Positions 1 through 64,000 of a DNA stretch of 64,000 bases are shown here, piece by piece (the first letter of the stretch is position 1; the number at the start of each line of letters is the position of its first letter). Made by a program: the position numbers and the translations under genes. Origin of the DNA: Micromonospora sp. NBC_01796. GTDB taxonomy: Bacteria > Actinomycetota > Actinomycetes > Mycobacteriales > Micromonosporaceae. The DNA lies in NCBI RefSeq assembly GCF_035917455.1, contig NZ_CP109078.1:1860001-1924000 (forward strand), read 5' to 3'. The notes beneath the pieces are model-generated. The model did not search any database and was not told the origin of the DNA. It saw nothing but the letters and a program-made list of their open reading frames with translations.

Positions 1-1238
1 TGCACAGTGGACGGGCCCGGATCGGCTTCGTGCCGCTGCTGGAGACCCCGGACGAGCTGAACGCGGGCGGCGAACTCCTCGACGAACTGCTCTCCCTGCC
101 GGCGTACCGGGCGATCGTCACCGCCCGTGGAGACGTGCAGGAGGTGATGCTCGGTTACTCCGACTCGAACAAGGAGGCGGGCATCACCACCTCCCAGTGG
201 TCGATCCACCGGGCCCAGCGCTCCCTGCGCGACGTGGCCGCCCGGCACGGCGTACGCCTACGGTTGTTCCACGGTCGCGGCGGCACCGTCGGCCGGGGTG
301 GCGGTCCGACGCACGAGGCGATCCTGGCCCAGCCGTACGGCACCCTCGACGGCGCGATCAAGGTGACCGAGCAGGGTGAGGTCATCTCCGACAAGTACAC
401 GCTGCCGTCGCTGGCCCGGGAGAACCTGGAACTGACCCTGGCCGCGGTGTTGCAGAGCGCACTGCTGCACACCTACCCCCGGCAGCCCGCCGAGATGCTG
501 GAACGCTGGGACGACACGATGGAGCTGGTCTCCGACTCGGCGTTCCGGTCGTACCGGTCGCTGGTGGAGAACCCGGACCTGCCGGCGTACTTCTGGGCGT
601 CGACGCCGACCGAGCTGCTCGGTGCGCTCAACATCGGTTCCCGGCCGGCGAAGCGCCCGAACACCGGTGCCGGGCTGAGCGGCCTGCGGGCGATCCCGTG
701 GGTGTTCGGCTGGACCCAGACCCGGCAGATCGTGCCGGGCTGGTTCGGGGTCGGTTCCGGGCTGGCGGCGGCCCGGGAGAGCGGTCGGGCGGAGATCCTC
801 GCCGAGATGTACCGCAACTGGCACTTCTTCCGGACGTTCCTGTCCAACGTGGAGATGATGCTCTCCAAGACGGATCTGAACATCGCCCGCCGGTACGTCG
901 AGACCCTGGTCCCGGAGCCGTTGCAGCCGATCTTCGACGTGATCCGCGAGGAGTACGAGCTGACCAAGCGCGAGGTGTTGGCGATCACCAACTCCCCCGC
1001 CCTGCTGGAGAACTCGCCGGTGCTCCAGCGCACACTCGCGGTCCGGGACACCTACCTGGAGCCGCTGCACCACCTCCAGGTCGCCCTGCTGCGCCAGTAC
1101 CGCGACTCCGGTGCGGCCGGTCGCGCGGTCGCCACCGCCCCCGGCGCCCGCCGCGCCCCAGGCGACGGCACCGCCCTCGAACGAGCCCTCCTCACCACGG
1201 TGAACGGCATCGCCGCCGGCATGCGCAACACCGGCTGA
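1..1238 (+). CDS. ppc: Phosphoenolpyruvate carboxylase, C-terminal part (5' truncated by window edge)
   Basis: Carboxylates phosphoenolpyruvate to oxaloacetate, replenishing the TCA cycle in the cytoplasm. The open frame enters at base 3 and ends at TGA 1236-1238, so the start lies outside the window; about 411 residues are visible of a family near 900. Seen motifs typical of the C-terminal half are [10 protein letters not shown], the glycine-rich [14 protein letters not shown] loop with catalytic histidine and arginines, and [19 protein letters not shown]. The carboxyl end is NTG, as expected for the conserved C-terminus of this enzyme. A perfect palindrome begins 27 bases after the stop and probably ends transcription. 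Identification is firm; only the N-terminal half is missing from view. Confidence 0.97.
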
Positions 1239-1264
1239 CCGCCCTCCCCCACTCCAAGATCCGC

Positions 1265-1324
1265 GCACTTTCACTGTTTGAGTGCTTATCCGCACCGGAA
1301 TAGCCACTCAAACAGTGAAAGTGC
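1265..1324. terminator. Perfect 20-bp palindrome after ppc
   Basis: Arms 1265-1284 and 1305-1324 are perfectly complementary with a 20-base loop. There is no T-run, as is usual for high-GC terminators. The preceding CCAAGATCCGC at 1254-1264 recurs identically at 2444-2454, just before the next palindrome, so this looks like a repeat-family member as well as a likely terminator. Confidence 0.7.
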
Positions 1325-1358
1325 TTCAAGGGGAAACTCGCTTTCATAGGCTGGGTGG

Positions 1359-2459
1359 ATGGGGGATGCGGGGGGCGCGGGGAGTGGGGTGGTGGGGCAT
1401 CGGGCCGAGCCGGTGGGGCGGGAGTCGTGGCGGCGGTCGCTGATCCGTAGCGCGGTGCTGCTGTTCGGCACGCTGGTGCTCGCCACCGCCTTCATCGCCG
1501 CGTACGCGGGCGCCCTGCACGATCCGACTCCCAGGGACGTACCCGTCGGGGTGGTCCGCAGCGACCAGCCGGCGCGTACGCTCCTCGCCGCCGTACGGCA
1601 ACAGGACAAGGCACTCAGAGCCGTCGAGTACGACAGCCGAGCCGCAGCCGACAAGGCGCTCAACGGACGCGACGTGTACGCCGTACTCGCCTCGACCACC
1701 GGCGGCGGCACTCCGGCGCTGACCCTGGTCACGGCGAGCGCCGCCGCGCCGATCGCCGCCCAGGTGATCACCCAGATCGTCCAGACGGCGGCGCAGCGCG
1801 GTCAGGTTCCGCTCGCGGTCAGCGACGCGGTGCCGATCGCCGCCAACGACCAGCGGGGCCTGGTGCCGTTCTACCTGGCCGTCGGGCTGGTCCTCGGCGG
1901 TTACCTGGGTGCCACCGTGCTCGGCATCACCCTGGGCACCACACCCCGTACGCTGTCCCGCGCCGGCGCCCGGATCGGCGGCCTGGCCGTCTACTCCGCC
2001 CTGCTCGGGCTGGCCGGGGCGCTGGTCACCGGCCCCGGCCTGGACGTGTGGCACACCCACTTCGCCGGCCTGGTCGGAGCCGGGGCGCTGGCGGCGTTCG
2101 CCGCCGCGATGGCCGCCGCGGCGGTGCAGGGCTGGCTCGGGCTGCTCGGCACCGGCCTGGTCATCCTGCTGCTGGTGGTGCTCGGGAACCCCGGCTCCGG
2201 CGGCATCTACGCGCCCGAGTTCCTGCCCGACTTCTTCCGGGACATGCACCTGTGGAACATTCCCGGGCTCGCCACCGACCTGGTCAGAGCGGTGGTCTAC
2301 TTCAGCTCCGACGCCGCCGCCTGGCCCGCCGCCACCCTGGCGATCTGGGCCGTGGCCGGCCTCCTCCTCCTACTGGCCGCCACCGCCATCCGAGGCGAGG
2401 GCCTCCACTCCTGGACCCGCCGCCCGCGCCCGCACCCCCGTCCCCAAGATCCGCACTGA
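1359..2459 (+). CDS. YhgE/Pip-like multi-pass membrane protein (ABC-2 permease-like fold)
   Basis: A 366-residue membrane protein. Seen: a cytoplasmic Arg-rich N-terminus, a first membrane segment near residues 30-50 (AVLLFGTLVLATAFIAAYAG), an extracellular domain of about 125 residues with the conserved PRDVPVGVV strand, then about five hydrophobic segments from residue 180 to the end. This layout matches the YhgE/Pip or DUF3533 families, which resemble ABC-2 permeases without an ATPase; members include phage-infection and toxin-export proteins. The substrate cannot be told from sequence. It starts 35 bases after the upstream palindrome and ends inside the flank of the next one, so it is probably transcribed alone. 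The ATG at 1359 is the first in frame; a later GTG is possible. Confidence 0.75.
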   Translation: MGDAGGAGSGVVGHRAEPVGRESWRRSLIRSAVLLFGTLVLATAFIAAYAGALHDPTPRDVPVGVVRSDQPARTLLAAVRQQDKALRAVEYDSRAAADKALNGRDVYAVLASTTGGGTPALTLVTASAAAPIAAQVITQIVQTAAQRGQVPLAVSDAVPIAANDQRGLVPFYLAVGLVLGGYLGATVLGITLGTTPRTLSRAGARIGGLAVYSALLGLAGALVTGPGLDVWHTHFAGLVGAGALAAFAAAMAAAAVQGWLGLLGTGLVILLLVVLGNPGSGGIYAPEFLPDFFRDMHLWNIPGLATDLVRAVVYFSSDAAAWPAATLAIWAVAGLLLLLAATAIRGEGLHSWTRRPRPHPRPQDPH

Positions 2460-2511
2460 TGTAGAGAAAGAGTGGCAATCCCCGAGGAAATTGCCACTCT
2501 TTCTCTACATC
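2458..2511. terminator. 22-bp palindrome between convergent genes
   Basis: Arms 2458-2479 and 2490-2511 pair perfectly around a 10-base loop. The element sits between a + gene ending at 2459 and a - gene ending at 2543, so it can serve both. Its arm contains GAAAGAGTGGC, which recurs in the palindrome at 13511-13554. Confidence 0.8.
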
Positions 2512-2542
2512 TGCGCACCGACGACGAGGGGTGCGGGGTGGG

Positions 2543-3253
2543 TCAGCTGGTTTCGCCGGCTACGGAGAAGGAGCGGAGGCGGTCGATGGCGAGGATGGTG
2601 AAGCCGATTGTGAGGATGGCGGCCATGATGATCGAGACGGGGAGGCTGACCTGGCTGGTGAGCAGTTCGGTGGGGGCGATCTTGTCGGCGATCGTGATCA
2701 CGTACTGCTGGATCGACAGGTTGCGGGTCCCGCCGACGAAGTTGCCCAGCAGTCCCTCCCAGATCAGCACGTAGACCAGGCCGAGCAGCACCGGCCGCCG
2801 GGTGAGCAGGCTCAGGGCCAGGAAAACCGCGGAGTACGCCAGCGCACCGATCGCGCTCGCCACCACCAGGGCCAACCCCAGGCGTACGGAGTCCGCGAGC
2901 ACCCCGACCACGTAGAGCGGGACGGCCACGGTCACCGCGCTCACCCCGGCCGACACGGCCAGCTTCGGCAGGATGATCTGCCAGCGGGGCAGCGGCTTGG
3001 TGAGGATGTGCACGATCGTGCCGTCGTCGATCTCGGCACCGAGCACCCCGGTACCGACGATCAGCGAGATGACCGGCAGGACGACGGCCAACCCGAGCCC
3101 GACCAGCACCACCGGCGCCCACTCGCGTACGTCGGCGCCCGCCGCGCGGGGCAGGGCGGCCAGCGTCACCAGCAGCAGCGGGAGCGGGACCAGCAGCAGG
3201 AACCTGCGGCGGCCGAAGAGCCCCCGCGTGGTGATCCAGGAGATAGTCGACAT
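2543..3253 (-). CDS. ABC-2 family transporter permease
   Basis: Membrane subunit of an ABC exporter, 236 residues. About six hydrophobic segments are visible, starting with FLLLVPLPLLLVTLAAL just after a short basic N-terminus. The stretch VGTGVLGAEIDDGTIVHILTKPLPRWQIILPKL is characteristic of ABC-2 permeases of the NosY/YtrC type, where the acidic loop meets the ATPase. ATG 3253 is chosen because GGAGG lies a few bases upstream, inside the end of the preceding ATPase gene; a longer in-frame extension would overlap that gene heavily. It is the last gene of a four-gene operon (ATPase, permease, ATPase, permease) reading from 5948 to 2543. The substrate is unknown. Confidence 0.85.
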   Translation of the reverse strand: MSTISWITTRGLFGRRRFLLLVPLPLLLVTLAALPRAAGADVREWAPVVLVGLGLAVVLPVISLIVGTGVLGAEIDDGTIVHILTKPLPRWQIILPKLAVSAGVSAVTVAVPLYVVGVLADSVRLGLALVVASAIGALAYSAVFLALSLLTRRPVLLGLVYVLIWEGLLGNFVGGTRNLSIQQYVITIADKIAPTELLTSQVSLPVSIIMAAILTIGFTILAIDRLRSFSVAGETS

Positions 3254-3254
3254 G

Positions 3255-4166
3255 TCAGGCCTCCACCAGGTAGGAGAAGACGCTCTCCAGGGATTCGTCC
3301 GAGGGCAGCAGGCGGCGTACCCGGATGCCCGACCCGAGCGCGATCTTGGGCAGTACGCGGGTGAAGCTGCCGTAGTCACCCGCGCGTACGGTCAGCCCCT
3401 CCTTGTCCAGCTCGACCCCGCTGACCGAGGGCTCCCCGATCAGCGCGACCGCGAGCCGCCGGTCGTCGCTGGACTGGACGGTGAAGACGTGCGGGCGGTG
3501 GGTCATCAGCCGCCGGATCGAACGGAAGTCACCGGAGGCGGCCAACCGGCCGGAGACGATCACCTGGACGGTGCCGGAGACCTCCTCGACCTCCTCCAGG
3601 ATGTGCGAGCTGAACAGGATGGTGTGCCCGGCCTCGCCGAGGGAGTGCAGGAGCTGCATCATGTGCAGCCGCTGACGCGGGTCCATCCCGTTGAACGGCT
3701 CGTCGAGCAGCAGCACCTCCGGCGAGTGCACCAGCGCCGCCGCGACCCGCGTACGTTGCCGCATGCCCTTGGAGTAGGTGTCGATCCGCCGGTCCTGCGC
3801 GTCGGTCATCTCGACCAGTTCGATCGCCCGGCGGGCCGCCGACTCCGCGTCCGGCAGCCTGTGCAGGCGCGCACTGGCCAGCACGAACTCGTACGCGGTG
3901 AGGAAGCCGTGCACCGCCTCGCGCTCGCTGACCAGGCCCAGTCGCCGGTAGACACCGGGATTGCGCCAGGTCGGCTCGCCGCCGAGGGTGACCGCACCAC
4001 GCGACGGGGCGAGGAAGCCGGCCATCATGTGCAGCAGGGTCGTCTTGCCGGCGCCGTTCGGGCCGAGCAGGCCGGTCACCCCGGCACCGAGGGTCATGGT
4101 CACGTCGTTGACGGCGACGACGTTGCCGTACCAGCGGGACACCCCGTTCAGTTCCACGTCGGTCAT
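3255..4166 (-). CDS. ABC transporter ATP-binding protein
   Basis: Nucleotide-binding subunit of an ABC-2 exporter, 303 residues. Walker A is GPNGAGKTT near residues 35-43, the signature is YSKGMRQR near 131-138, and Walker B is VLLLDEPFNGMD near 151-162. The Q-loop position reads SEREAV, so the usual glutamine is not obvious. The C-terminal third is a variable domain typical of drug or lipid exporters of this class. The start ATG overlaps the stop of the upstream permease by four bases (ATGA), and the next permease starts one base after this gene's stop, so the genes are translationally coupled. It most likely pairs with one or both neighbouring permeases. Confidence 0.93.
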   Translation of the reverse strand: MTDVELNGVSRWYGNVVAVNDVTMTLGAGVTGLLGPNGAGKTTLLHMMAGFLAPSRGAVTLGGEPTWRNPGVYRRLGLVSEREAVHGFLTAYEFVLASARLHRLPDAESAARRAIELVEMTDAQDRRIDTYSKGMRQRTRVAAALVHSPEVLLLDEPFNGMDPRQRLHMMQLLHSLGEAGHTILFSSHILEEVEEVSGTVQVIVSGRLAASGDFRSIRRLMTHRPHVFTVQSSDDRRLAVALIGEPSVSGVELDKEGLTVRAGDYGSFTRVLPKIALGSGIRVRRLLPSDESLESVFSYLVEA

Positions 4167-5041
4167 GAGCGGGCAACCTTCCGGTAGCGGGCGAAGAGCA
4201 GGAGGACGCAGGCCGCGACCAGGGCGACGGTGACCACGCCGTAGAGCGGGCCCCACCCGCCGATGCCCATGTCACCGGTCGTCTCGAACAGCCAGTCGCC
4301 GACGCCGCTGACCAGGCTGGCCGGGTTGACCAGGCCGGAGAGTTCCCTGCTGGTCTCGTACGGCAGGACCACCAGGACCCCGACGATCGGGGTGGTGACC
4401 AGGAAGGCCGCCACCACCGCGGCGGCGGCGACCGCCCGGCGCTTCACCAGCGCCGCGACCAGCACCGCGACCGAGGAGAAGACCACCGCGTGCAGCGCCG
4501 CGTAGGCGACACCGGGCAGGTAGTCGCCGAATTCGCGCCAGACCGCGCCGAGGTTGTCGGCGGAGAAGGCGGCCCCGGCGAACATCACCGTCAGGGGTAC
4601 GGCCAGCAGCAGGAACGTCGCGGTGATCAGTGCGGCCAGCTTCGCGATCGCGTAGTCGGCGCGCTCCAGCGGCCGGGCGAAGTAGAGCGGCAGCACCCCG
4701 GTCTGGAGGTCACGGCTGACCAGTTCCGGCGCGACCGCCGCGCAGAAGAAGATGATCAGGATGCTGAGGACCTCGGGGAAGTCGTTGTAACCCAGTGCCG
4801 CCACGCCGGTCTGCACCTGGATCGCGGTGAGCACCACCGCGACCACCCCGACCACGCTCATGATCAGCCACGGGAAGATCTTCGCCTTGGCGCTGCGACC
4901 GAGCCCGAAGGCGGTACGCAGACTGTGCAGGTACAGCGCGCCGAGGATGTGCCGCCGGCCCAGCCTGGGCCCGTCGTACCGCTGGTAGCCGATGTCGTGG
5001 ATGACCCCGCTGGGGGCAGTCCTCGGTTCAGGCGTGGGCAT
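4163..5041 (-). CDS. ABC-2 family transporter permease
   Basis: A 292-residue membrane protein with six predicted hydrophobic segments. The N-terminus VIHDIGYQRYDGPRLGRR and the segment ELVSRDLQTGVLPLYFARPL match a family of actinobacterial ABC-2 permeases found beside NatA-like ATPases. It overlaps the upstream ATPase gene by 14 bases and the downstream ATPase gene by four, which places it firmly in the operon. Two ATPase/permease pairs in one operon suggest either a heteromeric exporter or two coupled exporters. The substrate cannot be inferred; nothing nearby (for example, an antibiotic cluster) points to one. Confidence 0.85.
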   Translation of the reverse strand: MPTPEPRTAPSGVIHDIGYQRYDGPRLGRRHILGALYLHSLRTAFGLGRSAKAKIFPWLIMSVVGVVAVVLTAIQVQTGVAALGYNDFPEVLSILIIFFCAAVAPELVSRDLQTGVLPLYFARPLERADYAIAKLAALITATFLLLAVPLTVMFAGAAFSADNLGAVWREFGDYLPGVAYAALHAVVFSSVAVLVAALVKRRAVAAAAVVAAFLVTTPIVGVLVVLPYETSRELSGLVNPASLVSGVGDWLFETTGDMGIGGWGPLYGVVTVALVAACVLLLFARYRKVARS

Positions 5042-5948
5042 TGGTCGTCTCCCGGGTGGCGAAGAGCTCGGCGACGCGGTGCCGGCGCTGGTCGAGCCGG
5101 TGCAGCGGCAGGTCCAGTTCGGCGACGGCGGTCAGGATCAGGTCGTAGGTGCGGTCGTCGTCGAGCCGGACCAGCAGCATCCGGTCCTCGCGGTGGACCG
5201 GGAGGTCGAGCGCGGCGAGCCGGGCGGCGAGTTCCTCGGTGCCCTCGCTCACCTCGACCGCGAGTACGTCGATCGCGGTGGTCATCGCGGTGATGTTGTC
5301 CGAGCGGAGCAGCCGTCCGCCGTCGATCGCGACCAGGGTGTCGCAGATCCGCTCGACCTCGCCCAGCAGGTGCGAACAGACCAGCACCGAGATGCCGAAC
5401 TCGGTGCCGATCCGGTGGATCAGGCCGAGCATGGCGTCCCGCCCGGCCGGGTCGAGACCGTTGGTGGGCTCGTCGAGCAGCAGCAGGTCGGGGTCGTGCA
5501 CCAGTGCCTGGGCCAGCTTCACCCGCTGCTTCATGCCGGTGGAGTAGCCGCCGATCTGCCGGTAGCGCTCCTCGTAGAGGCCGACGTGCCGCAGCGCCTC
5601 CGAGGCCCGCTCGCGGGCGACCGTACGGGGCAGGCCACTGATCCGGCCCAGGTGGGTGACGAACTCGGCGGCGGACAGGTCCGGCGGCAGCGAGTCGTGT
5701 TCCGGCATGTAGCCGACCCGGGCCCGGACCGCCTGGCTCTCCGTGGTCGGATCGAGGCCCAGGACCCGTACCTGACCGGAGGTCGGGGCGAGCAGACCCA
5801 GCATGATCTTGATGAAGGTGGACTTTCCGGCGCCGTTGGCACCGACCAGCCCGATGACGCCCGGCTCGACCGCGACCGTGAGATCGGCGAGCGCGGTCAC
5901 CCGGTTGCCGTACGTTTTGGTGAGCGACTGGGTCGCGATCAGTGTCAC
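5028..5948 (-). CDS. ABC transporter ATP-binding protein (first gene of operon)
   Basis: A 306-residue ATPase. Walker A GANGAGKST is at about residues 36-44, the signature YSTGMKQR at about 135-142, and Walker B LLLLDEPTNGLDP at about 156-168, followed by the switch histidine in VLVCSHLLGEVE. All catalytic elements are intact. It is the promoter-proximal gene of the four-gene exporter operon on the minus strand. The 185 bases upstream separate it from the divergent APS kinase gene and should hold promoters for both. The C-terminal 90 residues form the variable extension seen in ABC-2-type ATPases. Confidence 0.93.
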   Translation of the reverse strand: MTLIATQSLTKTYGNRVTALADLTVAVEPGVIGLVGANGAGKSTFIKIMLGLLAPTSGQVRVLGLDPTTESQAVRARVGYMPEHDSLPPDLSAAEFVTHLGRISGLPRTVARERASEALRHVGLYEERYRQIGGYSTGMKQRVKLAQALVHDPDLLLLDEPTNGLDPAGRDAMLGLIHRIGTEFGISVLVCSHLLGEVERICDTLVAIDGGRLLRSDNITAMTTAIDVLAVEVSEGTEELAARLAALDLPVHREDRMLLVRLDDDRTYDLILTAVAELDLPLHRLDQRRHRVAELFATRETTNAHA

Positions 5949-6133
5949 GCGGCCAGCGTAGGCCCGATCGGCCAGCTCGGGGTTCCCGCACCACCCTGGC
6001 CCTTCCCTGGAATGGGACCGGCCGGGCCACTAGGGGTTGACGATCATCTGCCCGGAGTGGAGTGGGGTGGCACTCTCGACCGATGGGCGGCTGGCTGAGA
6101 AACTGTGTGCCGGTCGGGTGGGTGGGGGGTTCG

Positions 6134-7663
6134 ATGAGCAACGGGTGGGTGCTACCCGATGAGGTGCTGCGGGACGCGCCGGCGTACACGCCGCGTCCGC
6201 ACGAGCTGGCCGATCTGGAGCTGCTGCTCAGTGGGGCGTACGCGCCGCTGGGCGGGTTCCTGGGGCGGGCCGACCTGGCCGCACTGGGCCGGCGCGGTCG
6301 GCTGGCCGACGGCACCCCGTGGCCGGTGCCGGTGACGCTTCAGGTGCCGTCGGGGGTGGCCGAGGGACTGGACCTCGCCAATCCGCTGCGGCGGGCCCTG
6401 GTGCTGACCGACCTGGAGGACGCCCCGGTGGCCCTGCTGGAGGTCACCGACCTCTGGCCGACCCGGGACGGCTCGTACGGCGTCGGTGGCGCGGTGCGTG
6501 CCCTCGGCGACGGCGGACACGGCCCGTTCCAGCGGCTGCGCCGATCCCCGAGCGAGGTACGCGACCTGCTGCCGCCCGGCCGGGTGCTCGGTGTGATCAC
6601 CGACCGGCCGCTGCACCGCCCCCAGCTCGCGCAGATCGCACACGCCGCCAAAACGCTCGCCGCGCACCTGCTGGTGCTGATCCCGGTCACCGACACCAAC
6701 CCGGACGGGCTGCCGCCGGAGGTGCTGGTCCGCAGCGTCTTCGCCGCCCGCGACCGGATGCCCCCGGCGACGCTGGTCGCCATCCCGATGGCGGGACGGG
6801 GCGACGAGATCCGCGACGCCCTGCTCCGGGCCCGGGTCGCCGCCGCGTACGGGGTGACCCACCTGCTCTCCACCGGCGAGATGCTCGCCGGCCCCGGCCT
6901 GCGGGTCCTGGTCCCCCGCGAGCTGGCCTACGACAACCGGGACGGGCAGTGGCGGTGGCGCGACGACATCCCGCCCCGCAACCGGCGGCTGGCCCTGCGC
7001 CCGGACGAGATCGACGACCTCCTGGACCGGGGCTTCCCGCTGCCGGAGTGGCACACTCCCCCGGCGGTGGCCCGTGAGCTGGCCCGGGCCCGGCCGCCGC
7101 GCCGGCACCGGGGGCTGGTCGTCTTCTTCACCGGGCTGTCCGGCTCGGGCAAGTCGACCGTCGCGCGCGGCCTCACCGACGCGCTGCGGGAGAGCGGCGA
7201 CCGGACCGTCACCCTGCTCGACGGTGACGTGGTACGCCGGGAGCTGTCCGCCGGGCTCAGTTTCAGCAAGGCCGACCGGGATCTGAACGTACGCCGGATC
7301 GGTTGGGTGGCCGCGGAGGTTGCCCGGCACCGCGGCCTGGCGATCTGCTGCCCGATCGCGCCCTACGCCGCCGCACGGGCGACCGCCCGGCAGATGGCCC
7401 ACGCGGCCGGGGCGGGTTTCCTGCTGGTCCACGTCGCCACCCCGCTGGAGGTGTGCGAGCAACGCGACCGCAAGGGCCTGTACGCCCGCGCCCGAGCAGG
7501 TCTGATCAAGGGGATGACCGGCATCGACGACCCGTACGAGGAGCCGACCGACGCCGCCCTGGTGCTGGACACCAGCCAGGGGACGATCGACGAGGCGGTC
7601 GCGGCGGTGCTGGTGCACCTGACCGAAACCGGCTGGGTCGAGCCCCGCCTCCAACCGGCCTGA
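6134..7663 (+). CDS. cysC: Adenylyl-sulfate kinase fused to a sulfurylase-like N-terminal domain
   Basis: The C-terminal domain phosphorylates adenylylsulfate (APS) to PAPS, the activated sulfate donor. The product has 509 residues. The domain from residue 325 on is a complete APS kinase: P-loop GLSGSGKST (334-342), LLDGDVVRREL, the FSKADRDLNVRRIG segment and RKGLYARARAG. Residues 1-320 resemble ATP sulfurylase (LLSGAYAPLGGFL, then the nucleotide-binding fold), but the catalytic QTRNPxHRAH is replaced by ITDRPLHRPQ (155-164) and the GRDHAG motif by STGEMLAG (246-253), so this half is probably inactive. ATG 6134 follows a G-rich Shine-Dalgarno stretch. No cysD, cysN or cysH lies nearby, so its source of APS must be encoded elsewhere. 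Confidence 0.9.
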   Translation: MSNGWVLPDEVLRDAPAYTPRPHELADLELLLSGAYAPLGGFLGRADLAALGRRGRLADGTPWPVPVTLQVPSGVAEGLDLANPLRRALVLTDLEDAPVALLEVTDLWPTRDGSYGVGGAVRALGDGGHGPFQRLRRSPSEVRDLLPPGRVLGVITDRPLHRPQLAQIAHAAKTLAAHLLVLIPVTDTNPDGLPPEVLVRSVFAARDRMPPATLVAIPMAGRGDEIRDALLRARVAAAYGVTHLLSTGEMLAGPGLRVLVPRELAYDNRDGQWRWRDDIPPRNRRLALRPDEIDDLLDRGFPLPEWHTPPAVARELARARPPRRHRGLVVFFTGLSGSGKSTVARGLTDALRESGDRTVTLLDGDVVRRELSAGLSFSKADRDLNVRRIGWVAAEVARHRGLAICCPIAPYAAARATARQMAHAAGAGFLLVHVATPLEVCEQRDRKGLYARARAGLIKGMTGIDDPYEEPTDAALVLDTSQGTIDEAVAAVLVHLTETGWVEPRLQPA

Positions 7664-7676
7664 GCCTGAGTCGGCA

Positions 7677-7714
7677 ACGCCCCCGCGCCGTCAGTCGCGA
7701 CGGTACGGGGGCGT
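7677..7714. terminator. Hairpin between cysC and the DUF397 gene
   Basis: An outer 8-bp stem (7677-7684 with 7707-7714) encloses a 5-bp inner stem (CCGTC/GACGG). It lies between convergent genes ending at 7663 and 7729, so it can act in both directions. Confidence 0.65.
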
Positions 7715-7728
7715 GACGTGGGTGGGAG

Positions 7729-7923
7729 TCAGTGACGCTTTGCGAGCTGCACGAAGGCGTGCCAGGCGTCCGGACCGAAGCTGAGAGTGCCGCCGTCGCG
7801 GTCCTTGGTGTCCCGGACCAGCACCCGGCCGGGCAGGTTGTCGGCGACCTCCACGCAGTTGCCGCCGTTCGAGCTGCTGCGCGTGCTGGTGCGCCAGTGC
7901 GGGCTGATCATCACTTCATCCAT
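7729..7923 (-). CDS. DUF397 domain protein
   Basis: A 64-residue protein consisting of one DUF397 domain: WRTSTRSSSNGGNCVEVADNL, a central VLVRDTKDR, and the conserved LSFGPDAWHAFVQ end. DUF397 proteins are almost confined to actinomycetes and usually sit next to an XRE/DUF5753 regulator, as here. Some pairs act as regulator and antagonist in development or antibiotic control, resembling toxin-antitoxin arrangements. It overlaps the 3' end of the XRE gene by 13 bases, so the two are translationally coupled. Its target is unknown. Confidence 0.92.
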   Translation of the reverse strand: MDEVMISPHWRTSTRSSSNGGNCVEVADNLPGRVLVRDTKDRDGGTLSFGPDAWHAFVQLAKRH

Positions 7924-8672
7924 GGCCTGGCCTTCATCAACTCGATCGATTGGTCGCGGGGCAGCGTGTGCCCGCGAACAGCATCCCAGACCCGTACCAG
8001 CACGGCCAGTTCGTTCGGTTCGGTCGCGAGCTGACCCGCCAACTGGTTGTCCAGGTACGAAACATCGCGGGAGCCTTCGACGCTGCCGATGACGAATGAT
8101 CCGGCCTGCCCCGGATAGAGTCCGGCGCTGAACGGGATGACGTGCACAAACAGGTTCGGCCGGCTGGCCATCTCGACCAAGTGGTCGAGCTGCTCGTTCA
8201 TCAAACCGGGATCACCTCGTCGCAGTGCCGCCTCGTCCACGACAAAAACAGCGAGTGGCGGCCGGGGCCGGTCGAACACCGCCTTCTGCCGCTCCATCCG
8301 TACCTTGACGAACCGCTCGACGTCCTCGGCGGCGATCGGGCCGCTGGCCAGCACCGCGCGGGCGTACGCCTCGGTTTGCAGCAGTCCCGGAATGACGCTC
8401 GCCTCGAAGCTCCGGAGTGCGAGTGACTGCGCTTCCGCCTCGCGCCACGGCCGGAACCACGGGACGTCCCGCCGCCGCCGACCCTCATCGGGCCAGAGGT
8501 CGAGGATCTCCCGCCGGAGGACCTTGGCCGCCACGATCCGGTGCCGGCCGTGCGGGATCCGCCCCGGCGACAGCCAGCGTCCCACCGTCTTCGGATCGAC
8601 ACCGACCTTCTCGGCCAGCACCTCGCAGCTCAGCCCCTGCTCCGCCATCGCCACCCGCAGCGCTTCGTTCAC
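7911..8672 (-). CDS. Helix-turn-helix regulator with DUF5753 domain
   Basis: A 253-residue DNA-binding protein. The N-terminal 55 residues are an XRE helix-turn-helix (LRVAMAEQGLSCEVLAEKVG, then DPKTVGRWL). The rest is DUF5753, recognised by SFEASVIPGLLQTEAYARAVL and the region ending SFVIGSVEGSRDVSYLDN. The chosen start is GTG 8672 because GGAGG stands eight bases upstream; an in-frame ATG at 8714 has no comparable site. It is coupled to the downstream DUF397 gene. The promoter is shared with the divergent DeoR gene across 270 bases (8673-8942). The regulated genes are unknown; autoregulation of the pair is common in the family. Confidence 0.9.
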   Translation of the reverse strand: MNEALRVAMAEQGLSCEVLAEKVGVDPKTVGRWLSPGRIPHGRHRIVAAKVLRREILDLWPDEGRRRRDVPWFRPWREAEAQSLALRSFEASVIPGLLQTEAYARAVLASGPIAAEDVERFVKVRMERQKAVFDRPRPPLAVFVVDEAALRRGDPGLMNEQLDHLVEMASRPNLFVHVIPFSAGLYPGQAGSFVIGSVEGSRDVSYLDNQLAGQLATEPNELAVLVRVWDAVRGHTLPRDQSIELMKARPWMK

Positions 8673-8942
8673 GACCAGACCTCCGTTCGAGACGTGCTGA
8701 CGCCTACCGACCATAGGGAGCAGGACCGTCTATGTCTGCCCCTTACCGACCAGGCCTTTCAGCGGCTTTTTCCGGTGTCCAGTCGCCATCCCCCAGGACG
8801 TCTTGAATGGTCGGGACGTCCCGAGGAACGCCCGGGAAGTCCACAAGATTCACTCCACCGGGAGCCCGCCGAGGCACCCACCTCCACGCGCGGTAATGTT
8901 CGTATCTGTTGGATTACGTGTGACTGCGGGAGGGACCGGCTG

Positions 8943-9713
8943 ATGCTCGCCCAACAGCGGCAGGCGGCGATCGTGGACCGGGTACGGGTGGCCGGCGGGG
9001 TACGGGTCAGCGACCTGGCCGGCGAGTTCGGGGTGTCGGACATGACCATCCGCCGCGACCTGGACCTGCTCGCCGAGCGGGGCCTGCTGGCGAAGGTGCA
9101 CGGCGGCGCTACCTCCGCCGACTCCGGCTCGACCGACGAACCCGGCTTCGTGGCCAAGTCGGCCCGCCAGCTCTCCGAGAAGGCGGCGATCGCCGCACAG
9201 GCCGCGCACCTGGTGCAGCCCGGAATGGCGGTGGCGCTGTCGGCCGGCACCACCACCGCCGCCCTGGCCCACCGGCTGGTCGACACCGCAGGGCTGACCG
9301 TGGTGACGAACTCGATCCCGGTCGCGGAGATCTTCCACCGGGCCGGTCGACCGGACCAGACGGTGGTGCTCACCGGTGGCGTACGCACCCCGTCGGACGC
9401 GCTGGTCGGGCCGGTGGCGGTGGGCGCGATCCGTACTTTGCACCTGGATTTGGTCTTCCTCGGCGTGCACGGGATGAGCGTCCGGGCCGGTTACACCACC
9501 CCGAACCTGATGGAGGCGGAAACCAACCGGGCCCTGGTCGCCGCGTCGGAGCGGCTGGTGGTCCTCGCGGACCACACGAAGTGGGGCACGGTCGGCATCT
9601 CCTCGATGGCGGACCTGGCCGCCGCGCACACCGTCGTCACCGACGACGGCCTGCCCGAACCGGCCCGGCTCACGCTCCTGGAACACGTCATGGAACTGGT
9701 GGTAGTGGAATGA
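8943..9713 (+). CDS. DeoR-family transcriptional regulator
   Basis: A 256-residue repressor-type protein. The N-terminal HTH reads RQAAIVDRVRVAGGVRVSDL then VSDMTIRRDLDLL, followed by the linker KVHGGAT typical of DeoR. The C-terminal sugar-phosphate sensor domain carries ALSAGTTTAALAHRL, LVGPVA and the FLGVHGM region. GGGAGGG upstream fixes ATG 8943, although the frame is open farther back. Its stop overlaps the galT start as ATGA, so galT is its cotranscribed and probably regulated partner. DeoR proteins respond to phosphorylated sugars; the likely effector here is a galactose-pathway intermediate, by inference from galT only. Confidence 0.93.
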   Translation: MLAQQRQAAIVDRVRVAGGVRVSDLAGEFGVSDMTIRRDLDLLAERGLLAKVHGGATSADSGSTDEPGFVAKSARQLSEKAAIAAQAAHLVQPGMAVALSAGTTTAALAHRLVDTAGLTVVTNSIPVAEIFHRAGRPDQTVVLTGGVRTPSDALVGPVAVGAIRTLHLDLVFLGVHGMSVRAGYTTPNLMEAETNRALVAASERLVVLADHTKWGTVGISSMADLAAAHTVVTDDGLPEPARLTLLEHVMELVVVE

Positions 9714-10792
9714 GACGGACCGAGATCAAACTGGCCGACGGGCGTGAGCTGATCTACTTCGACGAGCACGAGGGTGCGGATCGGAGCGAGCCGGACCGGC
9801 GGGATCTGCCCCCGCCGCCGCCCGCCTCGCAGCTACGTTATGACCCGCTGGTGGACGAGTGGGTGGCGGTGGCGGCACACCGGCAGACCCGGATCTTCCT
9901 GCCGAGCACCGCCGAGTGCCCGCTCTGCCCGTCCACCCCGACCCACTCCACCGAGATCCCCGCGTACGACTACGACGTGGCCGTGTTCGAGAACCGGTTC
10001 CCGTCGCTGAGCGACCGGGAGGGCGAGCCGGCGGGCGAGTTGACCCCGTTCACGCCCACCCGACCGGGGCTCGGGCGGTGCGAGGTGGTCTGCTTCACCT
10101 CCGACCACAACGCCTCCTTCGCCACCCTGTCGCCGGAGCGGGTCCGTACGGTGCTCGACGCGCTCGCCGACCGGACCACCGCACTGTCCCGGATCCCCGG
10201 TGTCGAGCAGGTCTTCCCGTTCGAGAACCGGGGGGTGGAGATCGGGGTGACGCTCCAGCACCCGCACGGCCAGATCTACGCGTACCCGTTCCTGCCGCCC
10301 CGGACCAGGGCGCTGCTCGGCGCCGCCCGCCGGCACGCCGAGCGGACCGGTGGGCGCAACCTGTACGCCGACGTCCTGACCGCCGAGCGGGCCGCCGGGG
10401 ACCGGGTGGTGGTCTCGAACGAGCACTGGACCGCGTACGTCCCGGCCGCCGCACGCTGGCCGTTCGAGGTGCACGTGGCCCCGCACCGGGCGGTACCGGA
10501 CATCCCGGCACTGGACGAGGCGGAACGGGCCGCCTTCGGTCCCCTCTACCTGGACGTGCTGAACCGCTTCGACCGCCTCTTCGACCTGCCGATGCCGTAC
10601 ATCTCGGCCTGGCAGCAGGCGCCGGTGCACGAGGGCCGGGACGTGAGTCACCTGCACCTTCAGGTGTTCAGCATCCGGCGGGCGGTGGACAAGCTGAAGT
10701 ACCTGGCCGGCTCGGAGTCGGCCATGGGCGCGTTCATCAACGACATCCGGCCGGAGCAGGCGGCGGAGCGGTTGCGCCAGGCCGGGCGCTAG
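9710..10792 (+). CDS. galT: Galactose-1-phosphate uridylyltransferase
   Basis: Transfers UMP from UDP-glucose to galactose-1-phosphate in the Leloir pathway. The product has 360 residues. Seen: the active-site HPHGQ (184-188) with the uridylylated histidine at 186, the zinc-site CPLC at 70-73, ENRFPSL, and a C-terminal SHLHLQVFS. It overlaps the DeoR gene by four bases, giving translational coupling. No galE or galK follows; instead the stop shares a CTAG with the stop of a convergent acetyltransferase gene, leaving no room for an intervening terminator. An insert-like stretch at residues 25-40 is rich in Pro and Asp. Confidence 0.95.
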   Translation: MRRTEIKLADGRELIYFDEHEGADRSEPDRRDLPPPPPASQLRYDPLVDEWVAVAAHRQTRIFLPSTAECPLCPSTPTHSTEIPAYDYDVAVFENRFPSLSDREGEPAGELTPFTPTRPGLGRCEVVCFTSDHNASFATLSPERVRTVLDALADRTTALSRIPGVEQVFPFENRGVEIGVTLQHPHGQIYAYPFLPPRTRALLGAARRHAERTGGRNLYADVLTAERAAGDRVVVSNEHWTAYVPAAARWPFEVHVAPHRAVPDIPALDEAERAAFGPLYLDVLNRFDRLFDLPMPYISAWQQAPVHEGRDVSHLHLQVFSIRRAVDKLKYLAGSESAMGAFINDIRPEQAAERLRQAGR

Positions 10793-11787
10793 CGTCGCGG
10801 TGGGGCGGGAGGAGGAGGACCCGCCCTACCGTCCGCTCTCCCGTCGAAGGTGCGTACCAGGCTCCAGTAGCCGACGCTCGGGGTCATGCCGAGTGCCCGG
10901 TTCGCCCGCAGGATCGGCTCGTTCGTGTCGTCGTTGTGCGTGGTCACGGCGACGGCACCGGCCTCGTACGCGTGCCGCAGGGCAGCGGTCTTCAGGGCAC
11001 TGGCCACACCCCTGCCCCGGTGGGCGACATCCACACCGGTGTAGACGGTGTACCAGTCAGCGGCCTGGGTGCTGACGATGGTGAGCCCCAGTGCCGGTGA
11101 GCCCTCCGGCTCGCACGGTTCGGCCAGCAGCACGATCGCCCCGTCCGGGATCACGCTCCGGGCGTACGCCAGGTCGACGGCCTGGTCCTCGCCGCCGGGC
11201 ACCGGCAGCCCGGCCAGGGTGCGGCCGACGCATTCCAGGATGACCGCCTCGTCCGCGTCGATGTCGACCACCCGGACCCGGACCACGGCCCGGTCGGCGG
11301 TCGACGCCGCGAGCGCGGCCAGTTCATCGCCCCGGCCGGCCAGGTCGAACCGCCAGCCGACGCTGTGGTTGGTCAGCACCAGGCCGTGGCGTTCCGCGAA
11401 CCGCCGACCCCGGTCGAGGTCGTCGCGCAGGGCGGTGGTCACCACCGTCCCCGGCGCGAGGGTCTTCGCCGCCAGGTCGGCGAGTTCTGCCGCGAGGGCG
11501 CTGCCCACACCCTGTCCTCGGTGTGACTCGGCGACCGCGACGAGGGCGGAGACCGTACCGGGATAGGCGGGTTCGGTGGTCAGCTTGGCGGCGCCCACCA
11601 CCACACCGGCGCGCTCGGCGACGAGGGCGTGGTGGATCTGACCCGGCTCGGCGGCGGTCAACCGGTCGGTCAGCCGGTACCGCTTGTCATCACCGGCGGC
11701 GAGCACCAGCAGGTCGACGGCCGCGTCCAGGTCCGCCGGGCGGAAGGGACGGATCTTGACGTCGGTCGAGGTCAGGGGCGTACTCAC
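10789..11787 (-). CDS. Tandem-domain GNAT acetyltransferase
   Basis: A 332-residue protein made of two GNAT folds. Each half contains an acetyl-CoA pyrophosphate loop: HRGQGVGSALAAEL in the first and HRGRGVASALKTAAL in the second. Tandem GNATs of this length in actinomycetes include mycothiol synthase (MshD) and many of unknown substrate. I do not see enough MshD-specific sequence to assign it. It converges on galT with a four-base overlap, so its transcript must extend into galT antisense. The start ATG 11787 is preceded by a short AT-richer stretch. Confidence 0.85.
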   Translation of the reverse strand: MSTPLTSTDVKIRPFRPADLDAAVDLLVLAAGDDKRYRLTDRLTAAEPGQIHHALVAERAGVVVGAAKLTTEPAYPGTVSALVAVAESHRGQGVGSALAAELADLAAKTLAPGTVVTTALRDDLDRGRRFAERHGLVLTNHSVGWRFDLAGRGDELAALAASTADRAVVRVRVVDIDADEAVILECVGRTLAGLPVPGGEDQAVDLAYARSVIPDGAIVLLAEPCEPEGSPALGLTIVSTQAADWYTVYTGVDVAHRGRGVASALKTAALRHAYEAGAVAVTTHNDDTNEPILRANRALGMTPSVGYWSLVRTFDGRADGRAGPPPPAPPRR

Positions 11788-11885
11788 GTGATCAACCCTA
11801 GGGGCGGTGAGGCCAGATGACCGATATGAGCTGGGCCACGCCGTGACCCGTCCGCGTCCGCCCGACGCTCATCCGTACAGAAGGG

Positions 11886-11915
11886 TGCGGGGGGCCCGGG
11901 ACAGGGCCCCCCGCA
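11886..11915. terminator. Strong 12-bp GC hairpin upstream of a small ORF
   Basis: Arms 11886-11897 and 11904-11915 pair perfectly around a 6-base loop. It is 18 bases before the GTG of the 52-residue ORF, so it could be an attenuator in that ORF's leader or a stand-alone terminator. No T-run follows. Confidence 0.6.
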
Positions 11916-11933
11916 GGGAAGGGACGGCTGGCT

Positions 11934-12092
11934 GTGCGCAACAGCCGGGAGGACTGCCCGACCGGCGCCGTTTCCGGCGACATCGAGTGGCTGGTCCTCC
12001 TGGACGCGACTGGCATCACGTCCACCCTGGTCAACGAGCGCGGGCCGATGCCGGTAACGGGCCACAAAATCGATCATGACGTACGTCGATGA
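11934..12092 (+). CDS. Hypothetical 52-residue protein
   Basis: An unrecognised short reading frame with a GTG start and a GAAGGGA ribosome-site candidate nine bases upstream. The protein begins VRNSREDCPTGAV and has a hydrophobic, strand-like centre (IEWLVLLDATG) and a basic tail. Third codon positions are overwhelmingly G or C through the body of the ORF, as in the surrounding genes, which is the main argument that it is translated. It stands alone between the acetyltransferase (divergent) and icd (convergent). A strong hairpin precedes it and another follows 43 bases after its stop. Function unknown; it may also be fortuitous. Confidence 0.5.
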   Translation: MRNSREDCPTGAVSGDIEWLVLLDATGITSTLVNERGPMPVTGHKIDHDVRR

Positions 12093-12134
12093 AGCGCCGC
12101 CGCCGTCCCACGACCGCCACCCCCGGGGTACGCG

Positions 12135-12164
12135 GAAGCCCGCCGGCGACTGCCGGCGGGCTTC
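12135..12164. terminator. Bidirectional terminator hairpin after icd
   Basis: A perfect 13-bp stem (12135-12147 with 12152-12164) closes on a 4-base loop. It lies between the stop of icd on the minus strand and the stop of the small + ORF. Confidence 0.85.
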
Positions 12165-12183
12165 CGGTGAACGTGCTCGAAAA

Positions 12184-13401
12184 TCAGGCGCCGAGCTTCT
12201 TCGCCAGGTTCTCGTCGAGCGCGGCCATGAACTCGTCAGTGCTCAGCCACGGGGCGTCCCGCGAGATGAGCAGGGCGAGGTCCTTGGTCATCTGACCGCC
12301 CTCGACGGTCTCGATGCAGACCTGCTCCAGCTTCTCGGCGAACTCGGAGACCGCCGGGGTGCCGTCGAGCTTGCCCCGGTGGGCGAGGCCACGGGTCCAG
12401 GCGAAGATCGACGCGATCGGGTTGGTCGACGTCTTCTCGCCCTTCTGCCACTGCCGGTAGTGCCGGGTGACCGTGCCGTGCGCCGCCTCGGCCTCGACCG
12501 TACGGCCGTCCGGGGTCATCAGCACGGAGGTCATCAGGCCCAGCGAGCCGAAGCCCTGCGCGACGGTGTCCGACTGCACGTCACCGTCGTAGTTCTTGGC
12601 GGCCCAGACGAAGCCGCCCTCCCACTTGAGCGCGGCGGCGACCATGTCGTCGATCAGCCGGTGCTCGTAGGTGATCCCGGCGGCATCGAAGTCGGCCTTG
12701 AACTCCGCCTCGAAGACCTCGGCGAAGATGTCCTTGAACCGGCCGTCGTACGCCTTCAGGATCGTGTTCTTGGTCGACAGGTAGACCGGGTAGTTGCGGT
12801 CCAGGCCGTAGCGCAGGGAGGCGCGGGCGAAGTCGCGGATCGACTCGTCGAAGTTGTACATGCCCATCGCGATGCCGCCGCCGGGGAACTTGGCGACCTC
12901 CATCTCGACCGGCGCGCTGCCGTCGGCCGGGGTGTAGGTGATGGTCACCGTGCCCGGTCCGGGGACCACGAAGTCGGTCGCCTTGTACTGGTCGCCGTGC
13001 GCGTGCCGGCCGATGATGATCGGCTTGGTCCAGCCGGGCACCAGGCGCGGCACGTTGGACATGATGATCGGCTCACGGAAGACAACGCCGCCGAGGATGT
13101 TCCGGATGGTGCCGTTCGGCGAGCGCCACATCTTCTTGAGGCCGAACTCCTCGACCCGGGCCTCGTCCGGGGTGATGGTCGCGCACTTCACGCCGACGCC
13201 GTGGGTCTTGATGGCGTTGGCCGCGTCAACGGTGACCTGGTCGTCGGTCTCGTCGCGGTACTGGATCGACAGGTCGTAGTAGTGCAGGTCGACGTCGAGG
13301 TAGGGCAGGATCAGCTGCTCCCGGATCTGCTTCCAGATGATCCGGGTCATCTCGTCGCCGTCGAGCTCTACGACCGGGTTGGTTACCTTGATCTTCGCCA
13401 T
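12184..13401 (-). CDS. icd: NADP-dependent isocitrate dehydrogenase (homodimeric, eukaryote-like type)
   Basis: Oxidatively decarboxylates isocitrate to 2-oxoglutarate, making NADPH in the TCA cycle. The product has 405 residues. It begins [20 protein letters not shown] and includes the substrate-binding [23 protein letters not shown], and the C-terminal [12 protein letters not shown] and [13 protein letters not shown] segments. This identifies the roughly 400-residue dimeric class shared with eukaryotes rather than the E. coli type. ATG 13401 is chosen over the longer frame because homologues begin MAKIKV and GAGAGGAG lies upstream. mdh lies immediately upstream on the same strand, but a 20-bp palindrome between them argues for separate transcription. 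Confidence 0.97.
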
Positions 13402-13510
13402 CGGCCGGGCGCTCCTCTCGGGGGACACATGCTCAAGCAGTACGAGCGTACTGGCTCTGCCTGATGGCGCACGCCCGGCCTGCCCTGCCCGCCGGCATTT
13501 CCCCTGATAC

Positions 13511-13554
13511 CCGGAAAGAGTGGCTGTCCGGGGTCGGACGGCCACTCTTTCCGG
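13511..13554. terminator. 20-bp palindrome between mdh and icd
   Basis: Arms 13511-13530 and 13535-13554 pair at every position (one as G-U in RNA) around a 4-base loop. It follows mdh on the minus strand, so it probably terminates mdh transcription before icd. The core GAAAGAGTGGC is shared with 2458-2511. Confidence 0.8.
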
Positions 13555-13587
13555 TGCTGCCTGTCGCCCCTGACGGGGCGGATTCGA

Positions 13588-14538
13588 TCAGAGGTTCGCG
13601 ATGTCGCCCTGCTTGGCCCGGACCGCCTCGGCGGCGGCCTTGAGGCTGGCCAGCTCGTCGGCGTCCAGGTCGGTGGTGACGATCCGACGGACACCCTCAC
13701 GGCCCAGCTCGGCCTCGACACCGAGGTAGACCCCGGAGATGCCGTAGTCGCCGTCGACCCAGGCGCAGACCGGCATGACCTCGCCGGAGTCGGTCGCCAC
13801 GGCCTTCGCCATCTTGGCCGCGGCGGCGGACGGGGCGTAGTACGCCGAACCGGTCTTGAGCAGCGCGACCACCTCGGCGCCACCGTTACGGGTACGGACC
13901 ACCAGCTCCTCGATCTTGGCGTCCGGGAGCACCTCGCGCAGCGGCTTGCCGTTCACCGTGCTGCGCGACGGGACCGGCACCATGGTGTCGCCGTGCGAGC
14001 CGAGCGTGAGGGTCTTCACCGAGGCCACCGGTACGCCCAGTTCCTCGGCGACGAAGGTGGTGAACCGGGCGGTGTCCAGCATGCCGGCCTGGCCGAGCAC
14101 CCGCTGCTTGGGGAACTGGGTGGCGAGCTGGGCCATCGCGGTCATCTCGTCCAGCGGGTTCGAGACGACGATGACCACCGCGTTCGGGGCGAACTTGGCC
14201 ACGCTCTCGGACACCACACGTACGATCTTGGCGTTGGTGGCGAGCAGGTCCATCCGGCTCATTCCCGGCTTGCGGGGCAGGCCCGCGGTGATGACCACCA
14301 CGTCCGAGCCCTCGATGACCTCGTAACCCTCGCCGTTCGGTCCGGTGGTCTGGCCGACCACCTTGGTCTCGAAGCCCTCGATCGGCCGCGACTGGTTGAT
14401 GTCCAGCGCCAGCCCCTCGGGCTTACCTTCGATGATGTCGGTGATCACGACCGTGTCGAAGACGTCGTATTCCGCCAGTCGCTGCGCGGTCGTCGAGCCG
14501 TAGAAACCGGCGCCGACGACGGTGACCTTTTTGCCCAT
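13588..14538 (-). CDS. mdh: Malate dehydrogenase
   Basis: Interconverts malate and oxaloacetate with NAD in the TCA cycle. The product is 316 residues of the LDH-like (type III) class. Seen: the N-terminal dinucleotide fold VTVVGAGFYGSTTA, the substrate loop AGLPRKPGMSRMDLL with its arginines, the NPLDEMT segment, and the catalytic histidine in TLGSHGDTMVP. Arginine at the second position of the mobile loop fits malate rather than lactate specificity. ATG 14538 is the first in-frame start after the folD 3' region. It lies upstream of icd on the same strand. Confidence 0.97.
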   Translation of the reverse strand: MGKKVTVVGAGFYGSTTAQRLAEYDVFDTVVITDIIEGKPEGLALDINQSRPIEGFETKVVGQTTGPNGEGYEVIEGSDVVVITAGLPRKPGMSRMDLLATNAKIVRVVSESVAKFAPNAVVIVVSNPLDEMTAMAQLATQFPKQRVLGQAGMLDTARFTTFVAEELGVPVASVKTLTLGSHGDTMVPVPSRSTVNGKPLREVLPDAKIEELVVRTRNGGAEVVALLKTGSAYYAPSAAAAKMAKAVATDSGEVMPVCAWVDGDYGISGVYLGVEAELGREGVRRIVTTDLDADELASLKAAAEAVRAKQGDIANL

Positions 14539-14736
14539 GGTCGTCCCACTCTCTGTTACCGACGGGTTCTTTTCCGGACCGTATCAGCCAACGGACCACC
14601 GGTCCGGCCAGGGGCTGATTTGCCTGATCGTCCCCGGCTGACCGATCCGGCCGGGCCGACCCGACCGCTCCGGCCGCGTCCACGGCGGCCCGTTCACCGG
14701 GTACCCCGACCAGCCGGCTTCAGCCCGTGACCGCTC

Positions 14737-14802
14737 GGCTCGGTCAGCCGCGTTCGGCCCGCTCAGCCGCTGTTCGGCCCGGTCAGCCGCGTTCGGCCCG
14801 CT
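14737..14802 (-). repeat. Short tandem repeat spanning the 3' end of folD
   Basis: Three imperfect copies of a unit of about 21 bases (GGGCCGAACGCGGCTGACC on the minus strand). The first copy encodes the last FolD residues AERG and its stop codon; the next two lie just past the stop. It looks like local duplication of the gene's end. Confidence 0.7.
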
Positions 14803-15643
14803 CGACCACGTTGGTCAGCAGCATGGCCCGGGTCATCGGGCCGACTCCGCCCGGCATCGGCACCATCGCCCCGGCGACCTCGGCCACCTCGGCCGCGATG
14901 TCGCCGGTGTAGCGACCCTTGCCGTCCGGGCCGATCACGCGGGTGATCCCGACGTCGACCACGGTGGCGCCGGGCCGGACCATGTCGGCGGTGAGCAGCC
15001 CGGGTACGCCGGCCGCGACGATCACGATGTCCGCGTTGCGGGTGTGCTTGGCGAGGTCGAGGGTGCCGGTGTGGCAGAGCGTCACGGTGGCGTTCTCGCT
15101 GCGCCGGGTCAGCAGCAGGCCGAGCGGACGGCCGACGGTGTTGCCGCGTCCGACCACCGCCACCTCGGCACCCCGCAGCGGTACGTCGTGCCGGCGGAGC
15201 AGCTCCACGATGCCGCGCGGGGTGCAGGGCAGCGGGCCGTCGTAGCCCAGCACCAGCCGGCCCAGGTTCACCGGGTGCAGACCGTCGGCGTCCTTCTCCG
15301 GGTCGATCAGCTCCAGCACCCGCTGGGTGTCGAGGTGACGCGGCAGCGGGAGCTGGACGATGTAGCCGTGGCAGGCGGGGTCCGCGTTGAGTTCGGCGAT
15401 GACCTCGTCGACCTGCTCCTGGGTGGCGTCGGCGGGCAGTTCGCGGCGGATCGAGGCGATGCCCACCTCGGCACAGTCGCGGTGTTTGCCGTTGACGTAC
15501 GCCTGCGAGCCGGGGTCCGCACCGACGAGTACGGTGCCGAGCCCGGGGACCAGGCCCCGCTCGGCGAGGGCCTTCACCCGCACCCGTAGCTCGTCCTTGA
15601 TCTCCGCCGCGGTCGCTTTGCCGTCCAGAAGGGTCGCCGTCAC
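14783..15643 (-). CDS. folD: Bifunctional methylenetetrahydrofolate dehydrogenase/cyclohydrolase
   Basis: Converts 5,10-methylene-THF to 10-formyl-THF, which feeds purine synthesis (purN and purH are nearby) and formyl-Met. The product has 286 residues. Seen: [24 protein letters not shown] with the catalytic lysine, [29 protein letters not shown], and the NADP-binding [16 protein letters not shown]. The GTG start at 15643 is chosen because the conserved sequence begins there (TATLLDGK); the only purine-rich stretch (AGGGG) is one base away, so it may be leaderless or weakly initiated. The divergent oligopeptide operon begins 465 bases away. Confidence 0.96.
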
Positions 15644-16108
15644 GCCCCTGATCGTCTCACGGCGGGCCGTCCGGCTTCGGGGACACCCGGTTGTCCGGTT
15701 CACGGGCCGGTTGGCGGTCGGCACGACGGAATCAATGATGATGTAACTTTCCGTAACCGTGTTGTTCGTCACTCGGGGTAGCCGGCTGTGGAGTTGTCCA
15801 CAGTATGAGCGTGCAGCCAGGCACAAGCCGGACAAACCCCAGGTGGCGTAGGCCACGCGGAGATCACCGCCGATTGCGGGGTTTGGCCCAGCAAATGCCG
15901 AAATAAGGCTATAGATTGCGCGGTTCGTACCGAACCTTCTTTACCAGAGCTCAACCCGCACCGCAAGCAGACTCTCAGGCGACCGTTATTCAGTCGTAAT
16001 CCGCTGGTTTGGACTAGGGTCCCGCGACGACCTACCTTTGCCGAGCGTTGCGCAGAGTGACCCGTACCCGGGACCTGGCTGCCCAGCGTGAGGAGATGAG
16101 GAGGCTCA
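15644..16108. other. 465-base divergent intergenic region, folD / opp1
   Basis: No convincing gene on either strand. It should hold the promoters of folD (minus) and the opp1 operon (plus), and it is locally AT-richer around 15720-15770 and 15895-15960. It also contains the DnaA-box-like inverted repeat annotated separately. I did not find a clear riboswitch. Confidence 0.6.
15786..15803. promoter_or_regulatory. DnaA-box-like inverted repeat
   Basis: CTGTGGA and TCCACAG face each other across four bases. The plus-strand copy reads TTGTCCACA (15794-15802), the consensus actinobacterial DnaA box. A lone pair is not an origin, but it could be a DnaA titration or regulatory site in the folD/opp1 promoter region. 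Confidence 0.45.
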
Positions 16109-17749
16109 ATGCAGGTCCGTAGGCTCGCAGCCTGGGCCGCCGTACCGCTCGTCGCAACCCTGGGCCTCGCGGCCTGTGGCAGCGGCGACGACGGCGGTTC
16201 CGGGGAAAGCAACCCCAACGCTACGGTGTCGATCCAGATCGGTGAACCGCAGCACCTGATCCCGACCAACACCACCGAGACGAGCGGGAACCAGGTCCTC
16301 AGCGCCCTGTTCACCCCGCTGGTGGACTACGACGCACAGAACAAGCCTTACGAGGTTCAGGCGGAGTCGATCCAGAGCACCGACAACACCACCTGGACGA
16401 TCAAGCTCAAGGACGGCTACACCTTCCACAACGGCGAGAAGGTCACCTCCGACAGCTACATCAACGCCTGGAACTACGGCGCTTATGCCCCGAACGGCCA
16501 GGGCGCCAGCTACTTCTTCGAGAAGATCGCCGGGTACGACGACCTCCAGTCGACCGACCCGGACGGCGAAGAGGGCCCGCAGAAGGCCCCCGAGCCGAAG
16601 GCGAAGACGATGAGCGGGCTGAAGAAGGTCGACGACTCGACCTTCACCGTCACCCTCTCCGCGCCGTACTCCGAGTTCAAGACGATGCTCGGGTACAACG
16701 CCTTCTACCCGCTGCCGAACGCCGCCTTCTCCGCCCCCGGCGTGATCAAGGACGGCTTCGAGGACGCCATCATCGGCGATGGCCCCTTCAAGATGAAGGG
16801 CACCTGGCAGCACGACGCCAAGGTCGAGGTCGAGAAGTACGACGCCTTCCCCGGCGAGAAGCCGAAGGTGGCCGGCGTCGAGTTCCGGATCTACCAGCAG
16901 CTCACCGCCGCGTACGCGGACGTGATCTCGGACAACCTGGACGTCGTCCCGACGATCCCGACCGAGAACCTGACCAGCGCGGCGAGCGACCTCGGCGACC
17001 GGTACCAGCAGAGCCCGGCGTCGTCGTTCCAGTTCCTGGCGTTCCCGACGTTCGACCCGAGCTTCAGCAAGCCCGAGGTTCGTAAGGCGATCTCCGAGGC
17101 GATCGACCGCGACGAGATCATCAAGTCGGTCTTCAAGGACTCGCAGCAGTCGGCCCGCTCGTTCGTCTCGCCGGTTGTCGCCGGATACCGGGACAACACC
17201 TGCGGCACCGCGTGTGTGTTCGACCCGGCCAAGGCCAAGTCGGAGTACACCGCCGCGGGCGGCCCGGCGAAGATCCAGATCTCGTACAACGGCGATGGTG
17301 GCCACAAGGACTGGGTCGACGCGACCTGCAACCAGCTCAAGACCAACCTGGGCGTGGACTGCGTCGGCACTGCCGAGCCGAAGTTCGCCGACCTGCTGGA
17401 CAAGGTCGAGGCGAAGAAGCCGGTCGGCATGTTCCGGCTCGGCTGGATCATGGACTACCCGTCCATGGAGAACTACCTCGGCCCGCTCTACACCACGAAC
17501 GGTTCGTCGAACTACTACGGGTACAGCAACCCGCAGTTCGACGCGCTGGTGAAGGAAGGCGTCTCGGCCGCCACCCCGGACGAGGCGATCAAGAAGTACC
17601 AGGCCGCTGAGGACATCCTGGCGAACGACCTGCCGGTGATTCCGCTGCGCTTCGGTCAGAACAACTTCGGCTACTCGAGCAAGGTCAAGAACGTTGAGAT
17701 CGACCTGTTCCAGCGGGTCAATCTGACCAAGATCGAGGCCGTCAGCTGA
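16109..17749 (+). CDS. Oligopeptide ABC transporter substrate-binding lipoprotein (opp1)
   Basis: Extracellular binding protein of a peptide-type ABC importer, 546 residues. The N-terminus is a lipoprotein signal: MQVRRLA, a hydrophobic core, and lipobox LAAC with the lipidated Cys at residue 23. The mature protein is solute-binding family 5 (NATVSIQIGEPQHLIPTN, then YTFHNGEKVTSDSYINAWNY). ATG 16109 follows GAGGAGG. It heads a five-gene operon with two permeases and two ATPases. It closely resembles the binding protein of the second operon at 41380-43017, including the shared DPDGEEGPQKAPEPKAK segment. The ligand is unknown; peptides are typical. Confidence 0.94.
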   Translation: MQVRRLAAWAAVPLVATLGLAACGSGDDGGSGESNPNATVSIQIGEPQHLIPTNTTETSGNQVLSALFTPLVDYDAQNKPYEVQAESIQSTDNTTWTIKLKDGYTFHNGEKVTSDSYINAWNYGAYAPNGQGASYFFEKIAGYDDLQSTDPDGEEGPQKAPEPKAKTMSGLKKVDDSTFTVTLSAPYSEFKTMLGYNAFYPLPNAAFSAPGVIKDGFEDAIIGDGPFKMKGTWQHDAKVEVEKYDAFPGEKPKVAGVEFRIYQQLTAAYADVISDNLDVVPTIPTENLTSAASDLGDRYQQSPASSFQFLAFPTFDPSFSKPEVRKAISEAIDRDEIIKSVFKDSQQSARSFVSPVVAGYRDNTCGTACVFDPAKAKSEYTAAGGPAKIQISYNGDGGHKDWVDATCNQLKTNLGVDCVGTAEPKFADLLDKVEAKKPVGMFRLGWIMDYPSMENYLGPLYTTNGSSNYYGYSNPQFDALVKEGVSAATPDEAIKKYQAAEDILANDLPVIPLRFGQNNFGYSSKVKNVEIDLFQRVNLTKIEAVS

Positions 17750-17813
17750 GCTGACCCCCCGAATCTGGTTCGGTCCATCCGGTAATCCCCGGTGGCTCGG
17801 GCCATGGATGGAG

Positions 17814-17850
17814 CAGTCCGGCGTCGCCCAAGAACGCCGACGCCGGACTG
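17814..17850 (+). terminator. Intercistronic hairpin after the opp1 binding-protein gene
   Basis: Perfect 13-bp stem (17814-17826 with 17838-17850), 11-base loop, in the 226-base gap between binding protein and permease. Such hairpins often cause partial termination or stabilise the upstream message, so that more binding protein than permease is made. Confidence 0.7.
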
Positions 17851-17975
17851 TTCCGCCGGGCACATCGCGAGGTGTTTCCCCGCCGAAAATCCGGGCCTTG
17901 AGTGCCCGGATACTTTCGTACGCCGAAACGATCGTTCGTACGACTTTCATCCATATTCGGAGAGAAAGCTAAGGT

Positions 17976-18914
17976 ATGTTCCGCTACATTGTGCGGCGCC
18001 TGCTGCAGATGGTCCTCGCATTCTTCGGGACCACTCTGATCGTCTACGCGCTGATGTTCGCCGGCCAGGGCGACCCCATCCAGGCACTCGCCGGCGAGCG
18101 GCCGGTTACCCCCGCCCAGCGGGCATACCTGACCGAGACGTTCCATCTCGACAAGACCGGGGTCGGCGGCTTCTTCTACCGCTACTTCGACTACATCGGC
18201 AACCTGCTCAAGGGTGACCTGGGCATGTCGCTGACCCAGCGCAAGATCAGCGACATGATCTCCACCGCCTGGCCGGTCACCCTGAAGCTCGCCCTGATCG
18301 GCATCGCCGTCGCGATCATCTTCGGCGTCAGCGCCGGGGTCATCGCCGGTATCCGCCGGGGCGGTTTCTTCGACAACGCGACGCTGCTGCTGACCCTGCT
18401 GGTGCTCGGCATCCCGACCATCGTGCTGGCCCCGCTCGCGCAGTACTTCCTCGGCGTCAAGCTCGGCTGGTTCCCGCCCACCGCGGGCGCGCAGCCCAGC
18501 TTCTACGCCCTCCTGTTGCCCGGCATCGTGCTCGGCTCGCTCTCCCTGGCCACAGCGCTGCGACTGACCCGTACGTCGGTCGCCGAGAACATGCGGTCCG
18601 ACTACGTACGGACGGCGAAGTCCAAGGGTCTGCCCCAACGCCGCATCGTCGGTGTGCACGTCCTGCGGAACTCGCTGATCCCGGTGGTCACGTTCCTCGG
18701 CGTCGAGCTGGGCAACCTGATGAGCGGCGCGATCATCACCGAGGGCGTGTTCAACATCCCCGGCATCGGGTTCAACCTCTTCCGCGGTATCCGTACCGAG
18801 GACGGCCCGCTGGTGGTCGGAATCGTCAGCATCCTGGTCGTGGTCTACCTGATCTGCAACCTGGTGGTCGACGTCCTCTACGCCGTACTCGACCCGAGGA
18901 TCCGCTATGTCTGA
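17976..18914 (+). CDS. oppB: Oligopeptide ABC transporter permease OppB type (opp1)
   Basis: Membrane permease, 312 residues, six predicted transmembrane segments. It begins MFRYIVRRLLQMVLAFFGTT, the usual OppB/DppB first helix. The coupling EAA-like loop is ADYVRTAKSKGLPQRR-like here (residues about 205-225), followed by HVLRNSLIPVVTFLG and IITEGVFNIPGIG. ATG 17976 is fixed by the paralogue, which also begins MFR. It pairs with the OppC permease encoded 75 bases downstream. The long gap after the binding-protein gene contains a hairpin. Confidence 0.94.
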   Translation: MFRYIVRRLLQMVLAFFGTTLIVYALMFAGQGDPIQALAGERPVTPAQRAYLTETFHLDKTGVGGFFYRYFDYIGNLLKGDLGMSLTQRKISDMISTAWPVTLKLALIGIAVAIIFGVSAGVIAGIRRGGFFDNATLLLTLLVLGIPTIVLAPLAQYFLGVKLGWFPPTAGAQPSFYALLLPGIVLGSLSLATALRLTRTSVAENMRSDYVRTAKSKGLPQRRIVGVHVLRNSLIPVVTFLGVELGNLMSGAIITEGVFNIPGIGFNLFRGIRTEDGPLVVGIVSILVVVYLICNLVVDVLYAVLDPRIRYV

Positions 18915-18989
18915 GCGGCCACGGACAACCGAGTACCGGTTCGAGCAGCGCGGTGAGCGCGATCAGTACGAGCGCAGCGAGGTGCAGGC

Positions 18990-19946
18990 ATGAGTGACTA
19001 CGGAACGGTCGCCGCGAGCGAGAACCCGAGCGCGCGGCGCGGGCCCACCGGGGAACCGGGCGCGCCCGGCAAGGTGGAGGTGCTGCACAAGCCGCGCAGC
19101 CTCGCCGGTGACGCATGGCGCGACCTGCGCCGCAATCCGATCTTCTGGGTCTCGCTCAGCCTGGTCGTGATCGTCACCCTGATGGCGGCGTTCCCCAGCC
19201 TGCTCACCTCGAACGACCCGACCGACTGCACGCTCTCCCGGCAGCACCAGGGTCCGACCGGCGGCGCCATCTTCGGCTACAACTTCCAGGGCTGCGACAT
19301 CTACGCCCGCTCGGTGTACGGCGCCCGCGCGTCGCTCCTGGTCGGCGCCCTCTCCGCACTGCTCACCGGCATCATCGCCGTGGTGGTCGGGATGCTGGCC
19401 GGCTACTTCGGCGGCTGGGTCGACGCGGTGCTGTCCCGGGTCATCGACATCGTCCTGGGCCTCCCGCTGCTGCTCGCCGCGATCGTGCTGCTCAAGCGGA
19501 TCAGCAGCGACAACCAGTGGGCCCGGATCGCCGCTCTGATCTTCGTACTCGCGATCCTCGGCTGGACCACCGCGGCCCGGGTCATCCGGTCCTCGGTGAT
19601 CAGCGCGAAGCAGCAGGACTACGTGGCGGCGGCCCGGATGCTCGGCGCCGGCAACGGCCGGATCATGTGGCGTCACATCCTGCCGAACTCGCTCGCCCCG
19701 GTGGTCGTGGTGCTCACCATCGCCCTCGGCGCGTTCATCGCCGCCGAGGCCACCCTGTCGTTCCTCGGGATCGGCCTCAAGGAACCGACGATCTCGTGGG
19801 GTATGGACATCGACGCCGGCCGGGTGCACATGCGGGAGTCGGCCACCCCGCTGATCGTCCCGTCCACGTTCCTCGCCCTGACGGTGCTCGCGTTCATCAT
19901 GCTCGGCGACGCCATCCGCGACGCCTTCGACCCGAAGCTGCGGTGA
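18990..19946 (+). CDS. oppC: Oligopeptide ABC transporter permease OppC type (opp1)
   Basis: Second membrane permease, 318 residues. A cytoplasmic N-terminus of about 45 residues carries RSLAGDAWRDLRRNPIFWVS, the amphipathic lead into helix 1 typical of OppC. The extracellular loop includes two cysteines (DCTLSRQHQG and NFQGCDIYAR), a layout also present in the paralogue. The EAA-type coupling loop is QDYVAAARMLGAGNGRIMWRHILPN, and the end is MLGDAIRDAFDPKLR, a hallmark of the family. Its stop is seven bases before the OppD start. Confidence 0.94.
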   Translation: MSDYGTVAASENPSARRGPTGEPGAPGKVEVLHKPRSLAGDAWRDLRRNPIFWVSLSLVVIVTLMAAFPSLLTSNDPTDCTLSRQHQGPTGGAIFGYNFQGCDIYARSVYGARASLLVGALSALLTGIIAVVVGMLAGYFGGWVDAVLSRVIDIVLGLPLLLAAIVLLKRISSDNQWARIAALIFVLAILGWTTAARVIRSSVISAKQQDYVAAARMLGAGNGRIMWRHILPNSLAPVVVVLTIALGAFIAAEATLSFLGIGLKEPTISWGMDIDAGRVHMRESATPLIVPSTFLALTVLAFIMLGDAIRDAFDPKLR

Positions 19947-19953
19947 TCAAATC

Positions 19954-20994
19954 ATGAGCTACCTTTCGGCCCAGCCCATCGCGGCGCCGTCCGCCCGCGG
20001 TGGTGACCACCCGCACCTGCTCGAGGTACGGGACCTGCACGTCCAGTTCAACACCCGCGACGGCGTGGCAAAGGTGATCAACGGCGTCTCGTACCACCTG
20101 GACGCCGGGGAGACCCTGGCCGTGCTCGGCGAGTCCGGCTCCGGCAAGTCGGTCACCGCGCAGGCGATCATGGGCATCCTGGACATGCCGCCGGCCGTCA
20201 TCCCGTCCGGCCAGATCCTGTACGACGGCAGCGACCTGCTCAAGATGCCCGAGGAGCAGCGCCGGCAGGTCCGGGGCAAAGAGATCGCGATGATCTTCCA
20301 GGACGCGCTCTCCGCGCTGAACCCGGTCTTCCCGGTCGGCTGGCAGATCGGCGAGACCCTGCGCCAGCGCGAGGGCCTGTCCCGCGCCGACGCCCGCAAG
20401 CGCGCCATCGAGCTGATGGAACTGGTCAAGATCCCGGCCGCGAAGCAGCGGGTGGGTGACTACCCGCACCAGTTCTCCGGCGGCATGCGCCAGCGCGTCA
20501 TGATCGCGATGGCGCTGGCGCTGAACCCTCGGGTGCTGATCGCCGACGAGCCCACCACGGCGCTCGACGTCACCGTGCAGGCCCAGATCATGGACCTCCT
20601 CGGTGACCTGCGCCGGGAACTGAACATGGCGATGATCCTGATCACCCACGACCTCGGTGTGGTCGCCGACGTCGCGGACCGGATCGCCGTCATGTACGCC
20701 GGCCGGATCGTCGAACACGCCGACGTACATTCGCTGTACTCGCGGCCCGGCCACCCGTACACGAAGGGTCTGCTGGAGTCGATCCCCCGGCTGGACCAGC
20801 GGGGCCAGGAGCTCTCCACCATCAAGGGCCTGCCACCGAACCTGATGCGCATCCCCTCGGGCTGCCCCTTCCACCCGCGCTGCCCGTACGCCCAGCAGGT
20901 CTGCGTCGATGTCGTGCCCGAGAACCGGAACCTCGGCAACGGCCGGACCAGCGCATGTCACTTTGCCCAGGAGGTCCTCGATGGCCGGCTCTAG
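19954..20994 (+). CDS. oppD: Oligopeptide ABC transporter ATPase OppD type (opp1)
   Basis: Cytoplasmic ATPase, 346 residues. Walker [13 protein letters not shown], signature [15 protein letters not shown], Walker [14 protein letters not shown] and switch histidine ILITHDLGV are all intact. The C-terminal oligopeptide/dipeptide domain has the clustered cysteines [15 protein letters not shown] and SACHF; in some mycobacterial relatives this cluster is reported to hold an iron-sulfur centre. The gene overlaps the OppF gene by 14 bases. OppD and OppF form a heterodimer that powers the OppBC pore. Confidence 0.95.
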
Positions 20995-22009
20995 CGCAAC
21001 CAAGGTGCGTGGCGAAACGATCCTGCAGGTCGACAACGTCGTCAAGCACTTCCCGATCACCCAGGGAATCGTCTTCAAGAAGCAGATCGGCGCCGTCAAG
21101 GCGGTCGACGGGGTGAGCTTCGAACTGCGCCGTGGTGAGACCCTCGGCGTGGTCGGCGAGTCCGGCTGCGGGAAGTCGACCCTCGCCCGGCTGCTCATGC
21201 GGCTGGAGACGCCGACCGGTGGCAGGGCGATCCTGGAGGGGCAGGACATCTTCAAGATGTCCGGCTCCGGCCTTCGGCGGCTGCGTCGCAACGTGCAGAT
21301 GGTCATGCAGGACCCGTACACGTCGCTGAACCCCCGGATGACGGTCGGCGACATCATCGGCGAGCCGTACGAGATCCACCCCGAGGTGGCCCCGCGCGGT
21401 GACCGGAGCCGGCGGGTACGGGAGCTGCTCGACATCGTCGGGCTCAACCCCGAGCACATCAACCGGTACCCGCACCAGTTCTCCGGTGGGCAGCGGCAGC
21501 GGATCGGGATCGCCCGGGCGCTGGCCCTGAACCCCGAGGTGATCGTCTGTGACGAGCCGGTGTCGGCGCTGGACGTGTCGATCCAGGCTCAGGTGATCAA
21601 CCTGCTGGAGAAGCTCCAGGACGAGCTGGGCCTGTCGTACGTGTTCATCGCGCACGACCTGTCCGTGGTCCGGCACATCGCCGACCGGGTCGCCGTGATG
21701 TACCTCGGCAAGATCGTGGAGATCGGTACGAACGAGGAGATCTACGAGCGGCCGACCCACCCGTACACCCAGGCACTGCTCTCCGCCGTGCCGGTGCCGG
21801 ACCCGTCGGCCCGCGCCCACCGGGAGATCATCCGGCTGACCGGGGACGTGCCGTCGCCGGCCGACCCGCCGTCGGGTTGCCGGTTCCGTACCCGGTGCTG
21901 GAAGGCCCAGGACATCTGCGCCACCCAGGACCCGCAACTGGTGCTGCGTGCGGTCGACCCGCACCCGTCCGCCTGCCACTTCGCGGAGCTCAAGCAGGTC
22001 GTCGCCTGA
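20981..22009 (+). CDS. oppF: Oligopeptide ABC transporter ATPase OppF type (opp1)
   Basis: Second ATPase, 342 residues, last gene of the operon. Walker [15 protein letters not shown], signature [15 protein letters not shown], Walker [14 protein letters not shown] and switch [10 protein letters not shown] are intact. The C-terminal cysteine-containing domain ([15 protein letters not shown], then SACHF) is present. ATG 20981 has CCAGGAGG upstream, inside the end of oppD; the longer frame would overlap oppD more. A 15-bp terminator hairpin follows eight bases after the stop. Confidence 0.95.
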
Positions 22010-22016
22010 CGTACGG

Positions 22017-22057
22017 CGGGGCGTGGACGGGGCCTGGGAAGGCCCGTCCACGCCCCG
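22017..22057. terminator. Terminator between opp1 and purH
   Basis: Perfect 15-bp stem (22017-22031 with 22043-22057), 11-base loop, followed by TTT on the plus strand. It is shared by convergent oppF (stop 22009) and purH (stop 22067). Confidence 0.9.
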
Positions 22058-22066
22058 TTTGCACGA

Positions 22067-23638
22067 TCAGTGGAAGAAGTGCCGGGTACCGGTGAAGTAC
22101 ATGGTCAGACCGGCCTGCTGGGCGGCGGCGATGACCTCTTCGTCGCGTACGGAGCCGCCGGGCTGGACCACACCGCGCACCCCGGCGTCGAGCAGGACCT
22201 GCAAGCCGTCCGCGAACGGGAAGAAGGCGTCCGAGGCGGCAGCGGCGCCACGGGCCCGGTCGGCACCCGCACGGGAGACCGCCAGCCTGGCCGAGTCCAC
22301 CCGGTTGACCTGCCCCATGCCCACCCCGACGGTGGCGCCGTCGGCGGCGAGCAGGATCGCGTTGCTCTTCACCGACCGGATCGCCCGCCAGGCGAAGACC
22401 AGGTCCCGCAGGAGTTCCGGCGCCGCATTGTCACCGGCGACCAGGCGCCAGTTGGCCGAGTCGTCACCGGGGGCGTCGATCCGGTCCGGCGACTGGGCCA
22501 GCACCCCGCCGGTGACCGGCCGCCACTCGACCGACGCCGGCTGCCAGGCCGGCACCCGGAGCAGCCGGATGTTCTTCTTGCCGGCCAGCACCTCGACCGC
22601 GCCCTCGGCGAAGTCCGGGGCGACCACCACCTCGGTGAAGATGTCGGCGATCTGCTTGGCCAGCTCGACCGAGACCGGCTGGTTGACCGCGATCACCCCG
22701 CCGAACGCCGACACCGGGTCGCACGCGTGCGCCTTGCGGTGCGCGTCGGCCACGTCGACCCCGGTGGCGATGCCGCACGGGTTGGCGTGCTTGATGATCG
22801 CGACGACCGGGAGGTCCGGGCCGAAGTCGTTCGCCGCCCGCCAGGCCGCGTCCGCGTCGACGTAGTTGTTGTAGGACATCTCCTTGCCGTGCAACTGCCG
22901 TGCCTGCGCCAGCCCGGCCGGGGCCGCCGGGTCCAGGTAGACCGCGGCCCGCTGGTGCGGGTTCTCGCCGTACCGCAGGGTGGCACCGCGGCGCAGGGCG
23001 AGCCCGGAGAAGTCCGGCCACTCCCGCTCCGAGGCCAGGTCCCGGGCGAACCACTGCGCCACGGCCACGTCGTACTCGGCGATGTCGGCGAAGGCCCGCG
23101 CCGCGAGCGCGCGTCGCTCGCCGAGGGTGAAACCGCCGCCGGCCAGGGCGTCCAGCACCGACGGGTACGCCTGCACCGACGTCACCACCGCCACCGACGC
23201 GTGGTTCTTGGCCGCGGCCCGGACCATCGCCGGACCGCCGATGTCGATCTGCTCCACGCAGGCGTCGAAGTCCGCGCCGGAGGCGACCGTCTCGGTGAAC
23301 GGGTAGAGGTTCGACACCAGTAGGTCGAACGGGGCGATGCCCAGCTCGTCGAGCTGGGCGGTGTGGGTGTCCAGCCGCAGGTCGGCGAGGAGACCGGCGT
23401 GCACCTTCGGGTGCAGGGTCTTGACCCGCCCGTCCAGGGTCTCGGGGAAGCCGGTCAGCTCCTCCACCTGGGTAACCGGGATGCCGGCACCGGCGATGGT
23501 GGCGGCGGTGCTGCCCGTCGACACGATCTCAACCCCGGCGGCGTGCAGCGCCTGGGCCAACTCGGTCAGCCCGGTCTTGTCGTACACGCTGACCAGCGCG
23601 CGGCGTAGCGCCCGCCGGCCATCGGAGGTGGTGCTCAT
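22067..23638 (-). CDS. purH: Bifunctional AICAR formyltransferase / IMP cyclohydrolase
   Basis: Catalyses the last two steps to IMP. The product has 523 residues. The N-terminal MGS-like cyclohydrolase domain reads [33 protein letters not shown] and [15 protein letters not shown]. The C-terminal transformylase has [13 protein letters not shown], the catalytic KHANPCG, and the [11 protein letters not shown] region, and it ends [13 protein letters not shown] 23638 overlaps the purN stop by four bases (ATGA), so purN and purH are coupled. A longer upstream frame overlaps purN and is rejected. It converges on opp1 with a shared terminator. Confidence 0.98.
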
Positions 23639-24255
23639 GGGATCGTGACCTTTCTTCCGGTGATGGTCCAGCCCTCGCGGACCAGCCGGCCGACCTGCTC
23701 GACGAGCTGGGCGCGCTCGGCAACCTTGATGCGTTCGGTGAGGGTTTCCTCGTTGTCGTCGTCGAGCACCGGCACCGTCACCTGGGCGACGATCGGTCCG
23801 GTGTCGACACCGGCGTCGACGAAGAAGAGCGTGGCGCCGGCGACCTTCACCCCGTAGGCGAGCGCGTCGCGCGGGCCGTGGATGCCGGGGAAGGCGGGCA
23901 GCAGCGCGTTGTGCGTGTTCAGGTAGCGGTCGCCGAAGGCGGCGAGGAAGTGCGGGCCGACGAGCTTGAGGAAGCCGGCCGAGACCACCAGGTCGGGTTT
24001 GTGTTCGGCGACGTGCGCGGCGAGCGCCCGGTCCCACTCGTCCCGGTCGGCGTACGCCTTGAGCGGGTCGACGAAGACCGGCACCCCTGCGGCGGTGGCC
24101 CGGTCGAGTCCGGCGATGCCGTCCCGGTCCGCGCCGACGGCGACCACCTGGGCGCCGTACGCCGGATCGGTGGCCGCGTCGAGCAACGCCTGCAGGTTGC
24201 TACCGGACCCGGAAATGAGGACGACGACACGGGCGGCCGACACGGGCTCAGTCAC
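23635..24255 (-). CDS. purN: Phosphoribosylglycinamide formyltransferase
   Basis: Transfers formyl from 10-formyl-THF to GAR in purine synthesis. The product has 206 residues, the usual length. Seen: the phosphate-binding [17 protein letters not shown], the active-site asparagine and histidine in [21 protein letters not shown], and VDTGPIVAQ with the catalytic aspartate. It is the first gene of the purN-purH unit. The intergenic space of 109 bases to the DUF6350 gene, on the same strand upstream, could allow cotranscription from there. Confidence 0.97.
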
Positions 24256-24364
24256 CCGAGCACCCTATCGGGCAGCTCAGCCCGGCTCTGCGGCGGCTCA
24301 CGGTAATCCCCCGCCCGTGGCGCGGGCCGGTGTCGAAGGCGGGTGACGCGGGCGCGGGGCGCGC

Positions 24365-25912
24365 TCAGGGGCGGGCGAAGGCGCGGGTGACGGCGGCACC
24401 GACCACCGCACCGACCGCCAACACCACGGTGGCGATCACCGACACCTGCCAGCTCACCGGACCGACCTCGGCCATCCGGCCGCCGCCGAGCGACCCGCCG
24501 GAGGCCCATGCGGCCAGGCCGAGCAACGCGCCGGCCACCGGGCCCCCGATCGCCGCGGCGGCGAGCAGCGGCGCCCACCGCACCGCGGGCCGTCCCCGAC
24601 CGGACATCCGGGGCATCGGCGCGGGCGACGGCGGTAGCCCGGCCCGGCGCAGCGACCGCCGGGTGAGCAGCCAGCCTGCGGCCATGCCGGCGATCGCCGG
24701 CACCGCGAGCAGTGCCGCGCGCAGGCCGCCGATCGGCCCGGACGGCAGTCCGGCGAGCAACGGTACGGCGGGCAGCGCGCCCACCGTGACCTCGGTGGTA
24801 CTGACGCTGGTGTCGGTGCCGATGGCGAACCCCGGTCCGAGCAGGTACGACGCGGCCCAGACCGAGGCGTTCGGGGCGTAGGCGACGCTGACCACGGTGA
24901 TCCCGGCCTGCCCCACCACACCGGTCCGGTACGCGGCGAGCATGTCGCTGGCCGCACCGCCGCCGGTGGCCACCGCCAGACCGGCCGCGCCGGCACCGGC
25001 ACCGAGCAGCAGCAGCGCGGCCACGAATCCGGTCCGCAGCCCGTCGCGCAACACCGAGGGGGTACGCCGGGCGAGTGCACCGAGGGTGCCGGTGATCGGC
25101 AGTGCACCGGCGAGCGCGGCGAGCGCGCCGAAGCAGGTGAGGGTGAGCCCTGCCCGTACCGGTGACACCTGCTGCCCCCCGGCGTTGACGATCAGGGCGG
25201 CGACGACTCCGAGCAGCCCGTACGCGACGCCGACCGCGCCCGCGACGGAGAACGCCTGGCGCGGGGTGCCGTGCTGTCGTGCCCCGATCGCCCTGCTGGT
25301 GTGTACGCCCGCCCGCGCGACCCGCCAGGCGGCCAGTACGGCGAGCCCCAGCGGGGGCAGGTGCAGGGTTCCGGCGTCGGTTTCGAGCGGGACACCGTGG
25401 CCGAGCAGCCAGCCGGCCATCCCGACCCGGGCCGCCCCGCCCACCGCACCGGCGTCCTCGGTGAACCGGGCGAAGCCCAGGATGATCGCGACCGGCAGGT
25501 AGGACAGGGAGGCCGCCCAGCCGGTCGCCACGGCGGCGGCCACCGGCAGCGGCGCCCGTCCGGACCGGCGCGCGGGTACGGGCGACGGCCCGTCCGGTCG
25601 GGCCGTCCTGCTCCCCGCCGTGGATGCCGTACGACCCGCGAGCATCCGCTCCCGGTCGGGGTCACGGTTCGCGGGCGCGCGGTCGAGGCCGGCCTCACGG
25701 CCGGAGCGGGTGCGATCGAGGTCCGGCTCGCGGCTTGCCAGCACCCGGTCGGGGTCCGGCTCAGGACCTGCGGGTGCCCGGTCCCGGTCTGGTTCGCCCC
25801 GGCGGGCAGCCGGGACCGCCGCGACCGGTGGCGGGTGGCCGGTGGTCGGGGTGGGGTCCGCCGGCTCGGGCCGAACCGGACGCCCGGGCTGTTCGGGGGT
25901 GACGGGTGGCAT
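24365..25912 (-). CDS. DUF6350 multi-pass membrane protein
   Basis: A 515-residue protein with two parts. Residues 1-115 are disordered, rich in Pro, Arg and Asp, with degenerate repeats built on PDRxxAxREPDxDR. Residues 120-515 carry about ten hydrophobic segments, beginning PLPVAAAVATGWAASLSYLPVA. The membrane part matches the actinobacterial DUF6350 family; related proteins in mycobacteria and corynebacteria have been linked to cell division (PerM), but I cannot show that role here. The position between sucCD and purNH on the same strand is the usual actinobacterial order. The start is the first ATG of the frame. Confidence 0.8.
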   Translation of the reverse strand: MPPVTPEQPGRPVRPEPADPTPTTGHPPPVAAVPAARRGEPDRDRAPAGPEPDPDRVLASREPDLDRTRSGREAGLDRAPANRDPDRERMLAGRTASTAGSRTARPDGPSPVPARRSGRAPLPVAAAVATGWAASLSYLPVAIILGFARFTEDAGAVGGAARVGMAGWLLGHGVPLETDAGTLHLPPLGLAVLAAWRVARAGVHTSRAIGARQHGTPRQAFSVAGAVGVAYGLLGVVAALIVNAGGQQVSPVRAGLTLTCFGALAALAGALPITGTLGALARRTPSVLRDGLRTGFVAALLLLGAGAGAAGLAVATGGGAASDMLAAYRTGVVGQAGITVVSVAYAPNASVWAASYLLGPGFAIGTDTSVSTTEVTVGALPAVPLLAGLPSGPIGGLRAALLAVPAIAGMAAGWLLTRRSLRRAGLPPSPAPMPRMSGRGRPAVRWAPLLAAAAIGGPVAGALLGLAAWASGGSLGGGRMAEVGPVSWQVSVIATVVLAVGAVVGAAVTRAFARP

Positions 25913-26076
25913 CGTGACCTACTCTGGCACGCCGGCGTGCGGGCTGGGGGGCGACACCACCGGTGCGGCGACACGGATTCCCCGATTTCGAGGTAATCCC
26001 CCGAATACGGGGTTAGCGTCGGCCCTGCGTCGGCGATCCGGTCGGAATCCCCGCGTCGCCCACGGTGGAGGTGAGC

Positions 26077-26340
26077 ATGGCGGGTCAGTATCCGTATCCG
26101 CCCCCGCGGCCGGTGCCCTCCGGACGGAACCGGACCACCCTGTGGGGCGTACTCGGGATCGTCATCGGGCTGATCTGCTGCGGCGTACTCGGTGTGATCT
26201 TCGGTTACCTGTCCATCCGGGACGCGCGTCGGTACGGCAGTTCGCCCGTACTCGGCTGGGTCGCGATCGTCCTGAGCGTGCTCAACATCCTCGGTACGGG
26301 AATCCTGCGCGGCACCGGAAACTACCCCGGCTGGCGCTAG
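26077..26340 (+). CDS. Small DUF4190-like membrane protein
   Basis: An 87-residue protein with a Pro/Tyr-rich cytoplasmic N-terminus (QYPYPPPRPVPSG) followed by two membrane helices: LWGVLGIVIGLICCGVLGVI and LGWVAIVLSVLNILGTG. The intervening loop FGYLSIRDARRYGSSP is the mark of DUF4190-type proteins. ATG 26077 is preferred over GTG 26065 because the GTG bases form part of its GGAGGTGA ribosome site. It is transcribed alone, divergent from the DUF6350 gene, and is followed by an imperfect palindrome. Function unknown. Confidence 0.8.
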   Translation: MAGQYPYPPPRPVPSGRNRTTLWGVLGIVIGLICCGVLGVIFGYLSIRDARRYGSSPVLGWVAIVLSVLNILGTGILRGTGNYPGWR

Positions 26341-26371
26341 ACGAGCCACCCCGCCTCTGGCTGGTAGCCCA

Positions 26372-26449
26372 CGACGATCTTGCACTTGTGGTGGTGAACA
26401 AATCCGGATGAGTGCCGTGATTCCAGGCGCCACAACTGCAAGATCGTCG
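26372..26449. repeat. 22-bp imperfect palindrome with 34-base loop
   Basis: Arms 26372-26393 and 26428-26449 match at 20 of 22 positions (the core CGACGATCTTGCA is perfect). It lies after the small membrane protein gene and may serve as its terminator. Confidence 0.65.
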
Positions 26450-26532
26450 CGGGAATCGGTGGGGTGGGGTGGGGTGGGGCGGGGCGTGGGTGGGGGTTGG
26501 GGTTGGGGGCGCTTGGCTGGGCCCGTGTACGT

Positions 26533-26567
26533 GAGAGGGGCTGGCCGCTTGGCGGCCAGCCCCTCTC
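26533..26567. terminator. 16-bp terminator hairpin after sucD
   Basis: Perfect 16-bp stem (26533-26548 with 26552-26567) with a 3-base loop, 34 bases past the sucD stop on the minus strand. The preceding 26458-26520 is a G-rich simple stretch (GGGGTG units). Confidence 0.88.
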
Positions 26568-26600
26568 GCGATCTGTGCCGGTGGTGCCGGCATCGGCAGC

Positions 26601-27488
26601 TCAGCTACCGGACATGATCTCCCGCATGAGCTGGGCGGTCTCGGTCGGAGTCTTGCCGACCTTGACCCCGACCGCCTCCAGCGCCGCCTTCTTGGCGTCG
26701 GCGGTGCCGGCCGAACCGGAGATGATCGCCCCGGCGTGCCCCATCGTCTTGCCGACCGGTGCGGTGAAGCCGGCGATGTAGCCGACCACCGGCTTGGTCA
26801 CGTTGGCCTTGATGAACTCGGCGGCCCGCTCCTCGGCGTCGCCGCCGATCTCCCCGATCATCACGATCGCGTCGGTGTCCGGGTCGGCCTGGAACGCCGC
26901 CAGGGCGTCGATGTGGGTGGTGCCGATGATCGGGTCACCGCCGATGCCGACGCAGGTGGAGAAGCCGATGTCCCGCAGCTCGTACATCATCTGGTAGGTC
27001 AGCGTGCCGCTCTTGCTGACCAGGCCGATCCGGCCGGGGCCGGTGATGTCGGCCGGGATGATGCCGGCGTTGGAGGCGCCCGGCGAGGCGATGCCCGGGC
27101 AGTTCGGCCCGATGATCCGGGTCTGCTCGCCCTTGCTGACGTTGTACGCCCAGAACGCCGCGGTGTCGTGCACCGGTACGCCCTCGGTGATCACCACGGC
27201 GAGTTCGATGCCCGCGTCGATCGCCTCGACCACCGCGCCCTTGGTGAACTGCGGCGGTACGAAGATGACCGTGGCGTTGGCGCCGGTGCCGGCGATCGCG
27301 TCCGCGACGCTGGCGAAGACGGGCAGCTCGGTGCCGTCGAAGTCGACGGTCTGACCGGCCTTGCGCGGGTTCACCCCGCCGACCACGTTGGTGCCGGCGG
27401 CGAGCATCCGTCGGGTGTGCTTGGAACCCTCGGAGCCGGTCATCCCCTGGACGATGACCTTCGAGTCCTTGGTCAGCCAGATTGCCAT
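26601..27488 (-). CDS. sucD: Succinate-CoA ligase, ADP-forming, alpha subunit
   Basis: With SucC, converts succinyl-CoA to succinate with substrate-level phosphorylation. The product has 295 residues. Seen: the CoA-binding fold [19 protein letters not shown], the conserved GPNCPGI, and the phosphohistidine at residue 251 in [13 protein letters not shown]. It starts two bases after the sucC stop, so the subunits are translated together. The longer frame upstream runs through sucC and is rejected. Confidence 0.98.
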
Positions 27489-27490
27489 GA

Positions 27491-28669
27491 TCAGACCCCC
27501 GCAGCCGCGAGCTCGGCGGCCCGCTCGGCCGCTCCATCCATCGTGTCGACCCGCTGCACCAGCGGGTTCGCCGCGGCGTCGAGGATTGCCCGACCCGCCT
27601 CGGCGTTGTTGCCGTCGAGCCGTACGACCAGCGGCTTGTCGACCTGCTCGCCGCGCTCGGCGAGCAGGGCCAGCGCCTGGACGATACCGTTGGCGACCTC
27701 GTCGCAGGCGGTGATGCCGCCGAAGACGTTGACGAACACGCTCTTGACCGCCGGGTCGGAGAGCACGATCTCCAGGCCGTTCGCCATCACCGCGGCACTC
27801 GCGCCGCCGCCGATGTCGAGGAAGTTGGCCGGCTTGACGCCGCCGTGCCGCTCCCCGGCGTACGCGACCACGTCGAGCGTGGACATGACCAGGCCGGCGC
27901 CGTTGCCGATGATGCCCACGGCACCGTCGAGCTTGACGTAGTTGAGGTCCTTCTCCTTGGCCCGCTGCTCCAGCGGATCCACCGCGGCCTGGTCGACCAG
28001 TGCCTCGTGGTCCGGGTGCCGGAACCCGGCGTTCTCGTCCAGGGTGATCTTGGCGTCGAGCAGCAGGACGTCGCCCTTTGCCGTACGGGCCAACGGGTTG
28101 ACCTCGACCAGGGTGGCGTCCTCGGCGACGAACGCCCGCCACAGGCCGACCGCGATCTCGGCGATCTGGTCGGCCACCACGGCCGGGAACTGGGCCGCGG
28201 CGACGATCTCGTTCGCCTTGGCCAGGTCGACGCCGACGTTGGCGTCGATCGCGATCTTGGCAACCTGCTCCGGGGTCTCGACGGCGACCTGCTCGATGTC
28301 CATACCGCCGGCCACGCTGGCGATGCAGAGGAAGGTGCGGTTCGCCCGGTCGAGCAGGTAGGAGAGGTAGTACTCCTCGGCGATCTCCGCGGTCACGGTG
28401 ATCATGACCTTGTGGACCGTGTGACCCTTGATGTCCATGCCCAGGATGTCGGTGGCACGGGCCACCGCATCCTCGGGGTTGTCGGCGAGCTTGACCCCGC
28501 CGGCCTTGCCCCGGCCGCCGACCTTCACCTGGGCCTTGACGACCACTCGGCCACCGAGGCGATCGGCGATCGCGCGGGCCTCCTCCGGGGTGGTGGCGAC
28601 GCCGCCGGCGAGCACGGGCAAACCGTGCCGCTCGAACAGCTCGCGCCCCTGGTATTCGTACAGGTCCAC
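27491..28669 (-). CDS. sucC: Succinate-CoA ligase, ADP-forming, beta subunit
   Basis: Nucleotide-binding subunit of the succinyl-CoA synthetase, 392 residues. It begins [18 protein letters not shown] and carries the ATP-grasp region [20 protein letters not shown], the Mg-binding EVNPLA, and the C-terminal [17 protein letters not shown]. The start is GTG 28669, where the conserved N-terminus begins; the ribosome site (GGGA, about 10 bases upstream) is modest. Upstream lie 546 bases without a gene. Transcription ends at the hairpin after sucD. Confidence 0.97.
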
Positions 28670-29027
28670 GATTGCGCGTCCCGTCCAGTCTCCGCGGCGC
28701 GCCGTCGCGCCGCCGCCAGCGTGAAATGAGTTGACGCCTGCCGTACCAAAAGAAACAGGCCTCCGGCCGCAGCCTAGCGAGATGGGCACCGGGGGCAACC
28801 GAGCGGGTGCGCGGTGTGCGGTACTGCACAACTCGCCCACACCCGGATACCGCGCCGCCCCGCGTCGCCGGGACCCGACGGAAAGCTTTCTGCGCGATCT
28901 CGCGACAACCGCGTAACCCCCACGGGAAGCCGTCGTTGAGTCAGATGTCGGAGCGCTGAGCCGCGCGATGACGGGTAAGCGGCCGATGCCCTGTCGGTCG
29001 AGGGGTGGCGGCGGGGCATCGCGCATA
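28670..29027. other. Gene-free region upstream of sucC
   Basis: 358 bases with no supported gene on either strand; short frames present lack ribosome sites and codon bias. It should contain the sucCD promoter (minus strand). I see no riboswitch. A 72-residue minus-strand frame at 28941-29165 crosses the tandem hairpins and is not accepted. Confidence 0.5.
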
Positions 29028-29089
29028 GAGAGGCCGGACGTGTGAGGGGTGCGTCCGGCCTCTCCCCCCGTCAGTACGCCTGACGGGGG
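29028..29089. terminator. Two tandem hairpins after the B12-binding subunit gene
   Basis: Hairpin one pairs 29028-29040 with 29052-29064 (13 bp, 11-base loop). Hairpin two pairs 29065-29073 with 29081-29089 (9 bp, 7-base loop). They lie 127 bases beyond the stop of the minus-strand gene and before the sucC promoter. Confidence 0.8.
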
Positions 29090-29215
29090 TGCCGTCGCCT
29101 GCCCGCATCGAAGGCAGTTGCGTCAGTTCATCGACCCCGACCGACGGTTCCGTGCCCAGCATCACACCGGCAGCCGCCCACGGTCACGCAGCGCTATCGC
29201 AGCACCGGCCACCGC

Positions 29216-29620
29216 TCAGGCAACCGGCTGGGCCACGTTCTCCCGTACCCACTCCACGATCGCCTGGGTGGTCGCGCCGGGAGTGAAGATCTTGGCAACC
29301 CCGATCCGCTCCAGTTCGGGGATGTCGGCCTCCGGGATGATCCCGCCGCCGAAGACGACCATGTCCTGGGCATCCCGCTCGGCCAGCAGTTCGACCACCC
29401 GGCGGAACAGGGTCATGTGCGCGCCCGAGAGGACCGACAGGCCGACCGCGTCCGCGTCCTCCTGGATGGCGGTCTCGACGATCTGCTCCGGGGTCTGGTG
29501 CAGGCCGGTGTAGATGACCTCCATGCCGGCGTCCCGCAACGCGCGGGCGACCACCTTCACGCCACGGTCGTGCCCGTCCAAGCCGGGCTTGGCGACGACG
29601 ACCCGCGTTCGAGAGCTCAT
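29216..29620 (-). CDS. Stand-alone cobalamin-binding small subunit of an acyl-CoA mutase (IcmB-like)
   Basis: A 134-residue B12-binding domain. The cobalt-ligating motif is DGHDRG at residues 15-20 (ligand His17), followed by [27 protein letters not shown] and [11 protein letters not shown], the signature of methylmalonyl- and isobutyryl-CoA mutase C-terminal domains. A free subunit of this size matches IcmB of Streptomyces isobutyryl-CoA mutase, which pairs with a separate large subunit. No large subunit is in the window, so which mutase it serves is inferred only from length and sequence. ATG 29620 has AAAGGTG upstream. The frame's upstream extension is unsupported. Confidence 0.88.
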
Positions 29621-30071
29621 CAGCACACCTTTCGAGGGCACCTCGGCAACCACCTTAACGAACGGTAACCCGAGGTCCGTACGACATGGAATCTGGGCGG
29701 TACGCCGGACCGGCGAGCCGTCCCCGCCGAGCGTCCCGGCGCCACCCGGGCGACCGGGTGGGCAGTGCCGCCGGGCCGTCACTGCGTGTCGCCACGGACC
29801 GATTCGACTGACCCGCCGTACCACTCACGATGACTGACAGTTACTAACGATAAGACCCACTAATGGTTACGAAATTGGGCGTTTCCTGACGGACAGGCGC
29901 ACCGGACGACGACAAAGCCGTGGGGTGACTTGTGGGCCGACTAGGCGGCGGTTACCGTGACGACGGTTGTCATCAGGTCCACGATCGGGTGACAACACGG
30001 TCCGCCGGTGTGGTTCTCGCTTCATCCACACGGGCACGACCGGTTCAAATACCCGACAACGGAGGGTGTGC
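29621..30071. other. 451-base divergent intergenic region
   Basis: No gene is supported. The stretch 29825-29890 is markedly AT-rich for this genome and probably holds promoters. A 7-bp inverted repeat (29966-29972 with 29990-29996) and a second potential hairpin around GGTGTGG...CCACAC at about 30006-30030 lie in the leader of the M23 peptidase. I looked for a c-di-AMP (ydaO) riboswitch, common before such genes, and could not match its conserved core. Confidence 0.55.
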
Positions 30072-30794
30072 GTGCGCCAGCGCCTGTCGTCTGAGCCCGA
30101 TCGCTATCGCGGGCGACGCCGCGTACCCACCCCCCCGCGCAGTCGCTATGCCGCAGTTGTCACCACCGCCTTCGTCGGTGCCGGGATCGTCGCCCTGGGC
30201 GCGGCAGCAATGCCCGACGCCAAGGCGGTCAGCCCCACCACCCTGGCCGATCTCGAGAACGCCGCGGCCACCAGTGACGACCTCGCCTCGCGTGCGGACA
30301 CCGCGGAGCGGGCGTCACGTGAAGAAGACCGCTCGGGCATCGCCAGCACGATGGCGGAGGCGCCGGACGTCTGGCTGCTGCCGCTGCACGGCTACAACTT
30401 CACCTCCCCCTACGGCATGCGCTGGGGCGACCTGCACACCGGTGTCGACCTGGCCGCCGCCGAGGGCACCCCGTACCGCGCGATCCACGGCGGCACGGTC
30501 ACCCGCGCCGGCTGGTACGGCGGGTACGGCCTCTGCGTAATCGTGCAGCACCCGGACGGCACCGAGGCGGTCTACGGCCAGTCCTCCAAGCTCTCGGTGA
30601 AGGTGGGCCAGGAGGTCAAGGCCGGCGACGAACTCGGCCTGGTCGGCATGACCGGCCACTCGTACGGCTCCCACCTGCACCTCGAGGTGCACGTCGACGG
30701 GGTTCCGCGCGACCCGATCCCGTACCTGCGGGACAAGGGAGTGGACCTGCAGACCGAGGTCGAGGCAATCTACGGCGGCGTGGGCGCTTCGTAG
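30072..30794 (+). CDS. M23-family peptidoglycan endopeptidase
   Basis: A secreted or membrane-anchored peptidoglycan hydrolase, 240 residues. A basic N-terminus with an Arg-rich tract precedes a hydrophobic segment (AAVVTTAFVGAGIVALGAAA, near residues 27-46) that acts as a signal or anchor; about 60 helical residues follow. The LytM/M23 domain has zinc-site motifs HTGVDLA and HLHLEVH with intervening GYGLCVIVQHPDG. GTG 30072 is chosen because GGAGGG lies immediately upstream and the predicted signal follows; upstream in-frame ATGs lack this. A textbook terminator follows. The next gene is another M23 enzyme with a different linker. Confidence 0.9.
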   Translation: MRQRLSSEPDRYRGRRRVPTPPRSRYAAVVTTAFVGAGIVALGAAAMPDAKAVSPTTLADLENAAATSDDLASRADTAERASREEDRSGIASTMAEAPDVWLLPLHGYNFTSPYGMRWGDLHTGVDLAAAEGTPYRAIHGGTVTRAGWYGGYGLCVIVQHPDGTEAVYGQSSKLSVKVGQEVKAGDELGLVGMTGHSYGSHLHLEVHVDGVPRDPIPYLRDKGVDLQTEVEAIYGGVGAS

Positions 30795-30814
30795 CCCGAC
30801 GTAATACATCGATC

Positions 30815-30845
30815 ACCGCCCGGACACGTGTCCGGGCGGTTTTTC
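30815..30845 (+). terminator. Intrinsic terminator with T-run
   Basis: A perfect 26-base palindrome (two 13-base arms, 30815-30827 and 30828-30840) followed by TTTTT. It is the clearest U-tract terminator in the window. Confidence 0.93.
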
Positions 30846-31062
30846 GTGTGCCCGATCGGCAAAGTTCCCTACGCCACAGGAGTCGGTGTGACCGGGGACA
30901 CGTTGATCTTCGGCCGATATCCGGTATCCCAGCCGCAATTCCGACAAAATCCAGCGCCGTACGGCCGCCCCGAACCGCCCGCACTCGACCCGATGCCGCA
31001 GGTCAGAGGCACAACCGACCACCATTTCCGGGTCAGTTCCAGTACCCCCGGAGGTTCCACCC

Positions 31063-31932
31063 GTGCCCGAAACCCAGCCGCTCGACGACCGCGACCGCGA
31101 AGAGGGCGGAGACGACCGCCAGCCGGGCACCGGGGTGGCCCGACACCGGGCCGTCCGGAGCCGGGTCAGCCGCAGCGCGTACGTCGCGACCGGGCTGGCC
31201 GTACTCATCGGGTTCGGCGTCGCCGCGGTCACCGTCGGCGGTGACGGCGACCAGTCGGACAACACCGCCCTGGTGGCCGAGGACGCCGCCGCCCGCGCCA
31301 ACGCCGCCAACCGGGCCGACCGGTCCCAGCGGGATCCGATCCTCGAATCACCGAGTGCCGTCCCCACCAGCGCACTGGCTCCGACCGGATCGCCGTCCCC
31401 GACGCCGACCGCCGTCCCGTCCAGCCCGGTCGCACCGACCAGCGCGGCACCAACGGTCAAGAAGAAGGCCACCGCCAAGCCCAAGCCGACACCCGCCCGG
31501 ACCACGGCGAAGCCGACGAAGGCCAGCACCGCGGCCTGGGTGAGCCCGATGCCCGGCGCGCCGGTCAGCTCCTGCTACGGGATGCGCGGCGGCGTACTGC
31601 ACGCCGGGATCGACCTGGCCGACCCGGAGAACACCCCGATCCACGCGGTCGCCGCCGGCACCGTGATCACCGCCGGCGCGGCCTACGACGGGTACGGCAT
31701 CTCGGTGGTCATCGACCACGGCAACGGGATCCTGACCCACTACGCCCACCAGAACCGGACCGCGGTCAAGGTCGGCGACAGGGTCACCCCCGGTCAGGTC
31801 ATCGGGTACGAGGGCGCCACCGGCGACGCCACCGGCCCCCACCTGCACTTCGAGGTGCACCAGGGCGGGCTCTGGAACCAGATCGACCCGGCGGTGTTCA
31901 TGCGCTCGCACGGCGTCGACCTCGGGTGCTGA
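31063..31932 (+). CDS. M23-family peptidase with membrane anchor and Pro/Ser/Thr/Lys linker
   Basis: A 289-residue envelope peptidase. Acidic N-terminus, transmembrane segment YVATGLAVLIGFGVAAVTV (about 40-58), then about 100 residues rich in Ala, Pro, Ser, Thr and Lys (for example KKKATAKPKPTPARTTAKP) that should span or bind the wall. The C-terminal M23 domain has zinc motifs HAGIDLAD and HLHFEVH. GTG 31063 follows GGAGG by seven bases. A cysteine in SSCYGMRGG and another at the very C-terminus may form a disulfide. Its role is probably cross-link cleavage during growth or spore germination; the exact substrate is unknown. Confidence 0.9.
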   Translation: MPETQPLDDRDREEGGDDRQPGTGVARHRAVRSRVSRSAYVATGLAVLIGFGVAAVTVGGDGDQSDNTALVAEDAAARANAANRADRSQRDPILESPSAVPTSALAPTGSPSPTPTAVPSSPVAPTSAAPTVKKKATAKPKPTPARTTAKPTKASTAAWVSPMPGAPVSSCYGMRGGVLHAGIDLADPENTPIHAVAAGTVITAGAAYDGYGISVVIDHGNGILTHYAHQNRTAVKVGDRVTPGQVIGYEGATGDATGPHLHFEVHQGGLWNQIDPAVFMRSHGVDLGC

Positions 31933-31956
31933 TCGCCCGAACCGAGACTCACCCGT

Positions 31957-32025
31957 GGTGACGGAAATGCCGTCGGGCCCGCATCCGGTCCTCCCGGATA
32001 CGGGCCCGACGGCATTTCCGTCACC
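31957..32025. terminator. 32-bp palindrome between convergent M23 and pcrA genes
   Basis: Arms 31957-31988 and 31994-32025 differ at one position only and enclose a 5-base loop. This is far longer than a terminator needs. It serves both the M23 gene (stop 31932) and pcrA (stop 32060). Confidence 0.85.
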
Positions 32026-32059
32026 GCTGTAGCGCCCCGGTCAGCGCCGGAGCGACACG

Positions 32060-34492
32060 TCAGAGCTTCTCGACCGGGGCGTGCCGCAGCACCAGCCACA
32101 TCGTCTGGTCGCCGAAGTCGATCTGAGCCCGCGCCCCGGGCCCGTGTCCCTCCACCGCGAGCACCCGGCCGAGGCCGTACCGCTGGTGGTTGACCCGGTC
32201 CCCGGCCGCGACCTTCGGGGTCTGCGGGAGTTCACTGGCGGTGGTGAGTCGACTGGCGTCGACACCTAGCCGGCTGGCGAGCTGCGCCGCCTTCGGCGTA
32301 CCCCCGGTGAAGCCGCCGCCGCGACCGGCCGAGCCGGCCCCCGCGCCGCCGGACCGCCCACCCACGCCGCCGCCGGTGCCGGACCACGAGGTGTACGACC
32401 CCTCGGTGCGCTCCCAGCGCACCAGATCGGTCGGCAGCTCGGCCATGAAACGCGACGCCGGGTTGTACGACGGCTGCCCCCACGCCGAGCGGGTGACCGC
32501 GCGGGACAGGTAGAGCCGTTGCCGGGCACGGGTGATGCCGACGTACGCCAGCCGGCGCTCCTCCTCCAGCTCGCGGGTGTCGCCGAGGGCACGCAGATGC
32601 GGGAAGACGCCGTCCTCCAACCCGGTGAGGAAGACGACCGGGAACTCCAGCCCCTTGGCCGTGTGCAGGGTCATCAGGGTGACCACACCCTGGTGCACCT
32701 CGGGCTCCTCGCCGTCGGCCGCCGGACCCGCCTGGTCGGGGATCTGGTCGGCGTCGGCGACCAGGGCGACCTGCTCCAGGAAACCGGCGAGGGTGGCCCC
32801 GGTCCCGTCCTCGGACTGCGCCTCGACCCGCTCGGTGTACTCCCGCGCGACGCTCACCAGCTCCTGGAGGTTCTCCACCCGCCCGGCGTCCTGCGGGTCG
32901 AGGCTCTCCTCCAACTCGCTCAGGTAGCCGGAGCGGGTCAGCAACGACTCCAGGACCTCCTCCGGCGAGGCCGTCTCGGCCAGCTCGCGGGCGGCGTCGA
33001 GCAGGGCGACGAAGTCGGCGATCGAGTTCGCGGCCCGGGTGGAGATCCCCGGTGCGTTGCCGGCCCGGCGCAGCGCGGCCCCGAAGGAGATCCGGTCCCG
33101 GGTGGCGAGCGCCTCGACGCACGCCTCGGCCCGGTCACCGATCCCCCGGCGAGGGGTGTTGAGCACCCGGCGCAGGCTCACCGTGTCGTCGTCGTTGACC
33201 ACCGCACGCAGGTACGCCAACGCGTCGCGTACCTCCTTGCGCTCGTAGAAGCGCACCCCGCCGACCACCTTGTACGGCAGCCCGACCCGGATGAACACCT
33301 CCTCGAACACCCGCGACTGGGCATTGGTGCGGTAGAAGACCGCCACCTCGCCCGGCCGGGTCAGCCCCTCGTCGGTGAGCCGGTCGATCTCCCGGGCCAC
33401 CCAGTCGGCCTCGGCGTGCTCGGTGTCGGCGACGTAACCGACGATCTGCTCACCGGCACCGGCCTCGCTCCACAGCCGCTTCGGCTTGCGCGAGGTGTTC
33501 CGGTCGATCACCGCGTTGGCCGCGTTCAGGATGGTCTGGGTGGAGCGGTAGTTCTGCTCCAGCAGGATGGTCCGGGCGTCGGTGAAGTCCCGCTCGAACT
33601 CCAGGATGTTCCGGATCGTCGCGCCCCGGAAGGCGTAGATCGACTGGTCCGCGTCGCCGACCACGCAGAGCTCGCCCGGCGGCAGCCCGTCGTCGCCGAT
33701 CGGCTCGCTGCCGACCAGCTCCTTGATCAGGGTGTACTGCGCGTGGTTGGTGTCCTGGTACTCGTCGACCAGCACGTGCCGGAACCGGCGCCGGTAGCTC
33801 TCCGCCACGTGCGGATGGGACTGCAACAGGTGCACGGTGGTCATGATCAGGTCGTCGAAGTCGAGCGCGTGCGCCTCCTTGAGGCGCTGCTGGTAGCGGG
33901 TGTACGCCTCGGCCAGGGCGCGCTCGTTGGGACCCTTCGCCCGACCCGCGAACTCCTCCGGGTCGACCAGCTCGTTCTTCAGGTTGGACACCTGGGCCGC
34001 CAGGCCGCGCGCCGGATAGCGCTTCGGGTCCAGGTCCAGCTCCCGGGCCACCATCTGCATCAACCGGCGCGAGTCGTCGGCGTCGTAGATGGAGAAGGTC
34101 GACTTCATCCCGGCGTGCTGGTGCTCGGCCCGCAGGATCCGTACGCAGGCGGAGTGGAACGTGGAGACCCACATCATCCGGGCCCGGGGACCGACCAGGG
34201 CGGCCACCCGTTCCTTCATCTCACCGGCGGCCTTGTTGGTGAAGGTGATCGCGATGATCTCACCGGGATGCACCTGCCTGGCCGCGAGCAGATAGGCGAT
34301 CCGGTGGGTCAGCACCCGGGTCTTGCCCGATCCGGCGCCGGCCACGATCAGCAGCGGTGAGCCGGCGTGCGTCACGGCGTCGCGCTGCGGGCCGTTCAGC
34401 CCGGTGAGCAGGGCCTGTGGATCGAGAGCCGGGCCGGACGGCGGACGCGGCGTCGAGGACTGGATCGGCGGGGTTTCGAAGAGGGCATGCAT
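32060..34492 (-). CDS. pcrA: ATP-dependent DNA helicase PcrA/UvrD type
   Basis: Superfamily 1 3'-5' helicase for repair and replication, 810 residues. Motifs in order: Q motif LNGPQRDAV, Walker A VAGAGSGKTRVL, GEIIAITFTNKAA (Ia), LVDEYQDTNHAQY (II), GDADQSIYAFRGA (III), LEQNYRSTQTIL (IV), VVTLMTLHTAKGLEFPVVF (V) and RRLAYVGITRARQRLYL (VI). The C-terminus has a Gly/Ser-rich stretch and a Tudor-like end (VAAGDRVNHQRYGLGRVLAVEG) as in actinobacterial PcrA, where it binds RNA polymerase. ATG 34492 begins the frame. It converges on the M23 gene across a long palindrome. Confidence 0.97.
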   Translation of the reverse strand: MHALFETPPIQSSTPRPPSGPALDPQALLTGLNGPQRDAVTHAGSPLLIVAGAGSGKTRVLTHRIAYLLAARQVHPGEIIAITFTNKAAGEMKERVAALVGPRARMMWVSTFHSACVRILRAEHQHAGMKSTFSIYDADDSRRLMQMVARELDLDPKRYPARGLAAQVSNLKNELVDPEEFAGRAKGPNERALAEAYTRYQQRLKEAHALDFDDLIMTTVHLLQSHPHVAESYRRRFRHVLVDEYQDTNHAQYTLIKELVGSEPIGDDGLPPGELCVVGDADQSIYAFRGATIRNILEFERDFTDARTILLEQNYRSTQTILNAANAVIDRNTSRKPKRLWSEAGAGEQIVGYVADTEHAEADWVAREIDRLTDEGLTRPGEVAVFYRTNAQSRVFEEVFIRVGLPYKVVGGVRFYERKEVRDALAYLRAVVNDDDTVSLRRVLNTPRRGIGDRAEACVEALATRDRISFGAALRRAGNAPGISTRAANSIADFVALLDAARELAETASPEEVLESLLTRSGYLSELEESLDPQDAGRVENLQELVSVAREYTERVEAQSEDGTGATLAGFLEQVALVADADQIPDQAGPAADGEEPEVHQGVVTLMTLHTAKGLEFPVVFLTGLEDGVFPHLRALGDTRELEEERRLAYVGITRARQRLYLSRAVTRSAWGQPSYNPASRFMAELPTDLVRWERTEGSYTSWSGTGGGVGGRSGGAGAGSAGRGGGFTGGTPKAAQLASRLGVDASRLTTASELPQTPKVAAGDRVNHQRYGLGRVLAVEGHGPGARAQIDFGDQTMWLVLRHAPVEKL

Positions 34493-34653
34493 CGCAGCGC
34501 AAGTCTAGGCCGCCGGTCCGACAACACCCTCCTGCCCTGCCGTCCGGCAACCAACTCGTCACCCGGCTGGACTGGTGGGTTCCGGCCCGATCGAGAACGA
34601 TGACCGGGTACCGACCCCGGACAGCGTTACCGCACTCGATGGGAAGAATTCTG

Positions 34654-36489
34654 ATGAGTCGACCACGTCCGCGCGGCTGGGCGCTGGTGCGGCACCTGAT
34701 GGTGCCCGCCCTCGCCCTCGCCGTCGTCACCACCCTGCCCTTCGCCCCCGCCGCGCACCCGACCCCGACGACCGACGAGTGGACCGCCCTGAAGCCGGTC
34801 TCGGTCTCGTACGGCACACCGACCGGTCGCCCGGCCAAGGGCAACTTCCTCAGCTACAACGACTTCCACGGCGCCATCGACCCGCCGACCGGCAGCGGCG
34901 CCGCGGTCAACGGCACCCCGGCCGGCGGTGTCGAATACCTGGCGACCTGGCTGAAGAAGCTCCGCGCCGAGGCATCCGCCGAGGGTCGCAAGAGCACCAC
35001 CGTCGGCGCCGGTGACCTGATCGGCGCCACCCCGCTGGTCAGCGCCGCCTTCCACGACGAGCCGACGATCGAGCTGATGGACCTGATCGGGCTGGACATC
35101 AGCTCGGTCGGCAACCACGAGTTCGACGAGGGCGTCGAGGAACTGATCCGGATCAACCGGGGCGGCTGCCACCCGGTCGACGGCTGCCAGGACGGCGACG
35201 GCTTCGCCGGTGCCCGGTTCACCTACCTGGCCGCGAACACGGTGAGCCGGCGTACCGGGCTGCCGATCCTGCCGCCGGTGGACATCCGCCTGGTCGACGG
35301 CGTACCGGTCGGGTTCGTCGGGCTGACCCTGGAGGGCACCCCGGGCATCGTCAACCCGGCCGGGATCAGCTCGGTCCGGTTCACCGACGAGATCGAGACC
35401 GCCAACCTGTGGGGCACCCTGCTCAAGCTCGCCGGGGTCAAGGCACAGGTCCTGCTCCTGCACGAGGGCGGCTCCCAGTCCGGCGGGCCCTCCGACTGCA
35501 CCAACTTCTCCGGCCCGCTCAAGTCGATCGTGGCCGGGCTGCGTCCCGAGTTCGGGCTGGTCGTCAGCGGGCACACCCACCGCGCCTACTCCTGCTCGCT
35601 GCCGAACTCCTCCGGTGCGAACAGCGTCGTCACCAGCGCCGGCACCAACGGCCAACTGATCAGCGACATCGACTACTCGCTGGACCGGCGGACCGGCCGG
35701 TTCACCGAGATCACCGCGCGCAACGTCATCGTCGAGAACGGCGTACGCAACGCCGACGGCACCTGGCAGCAGACCACCCCCGGCAACTTCGTCCGCAACC
35801 CGGCCCTGGTGGAGCCCCGGGCGAAGGAACTCGCCGACAAGTACCGGGCGGCGGTCGCCCCGATCGCGGACCGGGTGGTCGGACGGATCACCGCAGACAT
35901 CGTCCGGGACAACCTGCCCAACCAGGAGAGCCCGCTCGGTGACGTGATCGCCGACGCCCAGCTCGCCTGGACCGCCGCCAACGGGGCCCAGCTCGCGCTG
36001 ATGAACCCGGGCGGCATCCGCGCCCCGCTGACGTACGGCACCTCGGCCGGGGGCGAGGCGCCCGGCGAGATCACGTACGGCGAGGCGTTCACCGTCCAGC
36101 CGTTCAACAACCTGGTGGTCACCCAGACCTTCACCGGGGCACAGCTCAAGGACGTGCTGGAACAGCAGTTCGTCGGCTTCAGCGGGCAGACCTCGCAGCG
36201 GGTGCTCCAGGTCTCGGCGGGGCTCACGTACAGCTATGACACCACCCTGCCGGCCGGCGGCCGGGTCACCGGCCTGGCCCTCGGCGGCGTGCCGGTGGAT
36301 CCGGCGGCCAGCTACCGGGTCACCACGAACGACTTCCTGGCCAACGGCGGTGACGGCTTCACCCTGCTCACCGGCGGCACCGACCGGACCACGGCGCCCG
36401 GTTTCGACGTCGACGCCCTGGTCGGCTACCTCGGCACGGGCGCTCCCGTGGCCCCCGGCCCGGCCAACCGCATCACCCGCCTCGGCTGA
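34654..36489 (+). CDS. Secreted bifunctional metallophosphatase/5'-nucleotidase
   Basis: Extracytoplasmic nucleotidase of the UshA type, 611 residues. Signal peptide: Arg-rich start, then MVPALALAVVTTLPFAPAA with a likely cleavage after AHP or APAA. The N-terminal metallophosphoesterase domain shows NDFHG, VGAGDLIGATP, SVGNHEFDEG and VVSGHTHRAY, the five metal-site blocks. The C-terminal 5'-nucleotidase domain shows SPLGDVIADAQL, MNPGGIRAPL and the aromatic NNLVVTQTFTG region. ATG 34654 has GGGAAG seven bases upstream, better than ATG 34639. It probably salvages nucleosides and phosphate from outside the cell. A terminator follows. Confidence 0.94.
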   Translation: MSRPRPRGWALVRHLMVPALALAVVTTLPFAPAAHPTPTTDEWTALKPVSVSYGTPTGRPAKGNFLSYNDFHGAIDPPTGSGAAVNGTPAGGVEYLATWLKKLRAEASAEGRKSTTVGAGDLIGATPLVSAAFHDEPTIELMDLIGLDISSVGNHEFDEGVEELIRINRGGCHPVDGCQDGDGFAGARFTYLAANTVSRRTGLPILPPVDIRLVDGVPVGFVGLTLEGTPGIVNPAGISSVRFTDEIETANLWGTLLKLAGVKAQVLLLHEGGSQSGGPSDCTNFSGPLKSIVAGLRPEFGLVVSGHTHRAYSCSLPNSSGANSVVTSAGTNGQLISDIDYSLDRRTGRFTEITARNVIVENGVRNADGTWQQTTPGNFVRNPALVEPRAKELADKYRAAVAPIADRVVGRITADIVRDNLPNQESPLGDVIADAQLAWTAANGAQLALMNPGGIRAPLTYGTSAGGEAPGEITYGEAFTVQPFNNLVVTQTFTGAQLKDVLEQQFVGFSGQTSQRVLQVSAGLTYSYDTTLPAGGRVTGLALGGVPVDPAASYRVTTNDFLANGGDGFTLLTGGTDRTTAPGFDVDALVGYLGTGAPVAPGPANRITRLG

Positions 36490-36495
36490 ACACCA

Positions 36496-36551
36496 GGTGA
36501 GCGAGGGCCCCCGACCGGTGCGAAAAAAGTGGGAAGGGGCCCTTGTTCACC
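36496..36551 (+). terminator. Terminator after the 5'-nucleotidase gene
   Basis: A 16-bp stem (36496-36511 with 36536-36551), fully paired in RNA with two G-U pairs, around a 24-base loop containing AAAAAA. Its right arm, AAGGGGCCCTTGTTCACC, ends seven bases before the next promoter. Confidence 0.75.
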
Positions 36552-36558
36552 GAGATGC

Positions 36559-36588
36559 TTGCGCGGGGGGCCGTTCGGTGGGCATACT
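36559..36588 (+). promoter_or_regulatory. Predicted promoter of the leader peptide / chorismate mutase transcript
   Basis: TTGCGC (36559-36564), an 18-base spacer, then CATACT (36583-36588). A start six to seven bases later would fall on the GTG of the leader peptide at 36595, making its transcript leaderless. Prediction from consensus only. Confidence 0.5.
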
Positions 36589-36594
36589 CGGTTC

Positions 36595-36663
36595 GTGATC
36601 CAGCAGGCGCACTTCTACTTTTACTATGGCTCCGGGAGTCCGGCAGCCGTAGGTAGCGCCTGA
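36595..36663 (+). CDS. Phe/Tyr-rich leader peptide of chorismate mutase
   Basis: A 22-codon frame, GTG to TGA, reading VIQQAHFYFYYGSGSPAAVGSA. Five consecutive aromatic codons (TTC TAC TTT TAC TAT, 36613-36627) are the end products of the branch that the downstream chorismate mutase opens. TTT and TAT are rare in this genome. A hairpin terminator begins 16 bases after the stop. This is the arrangement of an amino-acid attenuator: translation of the aromatic run would sense Phe-tRNA and Tyr-tRNA supply. No ribosome site is seen; the predicted transcript start coincides with the GTG. Not a functional protein in its own right. Confidence 0.78.
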   Translation: MIQQAHFYFYYGSGSPAAVGSA

Positions 36664-36705
36664 TCTAAAACCTACGAACGCCCCGGGCTCCTGGAGCCCG
36701 GGGCG
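36628..36705 (+). promoter_or_regulatory. Attenuator: terminator with alternative pairings
   Basis: Terminator stem 36679-36690 with 36694-36705 (12 bp, 3-base loop, then TTT). Competing pairings seen: 36628-36638 with 36688-36698 (11 bp, one G-U), which would break the terminator; 36648-36654 with 36670-36676 (7 bp); and a local hairpin within 36628-36648. Which one forms when the ribosome stalls is inference; the first competitor lies so close to the aromatic codons that a stalled ribosome could mask it. Confidence 0.65.
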
Positions 36706-36758
36706 TTTCGCTTCGGGGTCTGGAATTGCCAGGGGCCAACCCTCTCGGGAGCCCGGAA

Positions 36759-37073
36759 ATGACCGCACACATGCTTGAGCAGCCCGCCAACTCGCCCGCG
36801 AACGCGCAGACCGGCACCGACTCGCCGGAGGCCGCGGCGCGGATCCTCGCCATGCGCGACCGGATCAACGAGATCGACAGCGCCCTGATCGCCCTCTGGC
36901 AGGAACGGGCGAGCCTGTCCCAACAGGTCGGGGCGACCCGGGTCGCCTCCGGTGGCACCCGCCTGGTCCTCTCCCGCGAGCGGGAGATCCTGGACAAGTT
37001 CCGTACCGCCCTGGGTGCGGACGGCACCCAGCTCGCACTCCTGGTGCTCCGCGCCGGCCGCGGGCCGCTCTGA
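36759..37073 (+). CDS. Chorismate mutase, AroQ type
   Basis: Converts chorismate to prephenate, the entry to Phe and Tyr. The product has 104 residues. A non-conserved N-terminus of 27 residues precedes the helical AroQ domain: RILAMRDRINEIDSALIALWQERASLSQQVG with the conserved Arg and Asp, then LSREREILDKFRTALG. ATG 36759 has GGGAG eight bases upstream; a TTG at 36726 is in frame but less likely. It is a single-gene transcription unit controlled by the leader peptide and terminator. It has no fused prephenate dehydratase or dehydrogenase. Confidence 0.92.
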   Translation: MTAHMLEQPANSPANAQTGTDSPEAAARILAMRDRINEIDSALIALWQERASLSQQVGATRVASGGTRLVLSREREILDKFRTALGADGTQLALLVLRAGRGPL

Positions 37074-37134
37074 ACTCTCGCCCGCGCATCCGCAGGGCAC
37101 GGGCCACCGTCGTACGTCATGGGCCGGACGAGGC

Positions 37135-37173
37135 CCGGGGCGCCGGTCGCATGGATGACGACCGACGCCCCGG
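37135..37173. terminator. Hairpin between chorismate mutase and opp2
   Basis: 15-bp arms (37135-37149 with 37159-37173), one mismatch, 9-base loop. It lies between convergent genes ending at 37073 and 37245. Confidence 0.75.
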
Positions 37174-37244
37174 ACACTGAGGAGGCACTACCTTCACCGG
37201 TGACTCGAGCCGGGTGGGGCCCGGCCGCCGGCGTCTGAGCCGGC

Positions 37245-38255
37245 CTACTCGACCGCGTGCACCACGTCCCGCTCCTCGGCGAAGTGGCAAGCGCTCGGGT
37301 GGCCGGAATGCTCCCGTTGCACCAGCGGTGGATCCTCCTGGGCGCAGATCTCCTGGGCCTTCCAGCACCGGGTACGGAACCGGCAGCCGGACGGCGGGTT
37401 GGCCGGCGACGGCACGTCGCCCTCCAGCACGATCTGGTCCCGGTGACCGCGCAGCGTCGGATCCGGCACCGGCACCGCGGAGAGCAGTGCCTGGGTGTAC
37501 GGGTGGGTCGGCCGCTCGTAGATCTCCTCGTTGTTGCCGATCTCGACGATCTTCCCGAGGTACATCACGGCGACCCGGTCGGCGATGTGCCGGACCACGG
37601 ACAGGTCGTGCGCGATGAACACGTACGACAGGCCCAACTCGTCCTGGAGCTTCTCCAGCAGGTTGATCACCTGAGCCTGGATCGACACGTCCAGCGCCGA
37701 CACCGGCTCGTCACAGATGATGATCTCCGGGTTGAGCGCCAGCGCCCGGGCGATCCCGATCCGCTGCCGCTGCCCACCGGAGAACTGGTGCGGGTACCGG
37801 TTGATGTGGTCCGGGTTGAGCCCGACCAGATCGATGAGCTGGCGCACCCGCTCCTGTCGGTCACCCCGCGGCAGGACATCGGTGTGGATGTCGAACGGCT
37901 CGCCGATGATGTCGCCGACCGTCATCCGAGGGTTCAGCGACGTGTACGGATCCTGCAACACCATCTGGATGTTGCGTCGGGCCTTCCGCATCGCCGGCCC
38001 CTTGAGCCGGGTCATCTCCTCACCCCGGACGTCGATCGTGCCCGAGGTGGGTTTCTCGAGCCCGACCAGCAGTCTCGCCAGGGTCGACTTGCCGCAGCCG
38101 GACTCGCCGACGACGCCGAGGGTCTCCCCACGGCGCAGTTCCAGGTCGACCCCGTCCACCGCGCGAACCGCGCCGACCTGGCTCTGGAACACGATGCCCC
38201 GGGTGATCGGGAAGTGCTTGACCAGCTGCTGGGTACGCAGCACGACCTCACTCAT
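37245..38255 (-). CDS. oppF: Oligopeptide ABC transporter ATPase OppF type (opp2)
   Basis: Cytoplasmic ATPase, 336 residues, last gene of the second importer operon. Walker [15 protein letters not shown], signature [15 protein letters not shown], Walker [14 protein letters not shown] and switch [10 protein letters not shown] are intact, and the C-terminal cysteine domain ([15 protein letters not shown]) is present. By eye it is nearly the same protein as the opp1 OppF through the central 250 residues. It overlaps oppD2 by eight bases. The gene ends before a hairpin shared with chorismate mutase. Confidence 0.95.
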   Translation of the reverse strand: MSEVVLRTQQLVKHFPITRGIVFQSQVGAVRAVDGVDLELRRGETLGVVGESGCGKSTLARLLVGLEKPTSGTIDVRGEEMTRLKGPAMRKARRNIQMVLQDPYTSLNPRMTVGDIIGEPFDIHTDVLPRGDRQERVRQLIDLVGLNPDHINRYPHQFSGGQRQRIGIARALALNPEIIICDEPVSALDVSIQAQVINLLEKLQDELGLSYVFIAHDLSVVRHIADRVAVMYLGKIVEIGNNEEIYERPTHPYTQALLSAVPVPDPTLRGHRDQIVLEGDVPSPANPPSGCRFRTRCWKAQEICAQEDPPLVQREHSGHPSACHFAEERDVVHAVE

Positions 38256-39282
38256 CGCCCAACACGTCCTTCCAGAAGTGGCAACGCGAAGTCCGGTCCC
38301 CGGCCACCTGGTACGCGGGCGGCGGCGGATCGGCCCGGCAGACGTCCTGGGCGTACCCGCACCTCGGGTTGAAGGCGCAGCCCGGCGGGATGTTCATCAG
38401 GTTCGGCGGCAGGCCCTTGATCACGTTGAGCTGCTGGCCCCGGAGGTCCAGCCGCGGGATCGATTCGAGCAGAGCCTTCGTGTACGGGTGCGCCGGGCGG
38501 GCGTAGACGTCGAACACGCCCGCCTCCTCGACCACCTTGCCGGCGTACATGATCGAGATCCGATCGGCGACGTCGGCGACCACCCCCATGTCGTGGGTGA
38601 TCAGGATCAGGCCCATGTTGCGTTCCCGCCGGAGTTCGGCCAACAGGGTCATGATCTGGGCCTGGACCGTGACGTCCAGGGCGGTGGTCGGCTCGTCCGC
38701 GATCAACACCTCGGGGTCGAGTGCGAGTGCCATCGCGATCATCACGCGCTGGCGCATACCGCCGGAGAACTGGTGCGGGTAGTCGTTCACCCGCTGCTTC
38801 GCGGCCGGGATCTTCACCAGGTCGAGCAGTTCGACCGACCGCTGGCGAGCGTCCTTCTTGGACATCCCCCGGTGCACCCGGGACAACTCGTCGAGCTGGA
38901 AGCCCACCGAGAAGACCGGGTTCAGCGCGGAGAGCGCATCCTGAAAGATCATCGCGATCCGGTTCGCGCGTACCTTCCGCCGCTGCTCCTCCGGCAGCTT
39001 CAGCAGGTCGAGCCCCCGGTAGCGGACCTCGCCCTTGGTCACGTACCCGGGCGGGGTGTCCAGGATGCCCATGATCGCCTGAGCGGTCACCGACTTGCCG
39101 CAGCCGGACTCACCGAGGATGGCCAGGGTCTCCCCCGCCTGCAGGGTGAAGTTGGCGCCGTTCACCGCACGCGCCACTCCGTTGGCCGTACGGAACTCCA
39201 CGTGCAGATCGTCGACCCGGAGCAGCGGGGCGGTCTTGTCCAGGCCGGGCAGGACATCGATCTGTGCCTTGATATCGGTCAC
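38248..39282 (-). CDS. oppD: Oligopeptide ABC transporter ATPase OppD type (opp2)
   Basis: ATPase of 344 residues. Walker [19 protein letters not shown], signature [15 protein letters not shown], Walker [14 protein letters not shown] and switch LILITHDMGVVADV are intact. The C-terminal cluster is GCAFNPRCGYAQDVC plus SRCHF. The GTG start (39282) has GGAG nine bases upstream. It overlaps oppF2, and the oppC2 stop is nine bases upstream. It differs from OppD1 mostly in the first 20 residues and the C-terminal domain. Confidence 0.95.
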   Translation of the reverse strand: MTDIKAQIDVLPGLDKTAPLLRVDDLHVEFRTANGVARAVNGANFTLQAGETLAILGESGCGKSVTAQAIMGILDTPPGYVTKGEVRYRGLDLLKLPEEQRRKVRANRIAMIFQDALSALNPVFSVGFQLDELSRVHRGMSKKDARQRSVELLDLVKIPAAKQRVNDYPHQFSGGMRQRVMIAMALALDPEVLIADEPTTALDVTVQAQIMTLLAELRRERNMGLILITHDMGVVADVADRISIMYAGKVVEEAGVFDVYARPAHPYTKALLESIPRLDLRGQQLNVIKGLPPNLMNIPPGCAFNPRCGYAQDVCRADPPPPAYQVAGDRTSRCHFWKDVLGDE

Positions 39283-39291
39283 CGGAATCTC

Positions 39292-40236
39292 CTACCGCAG
39301 CTTCGGGTCGAAAGCGTCGCGGATCGCGTCGCCGAGCATGATGAACGCGAGCACGGTCATCGCCAGGAACGCCGACGGCGCGATCAGTGGGGTCGCGTTC
39401 TCCCGTACCCGCACGGTCGAACTGGAGATGTCGATGCCCCAGGAGATGGCCGGTGCCTTCAGCCCGATGCCGAGGAACGACAGGGTCGCCTCGACCGAGA
39501 TGAAACCGCCGAGCGCGATGGTCAGCACCACCACGAACGGCGCGAGCGCGTTGGGCAGGATGTGCCGGAACATGATCCGGCCGTGCCCGGCACCGAGCAT
39601 CCGGGCGGCGGCCACGTAGTCCTGGTTCTTGGCACTGATCACCGAGGAGCGCATGACCCGGGACGCGGTGGTCCAGCCGAGCACGCCCAGCACGATCACC
39701 ACGGTCCAGATGCCGGTGCCCTGACGGTCGCCGGCGAGGCGCTTGCCGAGCACGATCGCGGCCAGCAGCAGCGGGATGCCCAGCACGATGTCGGTCACCC
39801 GGGACAGGATGGTGTCCACCCAGCCGCCGAAGTAACCCGACGAGAGGCCGACGACCAGCGCGATCGTGCCGGTCAGCAGCATGGCGAAGACGCCGACCTG
39901 GATCGACGCACGAGCACCGTAGATGGTCCGGGCGAACAGGTCGCAACCCTGGAAGTCGTAACCGAACCAGGCCCGCCCGCTGGGCGGGGCGTACTGCCGG
40001 GACAGCGCGCAACTCGCGGGATCCGCCGGGGTGAACAGTTGCGGCACGATCGCCATCACCACGAAGAGCACCACCAGCGTGGCGGCGACCCAGAAGATGG
40101 GGTTACGGCGCAGGTCGCGCCAGGCGTCGCCGGCCAGGCTGCGCGGCTTGTCCGTCTTGGCACCACCGGCCGGTCCGACCGGGGCTGGATTCGCGGCGGG
40201 GGTCTCGGCCGCGGCGATCGATTCGAGATTACTCAT
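39292..40236 (-). CDS. oppC: Oligopeptide ABC transporter permease OppC type (opp2)
   Basis: Membrane permease, 314 residues. The cytoplasmic N-terminus contains RSLAGDAWRDLRRNPIFWVA, identical in pattern to OppC1. The extracellular pair of cysteines (SCALSRQ and FQGCDLF) is conserved with its paralogue. The coupling loop QDYVAAARMLGAGHGRIMFRHILPN and the tail MLGDAIRDAFDPKLR are present. Its start overlaps the oppB2 stop by eight bases. Confidence 0.94.
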   Translation of the reverse strand: MSNLESIAAAETPAANPAPVGPAGGAKTDKPRSLAGDAWRDLRRNPIFWVAATLVVLFVVMAIVPQLFTPADPASCALSRQYAPPSGRAWFGYDFQGCDLFARTIYGARASIQVGVFAMLLTGTIALVVGLSSGYFGGWVDTILSRVTDIVLGIPLLLAAIVLGKRLAGDRQGTGIWTVVIVLGVLGWTTASRVMRSSVISAKNQDYVAAARMLGAGHGRIMFRHILPNALAPFVVVLTIALGGFISVEATLSFLGIGLKAPAISWGIDISSSTVRVRENATPLIAPSAFLAMTVLAFIMLGDAIRDAFDPKLR

Positions 40237-41164
40237 AGCGGATCCTCGGGTCGAGCACGGCGTACATGATGTCGACGATCAGGTTCGCGACCAGGAAGAC
40301 GATGACCAGCAGGCTGACGAAGCCGACAACCAGAGGTCCGTCCTCGGTACGGATACCGCGGAAGAGGTTGAACCCCACGCCGGGGATGTTGAACACGCCT
40401 TCGGTGATGATCGCGCCGCTCATCAGGCCACCGATGTCGATGCCGATGTAGGTGACGACCGGGATCAGCGAGTTGCGGAGCACGTGCACCCCGATCACCC
40501 GACGCGGCGGCAGGCCCTTGGCCCGGGCCGTACGGACGTAGTCGGCGCGCAGGTTCTCCGCCACCGAGGTACGGGTCAGCCGGGAGTAGGTGGCGAGCGA
40601 GAGTGATCCCAACACCAGGCCCGGCAGGATCAGCGCCCACCAGGTCGGGTCACCACCGGCGGTCGGGGGGAACCAGCCGAGCTTGATGCCGAAGAAGTAC
40701 TGGGCCAGCGGGGCCAGCACGATCACCGGCACGGAAATGAGTAGCAGGGTGAGGATCAGCGTGGCATTGTCGAACAGACCGGCGCGGCGGATGCCGGCGA
40801 CCACGCCCGCGGTCACGCCGAACAGGATGGCGAACAGCACGCCGATCAGGGCGAGCCGGATCGTCACCGGCCAGGCCTGGGCGATCATGTCGCCGATCGG
40901 ACGGCCGGTCAGCGAGGTGCCGAAGTCGAGTTGCAGCAGGCCTTTCATGTAGTAGCCGTACTGGACCCAGAAGCCCTCGTTCAGGTGGTAACGCTCGGTG
41001 AGGACCTGGACCTGGGCGGCAGTGACCGGGCGTTCGCCGACCAGGGACTGGATGACCCGCGCCGGGCTGCCCTGGTTGCTGAACATGAGCGCGTATACGA
41101 GCAGGGTGGCCCCGATGAACGTCAGGACCATCTGCAGCAGGCGCCGGACAATGAAACGGAACAT
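40229..41164 (-). CDS. oppB: Oligopeptide ABC transporter permease OppB type (opp2)
   Basis: Membrane permease, 311 residues, six predicted helices, starting MFRFIVRRLLQMVLTFIGA. ATG 41164 is chosen over ATG 41179 because AAGGA lies eight bases upstream of it and the paralogue also starts MFR. Coupling-loop sequence YVRTARAKGLPPRRVIGVHVLRN and the IITEGVFNIPGVG element are intact. It follows the binding-protein gene after a 215-base gap that contains a perfect 13-bp hairpin. Confidence 0.94.
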   Translation of the reverse strand: MFRFIVRRLLQMVLTFIGATLLVYALMFSNQGSPARVIQSLVGERPVTAAQVQVLTERYHLNEGFWVQYGYYMKGLLQLDFGTSLTGRPIGDMIAQAWPVTIRLALIGVLFAILFGVTAGVVAGIRRAGLFDNATLILTLLLISVPVIVLAPLAQYFFGIKLGWFPPTAGGDPTWWALILPGLVLGSLSLATYSRLTRTSVAENLRADYVRTARAKGLPPRRVIGVHVLRNSLIPVVTYIGIDIGGLMSGAIITEGVFNIPGVGFNLFRGIRTEDGPLVVGFVSLLVIVFLVANLIVDIMYAVLDPRIRYE

Positions 41165-41315
41165 GTCTTCGTCCTTCATGGGACAGGCGTCGATGGCTGC
41201 CTTGTGGACAGCGGACCGCAGTGGTGTGGACGCGGCGATGGCGTCACCGCACGGTCATCGGTGACGCCACGGAGGTGGTCCGCAGCGGGCACCACCCAGC
41301 CGCCGGACCACTCGC

Positions 41316-41363
41316 CGGATGGTCCGAGCCACCGAACTTCCCGCAGGTGACTCGGACCATCCG
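41316..41363 (-). terminator. Intercistronic hairpin after the opp2 binding-protein gene
   Basis: Perfect 13-bp stem (41316-41328 with 41351-41363), 22-base loop, in the same relative place as the hairpin of opp1 but with unrelated sequence. Confidence 0.7.
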
Positions 41364-41379
41364 CCGCTCAGCGGTCAGT

Positions 41380-43017
41380 TCAGCTGACGGCTTCGATCTT
41401 CAGCAGGTCGACCCGGTTGAAGAGGTCGATCTCCACGTTCTTGACCTTGTTCGAGTGACCGAACGTGTTCTGCCCGAACCGCAGCGGGATCACCGGCATG
41501 TCCTTGACGAGGATGTCCTCGGCCTGCTGGTACTTCTTGATCGCCTCTTCGAGGCTCGGCGCCGCGGCGCCTTCCTTGACGAGAGCGTCGAAGGCCGGGT
41601 TGCTGTACCCGTAGTAGTTCGACGAACCGTTGGTGCTGTAGAGCGGGCCGAGGTAGTTCTCCATGGACGGGTAGTCCATGACCCAGCCCATGCGGAACAT
41701 GCCGACCGGAGTCTTCGACTCCACCTTGGTCAGCAGGTCGGCGAACTTCGGCTCGGCGGTGCCGACGCACTCGACACCCAGGTTGGTCTTGAGCTGGTTG
41801 CAGGTGGCGTCCACCCACTCCTTGTGCCCACCGTCACCGTTGTACGAGATCTGGAGCTTGGCCGGGCCGCCGGCCGCGGTGTACTCGGCCTTCGCCTTGG
41901 CGGCGTCGAACACGCAGGCCTCGCCACAGGTGTTGTCCCGGTACCCGGCGACAACCGGCGAGACGAACGAGTGGGCCGACTTCTGCGAGTTCTTGAAGAC
42001 CGCCTTGATGATCTCGTCCCGGTCGATCGCCTTCGAGATGGCCTTGCGGACCTCGGGCTTGGCGAACTCGGGCTGGAACGTCGGGAACGCGACGAACTGG
42101 AAGGTCGACGCCGGGGACTGCTTGAACCGGTCGCCGAGGTCCGTCTGGGCGCTCGACAGGTTCTCGGTCGGGATCGTCTTGATCACGTCGAGGTTATCCG
42201 CCTGCAGGTCCGCGTAGGCCGAGGTGAGCTGCTGGTAGATCTTGAAGTTGACGCCGCCGACCTTCGGCTTGGTGCCGGGGAAGGCGTCGTACCGCTCGAC
42301 CTCGATGCCCTGGTCGTGCTGCCACGAACCCTTGAGCTTGAACGGGCCGTTACCGACGATCGCGTCCTCGAAGCCCTCCTTGAGCACGCCCTCGGACTGC
42401 CATGCCGACGCCGGCAGCGGGTAGAACGAGGTGTAGCCCAGGACGGCCTTGAACTCGCTGAACGGGGCGGACAGCTTCACCGTGAAGGTGAGGTCGTCGA
42501 CCTTCGCCAGGCCGCTCAGCTTCTTCGCCTTGGGCTCGGGGGCCTTCTGCGGGCCCTCCTCGCCGTCCGGGTCGGTCGACTGGAGGTCGGCGAAGCCTTC
42601 CACCTTGTCCCAGAAGTAGGAGCCGCCGTTGCCGTTCGGGCCGTAGGCGCCGTGGTTCCAGGCGTTGATGTAGCTGTCGGCGTTGACCTTCTCACCGTTG
42701 TGGAAGGTGTAGCCGTCCTTCAGCTTGATCGTCCACAGGGTGTTGTCCGTCGACGAGATCGACTCGGCGGCGACCTCGAACGGCTTGTTGTCCTTGTCGA
42801 AGTCCACCAGCGGCGAGAAGAGCGCGGACAGGACCTGCGCCCCGCTCGTCTCCGTGGTGTTGGATGGGATCAGGTGCTGCGGCTCAGCGATCTCGATCGA
42901 GACGACCGCGTTGCTGTTCGACGACCCGGACTCTTCCGGGTCGCTGCTGCTGCAACCTGTAGCAATCAGCGCGATGGCGGTCGTAGCGACCGCCACCTTC
43001 AGGGTTTTCCCGCGCAT
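41380..43017 (-). CDS. Oligopeptide ABC transporter substrate-binding lipoprotein (opp2)
   Basis: Family 5 extracellular binding protein, 545 residues, first gene of the second importer. Lipoprotein signal MRGKTLKVAVATTAIALIATGC with lipidated Cys22. The mature sequence (NAVVSIEIAEPQHLIPSNTT, YTFHNGEKVNADSYINAWNH) parallels OppA1 along its whole length without large gaps, so the two arose by duplication. Differences in ligand-lining regions are likely but not resolvable by eye. The ligand is unknown. Upstream at 43072-43132 is a 10-bp inverted repeat that could be an operator or leader hairpin. Confidence 0.94.
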   Translation of the reverse strand: MRGKTLKVAVATTAIALIATGCSSSDPEESGSSNSNAVVSIEIAEPQHLIPSNTTETSGAQVLSALFSPLVDFDKDNKPFEVAAESISSTDNTLWTIKLKDGYTFHNGEKVNADSYINAWNHGAYGPNGNGGSYFWDKVEGFADLQSTDPDGEEGPQKAPEPKAKKLSGLAKVDDLTFTVKLSAPFSEFKAVLGYTSFYPLPASAWQSEGVLKEGFEDAIVGNGPFKLKGSWQHDQGIEVERYDAFPGTKPKVGGVNFKIYQQLTSAYADLQADNLDVIKTIPTENLSSAQTDLGDRFKQSPASTFQFVAFPTFQPEFAKPEVRKAISKAIDRDEIIKAVFKNSQKSAHSFVSPVVAGYRDNTCGEACVFDAAKAKAEYTAAGGPAKLQISYNGDGGHKEWVDATCNQLKTNLGVECVGTAEPKFADLLTKVESKTPVGMFRMGWVMDYPSMENYLGPLYSTNGSSNYYGYSNPAFDALVKEGAAAPSLEEAIKKYQQAEDILVKDMPVIPLRFGQNTFGHSNKVKNVEIDLFNRVDLLKIEAVS

Positions 43018-43347
43018 GGGAGTGCCTCCTCAGGGCGCTCACGAGGGGGTGTGAGGTGCTTGACACTGTGACACCGAACGCCCGTTCCGTGAAGGTGCCG
43101 TTATCAAGCCGTTAGACCGAGAGCGTTCGGTGAATACTCACCAAGATCACCATTTGCCCTGCTAGATCTACCTCAACCGCCGCCGCGCGAGCACAAACAG
43201 CGCCGGCCGGAGGTGCACGCATCCACGAGCTTCGGCCACTCGCTCAGCTCCGGCGCGACCACTGTCGGATGTCAGACGCGTACCGAGGGTGTGGGTCCTA
43301 TCCCGACAGAAGCCCCTGTGGCGGGAGTACCGGTCGGGGCGCGGTCT
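43018..43347. other. 330-base intergenic region upstream of opp2
   Basis: No gene is supported. It contains the opp2 promoter region (minus strand), with an AT-richer part near 43090-43165, and the 3' flank of the response-regulator gene. Confidence 0.55.
43072..43132 (-). promoter_or_regulatory. 10-bp inverted repeat upstream of opp2
   Basis: CACCGAACGC (43072-43081) and GCGTTCGGTG (43123-43132) are perfect complements 41 bases apart, 55 to 115 bases before the binding-protein start. No copy is visible upstream of opp1, so it could give the two operons different control. Confidence 0.5.
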
Positions 43348-44043
43348 TCAGACCAACCGGCGGTCGGCGGCCCAGCGGGAAAGTTCGTAACGGTTGGACA
43401 TCTGGAGCTTGCGCAGGACGTTGGAGACGTGCGTCTCGACCGTCTTGATCGAGATGAACAACTCCTTGGCGATCTCCTTGTAGGCGTACCCGCGGGCGAG
43501 CAACCGGAGCACCTCACGCTCCCGGTTGGTGAGCTGGTCCAGCTCCGGGTCCGCCACCGGCGCGTCCGGCCGGGCGGCGAAGGCGTCCAGCACGAAGCCG
43601 GCCAGCCGGGGACTGAACACCGCGTCCCCGTCGGCCACCCGGCGGATCGCCGAGGTCAACTCGTCCGGCGAGATCGTCTTGGTGACGTACCCCCGGGCAC
43701 CGGCCCGGATCAGGCCGATCACGTCCTCGGCCGCGTCGGACACGCTCAGGGCGAGGAACCGGATCCCGGGATGGGTACGGCGCATCGCGTCCAGCACCGC
43801 CCGGCCCCCACCGTCGGGCATGTGTACGTCGAGCAGCACCACGTCCGGCACGGTCAGCGCGATCCGGTTGACCGCCTCGGCCACCGTGCTCGCCTCACCG
43901 ACCACCTCGACGTGCACACCCAGTTCGGCCCGGACCCCGGCCCGGAACATCGCGTGGTCGTCGACCAGGAAGACCCGCAACCGCCGCTCGGCGGCACCCT
44001 CGGCCGTCCCGCTGCTCCCGGCCGTTCCGCTGTCCTCAGTCAT
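43348..44043 (-). CDS. NarL/LuxR-family response regulator
   Basis: A 231-residue response regulator. After a 20-residue Ser/Gly-rich lead, the receiver domain shows the acidic pair in FLVDDHAMFRAG, the phospho-acceptor in VVLLDVHMPDGGG, the switch Ser in LALSVS and Lys in YVTKTISPDEL. The LuxR helix-turn-helix is LTNREREVLRLLARGYAYKEIAKELFISIKTVETHVSNVLRKL. All phosphorylation residues are intact. The kinase gene lies 30 bases upstream on the same strand, so the two form a two-component system. The partner kinase carries a PspC domain, pointing to envelope-stress sensing. Confidence 0.94.
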   Translation of the reverse strand: MTEDSGTAGSSGTAEGAAERRLRVFLVDDHAMFRAGVRAELGVHVEVVGEASTVAEAVNRIALTVPDVVLLDVHMPDGGGRAVLDAMRRTHPGIRFLALSVSDAAEDVIGLIRAGARGYVTKTISPDELTSAIRRVADGDAVFSPRLAGFVLDAFAARPDAPVADPELDQLTNREREVLRLLARGYAYKEIAKELFISIKTVETHVSNVLRKLQMSNRYELSRWAADRRLV

Positions 44044-44073
44044 GACCTCTCCTCGCTCTGCCCGGCCATGGTG

Positions 44074-45270
44074 CTACCAGGTGCTTCCCGAGCCGGCGCC
44101 GTCCCGGGTGGTCGGCATGATCAGCCGTACCTCGGTGCCGTCGCCCGGCTCGCTGCGGATCTCCGCCTTGCCACCGTGCCGGTCCATCCGCCCGATGATC
44201 GAGCCCCGTACGCCGTGCCGGTGATCTCCCACGGTAGTCGGGTCGAAGCCGGCACCGCGATCGCGGACGAAGACGCTCACCTGCTCCGGCTCCACCTCGG
44301 CGTAGAGCGAGACCGTCTCGACCTTCGCGTGCCGGGCCGCGTTGACCAGGGCCTCCCGGGCCGCGGCGACCAGCGCGGCGATCCGCTCGTCGGTCTCCCG
44401 GTCGCCGACGACAACGGTTTCCACGGTGATCGCGAAGGTGTCCTCGACCTCGGCGGCCACCTGCTCCAGCGCGGCGGCGAACCGCTCCGTCGGCGACCCG
44501 GTGGGCTTGTACAGCCAGTTGCGCAGCGACCGTTCCTGACCCCTGGCCAGGCGCTGGACGGTCTTGACGTCGGCGGCGTTGCGCTGGATCAGGGCGAGGG
44601 TGTGCAGCACCTGGTCGTGCACCATCGCCGCCAGTTCGGCCCGCTCCCGCTCCCGGATCCGCCCCTCACGCTCCGTACGCAACTGGTTGAACATCCGCCA
44701 GAGCACCGGGGCGGCGACCACCCCGACACCGGCCAGCCCGACCAACGCGAAGATCACGCCGTTCGCGACCGCGTCGAAGTTGGCCTGCGGCGTGTAGACC
44801 GCCACCACGCCGACCACCCCGACCGCGACCAGCAGTCCGCCGCCGATGAAGCGCAGTACGAAGGCCCGTCGGTCGCTCTCCTCCAGCACCGCACCCAGCC
44901 AGGGCACGGGCATGGTCTCGCTCCACTGCCGGCGCCGTTCGGGGGTGGACTGGTGCCAGATCACGCCGGCACCCACCGCGATGATCGCGACCAGCCATCC
45001 CGCCGTGCCTGCGACGCCGGTGGAGCCGAACACCATGATCTGGATCACCAGTACGCCGAGCCCGATGGCCACGAACGGCAGCAGTTCCAGGATGTCCCGG
45101 CGCGGCGACACATTGGTCTCGCTGGCGCGTACCGGCACCACCGCCCAGAACGCCGCGTAGAGCAGCAGCCCCAGGCCGCTGAGCCCGAGCAGGACGACGA
45201 AGGCCACCCGTACCCGGACCACCGAGATGCCCAGGTGTTCGGCAACGCCGGTGGCCACGCCGGCCACCAT
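44074..45270 (-). CDS. PspC-domain sensor histidine kinase (5' end uncertain)
   Basis: Sensor kinase of the HisKA_3 class, 398 residues from ATG 45270. Order: PspC domain (VAGVATGVAEHLGISVVRVRVAFVVL), about five membrane segments, dimerisation box LAAMVHDQVLHTLALIQR with the phospho-His, and an ATPase domain with ALVNAARHAKVE (N box) and FVRDRGAGFDP (G1). The PspC consensus actually begins about ten residues earlier: the same frame upstream of 45270 encodes PRLYRARDHR, yet no ATG, GTG or TTG occurs in that frame before a stop near 45456. A GTG at 45398 opens a plausible N-terminus (TIESTADDRIAPTAGMV) in another frame. A frameshift or unusual start is likely. Confidence 0.85.
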   Translation of the reverse strand: MVAGVATGVAEHLGISVVRVRVAFVVLLGLSGLGLLLYAAFWAVVPVRASETNVSPRRDILELLPFVAIGLGVLVIQIMVFGSTGVAGTAGWLVAIIAVGAGVIWHQSTPERRRQWSETMPVPWLGAVLEESDRRAFVLRFIGGGLLVAVGVVGVVAVYTPQANFDAVANGVIFALVGLAGVGVVAAPVLWRMFNQLRTEREGRIRERERAELAAMVHDQVLHTLALIQRNAADVKTVQRLARGQERSLRNWLYKPTGSPTERFAAALEQVAAEVEDTFAITVETVVVGDRETDERIAALVAAAREALVNAARHAKVETVSLYAEVEPEQVSVFVRDRGAGFDPTTVGDHRHGVRGSIIGRMDRHGGKAEIRSEPGDGTEVRLIMPTTRDGAGSGSTW

Positions 45271-45458
45271 GCGGTGGTCGCGGGCGCGGTAGAGGCGGGG
45301 CTCGGTGGCGGCGCTGATCGGTGACTCCCTGGTCGTGCCGGTCGGACCATCCCGGCGGTCGGGGCGATCCGGTCGTCGGCCGTGGACTCGATCGTCACAC
45401 GTTTTCGGGCACCCTGACCACGGGGACGCCCCGGAACATTGCCGCCGGAGATCTCAGG

Positions 45459-45487
45459 GTGGCTTCAGGGTTCGCGCCTGAGGCCAC
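45459..45487 (+). promoter_or_regulatory. Hairpin upstream of the PspC/LiaF-like gene
   Basis: 11-bp stem (45459-45469 with 45477-45487, one G-U) with a 7-base loop, ending 30 bases before the ATG at 45518 in the divergent promoter region. It could be a leader hairpin. Confidence 0.45.
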
Positions 45488-45517
45488 TCGGACCGCCGGA
45501 AGACGAAACTCGTAACC

Positions 45518-47215
45518 ATGACCGAAGAAGCTGCCGCGTCACGACGACCGGCCCCGACGGAGAGCGCCGACCCGCCGCAGCCTCCGCTGCCCGGTCCGGC
45601 ATCTTCGCCCACCACGGCCGCCGGGGCCGACGCCCCGGCCGGCCCGGACGAACCGACCGGACCCGGTGCGGCGCCGCCGCCCGGCGGACCACCGCCGGGC
45701 GCCAACCCACCACCCCCCTGGGGGTACGGACCACCCCCCGGCCCGCCGCCACCCGGCCCGGCGGGCTTCACCTCCCGGTACGGCCTGGTCCGGCCCCGCG
45801 AGGGGCGCTACCTGGCCGGGGTGTGCGCGGCGATCGGCCGGGCCACCAACACCGACCCGATCCTGTGGCGGGTGCTCCTCGCCGTGCTGGGTTTCTTCGG
45901 CGGGATCGGGGTGCTGGTCTACGTCGCCGCCTGGCTGATCATCCCGGCCGAGGGGGACAGCGCCTCGCCGGTGGAGTCGATGCTGGGCCGGGGCCGGTCG
46001 AGCATGTCACCGGTGACCGTGATCGTCCTCGGGCTGCTGGTGGCGGTCATGTTCGGGCTGATCGTGACCGACTCCTTCCGGGCCATCATGCTGGGCGCGG
46101 CGATCCTGATCGGTGGCGCGCTGCTGCTCAACCGAAACGCCCGGGGCACCGGTGGTCCGGCGGGCGCGCCGCCCGGGGTGCCGCCGCCCCCCGGCCCCGC
46201 TTACGGCCCGGCGTACGGGGCGACGCCCTACGCGCCCTCCAGCGGGGCTCCGACGGCCACGCACGCCGAGGCGTACCCGGACTGGTACCGCCCGGCCGCA
46301 CCGGCCCAGCCGGCCGGTCCCGCACCGGCGGCACCGGCGTACGCGGGCGGCTCCGGTCCGGCGTACGCCGGTGGTCCCGGCCCGGTGATCACGCCGCCGC
46401 CGTCCGGACCGGCGAACTGGCCGAGTGCCCCGTATGCGGCTCCCGGAGCCCCGTTGGGCGCACCGGCCGGTGGTTCGGTTCCGGGTGGCTACCGACCGCC
46501 CTTCGCACCGCACGGCCCGTACGCCGGCGGCGCCGGCCAACCACCGGGCTACCGGCCCGGGGCGGCCCCGGCCACCAAGCGCACCAAGCCGCCGAAGCCG
46601 CCCCGGGAGCGATCCCCGCTCGGCGCCGCCACCTTCTCCCTGATCTTCGTGGCGCTGGGGGTGGTGGTCATCCTCGACGTCAGCAACCGGGTTGAGGTCT
46701 CACCCGCCACCTACTTCGCCGCGGCGCTCGTCACCATCGCGCTCGGGCTCCTGGTCGGTGCCTGGTTCGGCCGCGCCCGTTGGCTGATCGCCCTCGGCCT
46801 GGTGGCGAGCGCGGCGCTCGGCATCTCCACCGTCGCCCAGTCGATCGACCCGCCGAACGGTCCGAACGGCACCGCGATCTGGACGCCGGCCAGCATCGAC
46901 GATCTCGCCACCCGGTACGAGACGACCTTCGGCGACGGCACCCTCGACCTCACCCACGTCGACTTCACCGACCGGGACGTCCAGGTGACCGTCCAGGTCA
47001 ACTTCGGCAAGCTCCGGGTGATGGTGCCGGCGAACGTGGACGTGACCACGAACGCGGACGTGAACGCCGGCGACGCGCGCATCTTCGGTGACCGGTGGAG
47101 CGGTGTGAACAATCCGTCCCGGCAGGTCACCGACCTTGGTGCGGACGGCCCCGGAGGCGGAAAGCTGCGCCTGTTCCTGCACGTCAACGCTGGTGATGCG
47201 GAGGTGTACCGATGA
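45518..47215 (+). CDS. PspC domain protein with LiaF-like C-terminus
   Basis: A 565-residue membrane protein. Residues 1-85 are a Pro/Ala/Gly-rich cytoplasmic tail with PPPGPPPPG runs. PspC domain about 85-150: YGLVRPREGRYLAGVCAAIG and VLVYVAAWLIIPAEG. Two further hydrophobic segments, a second Pro/Tyr/Ala-rich linker of about 170 residues, then three membrane segments. The C-terminal 130 residues resemble the LiaF/VraT cell-wall-response domain (NVDVTTNADVNAGDARIFG, LRLFLHVNAGDAEVYR). It is divergent from a PspC-domain kinase and its regulator, so the set resembles a LiaFSR-type envelope-stress module, by inference. It overlaps the next gene by four bases. Confidence 0.85.
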   Translation: MTEEAAASRRPAPTESADPPQPPLPGPASSPTTAAGADAPAGPDEPTGPGAAPPPGGPPPGANPPPPWGYGPPPGPPPPGPAGFTSRYGLVRPREGRYLAGVCAAIGRATNTDPILWRVLLAVLGFFGGIGVLVYVAAWLIIPAEGDSASPVESMLGRGRSSMSPVTVIVLGLLVAVMFGLIVTDSFRAIMLGAAILIGGALLLNRNARGTGGPAGAPPGVPPPPGPAYGPAYGATPYAPSSGAPTATHAEAYPDWYRPAAPAQPAGPAPAAPAYAGGSGPAYAGGPGPVITPPPSGPANWPSAPYAAPGAPLGAPAGGSVPGGYRPPFAPHGPYAGGAGQPPGYRPGAAPATKRTKPPKPPRERSPLGAATFSLIFVALGVVVILDVSNRVEVSPATYFAAALVTIALGLLVGAWFGRARWLIALGLVASAALGISTVAQSIDPPNGPNGTAIWTPASIDDLATRYETTFGDGTLDLTHVDFTDRDVQVTVQVNFGKLRVMVPANVDVTTNADVNAGDARIFGDRWSGVNNPSRQVTDLGADGPGGGKLRLFLHVNAGDAEVYR

Positions 47216-47742
47216 AGGCGCACCGGACCGACGGGGTCTCCCTGGTGTTCGCGCTGATCTTCCTGGGGGTCGCCGGTTGGTGGCTGGTCGCCCAGGTCCT
47301 CGACCTGAACCTGCCCGAGGTCGGCTGGATACTGGCCGGCGGGCTGATCCTGGTCGGCGTACTGGGTCTGCTCGGGGCGCTGCGCTCGGGGCGGTCCACG
47401 GCGGCGGCGACCCCGCCGGCCGCTCCGGTGACGGACGGTGGCCCGCTGCCGACGGCACCGGCGTCTGCCGCCCCCGGCACCGACCCGACCCCGGTCGGAT
47501 TCACCACCTCCGACTACGGCACGGCCGATTTCACCACCCCGGAGTACGGCACGGCCGACTCCACCACCCCGGAGTACCGCACGGCCGATTTCACCACCTC
47601 CGAGTACCGCACGGCCGAATCCACCACCCGCGAGTACGGCACCGCCGAATTCCCCCGGGTCGACCCGGACGCGACCGACCCCGTGCCGGGTCGACCGACC
47701 GGCGGCGTCGACCAGCCCCGGCCCGACGATCACCGGGACTGA
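47212..47742 (+). CDS. Small membrane protein with 10-residue tandem repeats
   Basis: A 176-residue protein, translationally coupled (ATGA) to the PspC/LiaF-like gene. Two helices, VSLVFALIFLGVAGWWLVAQ and VGWILAGGLILVGVLGLLGAL, are of the LiaF/DUF5668-like N-terminal type. The cytoplasmic tail is Ala/Pro-rich and then has five copies of a 10-residue repeat, consensus FTTPEYGTAD, at about residues 97-146, followed by an acidic Pro-rich end. Each repeat has one Tyr and three Thr, making it a candidate phosphorylation or scaffold region. The repeats are encoded by 30-base DNA repeats. Function unknown. Confidence 0.82.
   Translation: MKAHRTDGVSLVFALIFLGVAGWWLVAQVLDLNLPEVGWILAGGLILVGVLGLLGALRSGRSTAAATPPAAPVTDGGPLPTAPASAAPGTDPTPVGFTTSDYGTADFTTPEYGTADSTTPEYRTADFTTSEYRTAESTTREYGTAEFPRVDPDATDPVPGRPTGGVDQPRPDDHRD
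47500..47649 (+). repeat. Five in-frame 30-bp tandem repeats
   Basis: Units begin at 47500, 47530, 47560, 47590 and 47620; each reads close to TTCACCACC then GAGTACGGCACGGCCGA. They encode the FTTPEYGTAD repeats. Copy number probably varies between strains. Confidence 0.9.
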
Positions 47743-47893
47743 TACCGATCGCTGTGGTCCGGCGTGGGTCGTGCATAAACTGGCCGGCGGAGGTTTCCAC
47801 CTCCGCCGGCCGGTCCGCGTCAGGCGACCGGTTAGGGCCCCACCGGGACGAGTCCCACTCGCCCGCCCTCACCCACCGAGGAGTTCGCTCCAG

Positions 47894-49147
47894 ATGACCC
47901 AGTCCCCCGCCGTGCCCACCCCCGCTCCGCAGGGTCCGGTCCGCCTCGGCGAGCGGGCCGCCCGTACGCTCACCGCCGAGCTGGCCCGGCACCACGGTTC
48001 GAAGACCGCACTGCTGGTCGGGGCACAGGCGGACACCGCGGTGCTCGACGCCGCGATCAGTGCCCTGCTCCCCGGCGACGTGCTCACCCTCGTACCGGCC
48101 GAACCGGGCGACGCGGCACAGCTACGCACCCACGTCGCCGCCCACGGTCCCTGGGTGGCCGACCGGATCCAGATCGTCGACGAACTCGCCGAGGCCCAGC
48201 CGGCGGAAATCGTGCTGGCGGCCGTCCCGCTGACCGGCACCGTCGACGAGACCCGTGCCACCCTGTCCGAACTGGGTGCACAACTCGCCAAGGGCGGGGT
48301 GCTGACGGTCGCGGTGCCGGCGATGCCCGGCCGGACCGAGGGCGCCGGCGCGGAACTGGACCGGCAGTCGGCCCTGTTCGGTGTCGGCACCGACCTGGTC
48401 CTGCTGAACCAACCACCGCTGCGGATCCACCGGCTCCGGTTCACCCCGGCGGAGGTCGCGACGGCCGCGCGGCTGGCGCCCGTGTACCGGCCGTCGAGCG
48501 TCCCGATCACCCGCACGATGCACATCGACTCGAACGGGATCGCCGCCGCCGGAATCGCGCTCGGCCTGGCCGCACTCGCCAAGATCACCCGACCGAAGTC
48601 CCGGCTGTGGCTGGTGCCCGCGCTCGCCGCCGCCCCGGTGGCCGCGTTCTTCCGCGACCCGGAGCGTGACCTGCCCGACGACGAATCCGCCGTGGTCGCC
48701 GCCGCCGACGGCCGGGTGCTGTCGGTCGAGCGGCTCATCGACGAACGCTTCGGCGACGGCGAGTTCCTCCGCGTCGCGGTGTTCCTCTCCGTACTCGACG
48801 TGCACGTCAACCGGTCACCGGTGGCGGGCAAGGTGGTCGACTACTTCGTCGCCGACGGTGGTTTCGCCGCCGCGATGAAACCGGCCGCGGAGCACAACGT
48901 GGCCGCGTACACGGTGTTGGACACCGAGCGGGGCACGGTCGTGGTGGCGCAGCGTACGGGCCTGATCGCCCGCCGGATCGTGCAGCGCGCCCCCGTGGGG
49001 GCACTGCTGGCCAAGGGTGAGCGGATCGGACTGATCCGGTTCGGCTCGCGTACCGACGTCTACCTGCCCGCCGAGGCGGCCGACCCGCTGGTGGGACCGG
49101 GCGACAAGGTGATCGGCGGGTCGTCGGTGATCGCACGCTGGCGCTGA
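47894..49147 (+). CDS. psd: Phosphatidylserine decarboxylase with methyltransferase-like N-terminal domain
   Basis: Makes phosphatidylethanolamine from phosphatidylserine. The product has 417 residues, about twice the size of the compact Psd of other bacteria. Residues about 210-417 are the decarboxylase: FFRDPERDLPDD, LSVLDVHVNRSPVAGKV, and GLIRFGSRTDVYLP, where self-cleavage would convert Ser385 to the pyruvoyl group. Residues 1-190 form a Rossmann-like region (RLGERAARTLTAELARHHGSKTALLVGAQ, later LAKGGVLTVAVPAMPG) like a class I methyltransferase but without a clear SAM glycine loop. A hydrophobic stretch at 215-245 links them. ATG 47894 follows GAGGAG. pssA converges from the other side. 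Confidence 0.9.
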   Translation: MTQSPAVPTPAPQGPVRLGERAARTLTAELARHHGSKTALLVGAQADTAVLDAAISALLPGDVLTLVPAEPGDAAQLRTHVAAHGPWVADRIQIVDELAEAQPAEIVLAAVPLTGTVDETRATLSELGAQLAKGGVLTVAVPAMPGRTEGAGAELDRQSALFGVGTDLVLLNQPPLRIHRLRFTPAEVATAARLAPVYRPSSVPITRTMHIDSNGIAAAGIALGLAALAKITRPKSRLWLVPALAAAPVAAFFRDPERDLPDDESAVVAAADGRVLSVERLIDERFGDGEFLRVAVFLSVLDVHVNRSPVAGKVVDYFVADGGFAAAMKPAAEHNVAAYTVLDTERGTVVVAQRTGLIARRIVQRAPVGALLAKGERIGLIRFGSRTDVYLPAEAADPLVGPGDKVIGGSSVIARWR

Positions 49148-49157
49148 GCCTGATGTG

Positions 49158-49196
49158 GGTCGGGGCGCCCCGGAGAGATCTCGGAGCGCCCCGACC
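49158..49196. terminator. Bidirectional terminator between psd and pssA
   Basis: Perfect 11-bp stem (49158-49168 with 49186-49196); the loop itself contains the palindrome GAGATCTC. Confidence 0.8.
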
Positions 49197-49283
49197 ACAG
49201 CGGTCGAGGCGCGTCGAGCATCGATCAAGCTGGTGCCGGGCGCAGGGCCGTGGGTCAGCCGGTGCCGGGGCGGGGCGGGTGGG

Positions 49284-50147
49284 TCAGATGGTGCCGCGCT
49301 GGCGCCACCAGAGCAGCGGGCCGCTGGCCAGGTACGCGACCACCAGGAGCGCGAAGGTGAGCCGGACGTCGACGAGCGCGCCGATCACCGGTGCCAGCCA
49401 CACCCACGGCGGCAGCTTCACCAGCCGGGCGAGCTTGGCGTAGGGGAAGCTGGAGACCATCGCGAAGGCCAGCAGCCCGACCCCGGCGACCTGGACCGTG
49501 CCGGGGACCGGCAGCCCGATCAGCACCACCAGCGCGAGCACCGCGGCGGCCATCGTGGTCGGCACCCCGCAGAAGAACCGCCCGTCCTTGGGCGAGACGT
49601 TGAACCGGGCCAGCCGGATCGCGGCGCATGCCGCGACCAGGGCGCAGGCGACGGCGGCAGCCGGGGTCGAGACCGAACCGGACAGCGAGGCGTAGACCAC
49701 CACGGGGGCCGCCAGGCCGAACGAGCACATGTCGGCCAGCGAGTCCATCTGGGCGCCGAACGGACTGGCCACCCCGAGCTTGCGGGCCAGTGCCCCGTCG
49801 AGGCCGTCGAAGACCACGCAGGCGATCAGGCAGATCGCCGCCGTGCGCTCGTCGCCCCGCATGGCCAGGAAGATGGCCAGCATCCCGAGCGTCAGGCTGG
49901 CCAGGGTGCAGCCGTTGACCAGGGCGAACTTGACCCGGCGGCCGAGCGTACGCTCGCCGGGCAGCAGCGGGATGGCCATCCCGGGCGACACGTCGTCGAC
50001 CGGGCTCATCGGCCCGATCGCGGGACTGACCGGTGCGACCGACTCGATCTCGGCCTCGGTCAGCCGGTCGAAACCGTACCGGCTGCGGAACGGGGCTCGG
50101 GGATCACCTGGATAATGGTGTTCCGGCCGGAGGACGGTGGCGGTCAT
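49284..50147 (-). CDS. pssA: CDP-diacylglycerol-serine O-phosphatidyltransferase
   Basis: Membrane enzyme that makes phosphatidylserine, the substrate of the neighbouring Psd. The product has 287 residues. The CDP-alcohol phosphotransferase motif is complete: FDGLDGALARKLGVASPFG then QMDSLAD. About six hydrophobic segments follow the 80-residue soluble N-terminus. ATG 50147 is the first methionine before the conserved region; the upstream frame is not coding-like. The 420 bases upstream have no gene and contain several hairpins in the transcript direction, so the message may have a long structured leader. Confidence 0.93.
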   Translation of the reverse strand: MTATVLRPEHHYPGDPRAPFRSRYGFDRLTEAEIESVAPVSPAIGPMSPVDDVSPGMAIPLLPGERTLGRRVKFALVNGCTLASLTLGMLAIFLAMRGDERTAAICLIACVVFDGLDGALARKLGVASPFGAQMDSLADMCSFGLAAPVVVYASLSGSVSTPAAAVACALVAACAAIRLARFNVSPKDGRFFCGVPTTMAAAVLALVVLIGLPVPGTVQVAGVGLLAFAMVSSFPYAKLARLVKLPPWVWLAPVIGALVDVRLTFALLVVAYLASGPLLWWRQRGTI

Positions 50148-50567
50148 GCCACCCCGCTCGTCGTCCCGACGTGCGACCCGAACCAGCAGCACCTGCCTGG
50201 CGAACGCGCCACCCCGGCGCAACTGCCCGGTCCAGCGGCGCCCGGCGGGGCGCGGGTTCTCTGTCGTACGCCGACGCCAAGGGGCTCTCGGCACGTTTCC
50301 TCCATTACCCGATCGACTCGTCCGCCACCCCCGGTGGCGACCCGGCTGACTCATGCCGGGGTCCTGGGGTTGTTGGCCGGCAAGCTTTTGCGGCCTACAC
50401 CATCGCACAGACGGAAGCGCCTTGGCGATAGCTGCCGGCGGAGCATTTCCCGCAAACCGCTCGATCCGCTCAGAGACCCTGTCCGGGGCACAATCCCGGC
50501 GGATGGCCACCGGAACACACGCTGTCAGTGTATCGGAATCATCCACAACGGTCATTTCGGCGACGTT
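50148..50567 (-). other. 420-base gene-free region upstream of pssA, with three hairpins
   Basis: On the pssA transcript strand there are consecutive stems at 50375-50395 (5 bp), 50341-50360 (6 bp, CCCGGC/GCCGGG) and 50323-50339 (7 bp, CGCCACC/GGTGGCG). A -10-like TACACT (complement of 50527-50532) would give a leader of about 370 bases. I do not recognise a known riboswitch. Confidence 0.45.
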
Positions 50568-51476
50568 TTACCTGCCCAACCGCTCCAGTCCCAGCGCCGC
50601 GACGTCGGTGAGCGGGAGCCTCGCGGCCTCGGCCACCGGGAACCAGGCAGCCTCGGCCGTCGATCCCCCGGGGGCCTCGGTCACCCGCGCCTCGGTCGGC
50701 ACGTCCACCTCGACCCGATAGATCACCCGTACGCTGTGCCAGTTCATCGGCCGGCCCTCCGGCCCGCTGGCGGCGGGACTGTGCAGGTGCGTGACATCGA
50801 TCAGGTCGGTGACCCGGCCCAGCTGCCCCGCCTCCTCCATCAACTCGCGCAGCAGCCCGGTGGCCGGCTGCTCGCCGTGATCGGTCCCGCCACCGGGCAG
50901 GTGCCACCGCCCGGCGCCCGGATACCTCGGGGCGATCAGCGACAGCAGCACCCTCCCGGCCGGGTCGGTCACCAACCCGTACGCGGCGAAGCGCTGGCCG
51001 GCGTTGGGCGGCAACGGTGGCAGCGGCCGGCGTACGGCACCCGGGGGCGCCTCCGGCAGCGGTGTGACCGGCTGGCCGAGCAGTTCGGCGGTGAACGGCA
51101 TCAGCGGCAACCGGGGCAACTCCTCGGGTGGGACCCAGGCCACCAGGTCGGTGGTGCCGTCCGGGTCGGAGCGCAGGGTGCCGCCGGTCGGGCGTACCCG
51201 GTAGATGACCCGGTCGGTGTGCACGTCCTCGTCCGGCTTGCCCAGCCGGCTCAGGTCGGACAGCACCGCGCTCACCTCGACGACCTCGACCCGCAGCCCG
51301 GTCTCCTCGGCGAACTCCCGGACCAGGGCCGTCGCCGGGTGTTCCCCGTGCCCCACACCACCACCGGGGACCTGCCAGATTCCGGCGATGTCGGCGGTCT
51401 TCGACGACCGGGTCAGCAGCACCCGCCCCTCGTCGTCCCGGCACAGCCCGTACGCCCCGATCCGCCGCCGCCGCAT
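50568..51476 (-). CDS. Tandem Nudix hydrolase
   Basis: A 302-residue protein with two Nudix domains. The first box, GGGVGHGEHPATALVREF then AEETGL, and the second, GGGTDHGEQPATGLLREL then MEEAGQL, both keep the REXXEE catalytic glutamates. Nudix enzymes cleave nucleoside diphosphates linked to other moieties; tandem forms of this kind have no assigned substrate that I know. ATG 51476 has GGGGGA eight bases upstream; ATG 51500 adds eight residues but has no ribosome site. A paralogue with the same two-domain layout lies immediately upstream. Confidence 0.88.
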   Translation of the reverse strand: MRRRRIGAYGLCRDDEGRVLLTRSSKTADIAGIWQVPGGGVGHGEHPATALVREFAEETGLRVEVVEVSAVLSDLSRLGKPDEDVHTDRVIYRVRPTGGTLRSDPDGTTDLVAWVPPEELPRLPLMPFTAELLGQPVTPLPEAPPGAVRRPLPPLPPNAGQRFAAYGLVTDPAGRVLLSLIAPRYPGAGRWHLPGGGTDHGEQPATGLLRELMEEAGQLGRVTDLIDVTHLHSPAASGPEGRPMNWHSVRVIYRVEVDVPTEARVTEAPGGSTAEAAWFPVAEAARLPLTDVAALGLERLGR

Positions 51477-51502
51477 TGCACCCGTCCCCCGTGTCGACAT
51501 CC

Positions 51503-51520
51503 GTTGATCACGAGGTTAGC
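51503..51520 (+). repeat. Solo copy of the GTTGATCA...GTTAGC repeat
   Basis: GTTGATCACGAGGTTAGC matches 16 of 18 bases of the arm core in the palindrome at 63143-63220. Only one arm is present here. Confidence 0.7.
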
Positions 51521-51557
51521 TCCGCCGCCCGGCAGTCCGTCACGCCCGAGCGGTGAC

Positions 51558-51601
51558 GAAGGGTCCCCGGGTACCGCTCCTGGCAGCGGAAGGGACCCTT
51601 C
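51558..51601. terminator. Hairpin between the two Nudix genes
   Basis: Perfect 10-bp outer stem (51558-51567 with 51592-51601, GAAGGGTCCC) with a small inner stem; it follows the upstream Nudix gene on the minus strand. Confidence 0.7.
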
Positions 51602-51658
51602 CTACCCGGTTGTCGGAGCAAGCGGGGGTCGGGGGCAGGGCGGGCGGCGGGTGGGGTG

Positions 51659-52606
51659 TCAGGGGCGGCGGGCGGCCTCGACGGCCTCGGCGGTCACCTC
51701 GGTGAGCCGCTCGGCGGGCAGGGCGGCCAGTTCGTCCGGGCCGAACCAGCGCGCCTCGGAGGTGGATCCGCCGACGTCGCCCACGGTCGGCGGCGCGGGC
51801 GCGTCCACCGCGACCCGGTAGAAGGCCCGTACGCCGTGCCAGTCGATCGGGTAGCCCTCCGGCCCCAGCGAGGCGGCGTCCCGGTGACTCGCCACACCGA
51901 GCAGCTCGATCAGGCGCCCGCGCTGGCCGGTCTCCTCGACCAGCTCCCGGATCAGCGCCGCACCCGGCTGCTCGCCGTAGTCGGTCCCGCCACCGGGCAG
52001 GTGCCAGCAACCGGCACCCGGGTAGCCGTCCGCGACCCGGGTCAGCAACACCCGCCCGGCCGGGTCGGTGGCCACCGCGTACGCGGCGAAGCGCTGCGCG
52101 CGGTGCAGCCCGTCCGGGCCCGGCACCGCATTGAACGACGGGAAGTCGGGTGCTTCCTCCGGGCAGAGGTCGATCGGACCCGGCGGCAGCTCCAGCGCCT
52201 GGGCGGTGAACGGGCGCAGCGGCAGTGACTTCGCCTCGTCCAGGCTGTACCAGCGGGCCAGGTCGGTCGGCTGGCCGATCCGGTCGCAGAGGGTGCCGCC
52301 CCGGATCGAGACCCGGTAGAGCAGGCGGTCGGTGTGGATGGTGACACCCCGCTGGGGCAGGGAGCGCATGTCGGCCAGCACGTCGATCAGCCCGGACACC
52401 GAGACCGACAGCCCGGTCTCGGCGGCTGTCTCCCGTACGACCGTGTGGTTGGGATCTTCACCGTGGTCGACCGCACCGCCCGGCAACGACCACACTCCGG
52501 GCGTGCCGGACCGGGACGAGGCGCGTACCAGCAGCACCTGGTCCTCGGAATCTGTACAAACGGCGTAAGCCGCAATCCTACGAATCGGCTCCAGCGCAGG
52601 GGTCAC
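51659..52606 (-). CDS. Tandem Nudix hydrolase with a degenerate first domain
   Basis: A 315-residue protein with two Nudix domains. In the first (GGAVDHGEDPNHTVVRET then AAETGL) the first glutamate of the EE pair is alanine, so catalysis is doubtful. The second (GGGTDYGEQPGAALIREL then VEETGQ) is complete. GTG 52606 is preferred because GGGGAG stands ten bases upstream; ATG 52630 lacks a ribosome site. The layout, spacing and closing WxxxEE-type segments match the neighbouring tandem Nudix protein, so they are paralogues. Substrate unknown. Confidence 0.86.
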   Translation of the reverse strand: MTPALEPIRRIAAYAVCTDSEDQVLLVRASSRSGTPGVWSLPGGAVDHGEDPNHTVVRETAAETGLSVSVSGLIDVLADMRSLPQRGVTIHTDRLLYRVSIRGGTLCDRIGQPTDLARWYSLDEAKSLPLRPFTAQALELPPGPIDLCPEEAPDFPSFNAVPGPDGLHRAQRFAAYAVATDPAGRVLLTRVADGYPGAGCWHLPGGGTDYGEQPGAALIRELVEETGQRGRLIELLGVASHRDAASLGPEGYPIDWHGVRAFYRVAVDAPAPPTVGDVGGSTSEARWFGPDELAALPAERLTEVTAEAVEAARRP

Positions 52607-52751
52607 AGGGCCAAATTCTCCCCGGATCATGTTCCGGGTCGATGAACAGAGTCAGATTCCTGACAGATGGCCACACTTTCGGGGGACAGTCAGGGTATGG
52701 ATCGGGGCGGTCACCGAGGTCGGCTGCCCGCCCGGCGCGGACCGTGGAGAC

Positions 52752-53252
52752 ATGACCGAGATGCCCTCGCACCAGACCCCGCCACCGCAGGACCCCACCC
52801 GGCAGACCCCGCCGTTCCAGCCCTCACCGTCCCAGGGGCCGCCGCAAGCCCCGCCGTTCCAGGGGCCGCAGTTCCAGGCCCCGCCGTCCCAAGGACCGCC
52901 GCAGGGACCACGGTTCCAAGGGCCGTTCCGGGCGACGCAGGGCCAGGGGCCGCAGTTCCAGGCGCCGTACCGGCAGTTGCGACGGCCGGTGACCGATCGG
53001 ATGCTCGCCGGTGTGGCGAGCGGTCTGGGGCGCTACTTCGCCGTCGACCCGACCCTGGTCCGGGTCGTCTTCGCCGTCGCCGTGGTGCTCACCGGCGGGG
53101 TCGCGCTGCTGGCGTACCCGGTCATGTGGTTCCTGATGCCGGCCGAGCCGGCCGGCGCGCCCGCGTGGCCGCACCCGGCCCCCGGCTGGACGCCGCCGGC
53201 AGGCTGGACCCAGCCGGCTCCCGGCACGGGCCCGGTCACCCCGTCGGCGTGA
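52752..53252 (+). CDS. Small PspC domain protein with Pro/Gln-rich tail
   Basis: A 166-residue protein. The first 90 residues are low-complexity repeats built on PPFQGPQFQAPPSQGPPQ. The PspC domain follows (VTDRMLAGVASGLGRYFAVDPTLVRVVFAVAVV, then LLAYPVMWFLMPAEP) with two membrane helices. The C-terminal tail is Pro/Trp-rich. ATG 52752 is preceded by GGAGA. It is the third PspC-containing gene in the window, 5 kb from the kinase. Its stop lies within the stem of a hairpin shared with guaA. Confidence 0.86.
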   Translation: MTEMPSHQTPPPQDPTRQTPPFQPSPSQGPPQAPPFQGPQFQAPPSQGPPQGPRFQGPFRATQGQGPQFQAPYRQLRRPVTDRMLAGVASGLGRYFAVDPTLVRVVFAVAVVLTGGVALLAYPVMWFLMPAEPAGAPAWPHPAPGWTPPAGWTQPAPGTGPVTPSA

Positions 53253-53257
53253 CCGGG
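53231..53257. terminator. Hairpin overlapping the stop of the small PspC gene
   Basis: CCCGGTCAC (53231-53239) pairs with GTGACCGGG (53249-53257). The loop-side arm contains the PspC stop; it also follows guaA (stop 53269, minus strand). Confidence 0.65.
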
Positions 53258-53268
53258 TCCGCCCGGGG

Positions 53269-54822
53269 CTACTCCCACTCGATGGTGCCCGGCGGCTTGC
53301 TGGTGACGTCGAGCACCACCCGGTTCACCTCGGGCACCTCGTTGGTGATCCGGGTGGAGATCCGGCCGATCAGGTCGTAGGGCAGGCGGGACCAGTCCGC
53401 GGTCATCGCATCCTCGCTGGAGACCGGGCGCAGCACCACGGGATGACCGTAGCTGCGCCCGTCGCCCTGCACCCCGACGCTGCGTACGTCGGCGAGCAGC
53501 ACCACCGGGAACTGCCAGACGTCGCGGTCCAGGCCGGACGCGGTCAGCTCCTCGCGGGCGATCAGGTCGGCGGCGCGGAGCAGGTCGAGCCGCTCCCGGT
53601 CGACCGAGCCGATGATCCGGATGGCCAGCCCCGGACCGGGGAACGGGTGCCGCCAGACCATCTCCTCGGGCAGCCCGAGGGCCACCCCGAGTGCCCGTAC
53701 CTCGTCCTTGAAGAGCGTCCGCAGCGGCTCCACCAGCGCGAACTTCAGGTCGTCGGGCAGACCGCCCACGTTGTGGTGAGACTTGATGTTGGCCGTACCG
53801 GTGCCGCCGCCGGACTCGACCACGTCCGGGTAGAGCGTCCCCTGGACCAGGAACTCCACGTCCCCGGCGGCGGCCACCTCACGGGCGGCGGCCTCGAAGA
53901 CCCGGATGAACTCCCGGCCGATGATCTTGCGCTTCTCCTCCGGGTCGACCACACCGGCCAGCGCACCGAGGAAACGGTCGGCCGCGTCGACCACCTTGAG
54001 CTTGATCCCGGTCGCGGCGACGTAGTCCTGTTCCACCTGCTCGGCCTCACCGGCGCGCAGCAGCCCGTGGTCGACGAAGACGCAGGTGAGCTGGTCACCG
54101 ACGGCCCGGTGGACCAGCGCCGCGGCGACCGCCGAGTCGACCCCGCCGGAGAGGCCGCAGATGACCTCCCGGTCGCCCACCCGGGCCCGGATCGCGGCCA
54201 CCTGCTCGTCGATGATGTTGGCCGGCGTCCAGGTCGGCTCGATCCCGGCGACGTCGTAGAGGAAGCGGGTCAGCATGGTCTGGCCGTGGGCGGTGTGCCC
54301 GACCTCCGGGTGGAACTGCACCCCGGCCCGACGACCCACCAGGTCCTCGAACGCGGCCACCGGCGCACCGGCGGACGCGGCGGTCACCGCGAAACCGACC
54401 GGCGCCTCGGTCACGCAGTCACCGTGGCTCATCCAGACCGACAGGTCACCCGGCAACTCGCGGAGCAGCACACCGGCCTCGGCCGCCGGGCTCAACGCGG
54501 TGCCACCGAACTCCCGACCACCGGTACGTGCCACCGTGCCGCCGAGCGCCTGGGCCATCGCCTGGAAGCCGTAACAGATGCCGAAGATCGGCACCCCGGC
54601 GTCGAACAGCTTGGCGTCGACCTGCGGCGCACCGGGCGCGTAGACACTCGAAGGTCCGCCGGAGAGGATGATCGCCGCGGGATCCCGGGCCAGCATCTCG
54701 GCCACCGGCATGGAGTGCGGAACGATCTCGGAGTAGACCTTCGCCTCCCGTACCCGACGGGCGATGAGCTGGGCGTACTGGGCTCCGAAGTCAACCACCA
54801 GGACGGGGCGCGGCGTGCTCAT
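53269..54822 (-). CDS. guaA: GMP synthase (glutamine-hydrolysing)
   Basis: Aminates XMP to GMP. The product has 517 residues. The class I glutamine amidotransferase domain has the nucleophile Cys83 in [11 protein letters not shown] and the HPEVGHT histidine. The ATP-pyrophosphatase domain has the SGGVDS loop, and the C-terminal dimerisation domain ends KPPGTIEWE. It works after guaB (59068-60633), though it is not in the same operon here. The ATG at 54822 is the family start. The divergent LCP gene begins 221 bases away. Confidence 0.98.
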
Positions 54823-55042
54823 GTGCAGGAAGCCTACCTACTGACCCGGGGTAGGAGCGAATCGCGCCGGACCGGACGCCCACCCGGACCGCCGGCGGCG
54901 CGCGATCATGTTCGGCAGGTCCGGACACGCAACCTGAACTGCCATCTTGGCGTTTTGTCAATAGGGTGTCGGGCAGAAAAGCGGCCAGCCATCCACAGAT
55001 CAACAATCGGCTGGTCACGGCCGGCCGGAAGGAGCCGACACG

Positions 55043-56230
55043 ATGGCGGACGGCGGGCAGCACCGGGCGGCCGAGGACGAACCCGACACCGGTTCCGGGG
55101 GTACGTCGAGCCGCTGGTGGCACAGCCGGCGCCGGATCAGCTGGGCGGCCGGGATCGTGGTCGCCGTACTCCTGGTGGCCGGTGCCGCGATCATGACCGG
55201 CGCGCTGCGGGACTCCGGGCGGGCCGACCCGGCCGCCGAGCAGTCCACCCCGAGCGCCCCCGCCGTGCCGGCGACCCCGACGCCCAGCCCCACCCCGGAA
55301 CCGGGCGCCGCCATCACCGGACCACTCAACCTGCTGCTCGTCGGCGTCGACACCCGGGTCAGCGAACCGGACTGGGAGCCGCACGCGGACGCCGTACTGA
55401 TCATGCACGTGACGAAGGAGCTGGACCGGGCGTACCTCTTCTCGCTCCCCCGGGACCTGGTGGTCGACATCCCGCCGTTCGCCAAGGCGAAGTTCGGCGG
55501 CCAGCGGACCAAACTCACCCACGCGATGAGCTACGGCAGCCACGTCGCCGACGGCAAGTCCAAGCCGAACACGGCGCAGGGACTCGAACTGGTCGAGACG
55601 ACGGTCAGCCGGTACACCGGAATCGCCGAATGGGACGCGAGTGCCGTACTCACCTTCGGCGGCTTCGACAACCTGGTCGACGCGCTCGGCGGGATCGACC
55701 TCTACATCGACCAGCGGGTCGCCTCCCAGCACCGGCAGCCGAATGGCGAGCACCGGCCGGGCAACGCCGCCAACGACGGGTACGCCGGACCGCAGATGAT
55801 CTACGAGGAGGGTGTGCGGCACCTCAACGGCTGGCAGGCGCTGGACTACGCCCGGCAGCGCTACACCACCGGCGGTGACTACGCCCGCCAGCGCCACCAG
55901 CAGCAGCTCATCAAGGCGATCATCGGCCGGGTGGTCAGCGAGCAGATGGCCCGCGACCCGGACCGGCTCCAGCAGGTGCTCCGGGCGCTCGGCGAGACGC
56001 TCATCTTCAGCGGACGCGAGCAGCGGGTGATCGACTTCGCCTTCGCGCTCAGCGGACTGCGGCCGGAGGCGCTCACCCTGGTCGGGCTGCCCGGCGCGTC
56101 GGTCGGCACCGGCGGGTCGTACCGGGGCGAACAGCTCACCCAGGCCGGCACCCGGTTCCTCACCGAACTGCTCGCCGGCCGCGCCGAGGAGTACCTGGCA
56201 GCCAACCCCAAACTCGTCGTCGCCCGGTAA
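55043..56230 (+). CDS. LytR-CpsA-Psr (LCP) family protein
   Basis: Membrane-anchored enzyme that ligates secondary polymers (teichoic acid, arabinogalactan or capsule) to peptidoglycan. The product has 395 residues: cytoplasmic N-terminus, transmembrane helix ISWAAGIVVAVLLVAGAAIM (about 32-51), a Pro/Thr-rich spacer, then the LCP domain. Key motifs are LLVGVDTR, the Arg in FSLPRDLVVDIP, FDNLVDALGGIDL, and LDYARQRY with GDYARQRHQQ, the arginine cluster that binds the polyprenyl pyrophosphate. GGAGCC precedes the start. The polymer substrate is unknown. A 22-bp tandem repeat follows the gene. Confidence 0.94.
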   Translation: MADGGQHRAAEDEPDTGSGGTSSRWWHSRRRISWAAGIVVAVLLVAGAAIMTGALRDSGRADPAAEQSTPSAPAVPATPTPSPTPEPGAAITGPLNLLLVGVDTRVSEPDWEPHADAVLIMHVTKELDRAYLFSLPRDLVVDIPPFAKAKFGGQRTKLTHAMSYGSHVADGKSKPNTAQGLELVETTVSRYTGIAEWDASAVLTFGGFDNLVDALGGIDLYIDQRVASQHRQPNGEHRPGNAANDGYAGPQMIYEEGVRHLNGWQALDYARQRYTTGGDYARQRHQQQLIKAIIGRVVSEQMARDPDRLQQVLRALGETLIFSGREQRVIDFAFALSGLRPEALTLVGLPGASVGTGGSYRGEQLTQAGTRFLTELLAGRAEEYLAANPKLVVAR

Positions 56231-56249
56231 CAGTCGTCACCCCGGCGAC

Positions 56250-56311
56250 GGCGGGTCCGGAGACCGGAGTCGGCGGGTCCGGAGACCGGAGTCGGCGGGT
56301 CGGGAAATCGG
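56250..56311. repeat. 22-bp tandem repeat, about 2.5 copies
   Basis: Units 56250-56271 and 56272-56293 are identical (core GGCGGGTCCGGAGACCGGAG); a third, from 56294, decays after eight bases. It lies between two convergent genes. The unit contains the short palindrome TCCGGAGACCGGA. Confidence 0.85.
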
Positions 56312-56320
56312 CGACGGCGG

Positions 56321-57796
56321 TCAGGAGGCCGGGGGCGGCGGTGGCGGGGCGGTGGTGCCGGAGAGCCAGGCGTCGAAGAGCGGGCGCAACGTACGACCGG
56401 AGACCCGCTCGGCGACCGTGAGCAGGTCGGCGGTGACCACGGTGCCGTTGCGCTTCTCCGCCGTCCAGGTCTTCAGGACCCGGAAGAACGCCTCGTCGCC
56501 GACGGTCAGCCGCAACGCGTGTACGGCCAGCGCCCCGCGCTGGTACACCGGCCGACCGAACAGGGCCGACCGACCGGGATCCAGAGCCGGCTTCGACCAG
56601 TCCGTGGCCTGGTACGCCCGGTCGAACGACTGCTGCGCGGTCATGCCGCCGTCATGCTCCGTCCACAGCCACTCCGCGTAGGTGGCGAAGCCCTCGTTCA
56701 GCCAGAGGTCGCTCCATCGGCGTACCGAGACACTGTCACCGAACCACTGGTGGGCCAGCTCGTGGGCGACCACCGTGTCGTTCGGGCCGGAGGTGAAGAA
56801 GGCGGGGCCGTAGACCGGCCGGGACTGGGTCTCCAACGCGTACCCGATCCGGCGGTCGCTGAGCGCGATCCCGCCGTACGACTCGAACGGGTACGGGCCG
56901 AACTGGGTGGCCAGGAAGTCGCTGATCTCCCCGGTCCGGTCCAGTGACCGTTCGGCCGGTCCGCCCTCGGGCAGGCTCGCCGCCACCGCCGTCACCAGCG
57001 GCTTCCCCTCGTGCGTGCCGGTCTCCACCCGGTAGTTCCCGATCACCAGGGTGGTCAGGTAGCTCGCCATGGGGGTCCGCTCCGACCAACGCCAGGTGGT
57101 CCACCCGCCATCGGTCGACCGCTCACCCGGTACGCCGTTGCTCAACGCGCTCAGCTCCTGCGGGACGGTGACCGCGATGTCGTAGCTGGCCTTGTCCTCG
57201 GGATGGTCGTTGACCGGGAACCAGGTGCTCGCCGACTCGGGCTGGCCCAGCGCGATCGCACCGTCCTCGGTGGCCATGAACCCACCCTCACCGAGGTCCG
57301 GGCTGTTGATCGGTCCCGGCACGCCGTTGTACTCCACCTCGACCGTGAACCGGTCGTCCCTGGCCAGCCCCCGCTTCGGGGTGATCACCAACTCGCCGTC
57401 GTCGTGGCGGTAGTCGGACCGGGCGCCGTCCACCACCACCTTGTCGACCTTCAACCCGACCAGGTCCAGATTGAACCGGGACAGGTCCTGCGTGGCGGTC
57501 GCGGTGATGGTCGCGGTGCCGGAGAGCTTGTCGTCTGCCGGGTCGTACCGCACCTTCAGCCCGTAGTTGGCCACGTCGTAGCCGCCGTTGCCGTAGGTCG
57601 GGAAGTACGGGTCACCGACCCCGTCGGCGCCCGGCCGGAAGTTCCGCCCATCGCGCGACGACCCGGAGCCGTCGGGACCCGTACAGCCGGCGGTCAACAC
57701 CAGCACCCCGGCCACCGCCGCCGCGAGCACGGCGGCCGGGCGCGCGCCGACCGCCGTACGTCCAGAGCTTTTTCCGAACCGCAGACCGTGAGTCAC
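56321..57796 (-). CDS. M1-family metallopeptidase lipoprotein
   Basis: A surface aminopeptidase-like protein, 491 residues. Lipoprotein signal with lipobox LTAGC (Cys about 38). Beta-rich N-terminal domain (YDVANYGLKVRYDP). The zinc site is HELAHQWFG plus NEGFATYAEWLW, complete. The substrate-binding GAMEN motif of classic M1 enzymes is replaced by ALETQS, as in a bacterial subgroup. It is shorter than full aminopeptidase N because the C-terminal helical domain is absent. The protein ends in a Pro-rich tail. It lies downstream of guaB3 on the same strand, with 98 bases between them. Confidence 0.92.
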   Translation of the reverse strand: MTHGLRFGKSSGRTAVGARPAAVLAAAVAGVLVLTAGCTGPDGSGSSRDGRNFRPGADGVGDPYFPTYGNGGYDVANYGLKVRYDPADDKLSGTATITATATQDLSRFNLDLVGLKVDKVVVDGARSDYRHDDGELVITPKRGLARDDRFTVEVEYNGVPGPINSPDLGEGGFMATEDGAIALGQPESASTWFPVNDHPEDKASYDIAVTVPQELSALSNGVPGERSTDGGWTTWRWSERTPMASYLTTLVIGNYRVETGTHEGKPLVTAVAASLPEGGPAERSLDRTGEISDFLATQFGPYPFESYGGIALSDRRIGYALETQSRPVYGPAFFTSGPNDTVVAHELAHQWFGDSVSVRRWSDLWLNEGFATYAEWLWTEHDGGMTAQQSFDRAYQATDWSKPALDPGRSALFGRPVYQRGALAVHALRLTVGDEAFFRVLKTWTAEKRNGTVVTADLLTVAERVSGRTLRPLFDAWLSGTTAPPPPPPAS

Positions 57797-57894
57797 CGGA
57801 CGAGCCTAGGGTGCGACGGCGCCGGGCGGACCGGCAACCGCTCCGCTTCACCGGTTCGGTTAATGGCGGAACGGTCGCCGGCAGAAGTCCGTCG

Positions 57895-59019
57895 CTACCG
57901 TTCGAGGTCAAGCACGAGGCCGACCTTCTGGAACTCCTTCAGGTCGCGGTAACCGCACTTGGCCATCGCCCGGCGCAGGCCGCCGAAGAGGTTCTGCTGG
58001 CCGTCCGGCTCGTCGGCCGGACCGTAGAGCAGCCGCTCCATCGACCCGAGCGACTCCTCGGCCACCCCGAACGCGCCTCGCGGCAGCTCCGGGTGGCTGG
58101 CGGCCGGGTGCCACCAGGCACCGGCGGCGGGCGCCTCGTCGCAGAGCGACAGCGGCTCGCCGAGCATCACCGCGTCCGCACCGCAGCCGAGCGCCTTCGC
58201 GATGTCGCCGGAGGTGCGCAGGTCACCGTCGGCGATCAGGTGGACGTACCGGCCACCGGTCTCGTCGAGGTAGTCCCGGCGGGCGGCGGCGGCGTCCGCG
58301 ATCGCGGTCGCCATCGGCACCCGGATGCCGAGGACCGACTCGGTGGTCGACCACTCGTCGCCGCCGAGACCGACGATCACCCCGGCGGCACCGGTCCGCA
58401 TCAGGTGCAGCGCGGTCTTGTAGTCGGTGCAGCCACCGACCACGACCGGGAGGTCGAGATCGGCGATGAACTCCTTGAGGTTCAGCGGCTCGTCGGTGGT
58501 GGAGACGTGCTCCGCCGAGACGAGCGTGCCCTGGATCACCAGGATGTCCACGCCCGCGTCGAGGATCACCGGGGCGAGGGCCAGGGTGTGCTGCGGGGAG
58601 ACCCGTACGGCCACCGTGCCGCCGGCCTCGCGCATCTGGCGTACCCGCTCGGTGATCAGCTCCGGCCGGATCGGCTCGGCGTAGACCTCCTGGAGGCGGC
58701 GGGTCGCGTTGGAGTCCTCACCGAGCCCGCTCAGCTCCTCCAGGATCTTGGTGGGGTCCTCGTACCGGGTCCACAGACCCTCGACGTTGAGCACGCCGAG
58801 ACCGCCGAGCCGGCCGAGGGCGGCCGCCGAGGTCGGGCTCATGGTGGCGTCCGAGGGGTGCCCGACGCAGGGGATCCGGAACGGGTAGGCGTCGAGCTGC
58901 CAGGCCGTGGACACGTCGTCCACGTCCCGGGTACGACGGCTCGGCACGATCGCGATGTCGTCCAGGTGGTAACCGCGTTGAGCGGTTTTACCCAGCCCGA
59001 TTTCGACCACGTCACGCAT
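57895..59019 (-). CDS. guaB3: GuaB3-family IMP dehydrogenase-related protein
   Basis: A 374-residue barrel protein of the IMPDH/GMPR superfamily without CBS domains. It begins RDVVEIGLGKTAQRGYHLDDI, and shows VIQGTLVSAEHVS, GVIVGLGGDEWSTTESVLG, and GRYVHLIADGDLRTSGDIAKAL. The position of the IMPDH catalytic cysteine loop is GGDEWSTT, so the nucleophile is missing. This form is general in actinobacteria, where its function is not settled; cyanobacterial GuaB3 with a cysteine has IMPDH activity. It is 48 bases downstream of guaB on the same strand. Confidence 0.95.
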   Translation of the reverse strand: MRDVVEIGLGKTAQRGYHLDDIAIVPSRRTRDVDDVSTAWQLDAYPFRIPCVGHPSDATMSPTSAAALGRLGGLGVLNVEGLWTRYEDPTKILEELSGLGEDSNATRRLQEVYAEPIRPELITERVRQMREAGGTVAVRVSPQHTLALAPVILDAGVDILVIQGTLVSAEHVSTTDEPLNLKEFIADLDLPVVVGGCTDYKTALHLMRTGAAGVIVGLGGDEWSTTESVLGIRVPMATAIADAAAARRDYLDETGGRYVHLIADGDLRTSGDIAKALGCGADAVMLGEPLSLCDEAPAAGAWWHPAASHPELPRGAFGVAEESLGSMERLLYGPADEPDGQQNLFGGLRRAMAKCGYRDLKEFQKVGLVLDLER

Positions 59020-59067
59020 GGGGCACTCCAGCGGATGAGAAGGTTGGCGGCGAGTCGGTGGCGCGGG

Positions 59068-60885
<1,818 letters not shown>

Positions 60886-60904
60886 TTACGACTACGGTGG
60901 AGGG

Positions 60905-61318
60905 GTGCACGACGAGCCGATCGACCCGTTCAACGGCGACCCCGCCGATCCGTCAGCGGGCCTCGACGACCCCGTCGAGGACGCCGACCTTGATCCGCTT
61001 TCCGAGGTCGAGCGGCAGGATGTCCTGGAGGACCTGGCCGACCTGGAGATCTACCAGGCGTTGCTGGGGCCGACCGGCGTCCGTGGCCTGGTGATCGAGT
61101 GCGAGGACTGCCACGAGCCGCACTACTTCGACTGGGACCTGCTCCGGGGCAACCTGCGGCACCTGCTCAGCTCCGGCCGGCCGAGGGTGCACGAGCCGGC
61201 TTTCGATCCCGACCCCGACCACTACGTGACCTGGGAATACGCCCGGGGCTACGCCGATGGGGTGCACGACACCCTGGCCGAGGGAACCGACGACGACGAG
61301 GAAGACCCGTCGACCTGA
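60905..61318 (+). CDS. DUF5319 family protein
   Basis: A 137-residue acidic cytoplasmic protein of an actinobacterial family. Seen: [38 protein letters not shown], then [20 protein letters not shown] with two cysteines, and an acidic end. The family is found beside guaB across actinobacteria (Rv3412 in Mycobacterium, from memory). GTG 60905 has GGAGGG directly against it, which is too close for a normal ribosome site, so a leaderless or unusual start is possible. Function unknown; the CxxC suggests metal binding. Confidence 0.88.
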
Positions 61319-61371
61319 CCCGGTGACCGACCGGCCCGCACCCCGGCGGGGAGCCGGTGTTGGCGTACGGC

Positions 61372-62409
61372 TCAGGCGACCAGACCGGCTCGGAAGCCGG
61401 CGGCTACCGCGTGGGCCCGGTCCCGGGCGCCGAGCTTGCGGAACAGCCGGCGGGCGTGGGTCTTGACGGTGTCCTCCGAGACGAACAGCTCCCGGCCGAT
61501 CTCCGCGTTGCTCTTTCCGTCCGCCATGCCGAGCAGCACCTGCAACTCCCGCTCGGTCAACGCCGCGCGCCGCAGCGGGCCGGTCGCACCGGGTCCGGCG
61601 GCGGCCGCCGCAGGTCGACCGTAACCACCGGTGTTCGCCGGGTCGCCCCGCCGGGGGCCGGTGAACCGGTTGTCCGGGGGCGTGTTCGTCCGGGCGTCGG
61701 AGCCGTCGGCCGGCGGGCCGTCGCCGTCGGCGGGAGCCCGATGCTCGCCGGGAACGTCGTCGCCGCGCTGTACCGGAACCACGGTCGGCCCGGTCTGCGG
61801 ATTGGCCCCACCGGTGTCGTCCGCCGCGTCGGCCCGTCCGCCGTGGTCCGAGCCGAGCGCCGGGCCGGTCACCACCGGACCGCTCCCGCCGGGAACCGCA
61901 CCGGGGCGCGCCGGCAGTCGTGAGGCCGCACCGGACAACCGTTCGGCGGTGGCCCGTCCGGCGGCACCGGCGACCTCAGCGGGCAGGGGTGCGCCGGTCG
62001 ACCCGCCGGCACCGGTGAGCCCGGTGCCCCGGCCGCCCCGACCGGGCGTACTGAGCAGGAGCATCGCCTTCGCCACCACACTGACCAGGTCGTGGTCGCC
62101 GCCGGGCAGCAGTCCCCGACCGCCGGCCGCGATGACCGCCGCCGCGACGCCGGGTTCCTCCGCCCCGAGCAGCAGGATCGCCGCCCCGGGGGCGCGGGCC
62201 AGCACCCGTCGGGTGAAACCCACGCTGTCCGGCCGGGTGAGCGCGGTGTCGACCAGCAGCACGTCGGCCGGGCGTTCGGCCAGGCGCAGCATCACCTCGG
62301 GATCGGAGATCGCCGTACGCACCACGGCCGCCAGCCCGAGCCGGGCCGCGGCGGACGCGACGCTCTGCGCCGCGAGCGGTGTCCGGACACAGACGAGGAC
62401 AGTACGCAC
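61372..62409 (-). CDS. BldM-type LuxR regulator with degenerate receiver and long linker
   Basis: A 345-residue transcription factor. The C-terminal DNA-binding domain (residues about 284-345: LTERELQVLLGMADGKSNAE and IGRELFVSEDTVKTHARRL) closely matches Streptomyces BldM. The N-terminal receiver (1-120) keeps an Asp at the phosphorylation position (D54 in LLVDTAL) but lacks the acidic pocket (VCVRTP) and the conserved Lys. A Gly/Pro/Asp-rich linker of about 160 residues separates the domains; typical BldM is near 200 residues in all. GTG 62409 is set by AAAGGAG. It diverges from whiD, the same pairing as bldM-whiD in Streptomyces. Confidence 0.87.
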   Translation of the reverse strand: MRTVLVCVRTPLAAQSVASAAARLGLAAVVRTAISDPEVMLRLAERPADVLLVDTALTRPDSVGFTRRVLARAPGAAILLLGAEEPGVAAAVIAAGGRGLLPGGDHDLVSVVAKAMLLLSTPGRGGRGTGLTGAGGSTGAPLPAEVAGAAGRATAERLSGAASRLPARPGAVPGGSGPVVTGPALGSDHGGRADAADDTGGANPQTGPTVVPVQRGDDVPGEHRAPADGDGPPADGSDARTNTPPDNRFTGPRRGDPANTGGYGRPAAAAAGPGATGPLRRAALTERELQVLLGMADGKSNAEIGRELFVSEDTVKTHARRLFRKLGARDRAHAVAAGFRAGLVA

Positions 62410-62748
62410 GGTGGTCTCCTTTCCCCCTGACGAGCAGACCACGACCGCCACTGATCATGACGAGTTTCCGGCTGATGGAAAGCAAACTTTTTGCCCGTTC
62501 CGGCTGGTTCCACGGACTTACCGCCCTGCTGGCGCCACCTGAGGCGGTCTGACCGGTGGCTCGCCGCGTCCGGACCGACGCCGGCGGGGACGGAAATGAT
62601 CAGGTTCGGACGATCAGACACGTGTGATGGAACGGCGGGCTGGGTATGGCGGAACCGAGGCCGGAATCGGGCGTGTCAACGCGGCCCGCCGCCCGGACAC
62701 CGGCCTTGGTCGAGTGTCCATCGCGGTGCCGCGGGAGGAGGGTTGCAG
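62410..62748. other. 339-base divergent promoter region of the BldM-type and whiD genes
   Basis: No gene is supported. An AT-richer stretch at 62450-62500 lies near the BldM-type gene. I looked for the BldM palindrome TGANNCGNNTCA and did not find an exact copy. Confidence 0.55.
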
Positions 62749-63132
62749 ATGTCGAACGTACGCAGACTGCCCGGACCCATCGTCGATCTGTGGGAATGGC
62801 AACGGTTCGGGGCCTGCCGAGGGCGCGACACCGCGCAGTTCTTCCATCCCGATGGTGAGCGTGGGGCGTCCCGCAACCGCCGGGAGACGGGGGCGAAGAA
62901 GGTCTGCGGGACCTGCCCGGTACGTGCCGAGTGCGCCGCGCACGCGCTGGCCGTACGCGAGCCATATGGCGTCTGGGGCGGGTTCAGCGAGTCGGAGCGG
63001 CTCCGGCTGCTCGCCGTCGGCTGGGAGGACCTCGCCGACCGGCGCCGTACCCGCGTCGACATCTCCCGCCTCGAGGCGCGCCTGGGCCGCCCCTTCCACT
63101 CCACCCTCCCCGCCCAACGCGCCGCCAGCTAA
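62749..63132 (+). CDS. whiD: WhiB-family iron-sulfur regulator WhiD/WhiB3
   Basis: A 127-residue transcription factor. Four cysteines (23, 53, 56, 62; GACRGRD, VCGTCPVRAEC) bind a 4Fe-4S cluster, and the GVWGG turn (74-78) contacts sigma factor. The sequence LPGPIVDLWEWQ, FFHPDGERG and CAAHALAVREPYGVWGG is the WhiD/WhiB3 subtype, needed for late sporulation in Streptomyces and redox control in Mycobacterium. ATG 62749 follows GGGAGGAGG. The C-terminal tail is longer than in Streptomyces WhiD. Context with guaB, guaB3 and DUF5319 supports orthology. Confidence 0.94.
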   Translation: MSNVRRLPGPIVDLWEWQRFGACRGRDTAQFFHPDGERGASRNRRETGAKKVCGTCPVRAECAAHALAVREPYGVWGGFSESERLRLLAVGWEDLADRRRTRVDISRLEARLGRPFHSTLPAQRAAS

Positions 63133-63142
63133 CCCCACCCCG

Positions 63143-63220
63143 GATCACCTCGTTGATCATGAAGTTAGCGACAGGAAATCGGCCAAAACCGTCGCTAACT
63201 TCATGATCAACGAGGTGATC
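63143..63220. repeat. Perfect 30-bp palindrome after whiD
   Basis: Arms 63143-63172 and 63191-63220 are exact complements with an 18-base loop. It sits between convergent genes (whiD stop 63132, oxidoreductase stop 63260) and probably terminates both. The arm core GTTGATCATGAAGTTAGC is related to 51503-51520. Confidence 0.88.
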
Positions 63221-63259
63221 GACCGGTGCGCGGGGTGTGGGGGGTTAGGGGGTGCGGGG

Positions 63260-64000
63260 TTAGCGGACGGTCAGCTGGAGGGTGTGCCAGCCGGTGGCGC
63301 CGTCAGGGGCTACCGGGCGGGGTTGGCTGGGTTGGGTTTCGCCGGTGGCGTCGGTGGCGCGTACGCGGAGGGTGTGGTCGCCCTCCGTCGCCTGCCACTG
63401 CCAGGACCACTGCACCCAGGTGTCCACGGAGGCGGACGGGGCGAGCGTGGCCTGCTCCCACGGGCCGCCGTCGACCTGCACCTCGACCTGCTTGATCCCC
63501 CGGTGCTGCGCCCAGGCCACCCCGGCGACCGTGACCGGGCCGGGGGTGAGCCGGTTGCGCGACCGGGGCGTGTCGATCCGGGACTGGGTCTTGATCGGCC
63601 CCTCCGGCGACCAGCCGCGCGGCACCCAGTAGGCGTCGAAGTCGGAGAACCGGGTCAGTTCCAGCTCCACCACCCACTTGCAGGCCGAGACGTAGCCGTA
63701 CAGGCCGGGCACCACGACCCGGACCGGGAAACCGTGCTGGACCGGAAGCGGTTCGCCGTTCATGCCGACCGCCAGCATGGCGTCGCGCCCGTCGCGCATC
63801 AGCGCGGTCGGAGTGCCGCAGGTCCAGCCGTCGGCGGACCGGCCCACCACCTGGTCGGCGTCGTCGAGCGGCCCAGCCTCGTCGAGCAGGTCCTTCAGCG
63901 GTACGCCGAGCCAGCGCGCGTTGCCGATCAGGTCCCCACCGACCTCGTTGGACACGCAGGCGAGCGTGATGTCGCGCTCGATCAGCGGACGGGCGAGCAG
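63260..64000 (-). CDS. Sulfite oxidase-family molybdopterin oxidoreductase, C-terminal part (truncated by window edge)
   Basis: The frame is open to base 64000, giving 246 C-terminal residues. LACVSNEVGGDL contains the cysteine that would ligate molybdenum in this family. DGWTCGTPTALM and VQHGFPVRVVVPGLYGY follow, typical of the Mo-cofactor domain. The last 110 residues form the Ig-like dimerisation domain (GPVTVAGVAWAQHRGIKQVEVQVDGG). Related actinobacterial proteins have several N-terminal membrane helices, not visible here. The substrate is uncertain; sulfite is one possibility. Confidence 0.88.
   Translation of the reverse strand: MLARPLIERDITLACVSNEVGGDLIGNARWLGVPLKDLLDEAGPLDDADQVVGRSADGWTCGTPTALMRDGRDAMLAVGMNGEPLPVQHGFPVRVVVPGLYGYVSACKWVVELELTRFSDFDAYWVPRGWSPEGPIKTQSRIDTPRSRNRLTPGPVTVAGVAWAQHRGIKQVEVQVDGGPWEQATLAPSASVDTWVQWSWQWQATEGDHTLRVRATDATGETQPSQPRPVAPDGATGWHTLQLTVR

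Follow-up and report, generated by a model that had tools for sequence, protein, structure and literature searches.

Corynebacterium glutamicum carries the aroR leader, in which a Phe-Tyr-Phe run precedes aroF, a gene for DAHP synthase (Neshat 2014, as cited in PMC11802643 and PMC4046766). In the available text of these two accounts, Phe limitation is reported to matter for aroR, whereas Tyr is reported not to, and no leader of a chorismate mutase gene is described. For Streptomyces lividans, eight leader peptides are listed, including leuL, trpL, and ilvL, most of which are described as leaderless (PMC8079986, Table 4), and transcription attenuation of Mycobacterium tuberculosis ilvB1 is documented in a 2026 paper (PMC13236596). 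By contrast with the structure described below, a survey of Actinobacteria (Seliverstov 2005; PMC1262725) reported that phenylalanine and tyrosine operons were not preceded by conserved RNA structures. The same survey summarizes work on Streptomyces coelicolor ilvB in which mutations of leader codons had no effect on regulation, and anatomy alone has therefore misled before in this phylum. In the literature searched, which did not extend to subscription papers and supplements, we found no actinobacterial attenuator of a chorismate mutase gene.

The locus studied here lies on the plus strand, at 36559 to 37073, of a 64-kb stretch of DNA from a member of the Micromonosporaceae (hereafter the window). 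We hold with high confidence that it is a ribosome-mediated transcription attenuator of a chorismate mutase gene that operates on a probably leaderless leader peptide. It is best read as classical attenuation on an apparently leaderless leader, the kind of system being known and the example new, and the leader sequence is very probably a switch that would give the enzyme only when Phe or Tyr runs short. Enteric trp and pheA leaders have a 5' UTR and a ribosome binding site. Unlike in those leaders, the last sensor codon here belongs to segment 1, and there is apparently no 5' UTR; the 1:2, 2:3, and 3:4 pairings, the position of sensor codons before segment 2, and a terminator before a biosynthetic gene are shared with them (PMC11802643, as far as its text was available). 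Like C. glutamicum aroR, the locus would be an actinobacterial attenuator with a Phe/Tyr leader in the aromatic pathway, but the leader precedes chorismate mutase and not DAHP synthase. It resembles the S. lividans leaders as an actinomycete leader peptide, presumably lacking a 5' UTR, that is followed by hairpins, whereas the S. lividans table, in the available part of that paper, holds no Phe/Tyr or chorismate mutase leader (PMC8079986). The leader families of Rfam are likewise cis-regulatory and located upstream of amino acid genes, but the locus differs from them in matching none at gathering score: there were 0 such matches in the whole 64-kb window, and each of the 25 matches obtained for 36540 to 36760 at E values up to 10 was under the cut-off of its family.

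The leader peptide gene (36595 to 36663; 22 codons; MIQQAHFYFYYGSGSPAAVGSA) runs from a GTG, the G of which is the presumed +1, to a TGA at 36661 to 36663. It opens with GTG ATC CAG CAG GCG CAC and continues with TTC TAC TTT TAC TAT GGC; the putative sensor codons are the first five of the latter (Phe-Tyr-Phe-Tyr-Tyr; leader codons 7 to 11; 36613 to 36627). This predicted ORF is the short leader with a run of codons for pathway products, here five for Phe or Tyr, that characterizes a classical attenuator. Among 40 long high-GC3 ORFs of the window, which are not curated genes, TTT makes up 5/394 Phe codons and TAT 17/344 Tyr codons, so both are rare locally. Both the 22-codon GTG frame with five consecutive aromatic codons and the rarity of TTT and TAT had been claimed in the original prediction, and both were confirmed. 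The -10 hexamer CATACT (36583 to 36588) ends 6 nt 5' of the GTG. A -35-like TTGCGC (36559 to 36564), read from the sequence, lies 18 nt 5' of the -10 and is a weak match. The promoter had been predicted to be consensus-like, but the -35 is weak, and a consensus promoter scan of 36200 to 37500 was negative for sigma-70-type sites; the promoter was judged by its conservation in relatives instead.

Three helices can form within and after the leader. The 1:2 hairpin (36625 to 36651) joins strand 1 (36625 to 36635), which starts with the last Tyr codon, to strand 2 (36640 to 36651), with an energy of about -14 kcal/mol for 36628 to 36654. The 2:3 antiterminator (36635 to 36691) consists of 36635 to 36643 paired with 36683 to 36691 and an inner helix of 36648 to 36654 with 36670 to 36676 (about -27 kcal/mol for 36635 to 36695), and the leader stop codon sits inside its loop. 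The 3:4 terminator hairpin (36677 to 36707) pairs 36677 to 36690 with 36694 to 36707 around a loop of 3 nt and is followed by the tail TTTCGCTT. A terminator hairpin had been predicted at this place and is present, but its stem has 14 bp and not the 12 bp claimed; its energy is -29.9 kcal/mol (z -5.2), which was equaled by 0/200 shuffles. As in a classical attenuator, a candidate intrinsic terminator thus stands before the structural gene, a conserved 14-bp hairpin with a short, weak T-tract 3' of it in the window. To the original prediction, the analysis added the 1:2 hairpin with the last Tyr codon, the conserved 2:3 antiterminator, which competes for the terminator's 5' arm, and a broader range of leaders, those of DAHP synthase with Trp among them. 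Read on the minus strand, the hairpin at 36677 to 36707 has CGTAGGTTTT after it, and the scan listed a terminator-like site there.

In the mechanism that we propose, the RNA would begin on or beside the GTG at 36595, judging from the promoter spacing, so that ribosomes would load directly on its 5' terminus and need no ribosome binding site. A shortage of charged tRNA-Phe or tRNA-Tyr would make the ribosome stall at 36613 to 36627 and occupy strand 1 (36625 to 36635). The stalled ribosome would block 1:2, so that strand 2 could pair with strand 3 in the antiterminator and the polymerase could enter the enzyme gene. With both amino acids plentiful, the ribosome would reach the TGA at 36661 to 36663 and cover strand 2, whereupon 3:4 would form and transcription would end; if the leader were not translated at all, 1:2 would form, and the terminator 3:4 would form as well. 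Whichever of the five aromatic codons occupied the A site, the leading edge of the ribosome would lie at about 36625 to 36638, over strand 1 and short of strand 2 proper, a position estimated from textbook footprints and not computed. This geometry of ribosome and helices fits classical attenuation.

The gene that would be controlled (36759 to 37073, ATG start) encodes a protein of 104 amino acids of the AroQ type. The protein scored 104 bits against NF005894 (cut-off 73) and 62.1 bits against TIGR01808 (cut-off 52.15), in agreement with the chorismate mutase predicted downstream of the leader, and 35.2 bits against Pfam CM_2 (cut-off 27). In its own genome, the gene is the sole TIGR01808 match at E 0.001. 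A Shine-Dalgarno-like GGGAG (36747 to 36751), read from the sequence, lies 7 nt 5' of the ATG, and a 5'-nucleotidase gene on the same strand ends upstream at 36489. Between the convergent genes for chorismate mutase and an oligopeptide transporter ATPase, there is a further hairpin at 37131 to 37178 (-31.6 kcal/mol on the plus strand and -40.3 kcal/mol on the minus strand), which is perhaps a bidirectional terminator.

A chorismate mutase matching NF005894 occurs in 120/121 genomes of the Micromonosporaceae, in 119 of them above the cut-off. We took 125 loci, namely, the locus in the window (L001) plus sets of 30 and 94, with second matches below the cut-off mostly left out, and 123 of these were oriented by tblastn (L124 and L125 gave no match). 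A leader candidate was present in 118 of the 123 oriented loci and absent from L056, L113, L120, L121, and L123; all candidates except L100 and L122 could be parsed with a -10, a start codon, and a stop codon, giving 116/118. Applied to the stretches upstream of the gene, the leader rule fired at 116/123 loci, against 0/123 reverse complements, 0/615 dinucleotide shuffles (five per locus), and 0/31 stretches downstream of the gene (the loci with enough downstream DNA). A similar rule fitted 77/80 loci of a second set that overlaps the first. The three misses in that set were L261 and L298, where the run is one T shorter and the leader frame altered as a result, and L307, a variant with CACACT. 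The aromatic run is therefore conserved in relatives, and the promoter spacing is conserved likewise. By eye, leader-like variants were seen at L056, L100, L113, and L120. Two chorismate mutase copies above the cut-off are found in four family genomes (G030, G044, G058, and G081). Three two-copy genomes have a leader at one copy (L095, L015, and L043) and none at the partner (L123, L122, and L121, respectively), and our guess is that the partner copies belong to specialized metabolism. Neither copy of G030 parses, with leader-like frames visible by eye at both (L113 and L120). These frames are divergent, with scattered aromatic codons followed by a hairpin-like repeat; that of L113 reads MTSALFTGFLGFTGPSPKPCRA by eye.

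The coding content of the leaders is conserved in a particular way. At least three of the last six residues are Phe or Tyr in 115/116 leaders, and these six residues include both Phe and Tyr in 116/116; a single leader contains Trp. All 116 leaders have Tyr as the last aromatic residue, with the positions before it mostly Phe or Tyr and often swapped. TTT accounts for 174/229 Phe codons of the leaders versus the 5/394 of the window ORFs. It thus looks as if selection acts on Phe and Tyr codons, often rare ones, and not on a fixed peptide.

The RNA helices were examined in an alignment (A1) of 110 distinct sequences from the 116 parsed loci, spanning the last Tyr codon through the terminator. 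All three mutually exclusive helices are conserved in A1, with pairing far above that of slid controls. The 2:3 antiterminator is formed by GGAGUCCGG with the terminator 5' arm and by CGUAGGUC with GACCUACG; its cells are paired in 88.8%, compared with at most 46.4% when slid. It shows 40 double-changed cells versus 10.6 in shuffles, a measure that counts sequences and not independent events, and these fall mostly in columns 12:82 and 13:81 (16 and 15 double-changed sequences). Counted as pairs, the double changes number six, which 51/500 shuffles reach, and some antiterminator pairs are often open (14:80 in 24/110 and 24:64 in 66/110). In 16 sequences, columns 81 and 82 are both unpairable in the terminator; strand 2 pairs with both columns in 8 of them, with one in 7, and with none in 1, and AU, UA, and CG versions of these pairs occur. 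The antiterminator itself therefore appears to be selected.

The 1:2 hairpin is formed by UAYGGC and CCGG with CCGG and GCCRUA, and its cells are paired in 95.4% versus at most 53.7% when slid. UAC:GUA is swapped with UAU:AUA in 5 sequences. Covariation in this helix is weak, with 2 double-changed pairs versus 1.4 in shuffles (212/500 shuffles reach 2) and more double-changed cells in the register slid by +2 than in the true one (21 vs 6). The 3:4 cells are paired in 95.1% (110 sequences, 11 pairs counted), with 11 double-changed cells in the true register versus 12 when slid by -1. A check on covariation of the stems thus had a mixed outcome, clear for the antiterminator but not for 1:2 or the terminator. 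Unguided, RNAalifold recovered four of the ten 1:2 pairs, all in UAYGGC, and for the whole alignment it gave the terminated state alone (the four 1:2 pairs, a small stem in columns 26 to 43, and 3:4); the antiterminator was tested as a named helix, and RNAalifold did not yield it unprompted. The locus possesses the mutually exclusive, covarying antiterminator of a classical attenuator.

Among the 116 parsed loci, the -10 hexamer is CATACT in 103, CATAAT in 5, TATAGT in 4, and CATAGT in 4, a TTG occurs at spacer 16 to 19 in 78, and the start codon is GTG in 111 and ATG in 5. The distance from the -10 to the start codon, for which 4 to 10 nt were allowed, is 6 nt in 36 and 7 nt in 80; in the second set, it is 6 or 7 nt in 75/77, the other two having 9 nt and 10 nt. 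A Shine-Dalgarno-like motif ahead of the leader start was found in 0/116. This spacing of 6 or 7 nt in 116/116, together with the lack of such a motif, favors a start on the GTG, and leaderless translation is therefore likely on sequence grounds. Transcription might instead start well upstream and give the leader an ordinary 5' UTR, an arrangement compatible with attenuation. An in-frame GTG at 36529 and the weak -35 would suit this arrangement, but the spacing, the missing Shine-Dalgarno-like motif, and the variation of the upstream frame extensions between genomes (judged by eye) make it improbable. We regard it as extremely unlikely that the locus is non-regulatory, with the hairpin being the terminator of the upstream 5'-nucleotidase gene next to a fortuitous ORF and conserved all the same: the hairpin does lie downstream of that same-strand gene ending at 36489, but the stretch between the two holds conserved elements, namely, the -10, the start codon, the Phe/Tyr codons, and the antiterminator.

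Across 94 in-frame sequences, the C-terminal peptide of the leader shows strong conservation, as would be expected if the nascent chain, YGSGSPAAVGRA, sensed a small molecule and stalled the ribosome in the manner of the arrest peptide TnaC. However, the third codon positions are 78 to 100% conserved over nine codons, similar to the first and second positions, and many conserved bases take part in 1:2 and 2:3 pairing. In several relatives (e.g. L051, L062, L080, and L105), moreover, the C-terminal frame is shifted while the RNA is kept in the alignment, so that the same RNA gives a different C-terminal tail, for example PGRRSR or PSRRSSR instead of PAAVGRA. Since the RNA stays aligned across these frame shifts, the apparent conservation of the peptide tail needs no nascent-chain signal, and because the C-terminal frame changes, the arrest peptide was rejected as very unlikely. 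It is also unlikely that control is exerted through translation or Rho, in which case 3:4 would only stabilize or insulate and leader translation would affect mRNA decay or access of Rho. The T-tract in the window is short, and Rho-type explanations have been proposed for mycobacterial cys leaders (PMC1262725, in its available text), but the 5' arm of the hairpin is in conserved competition with the antiterminator, and the Shine-Dalgarno-like site of the enzyme gene lies outside all three helices. The reading as an attenuator, which the original prediction had put forward, is supported by the conservation of the aromatic run, the promoter spacing, and the three competing helices, as far as sequence comparison can tell.

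At an E-value cut-off of 0.01, a covariance model of A1 (R1) matched 50/296 genomes of the class; many of these matches were weak, and some were apparently due to chance. In the genome of the window, R1 scored strongly at the leader alone; the other three matches were weak, one of them being the opposite strand of the leader. Inspected by eye, the matches L145, L146, and L154 resemble unrelated hairpins and were rejected as leaders. Outside the family, a looser rule was used, which requires a -10-like hexamer 5 to 8 nt upstream of the start codon. By this rule, chorismate mutase leaders were present at 35/70 loci of other actinomycete families; in the control, from which one locus was omitted as too short, the rule fired at 35/69 real loci versus 0/69 reverse complements and 2/207 shuffles. 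The leaders were distributed unevenly, with 16/18 loci in family f20 (such as MLTHPTFLFTYGNRPTGCHGRAA), 15/24 in f2, 3/5 in f15, 1/1 in f37, 0/20 in f19, 0/1 in f13, and 0/1 in f23. Within f2, genus g45 had 15/17 (such as MLDKRRFFYGYRSAVPVV) and genera g46 to g48 had 0/7. Two f33 loci and one f3 locus, which were brought in by the RNA model, also have a chorismate mutase leader.

The arrangement of codons and helices recurs in these lineages. In the examples inspected (three each from Micromonosporaceae, f20, and f18 and twelve from g45), a 1:2-like hairpin has the last Tyr codon within or beside its 5' strand. If the terminator's 3' arm is left out, its 5' arm can pair with strand 2 in 108/108, 22/22, and 14/14 folded sequences of three lineages, the 108 being those of the 110 family sequences that had the arm motif needed for this test. 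The g45 leaders (L159 to L179) have a hairpin at or beside the last Tyr codon, and 10/12 folded have a longer, imperfect terminator-like hairpin, which seems to be missing from the other two.

Eight model matches inspected in f18 and f30 (L138, L147, L149, L150, L152, L153, L156, and L157) all precede a gene for an AroF-type DAHP synthase. TIGR01361 matched in 103/296 genomes of the class, and among its best 30 loci (L309 to L338), 21 have a leader by the looser rule (such as MQRNFWRFYGYRPTGSVARRALR), versus 0/30 reverse complements and 0/90 shuffles. By family, these best 30 loci gave leaders at 17/17 in f18, 2/3 in f30, 1/5 in f15, 1/1 in f33, and 0/4 in f10; the class II DAHP synthase loci of the window's own genome showed no leader by rule. 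The DAHP synthase leaders are leaderless-looking and contain Phe, Trp, and Tyr, as in FWRFYG. Trp occurs in 20/21 of those from the best 30 loci versus 7/154 chorismate mutase leaders of all lineages, a contrast that counts related sequences without correction for phylogeny, with 17 of the 21 coming from f18; the second count takes L167 with its GTG start and becomes 8/154 with an alternative TTG start, whose frame contains Trp. The same contrast is seen inside f15, where three chorismate mutase leaders are without Trp and one DAHP synthase leader has it, and inside f33, where the corresponding numbers are two and one. Phe, Tyr, and Trp all depend on DAHP synthase for their synthesis, and only the first two on chorismate mutase, so the codon content of the leaders follows the pathway.

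There is about an even chance, in our estimate, that one old actinomycete cassette, a leaderless aromatic leader with its last Tyr codon serving as strand 1, regulates the aromatic pathway at several of its entry points, with sensor codons tuned to each gene: Phe/Tyr for chorismate mutase and Phe/Trp/Tyr for DAHP synthase. Compared with the 2005 survey, as far as its text was available, a conserved leader structure is now seen at 116/123 chorismate mutase loci of the Micromonosporaceae, and leaders resembling it are common in some other families. If such a cassette exists, codon reading and RNA folding would use the same bases, and the switch would therefore dictate the sequence of the peptide. 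The Phe/Tyr and Phe/Trp/Tyr leaders would offer a natural test of how codons are matched to pathway position, and the system would suit studies of attenuation by ribosomes that initiate at the extreme end of an mRNA. Chorismate mutase sets the share of chorismate going to Phe and Tyr versus Trp, and many actinomycete natural products draw on aromatic precursors; because the enzyme splits the flow of chorismate and aromatics feed natural products, the leader may be a practical handle for strain engineering.
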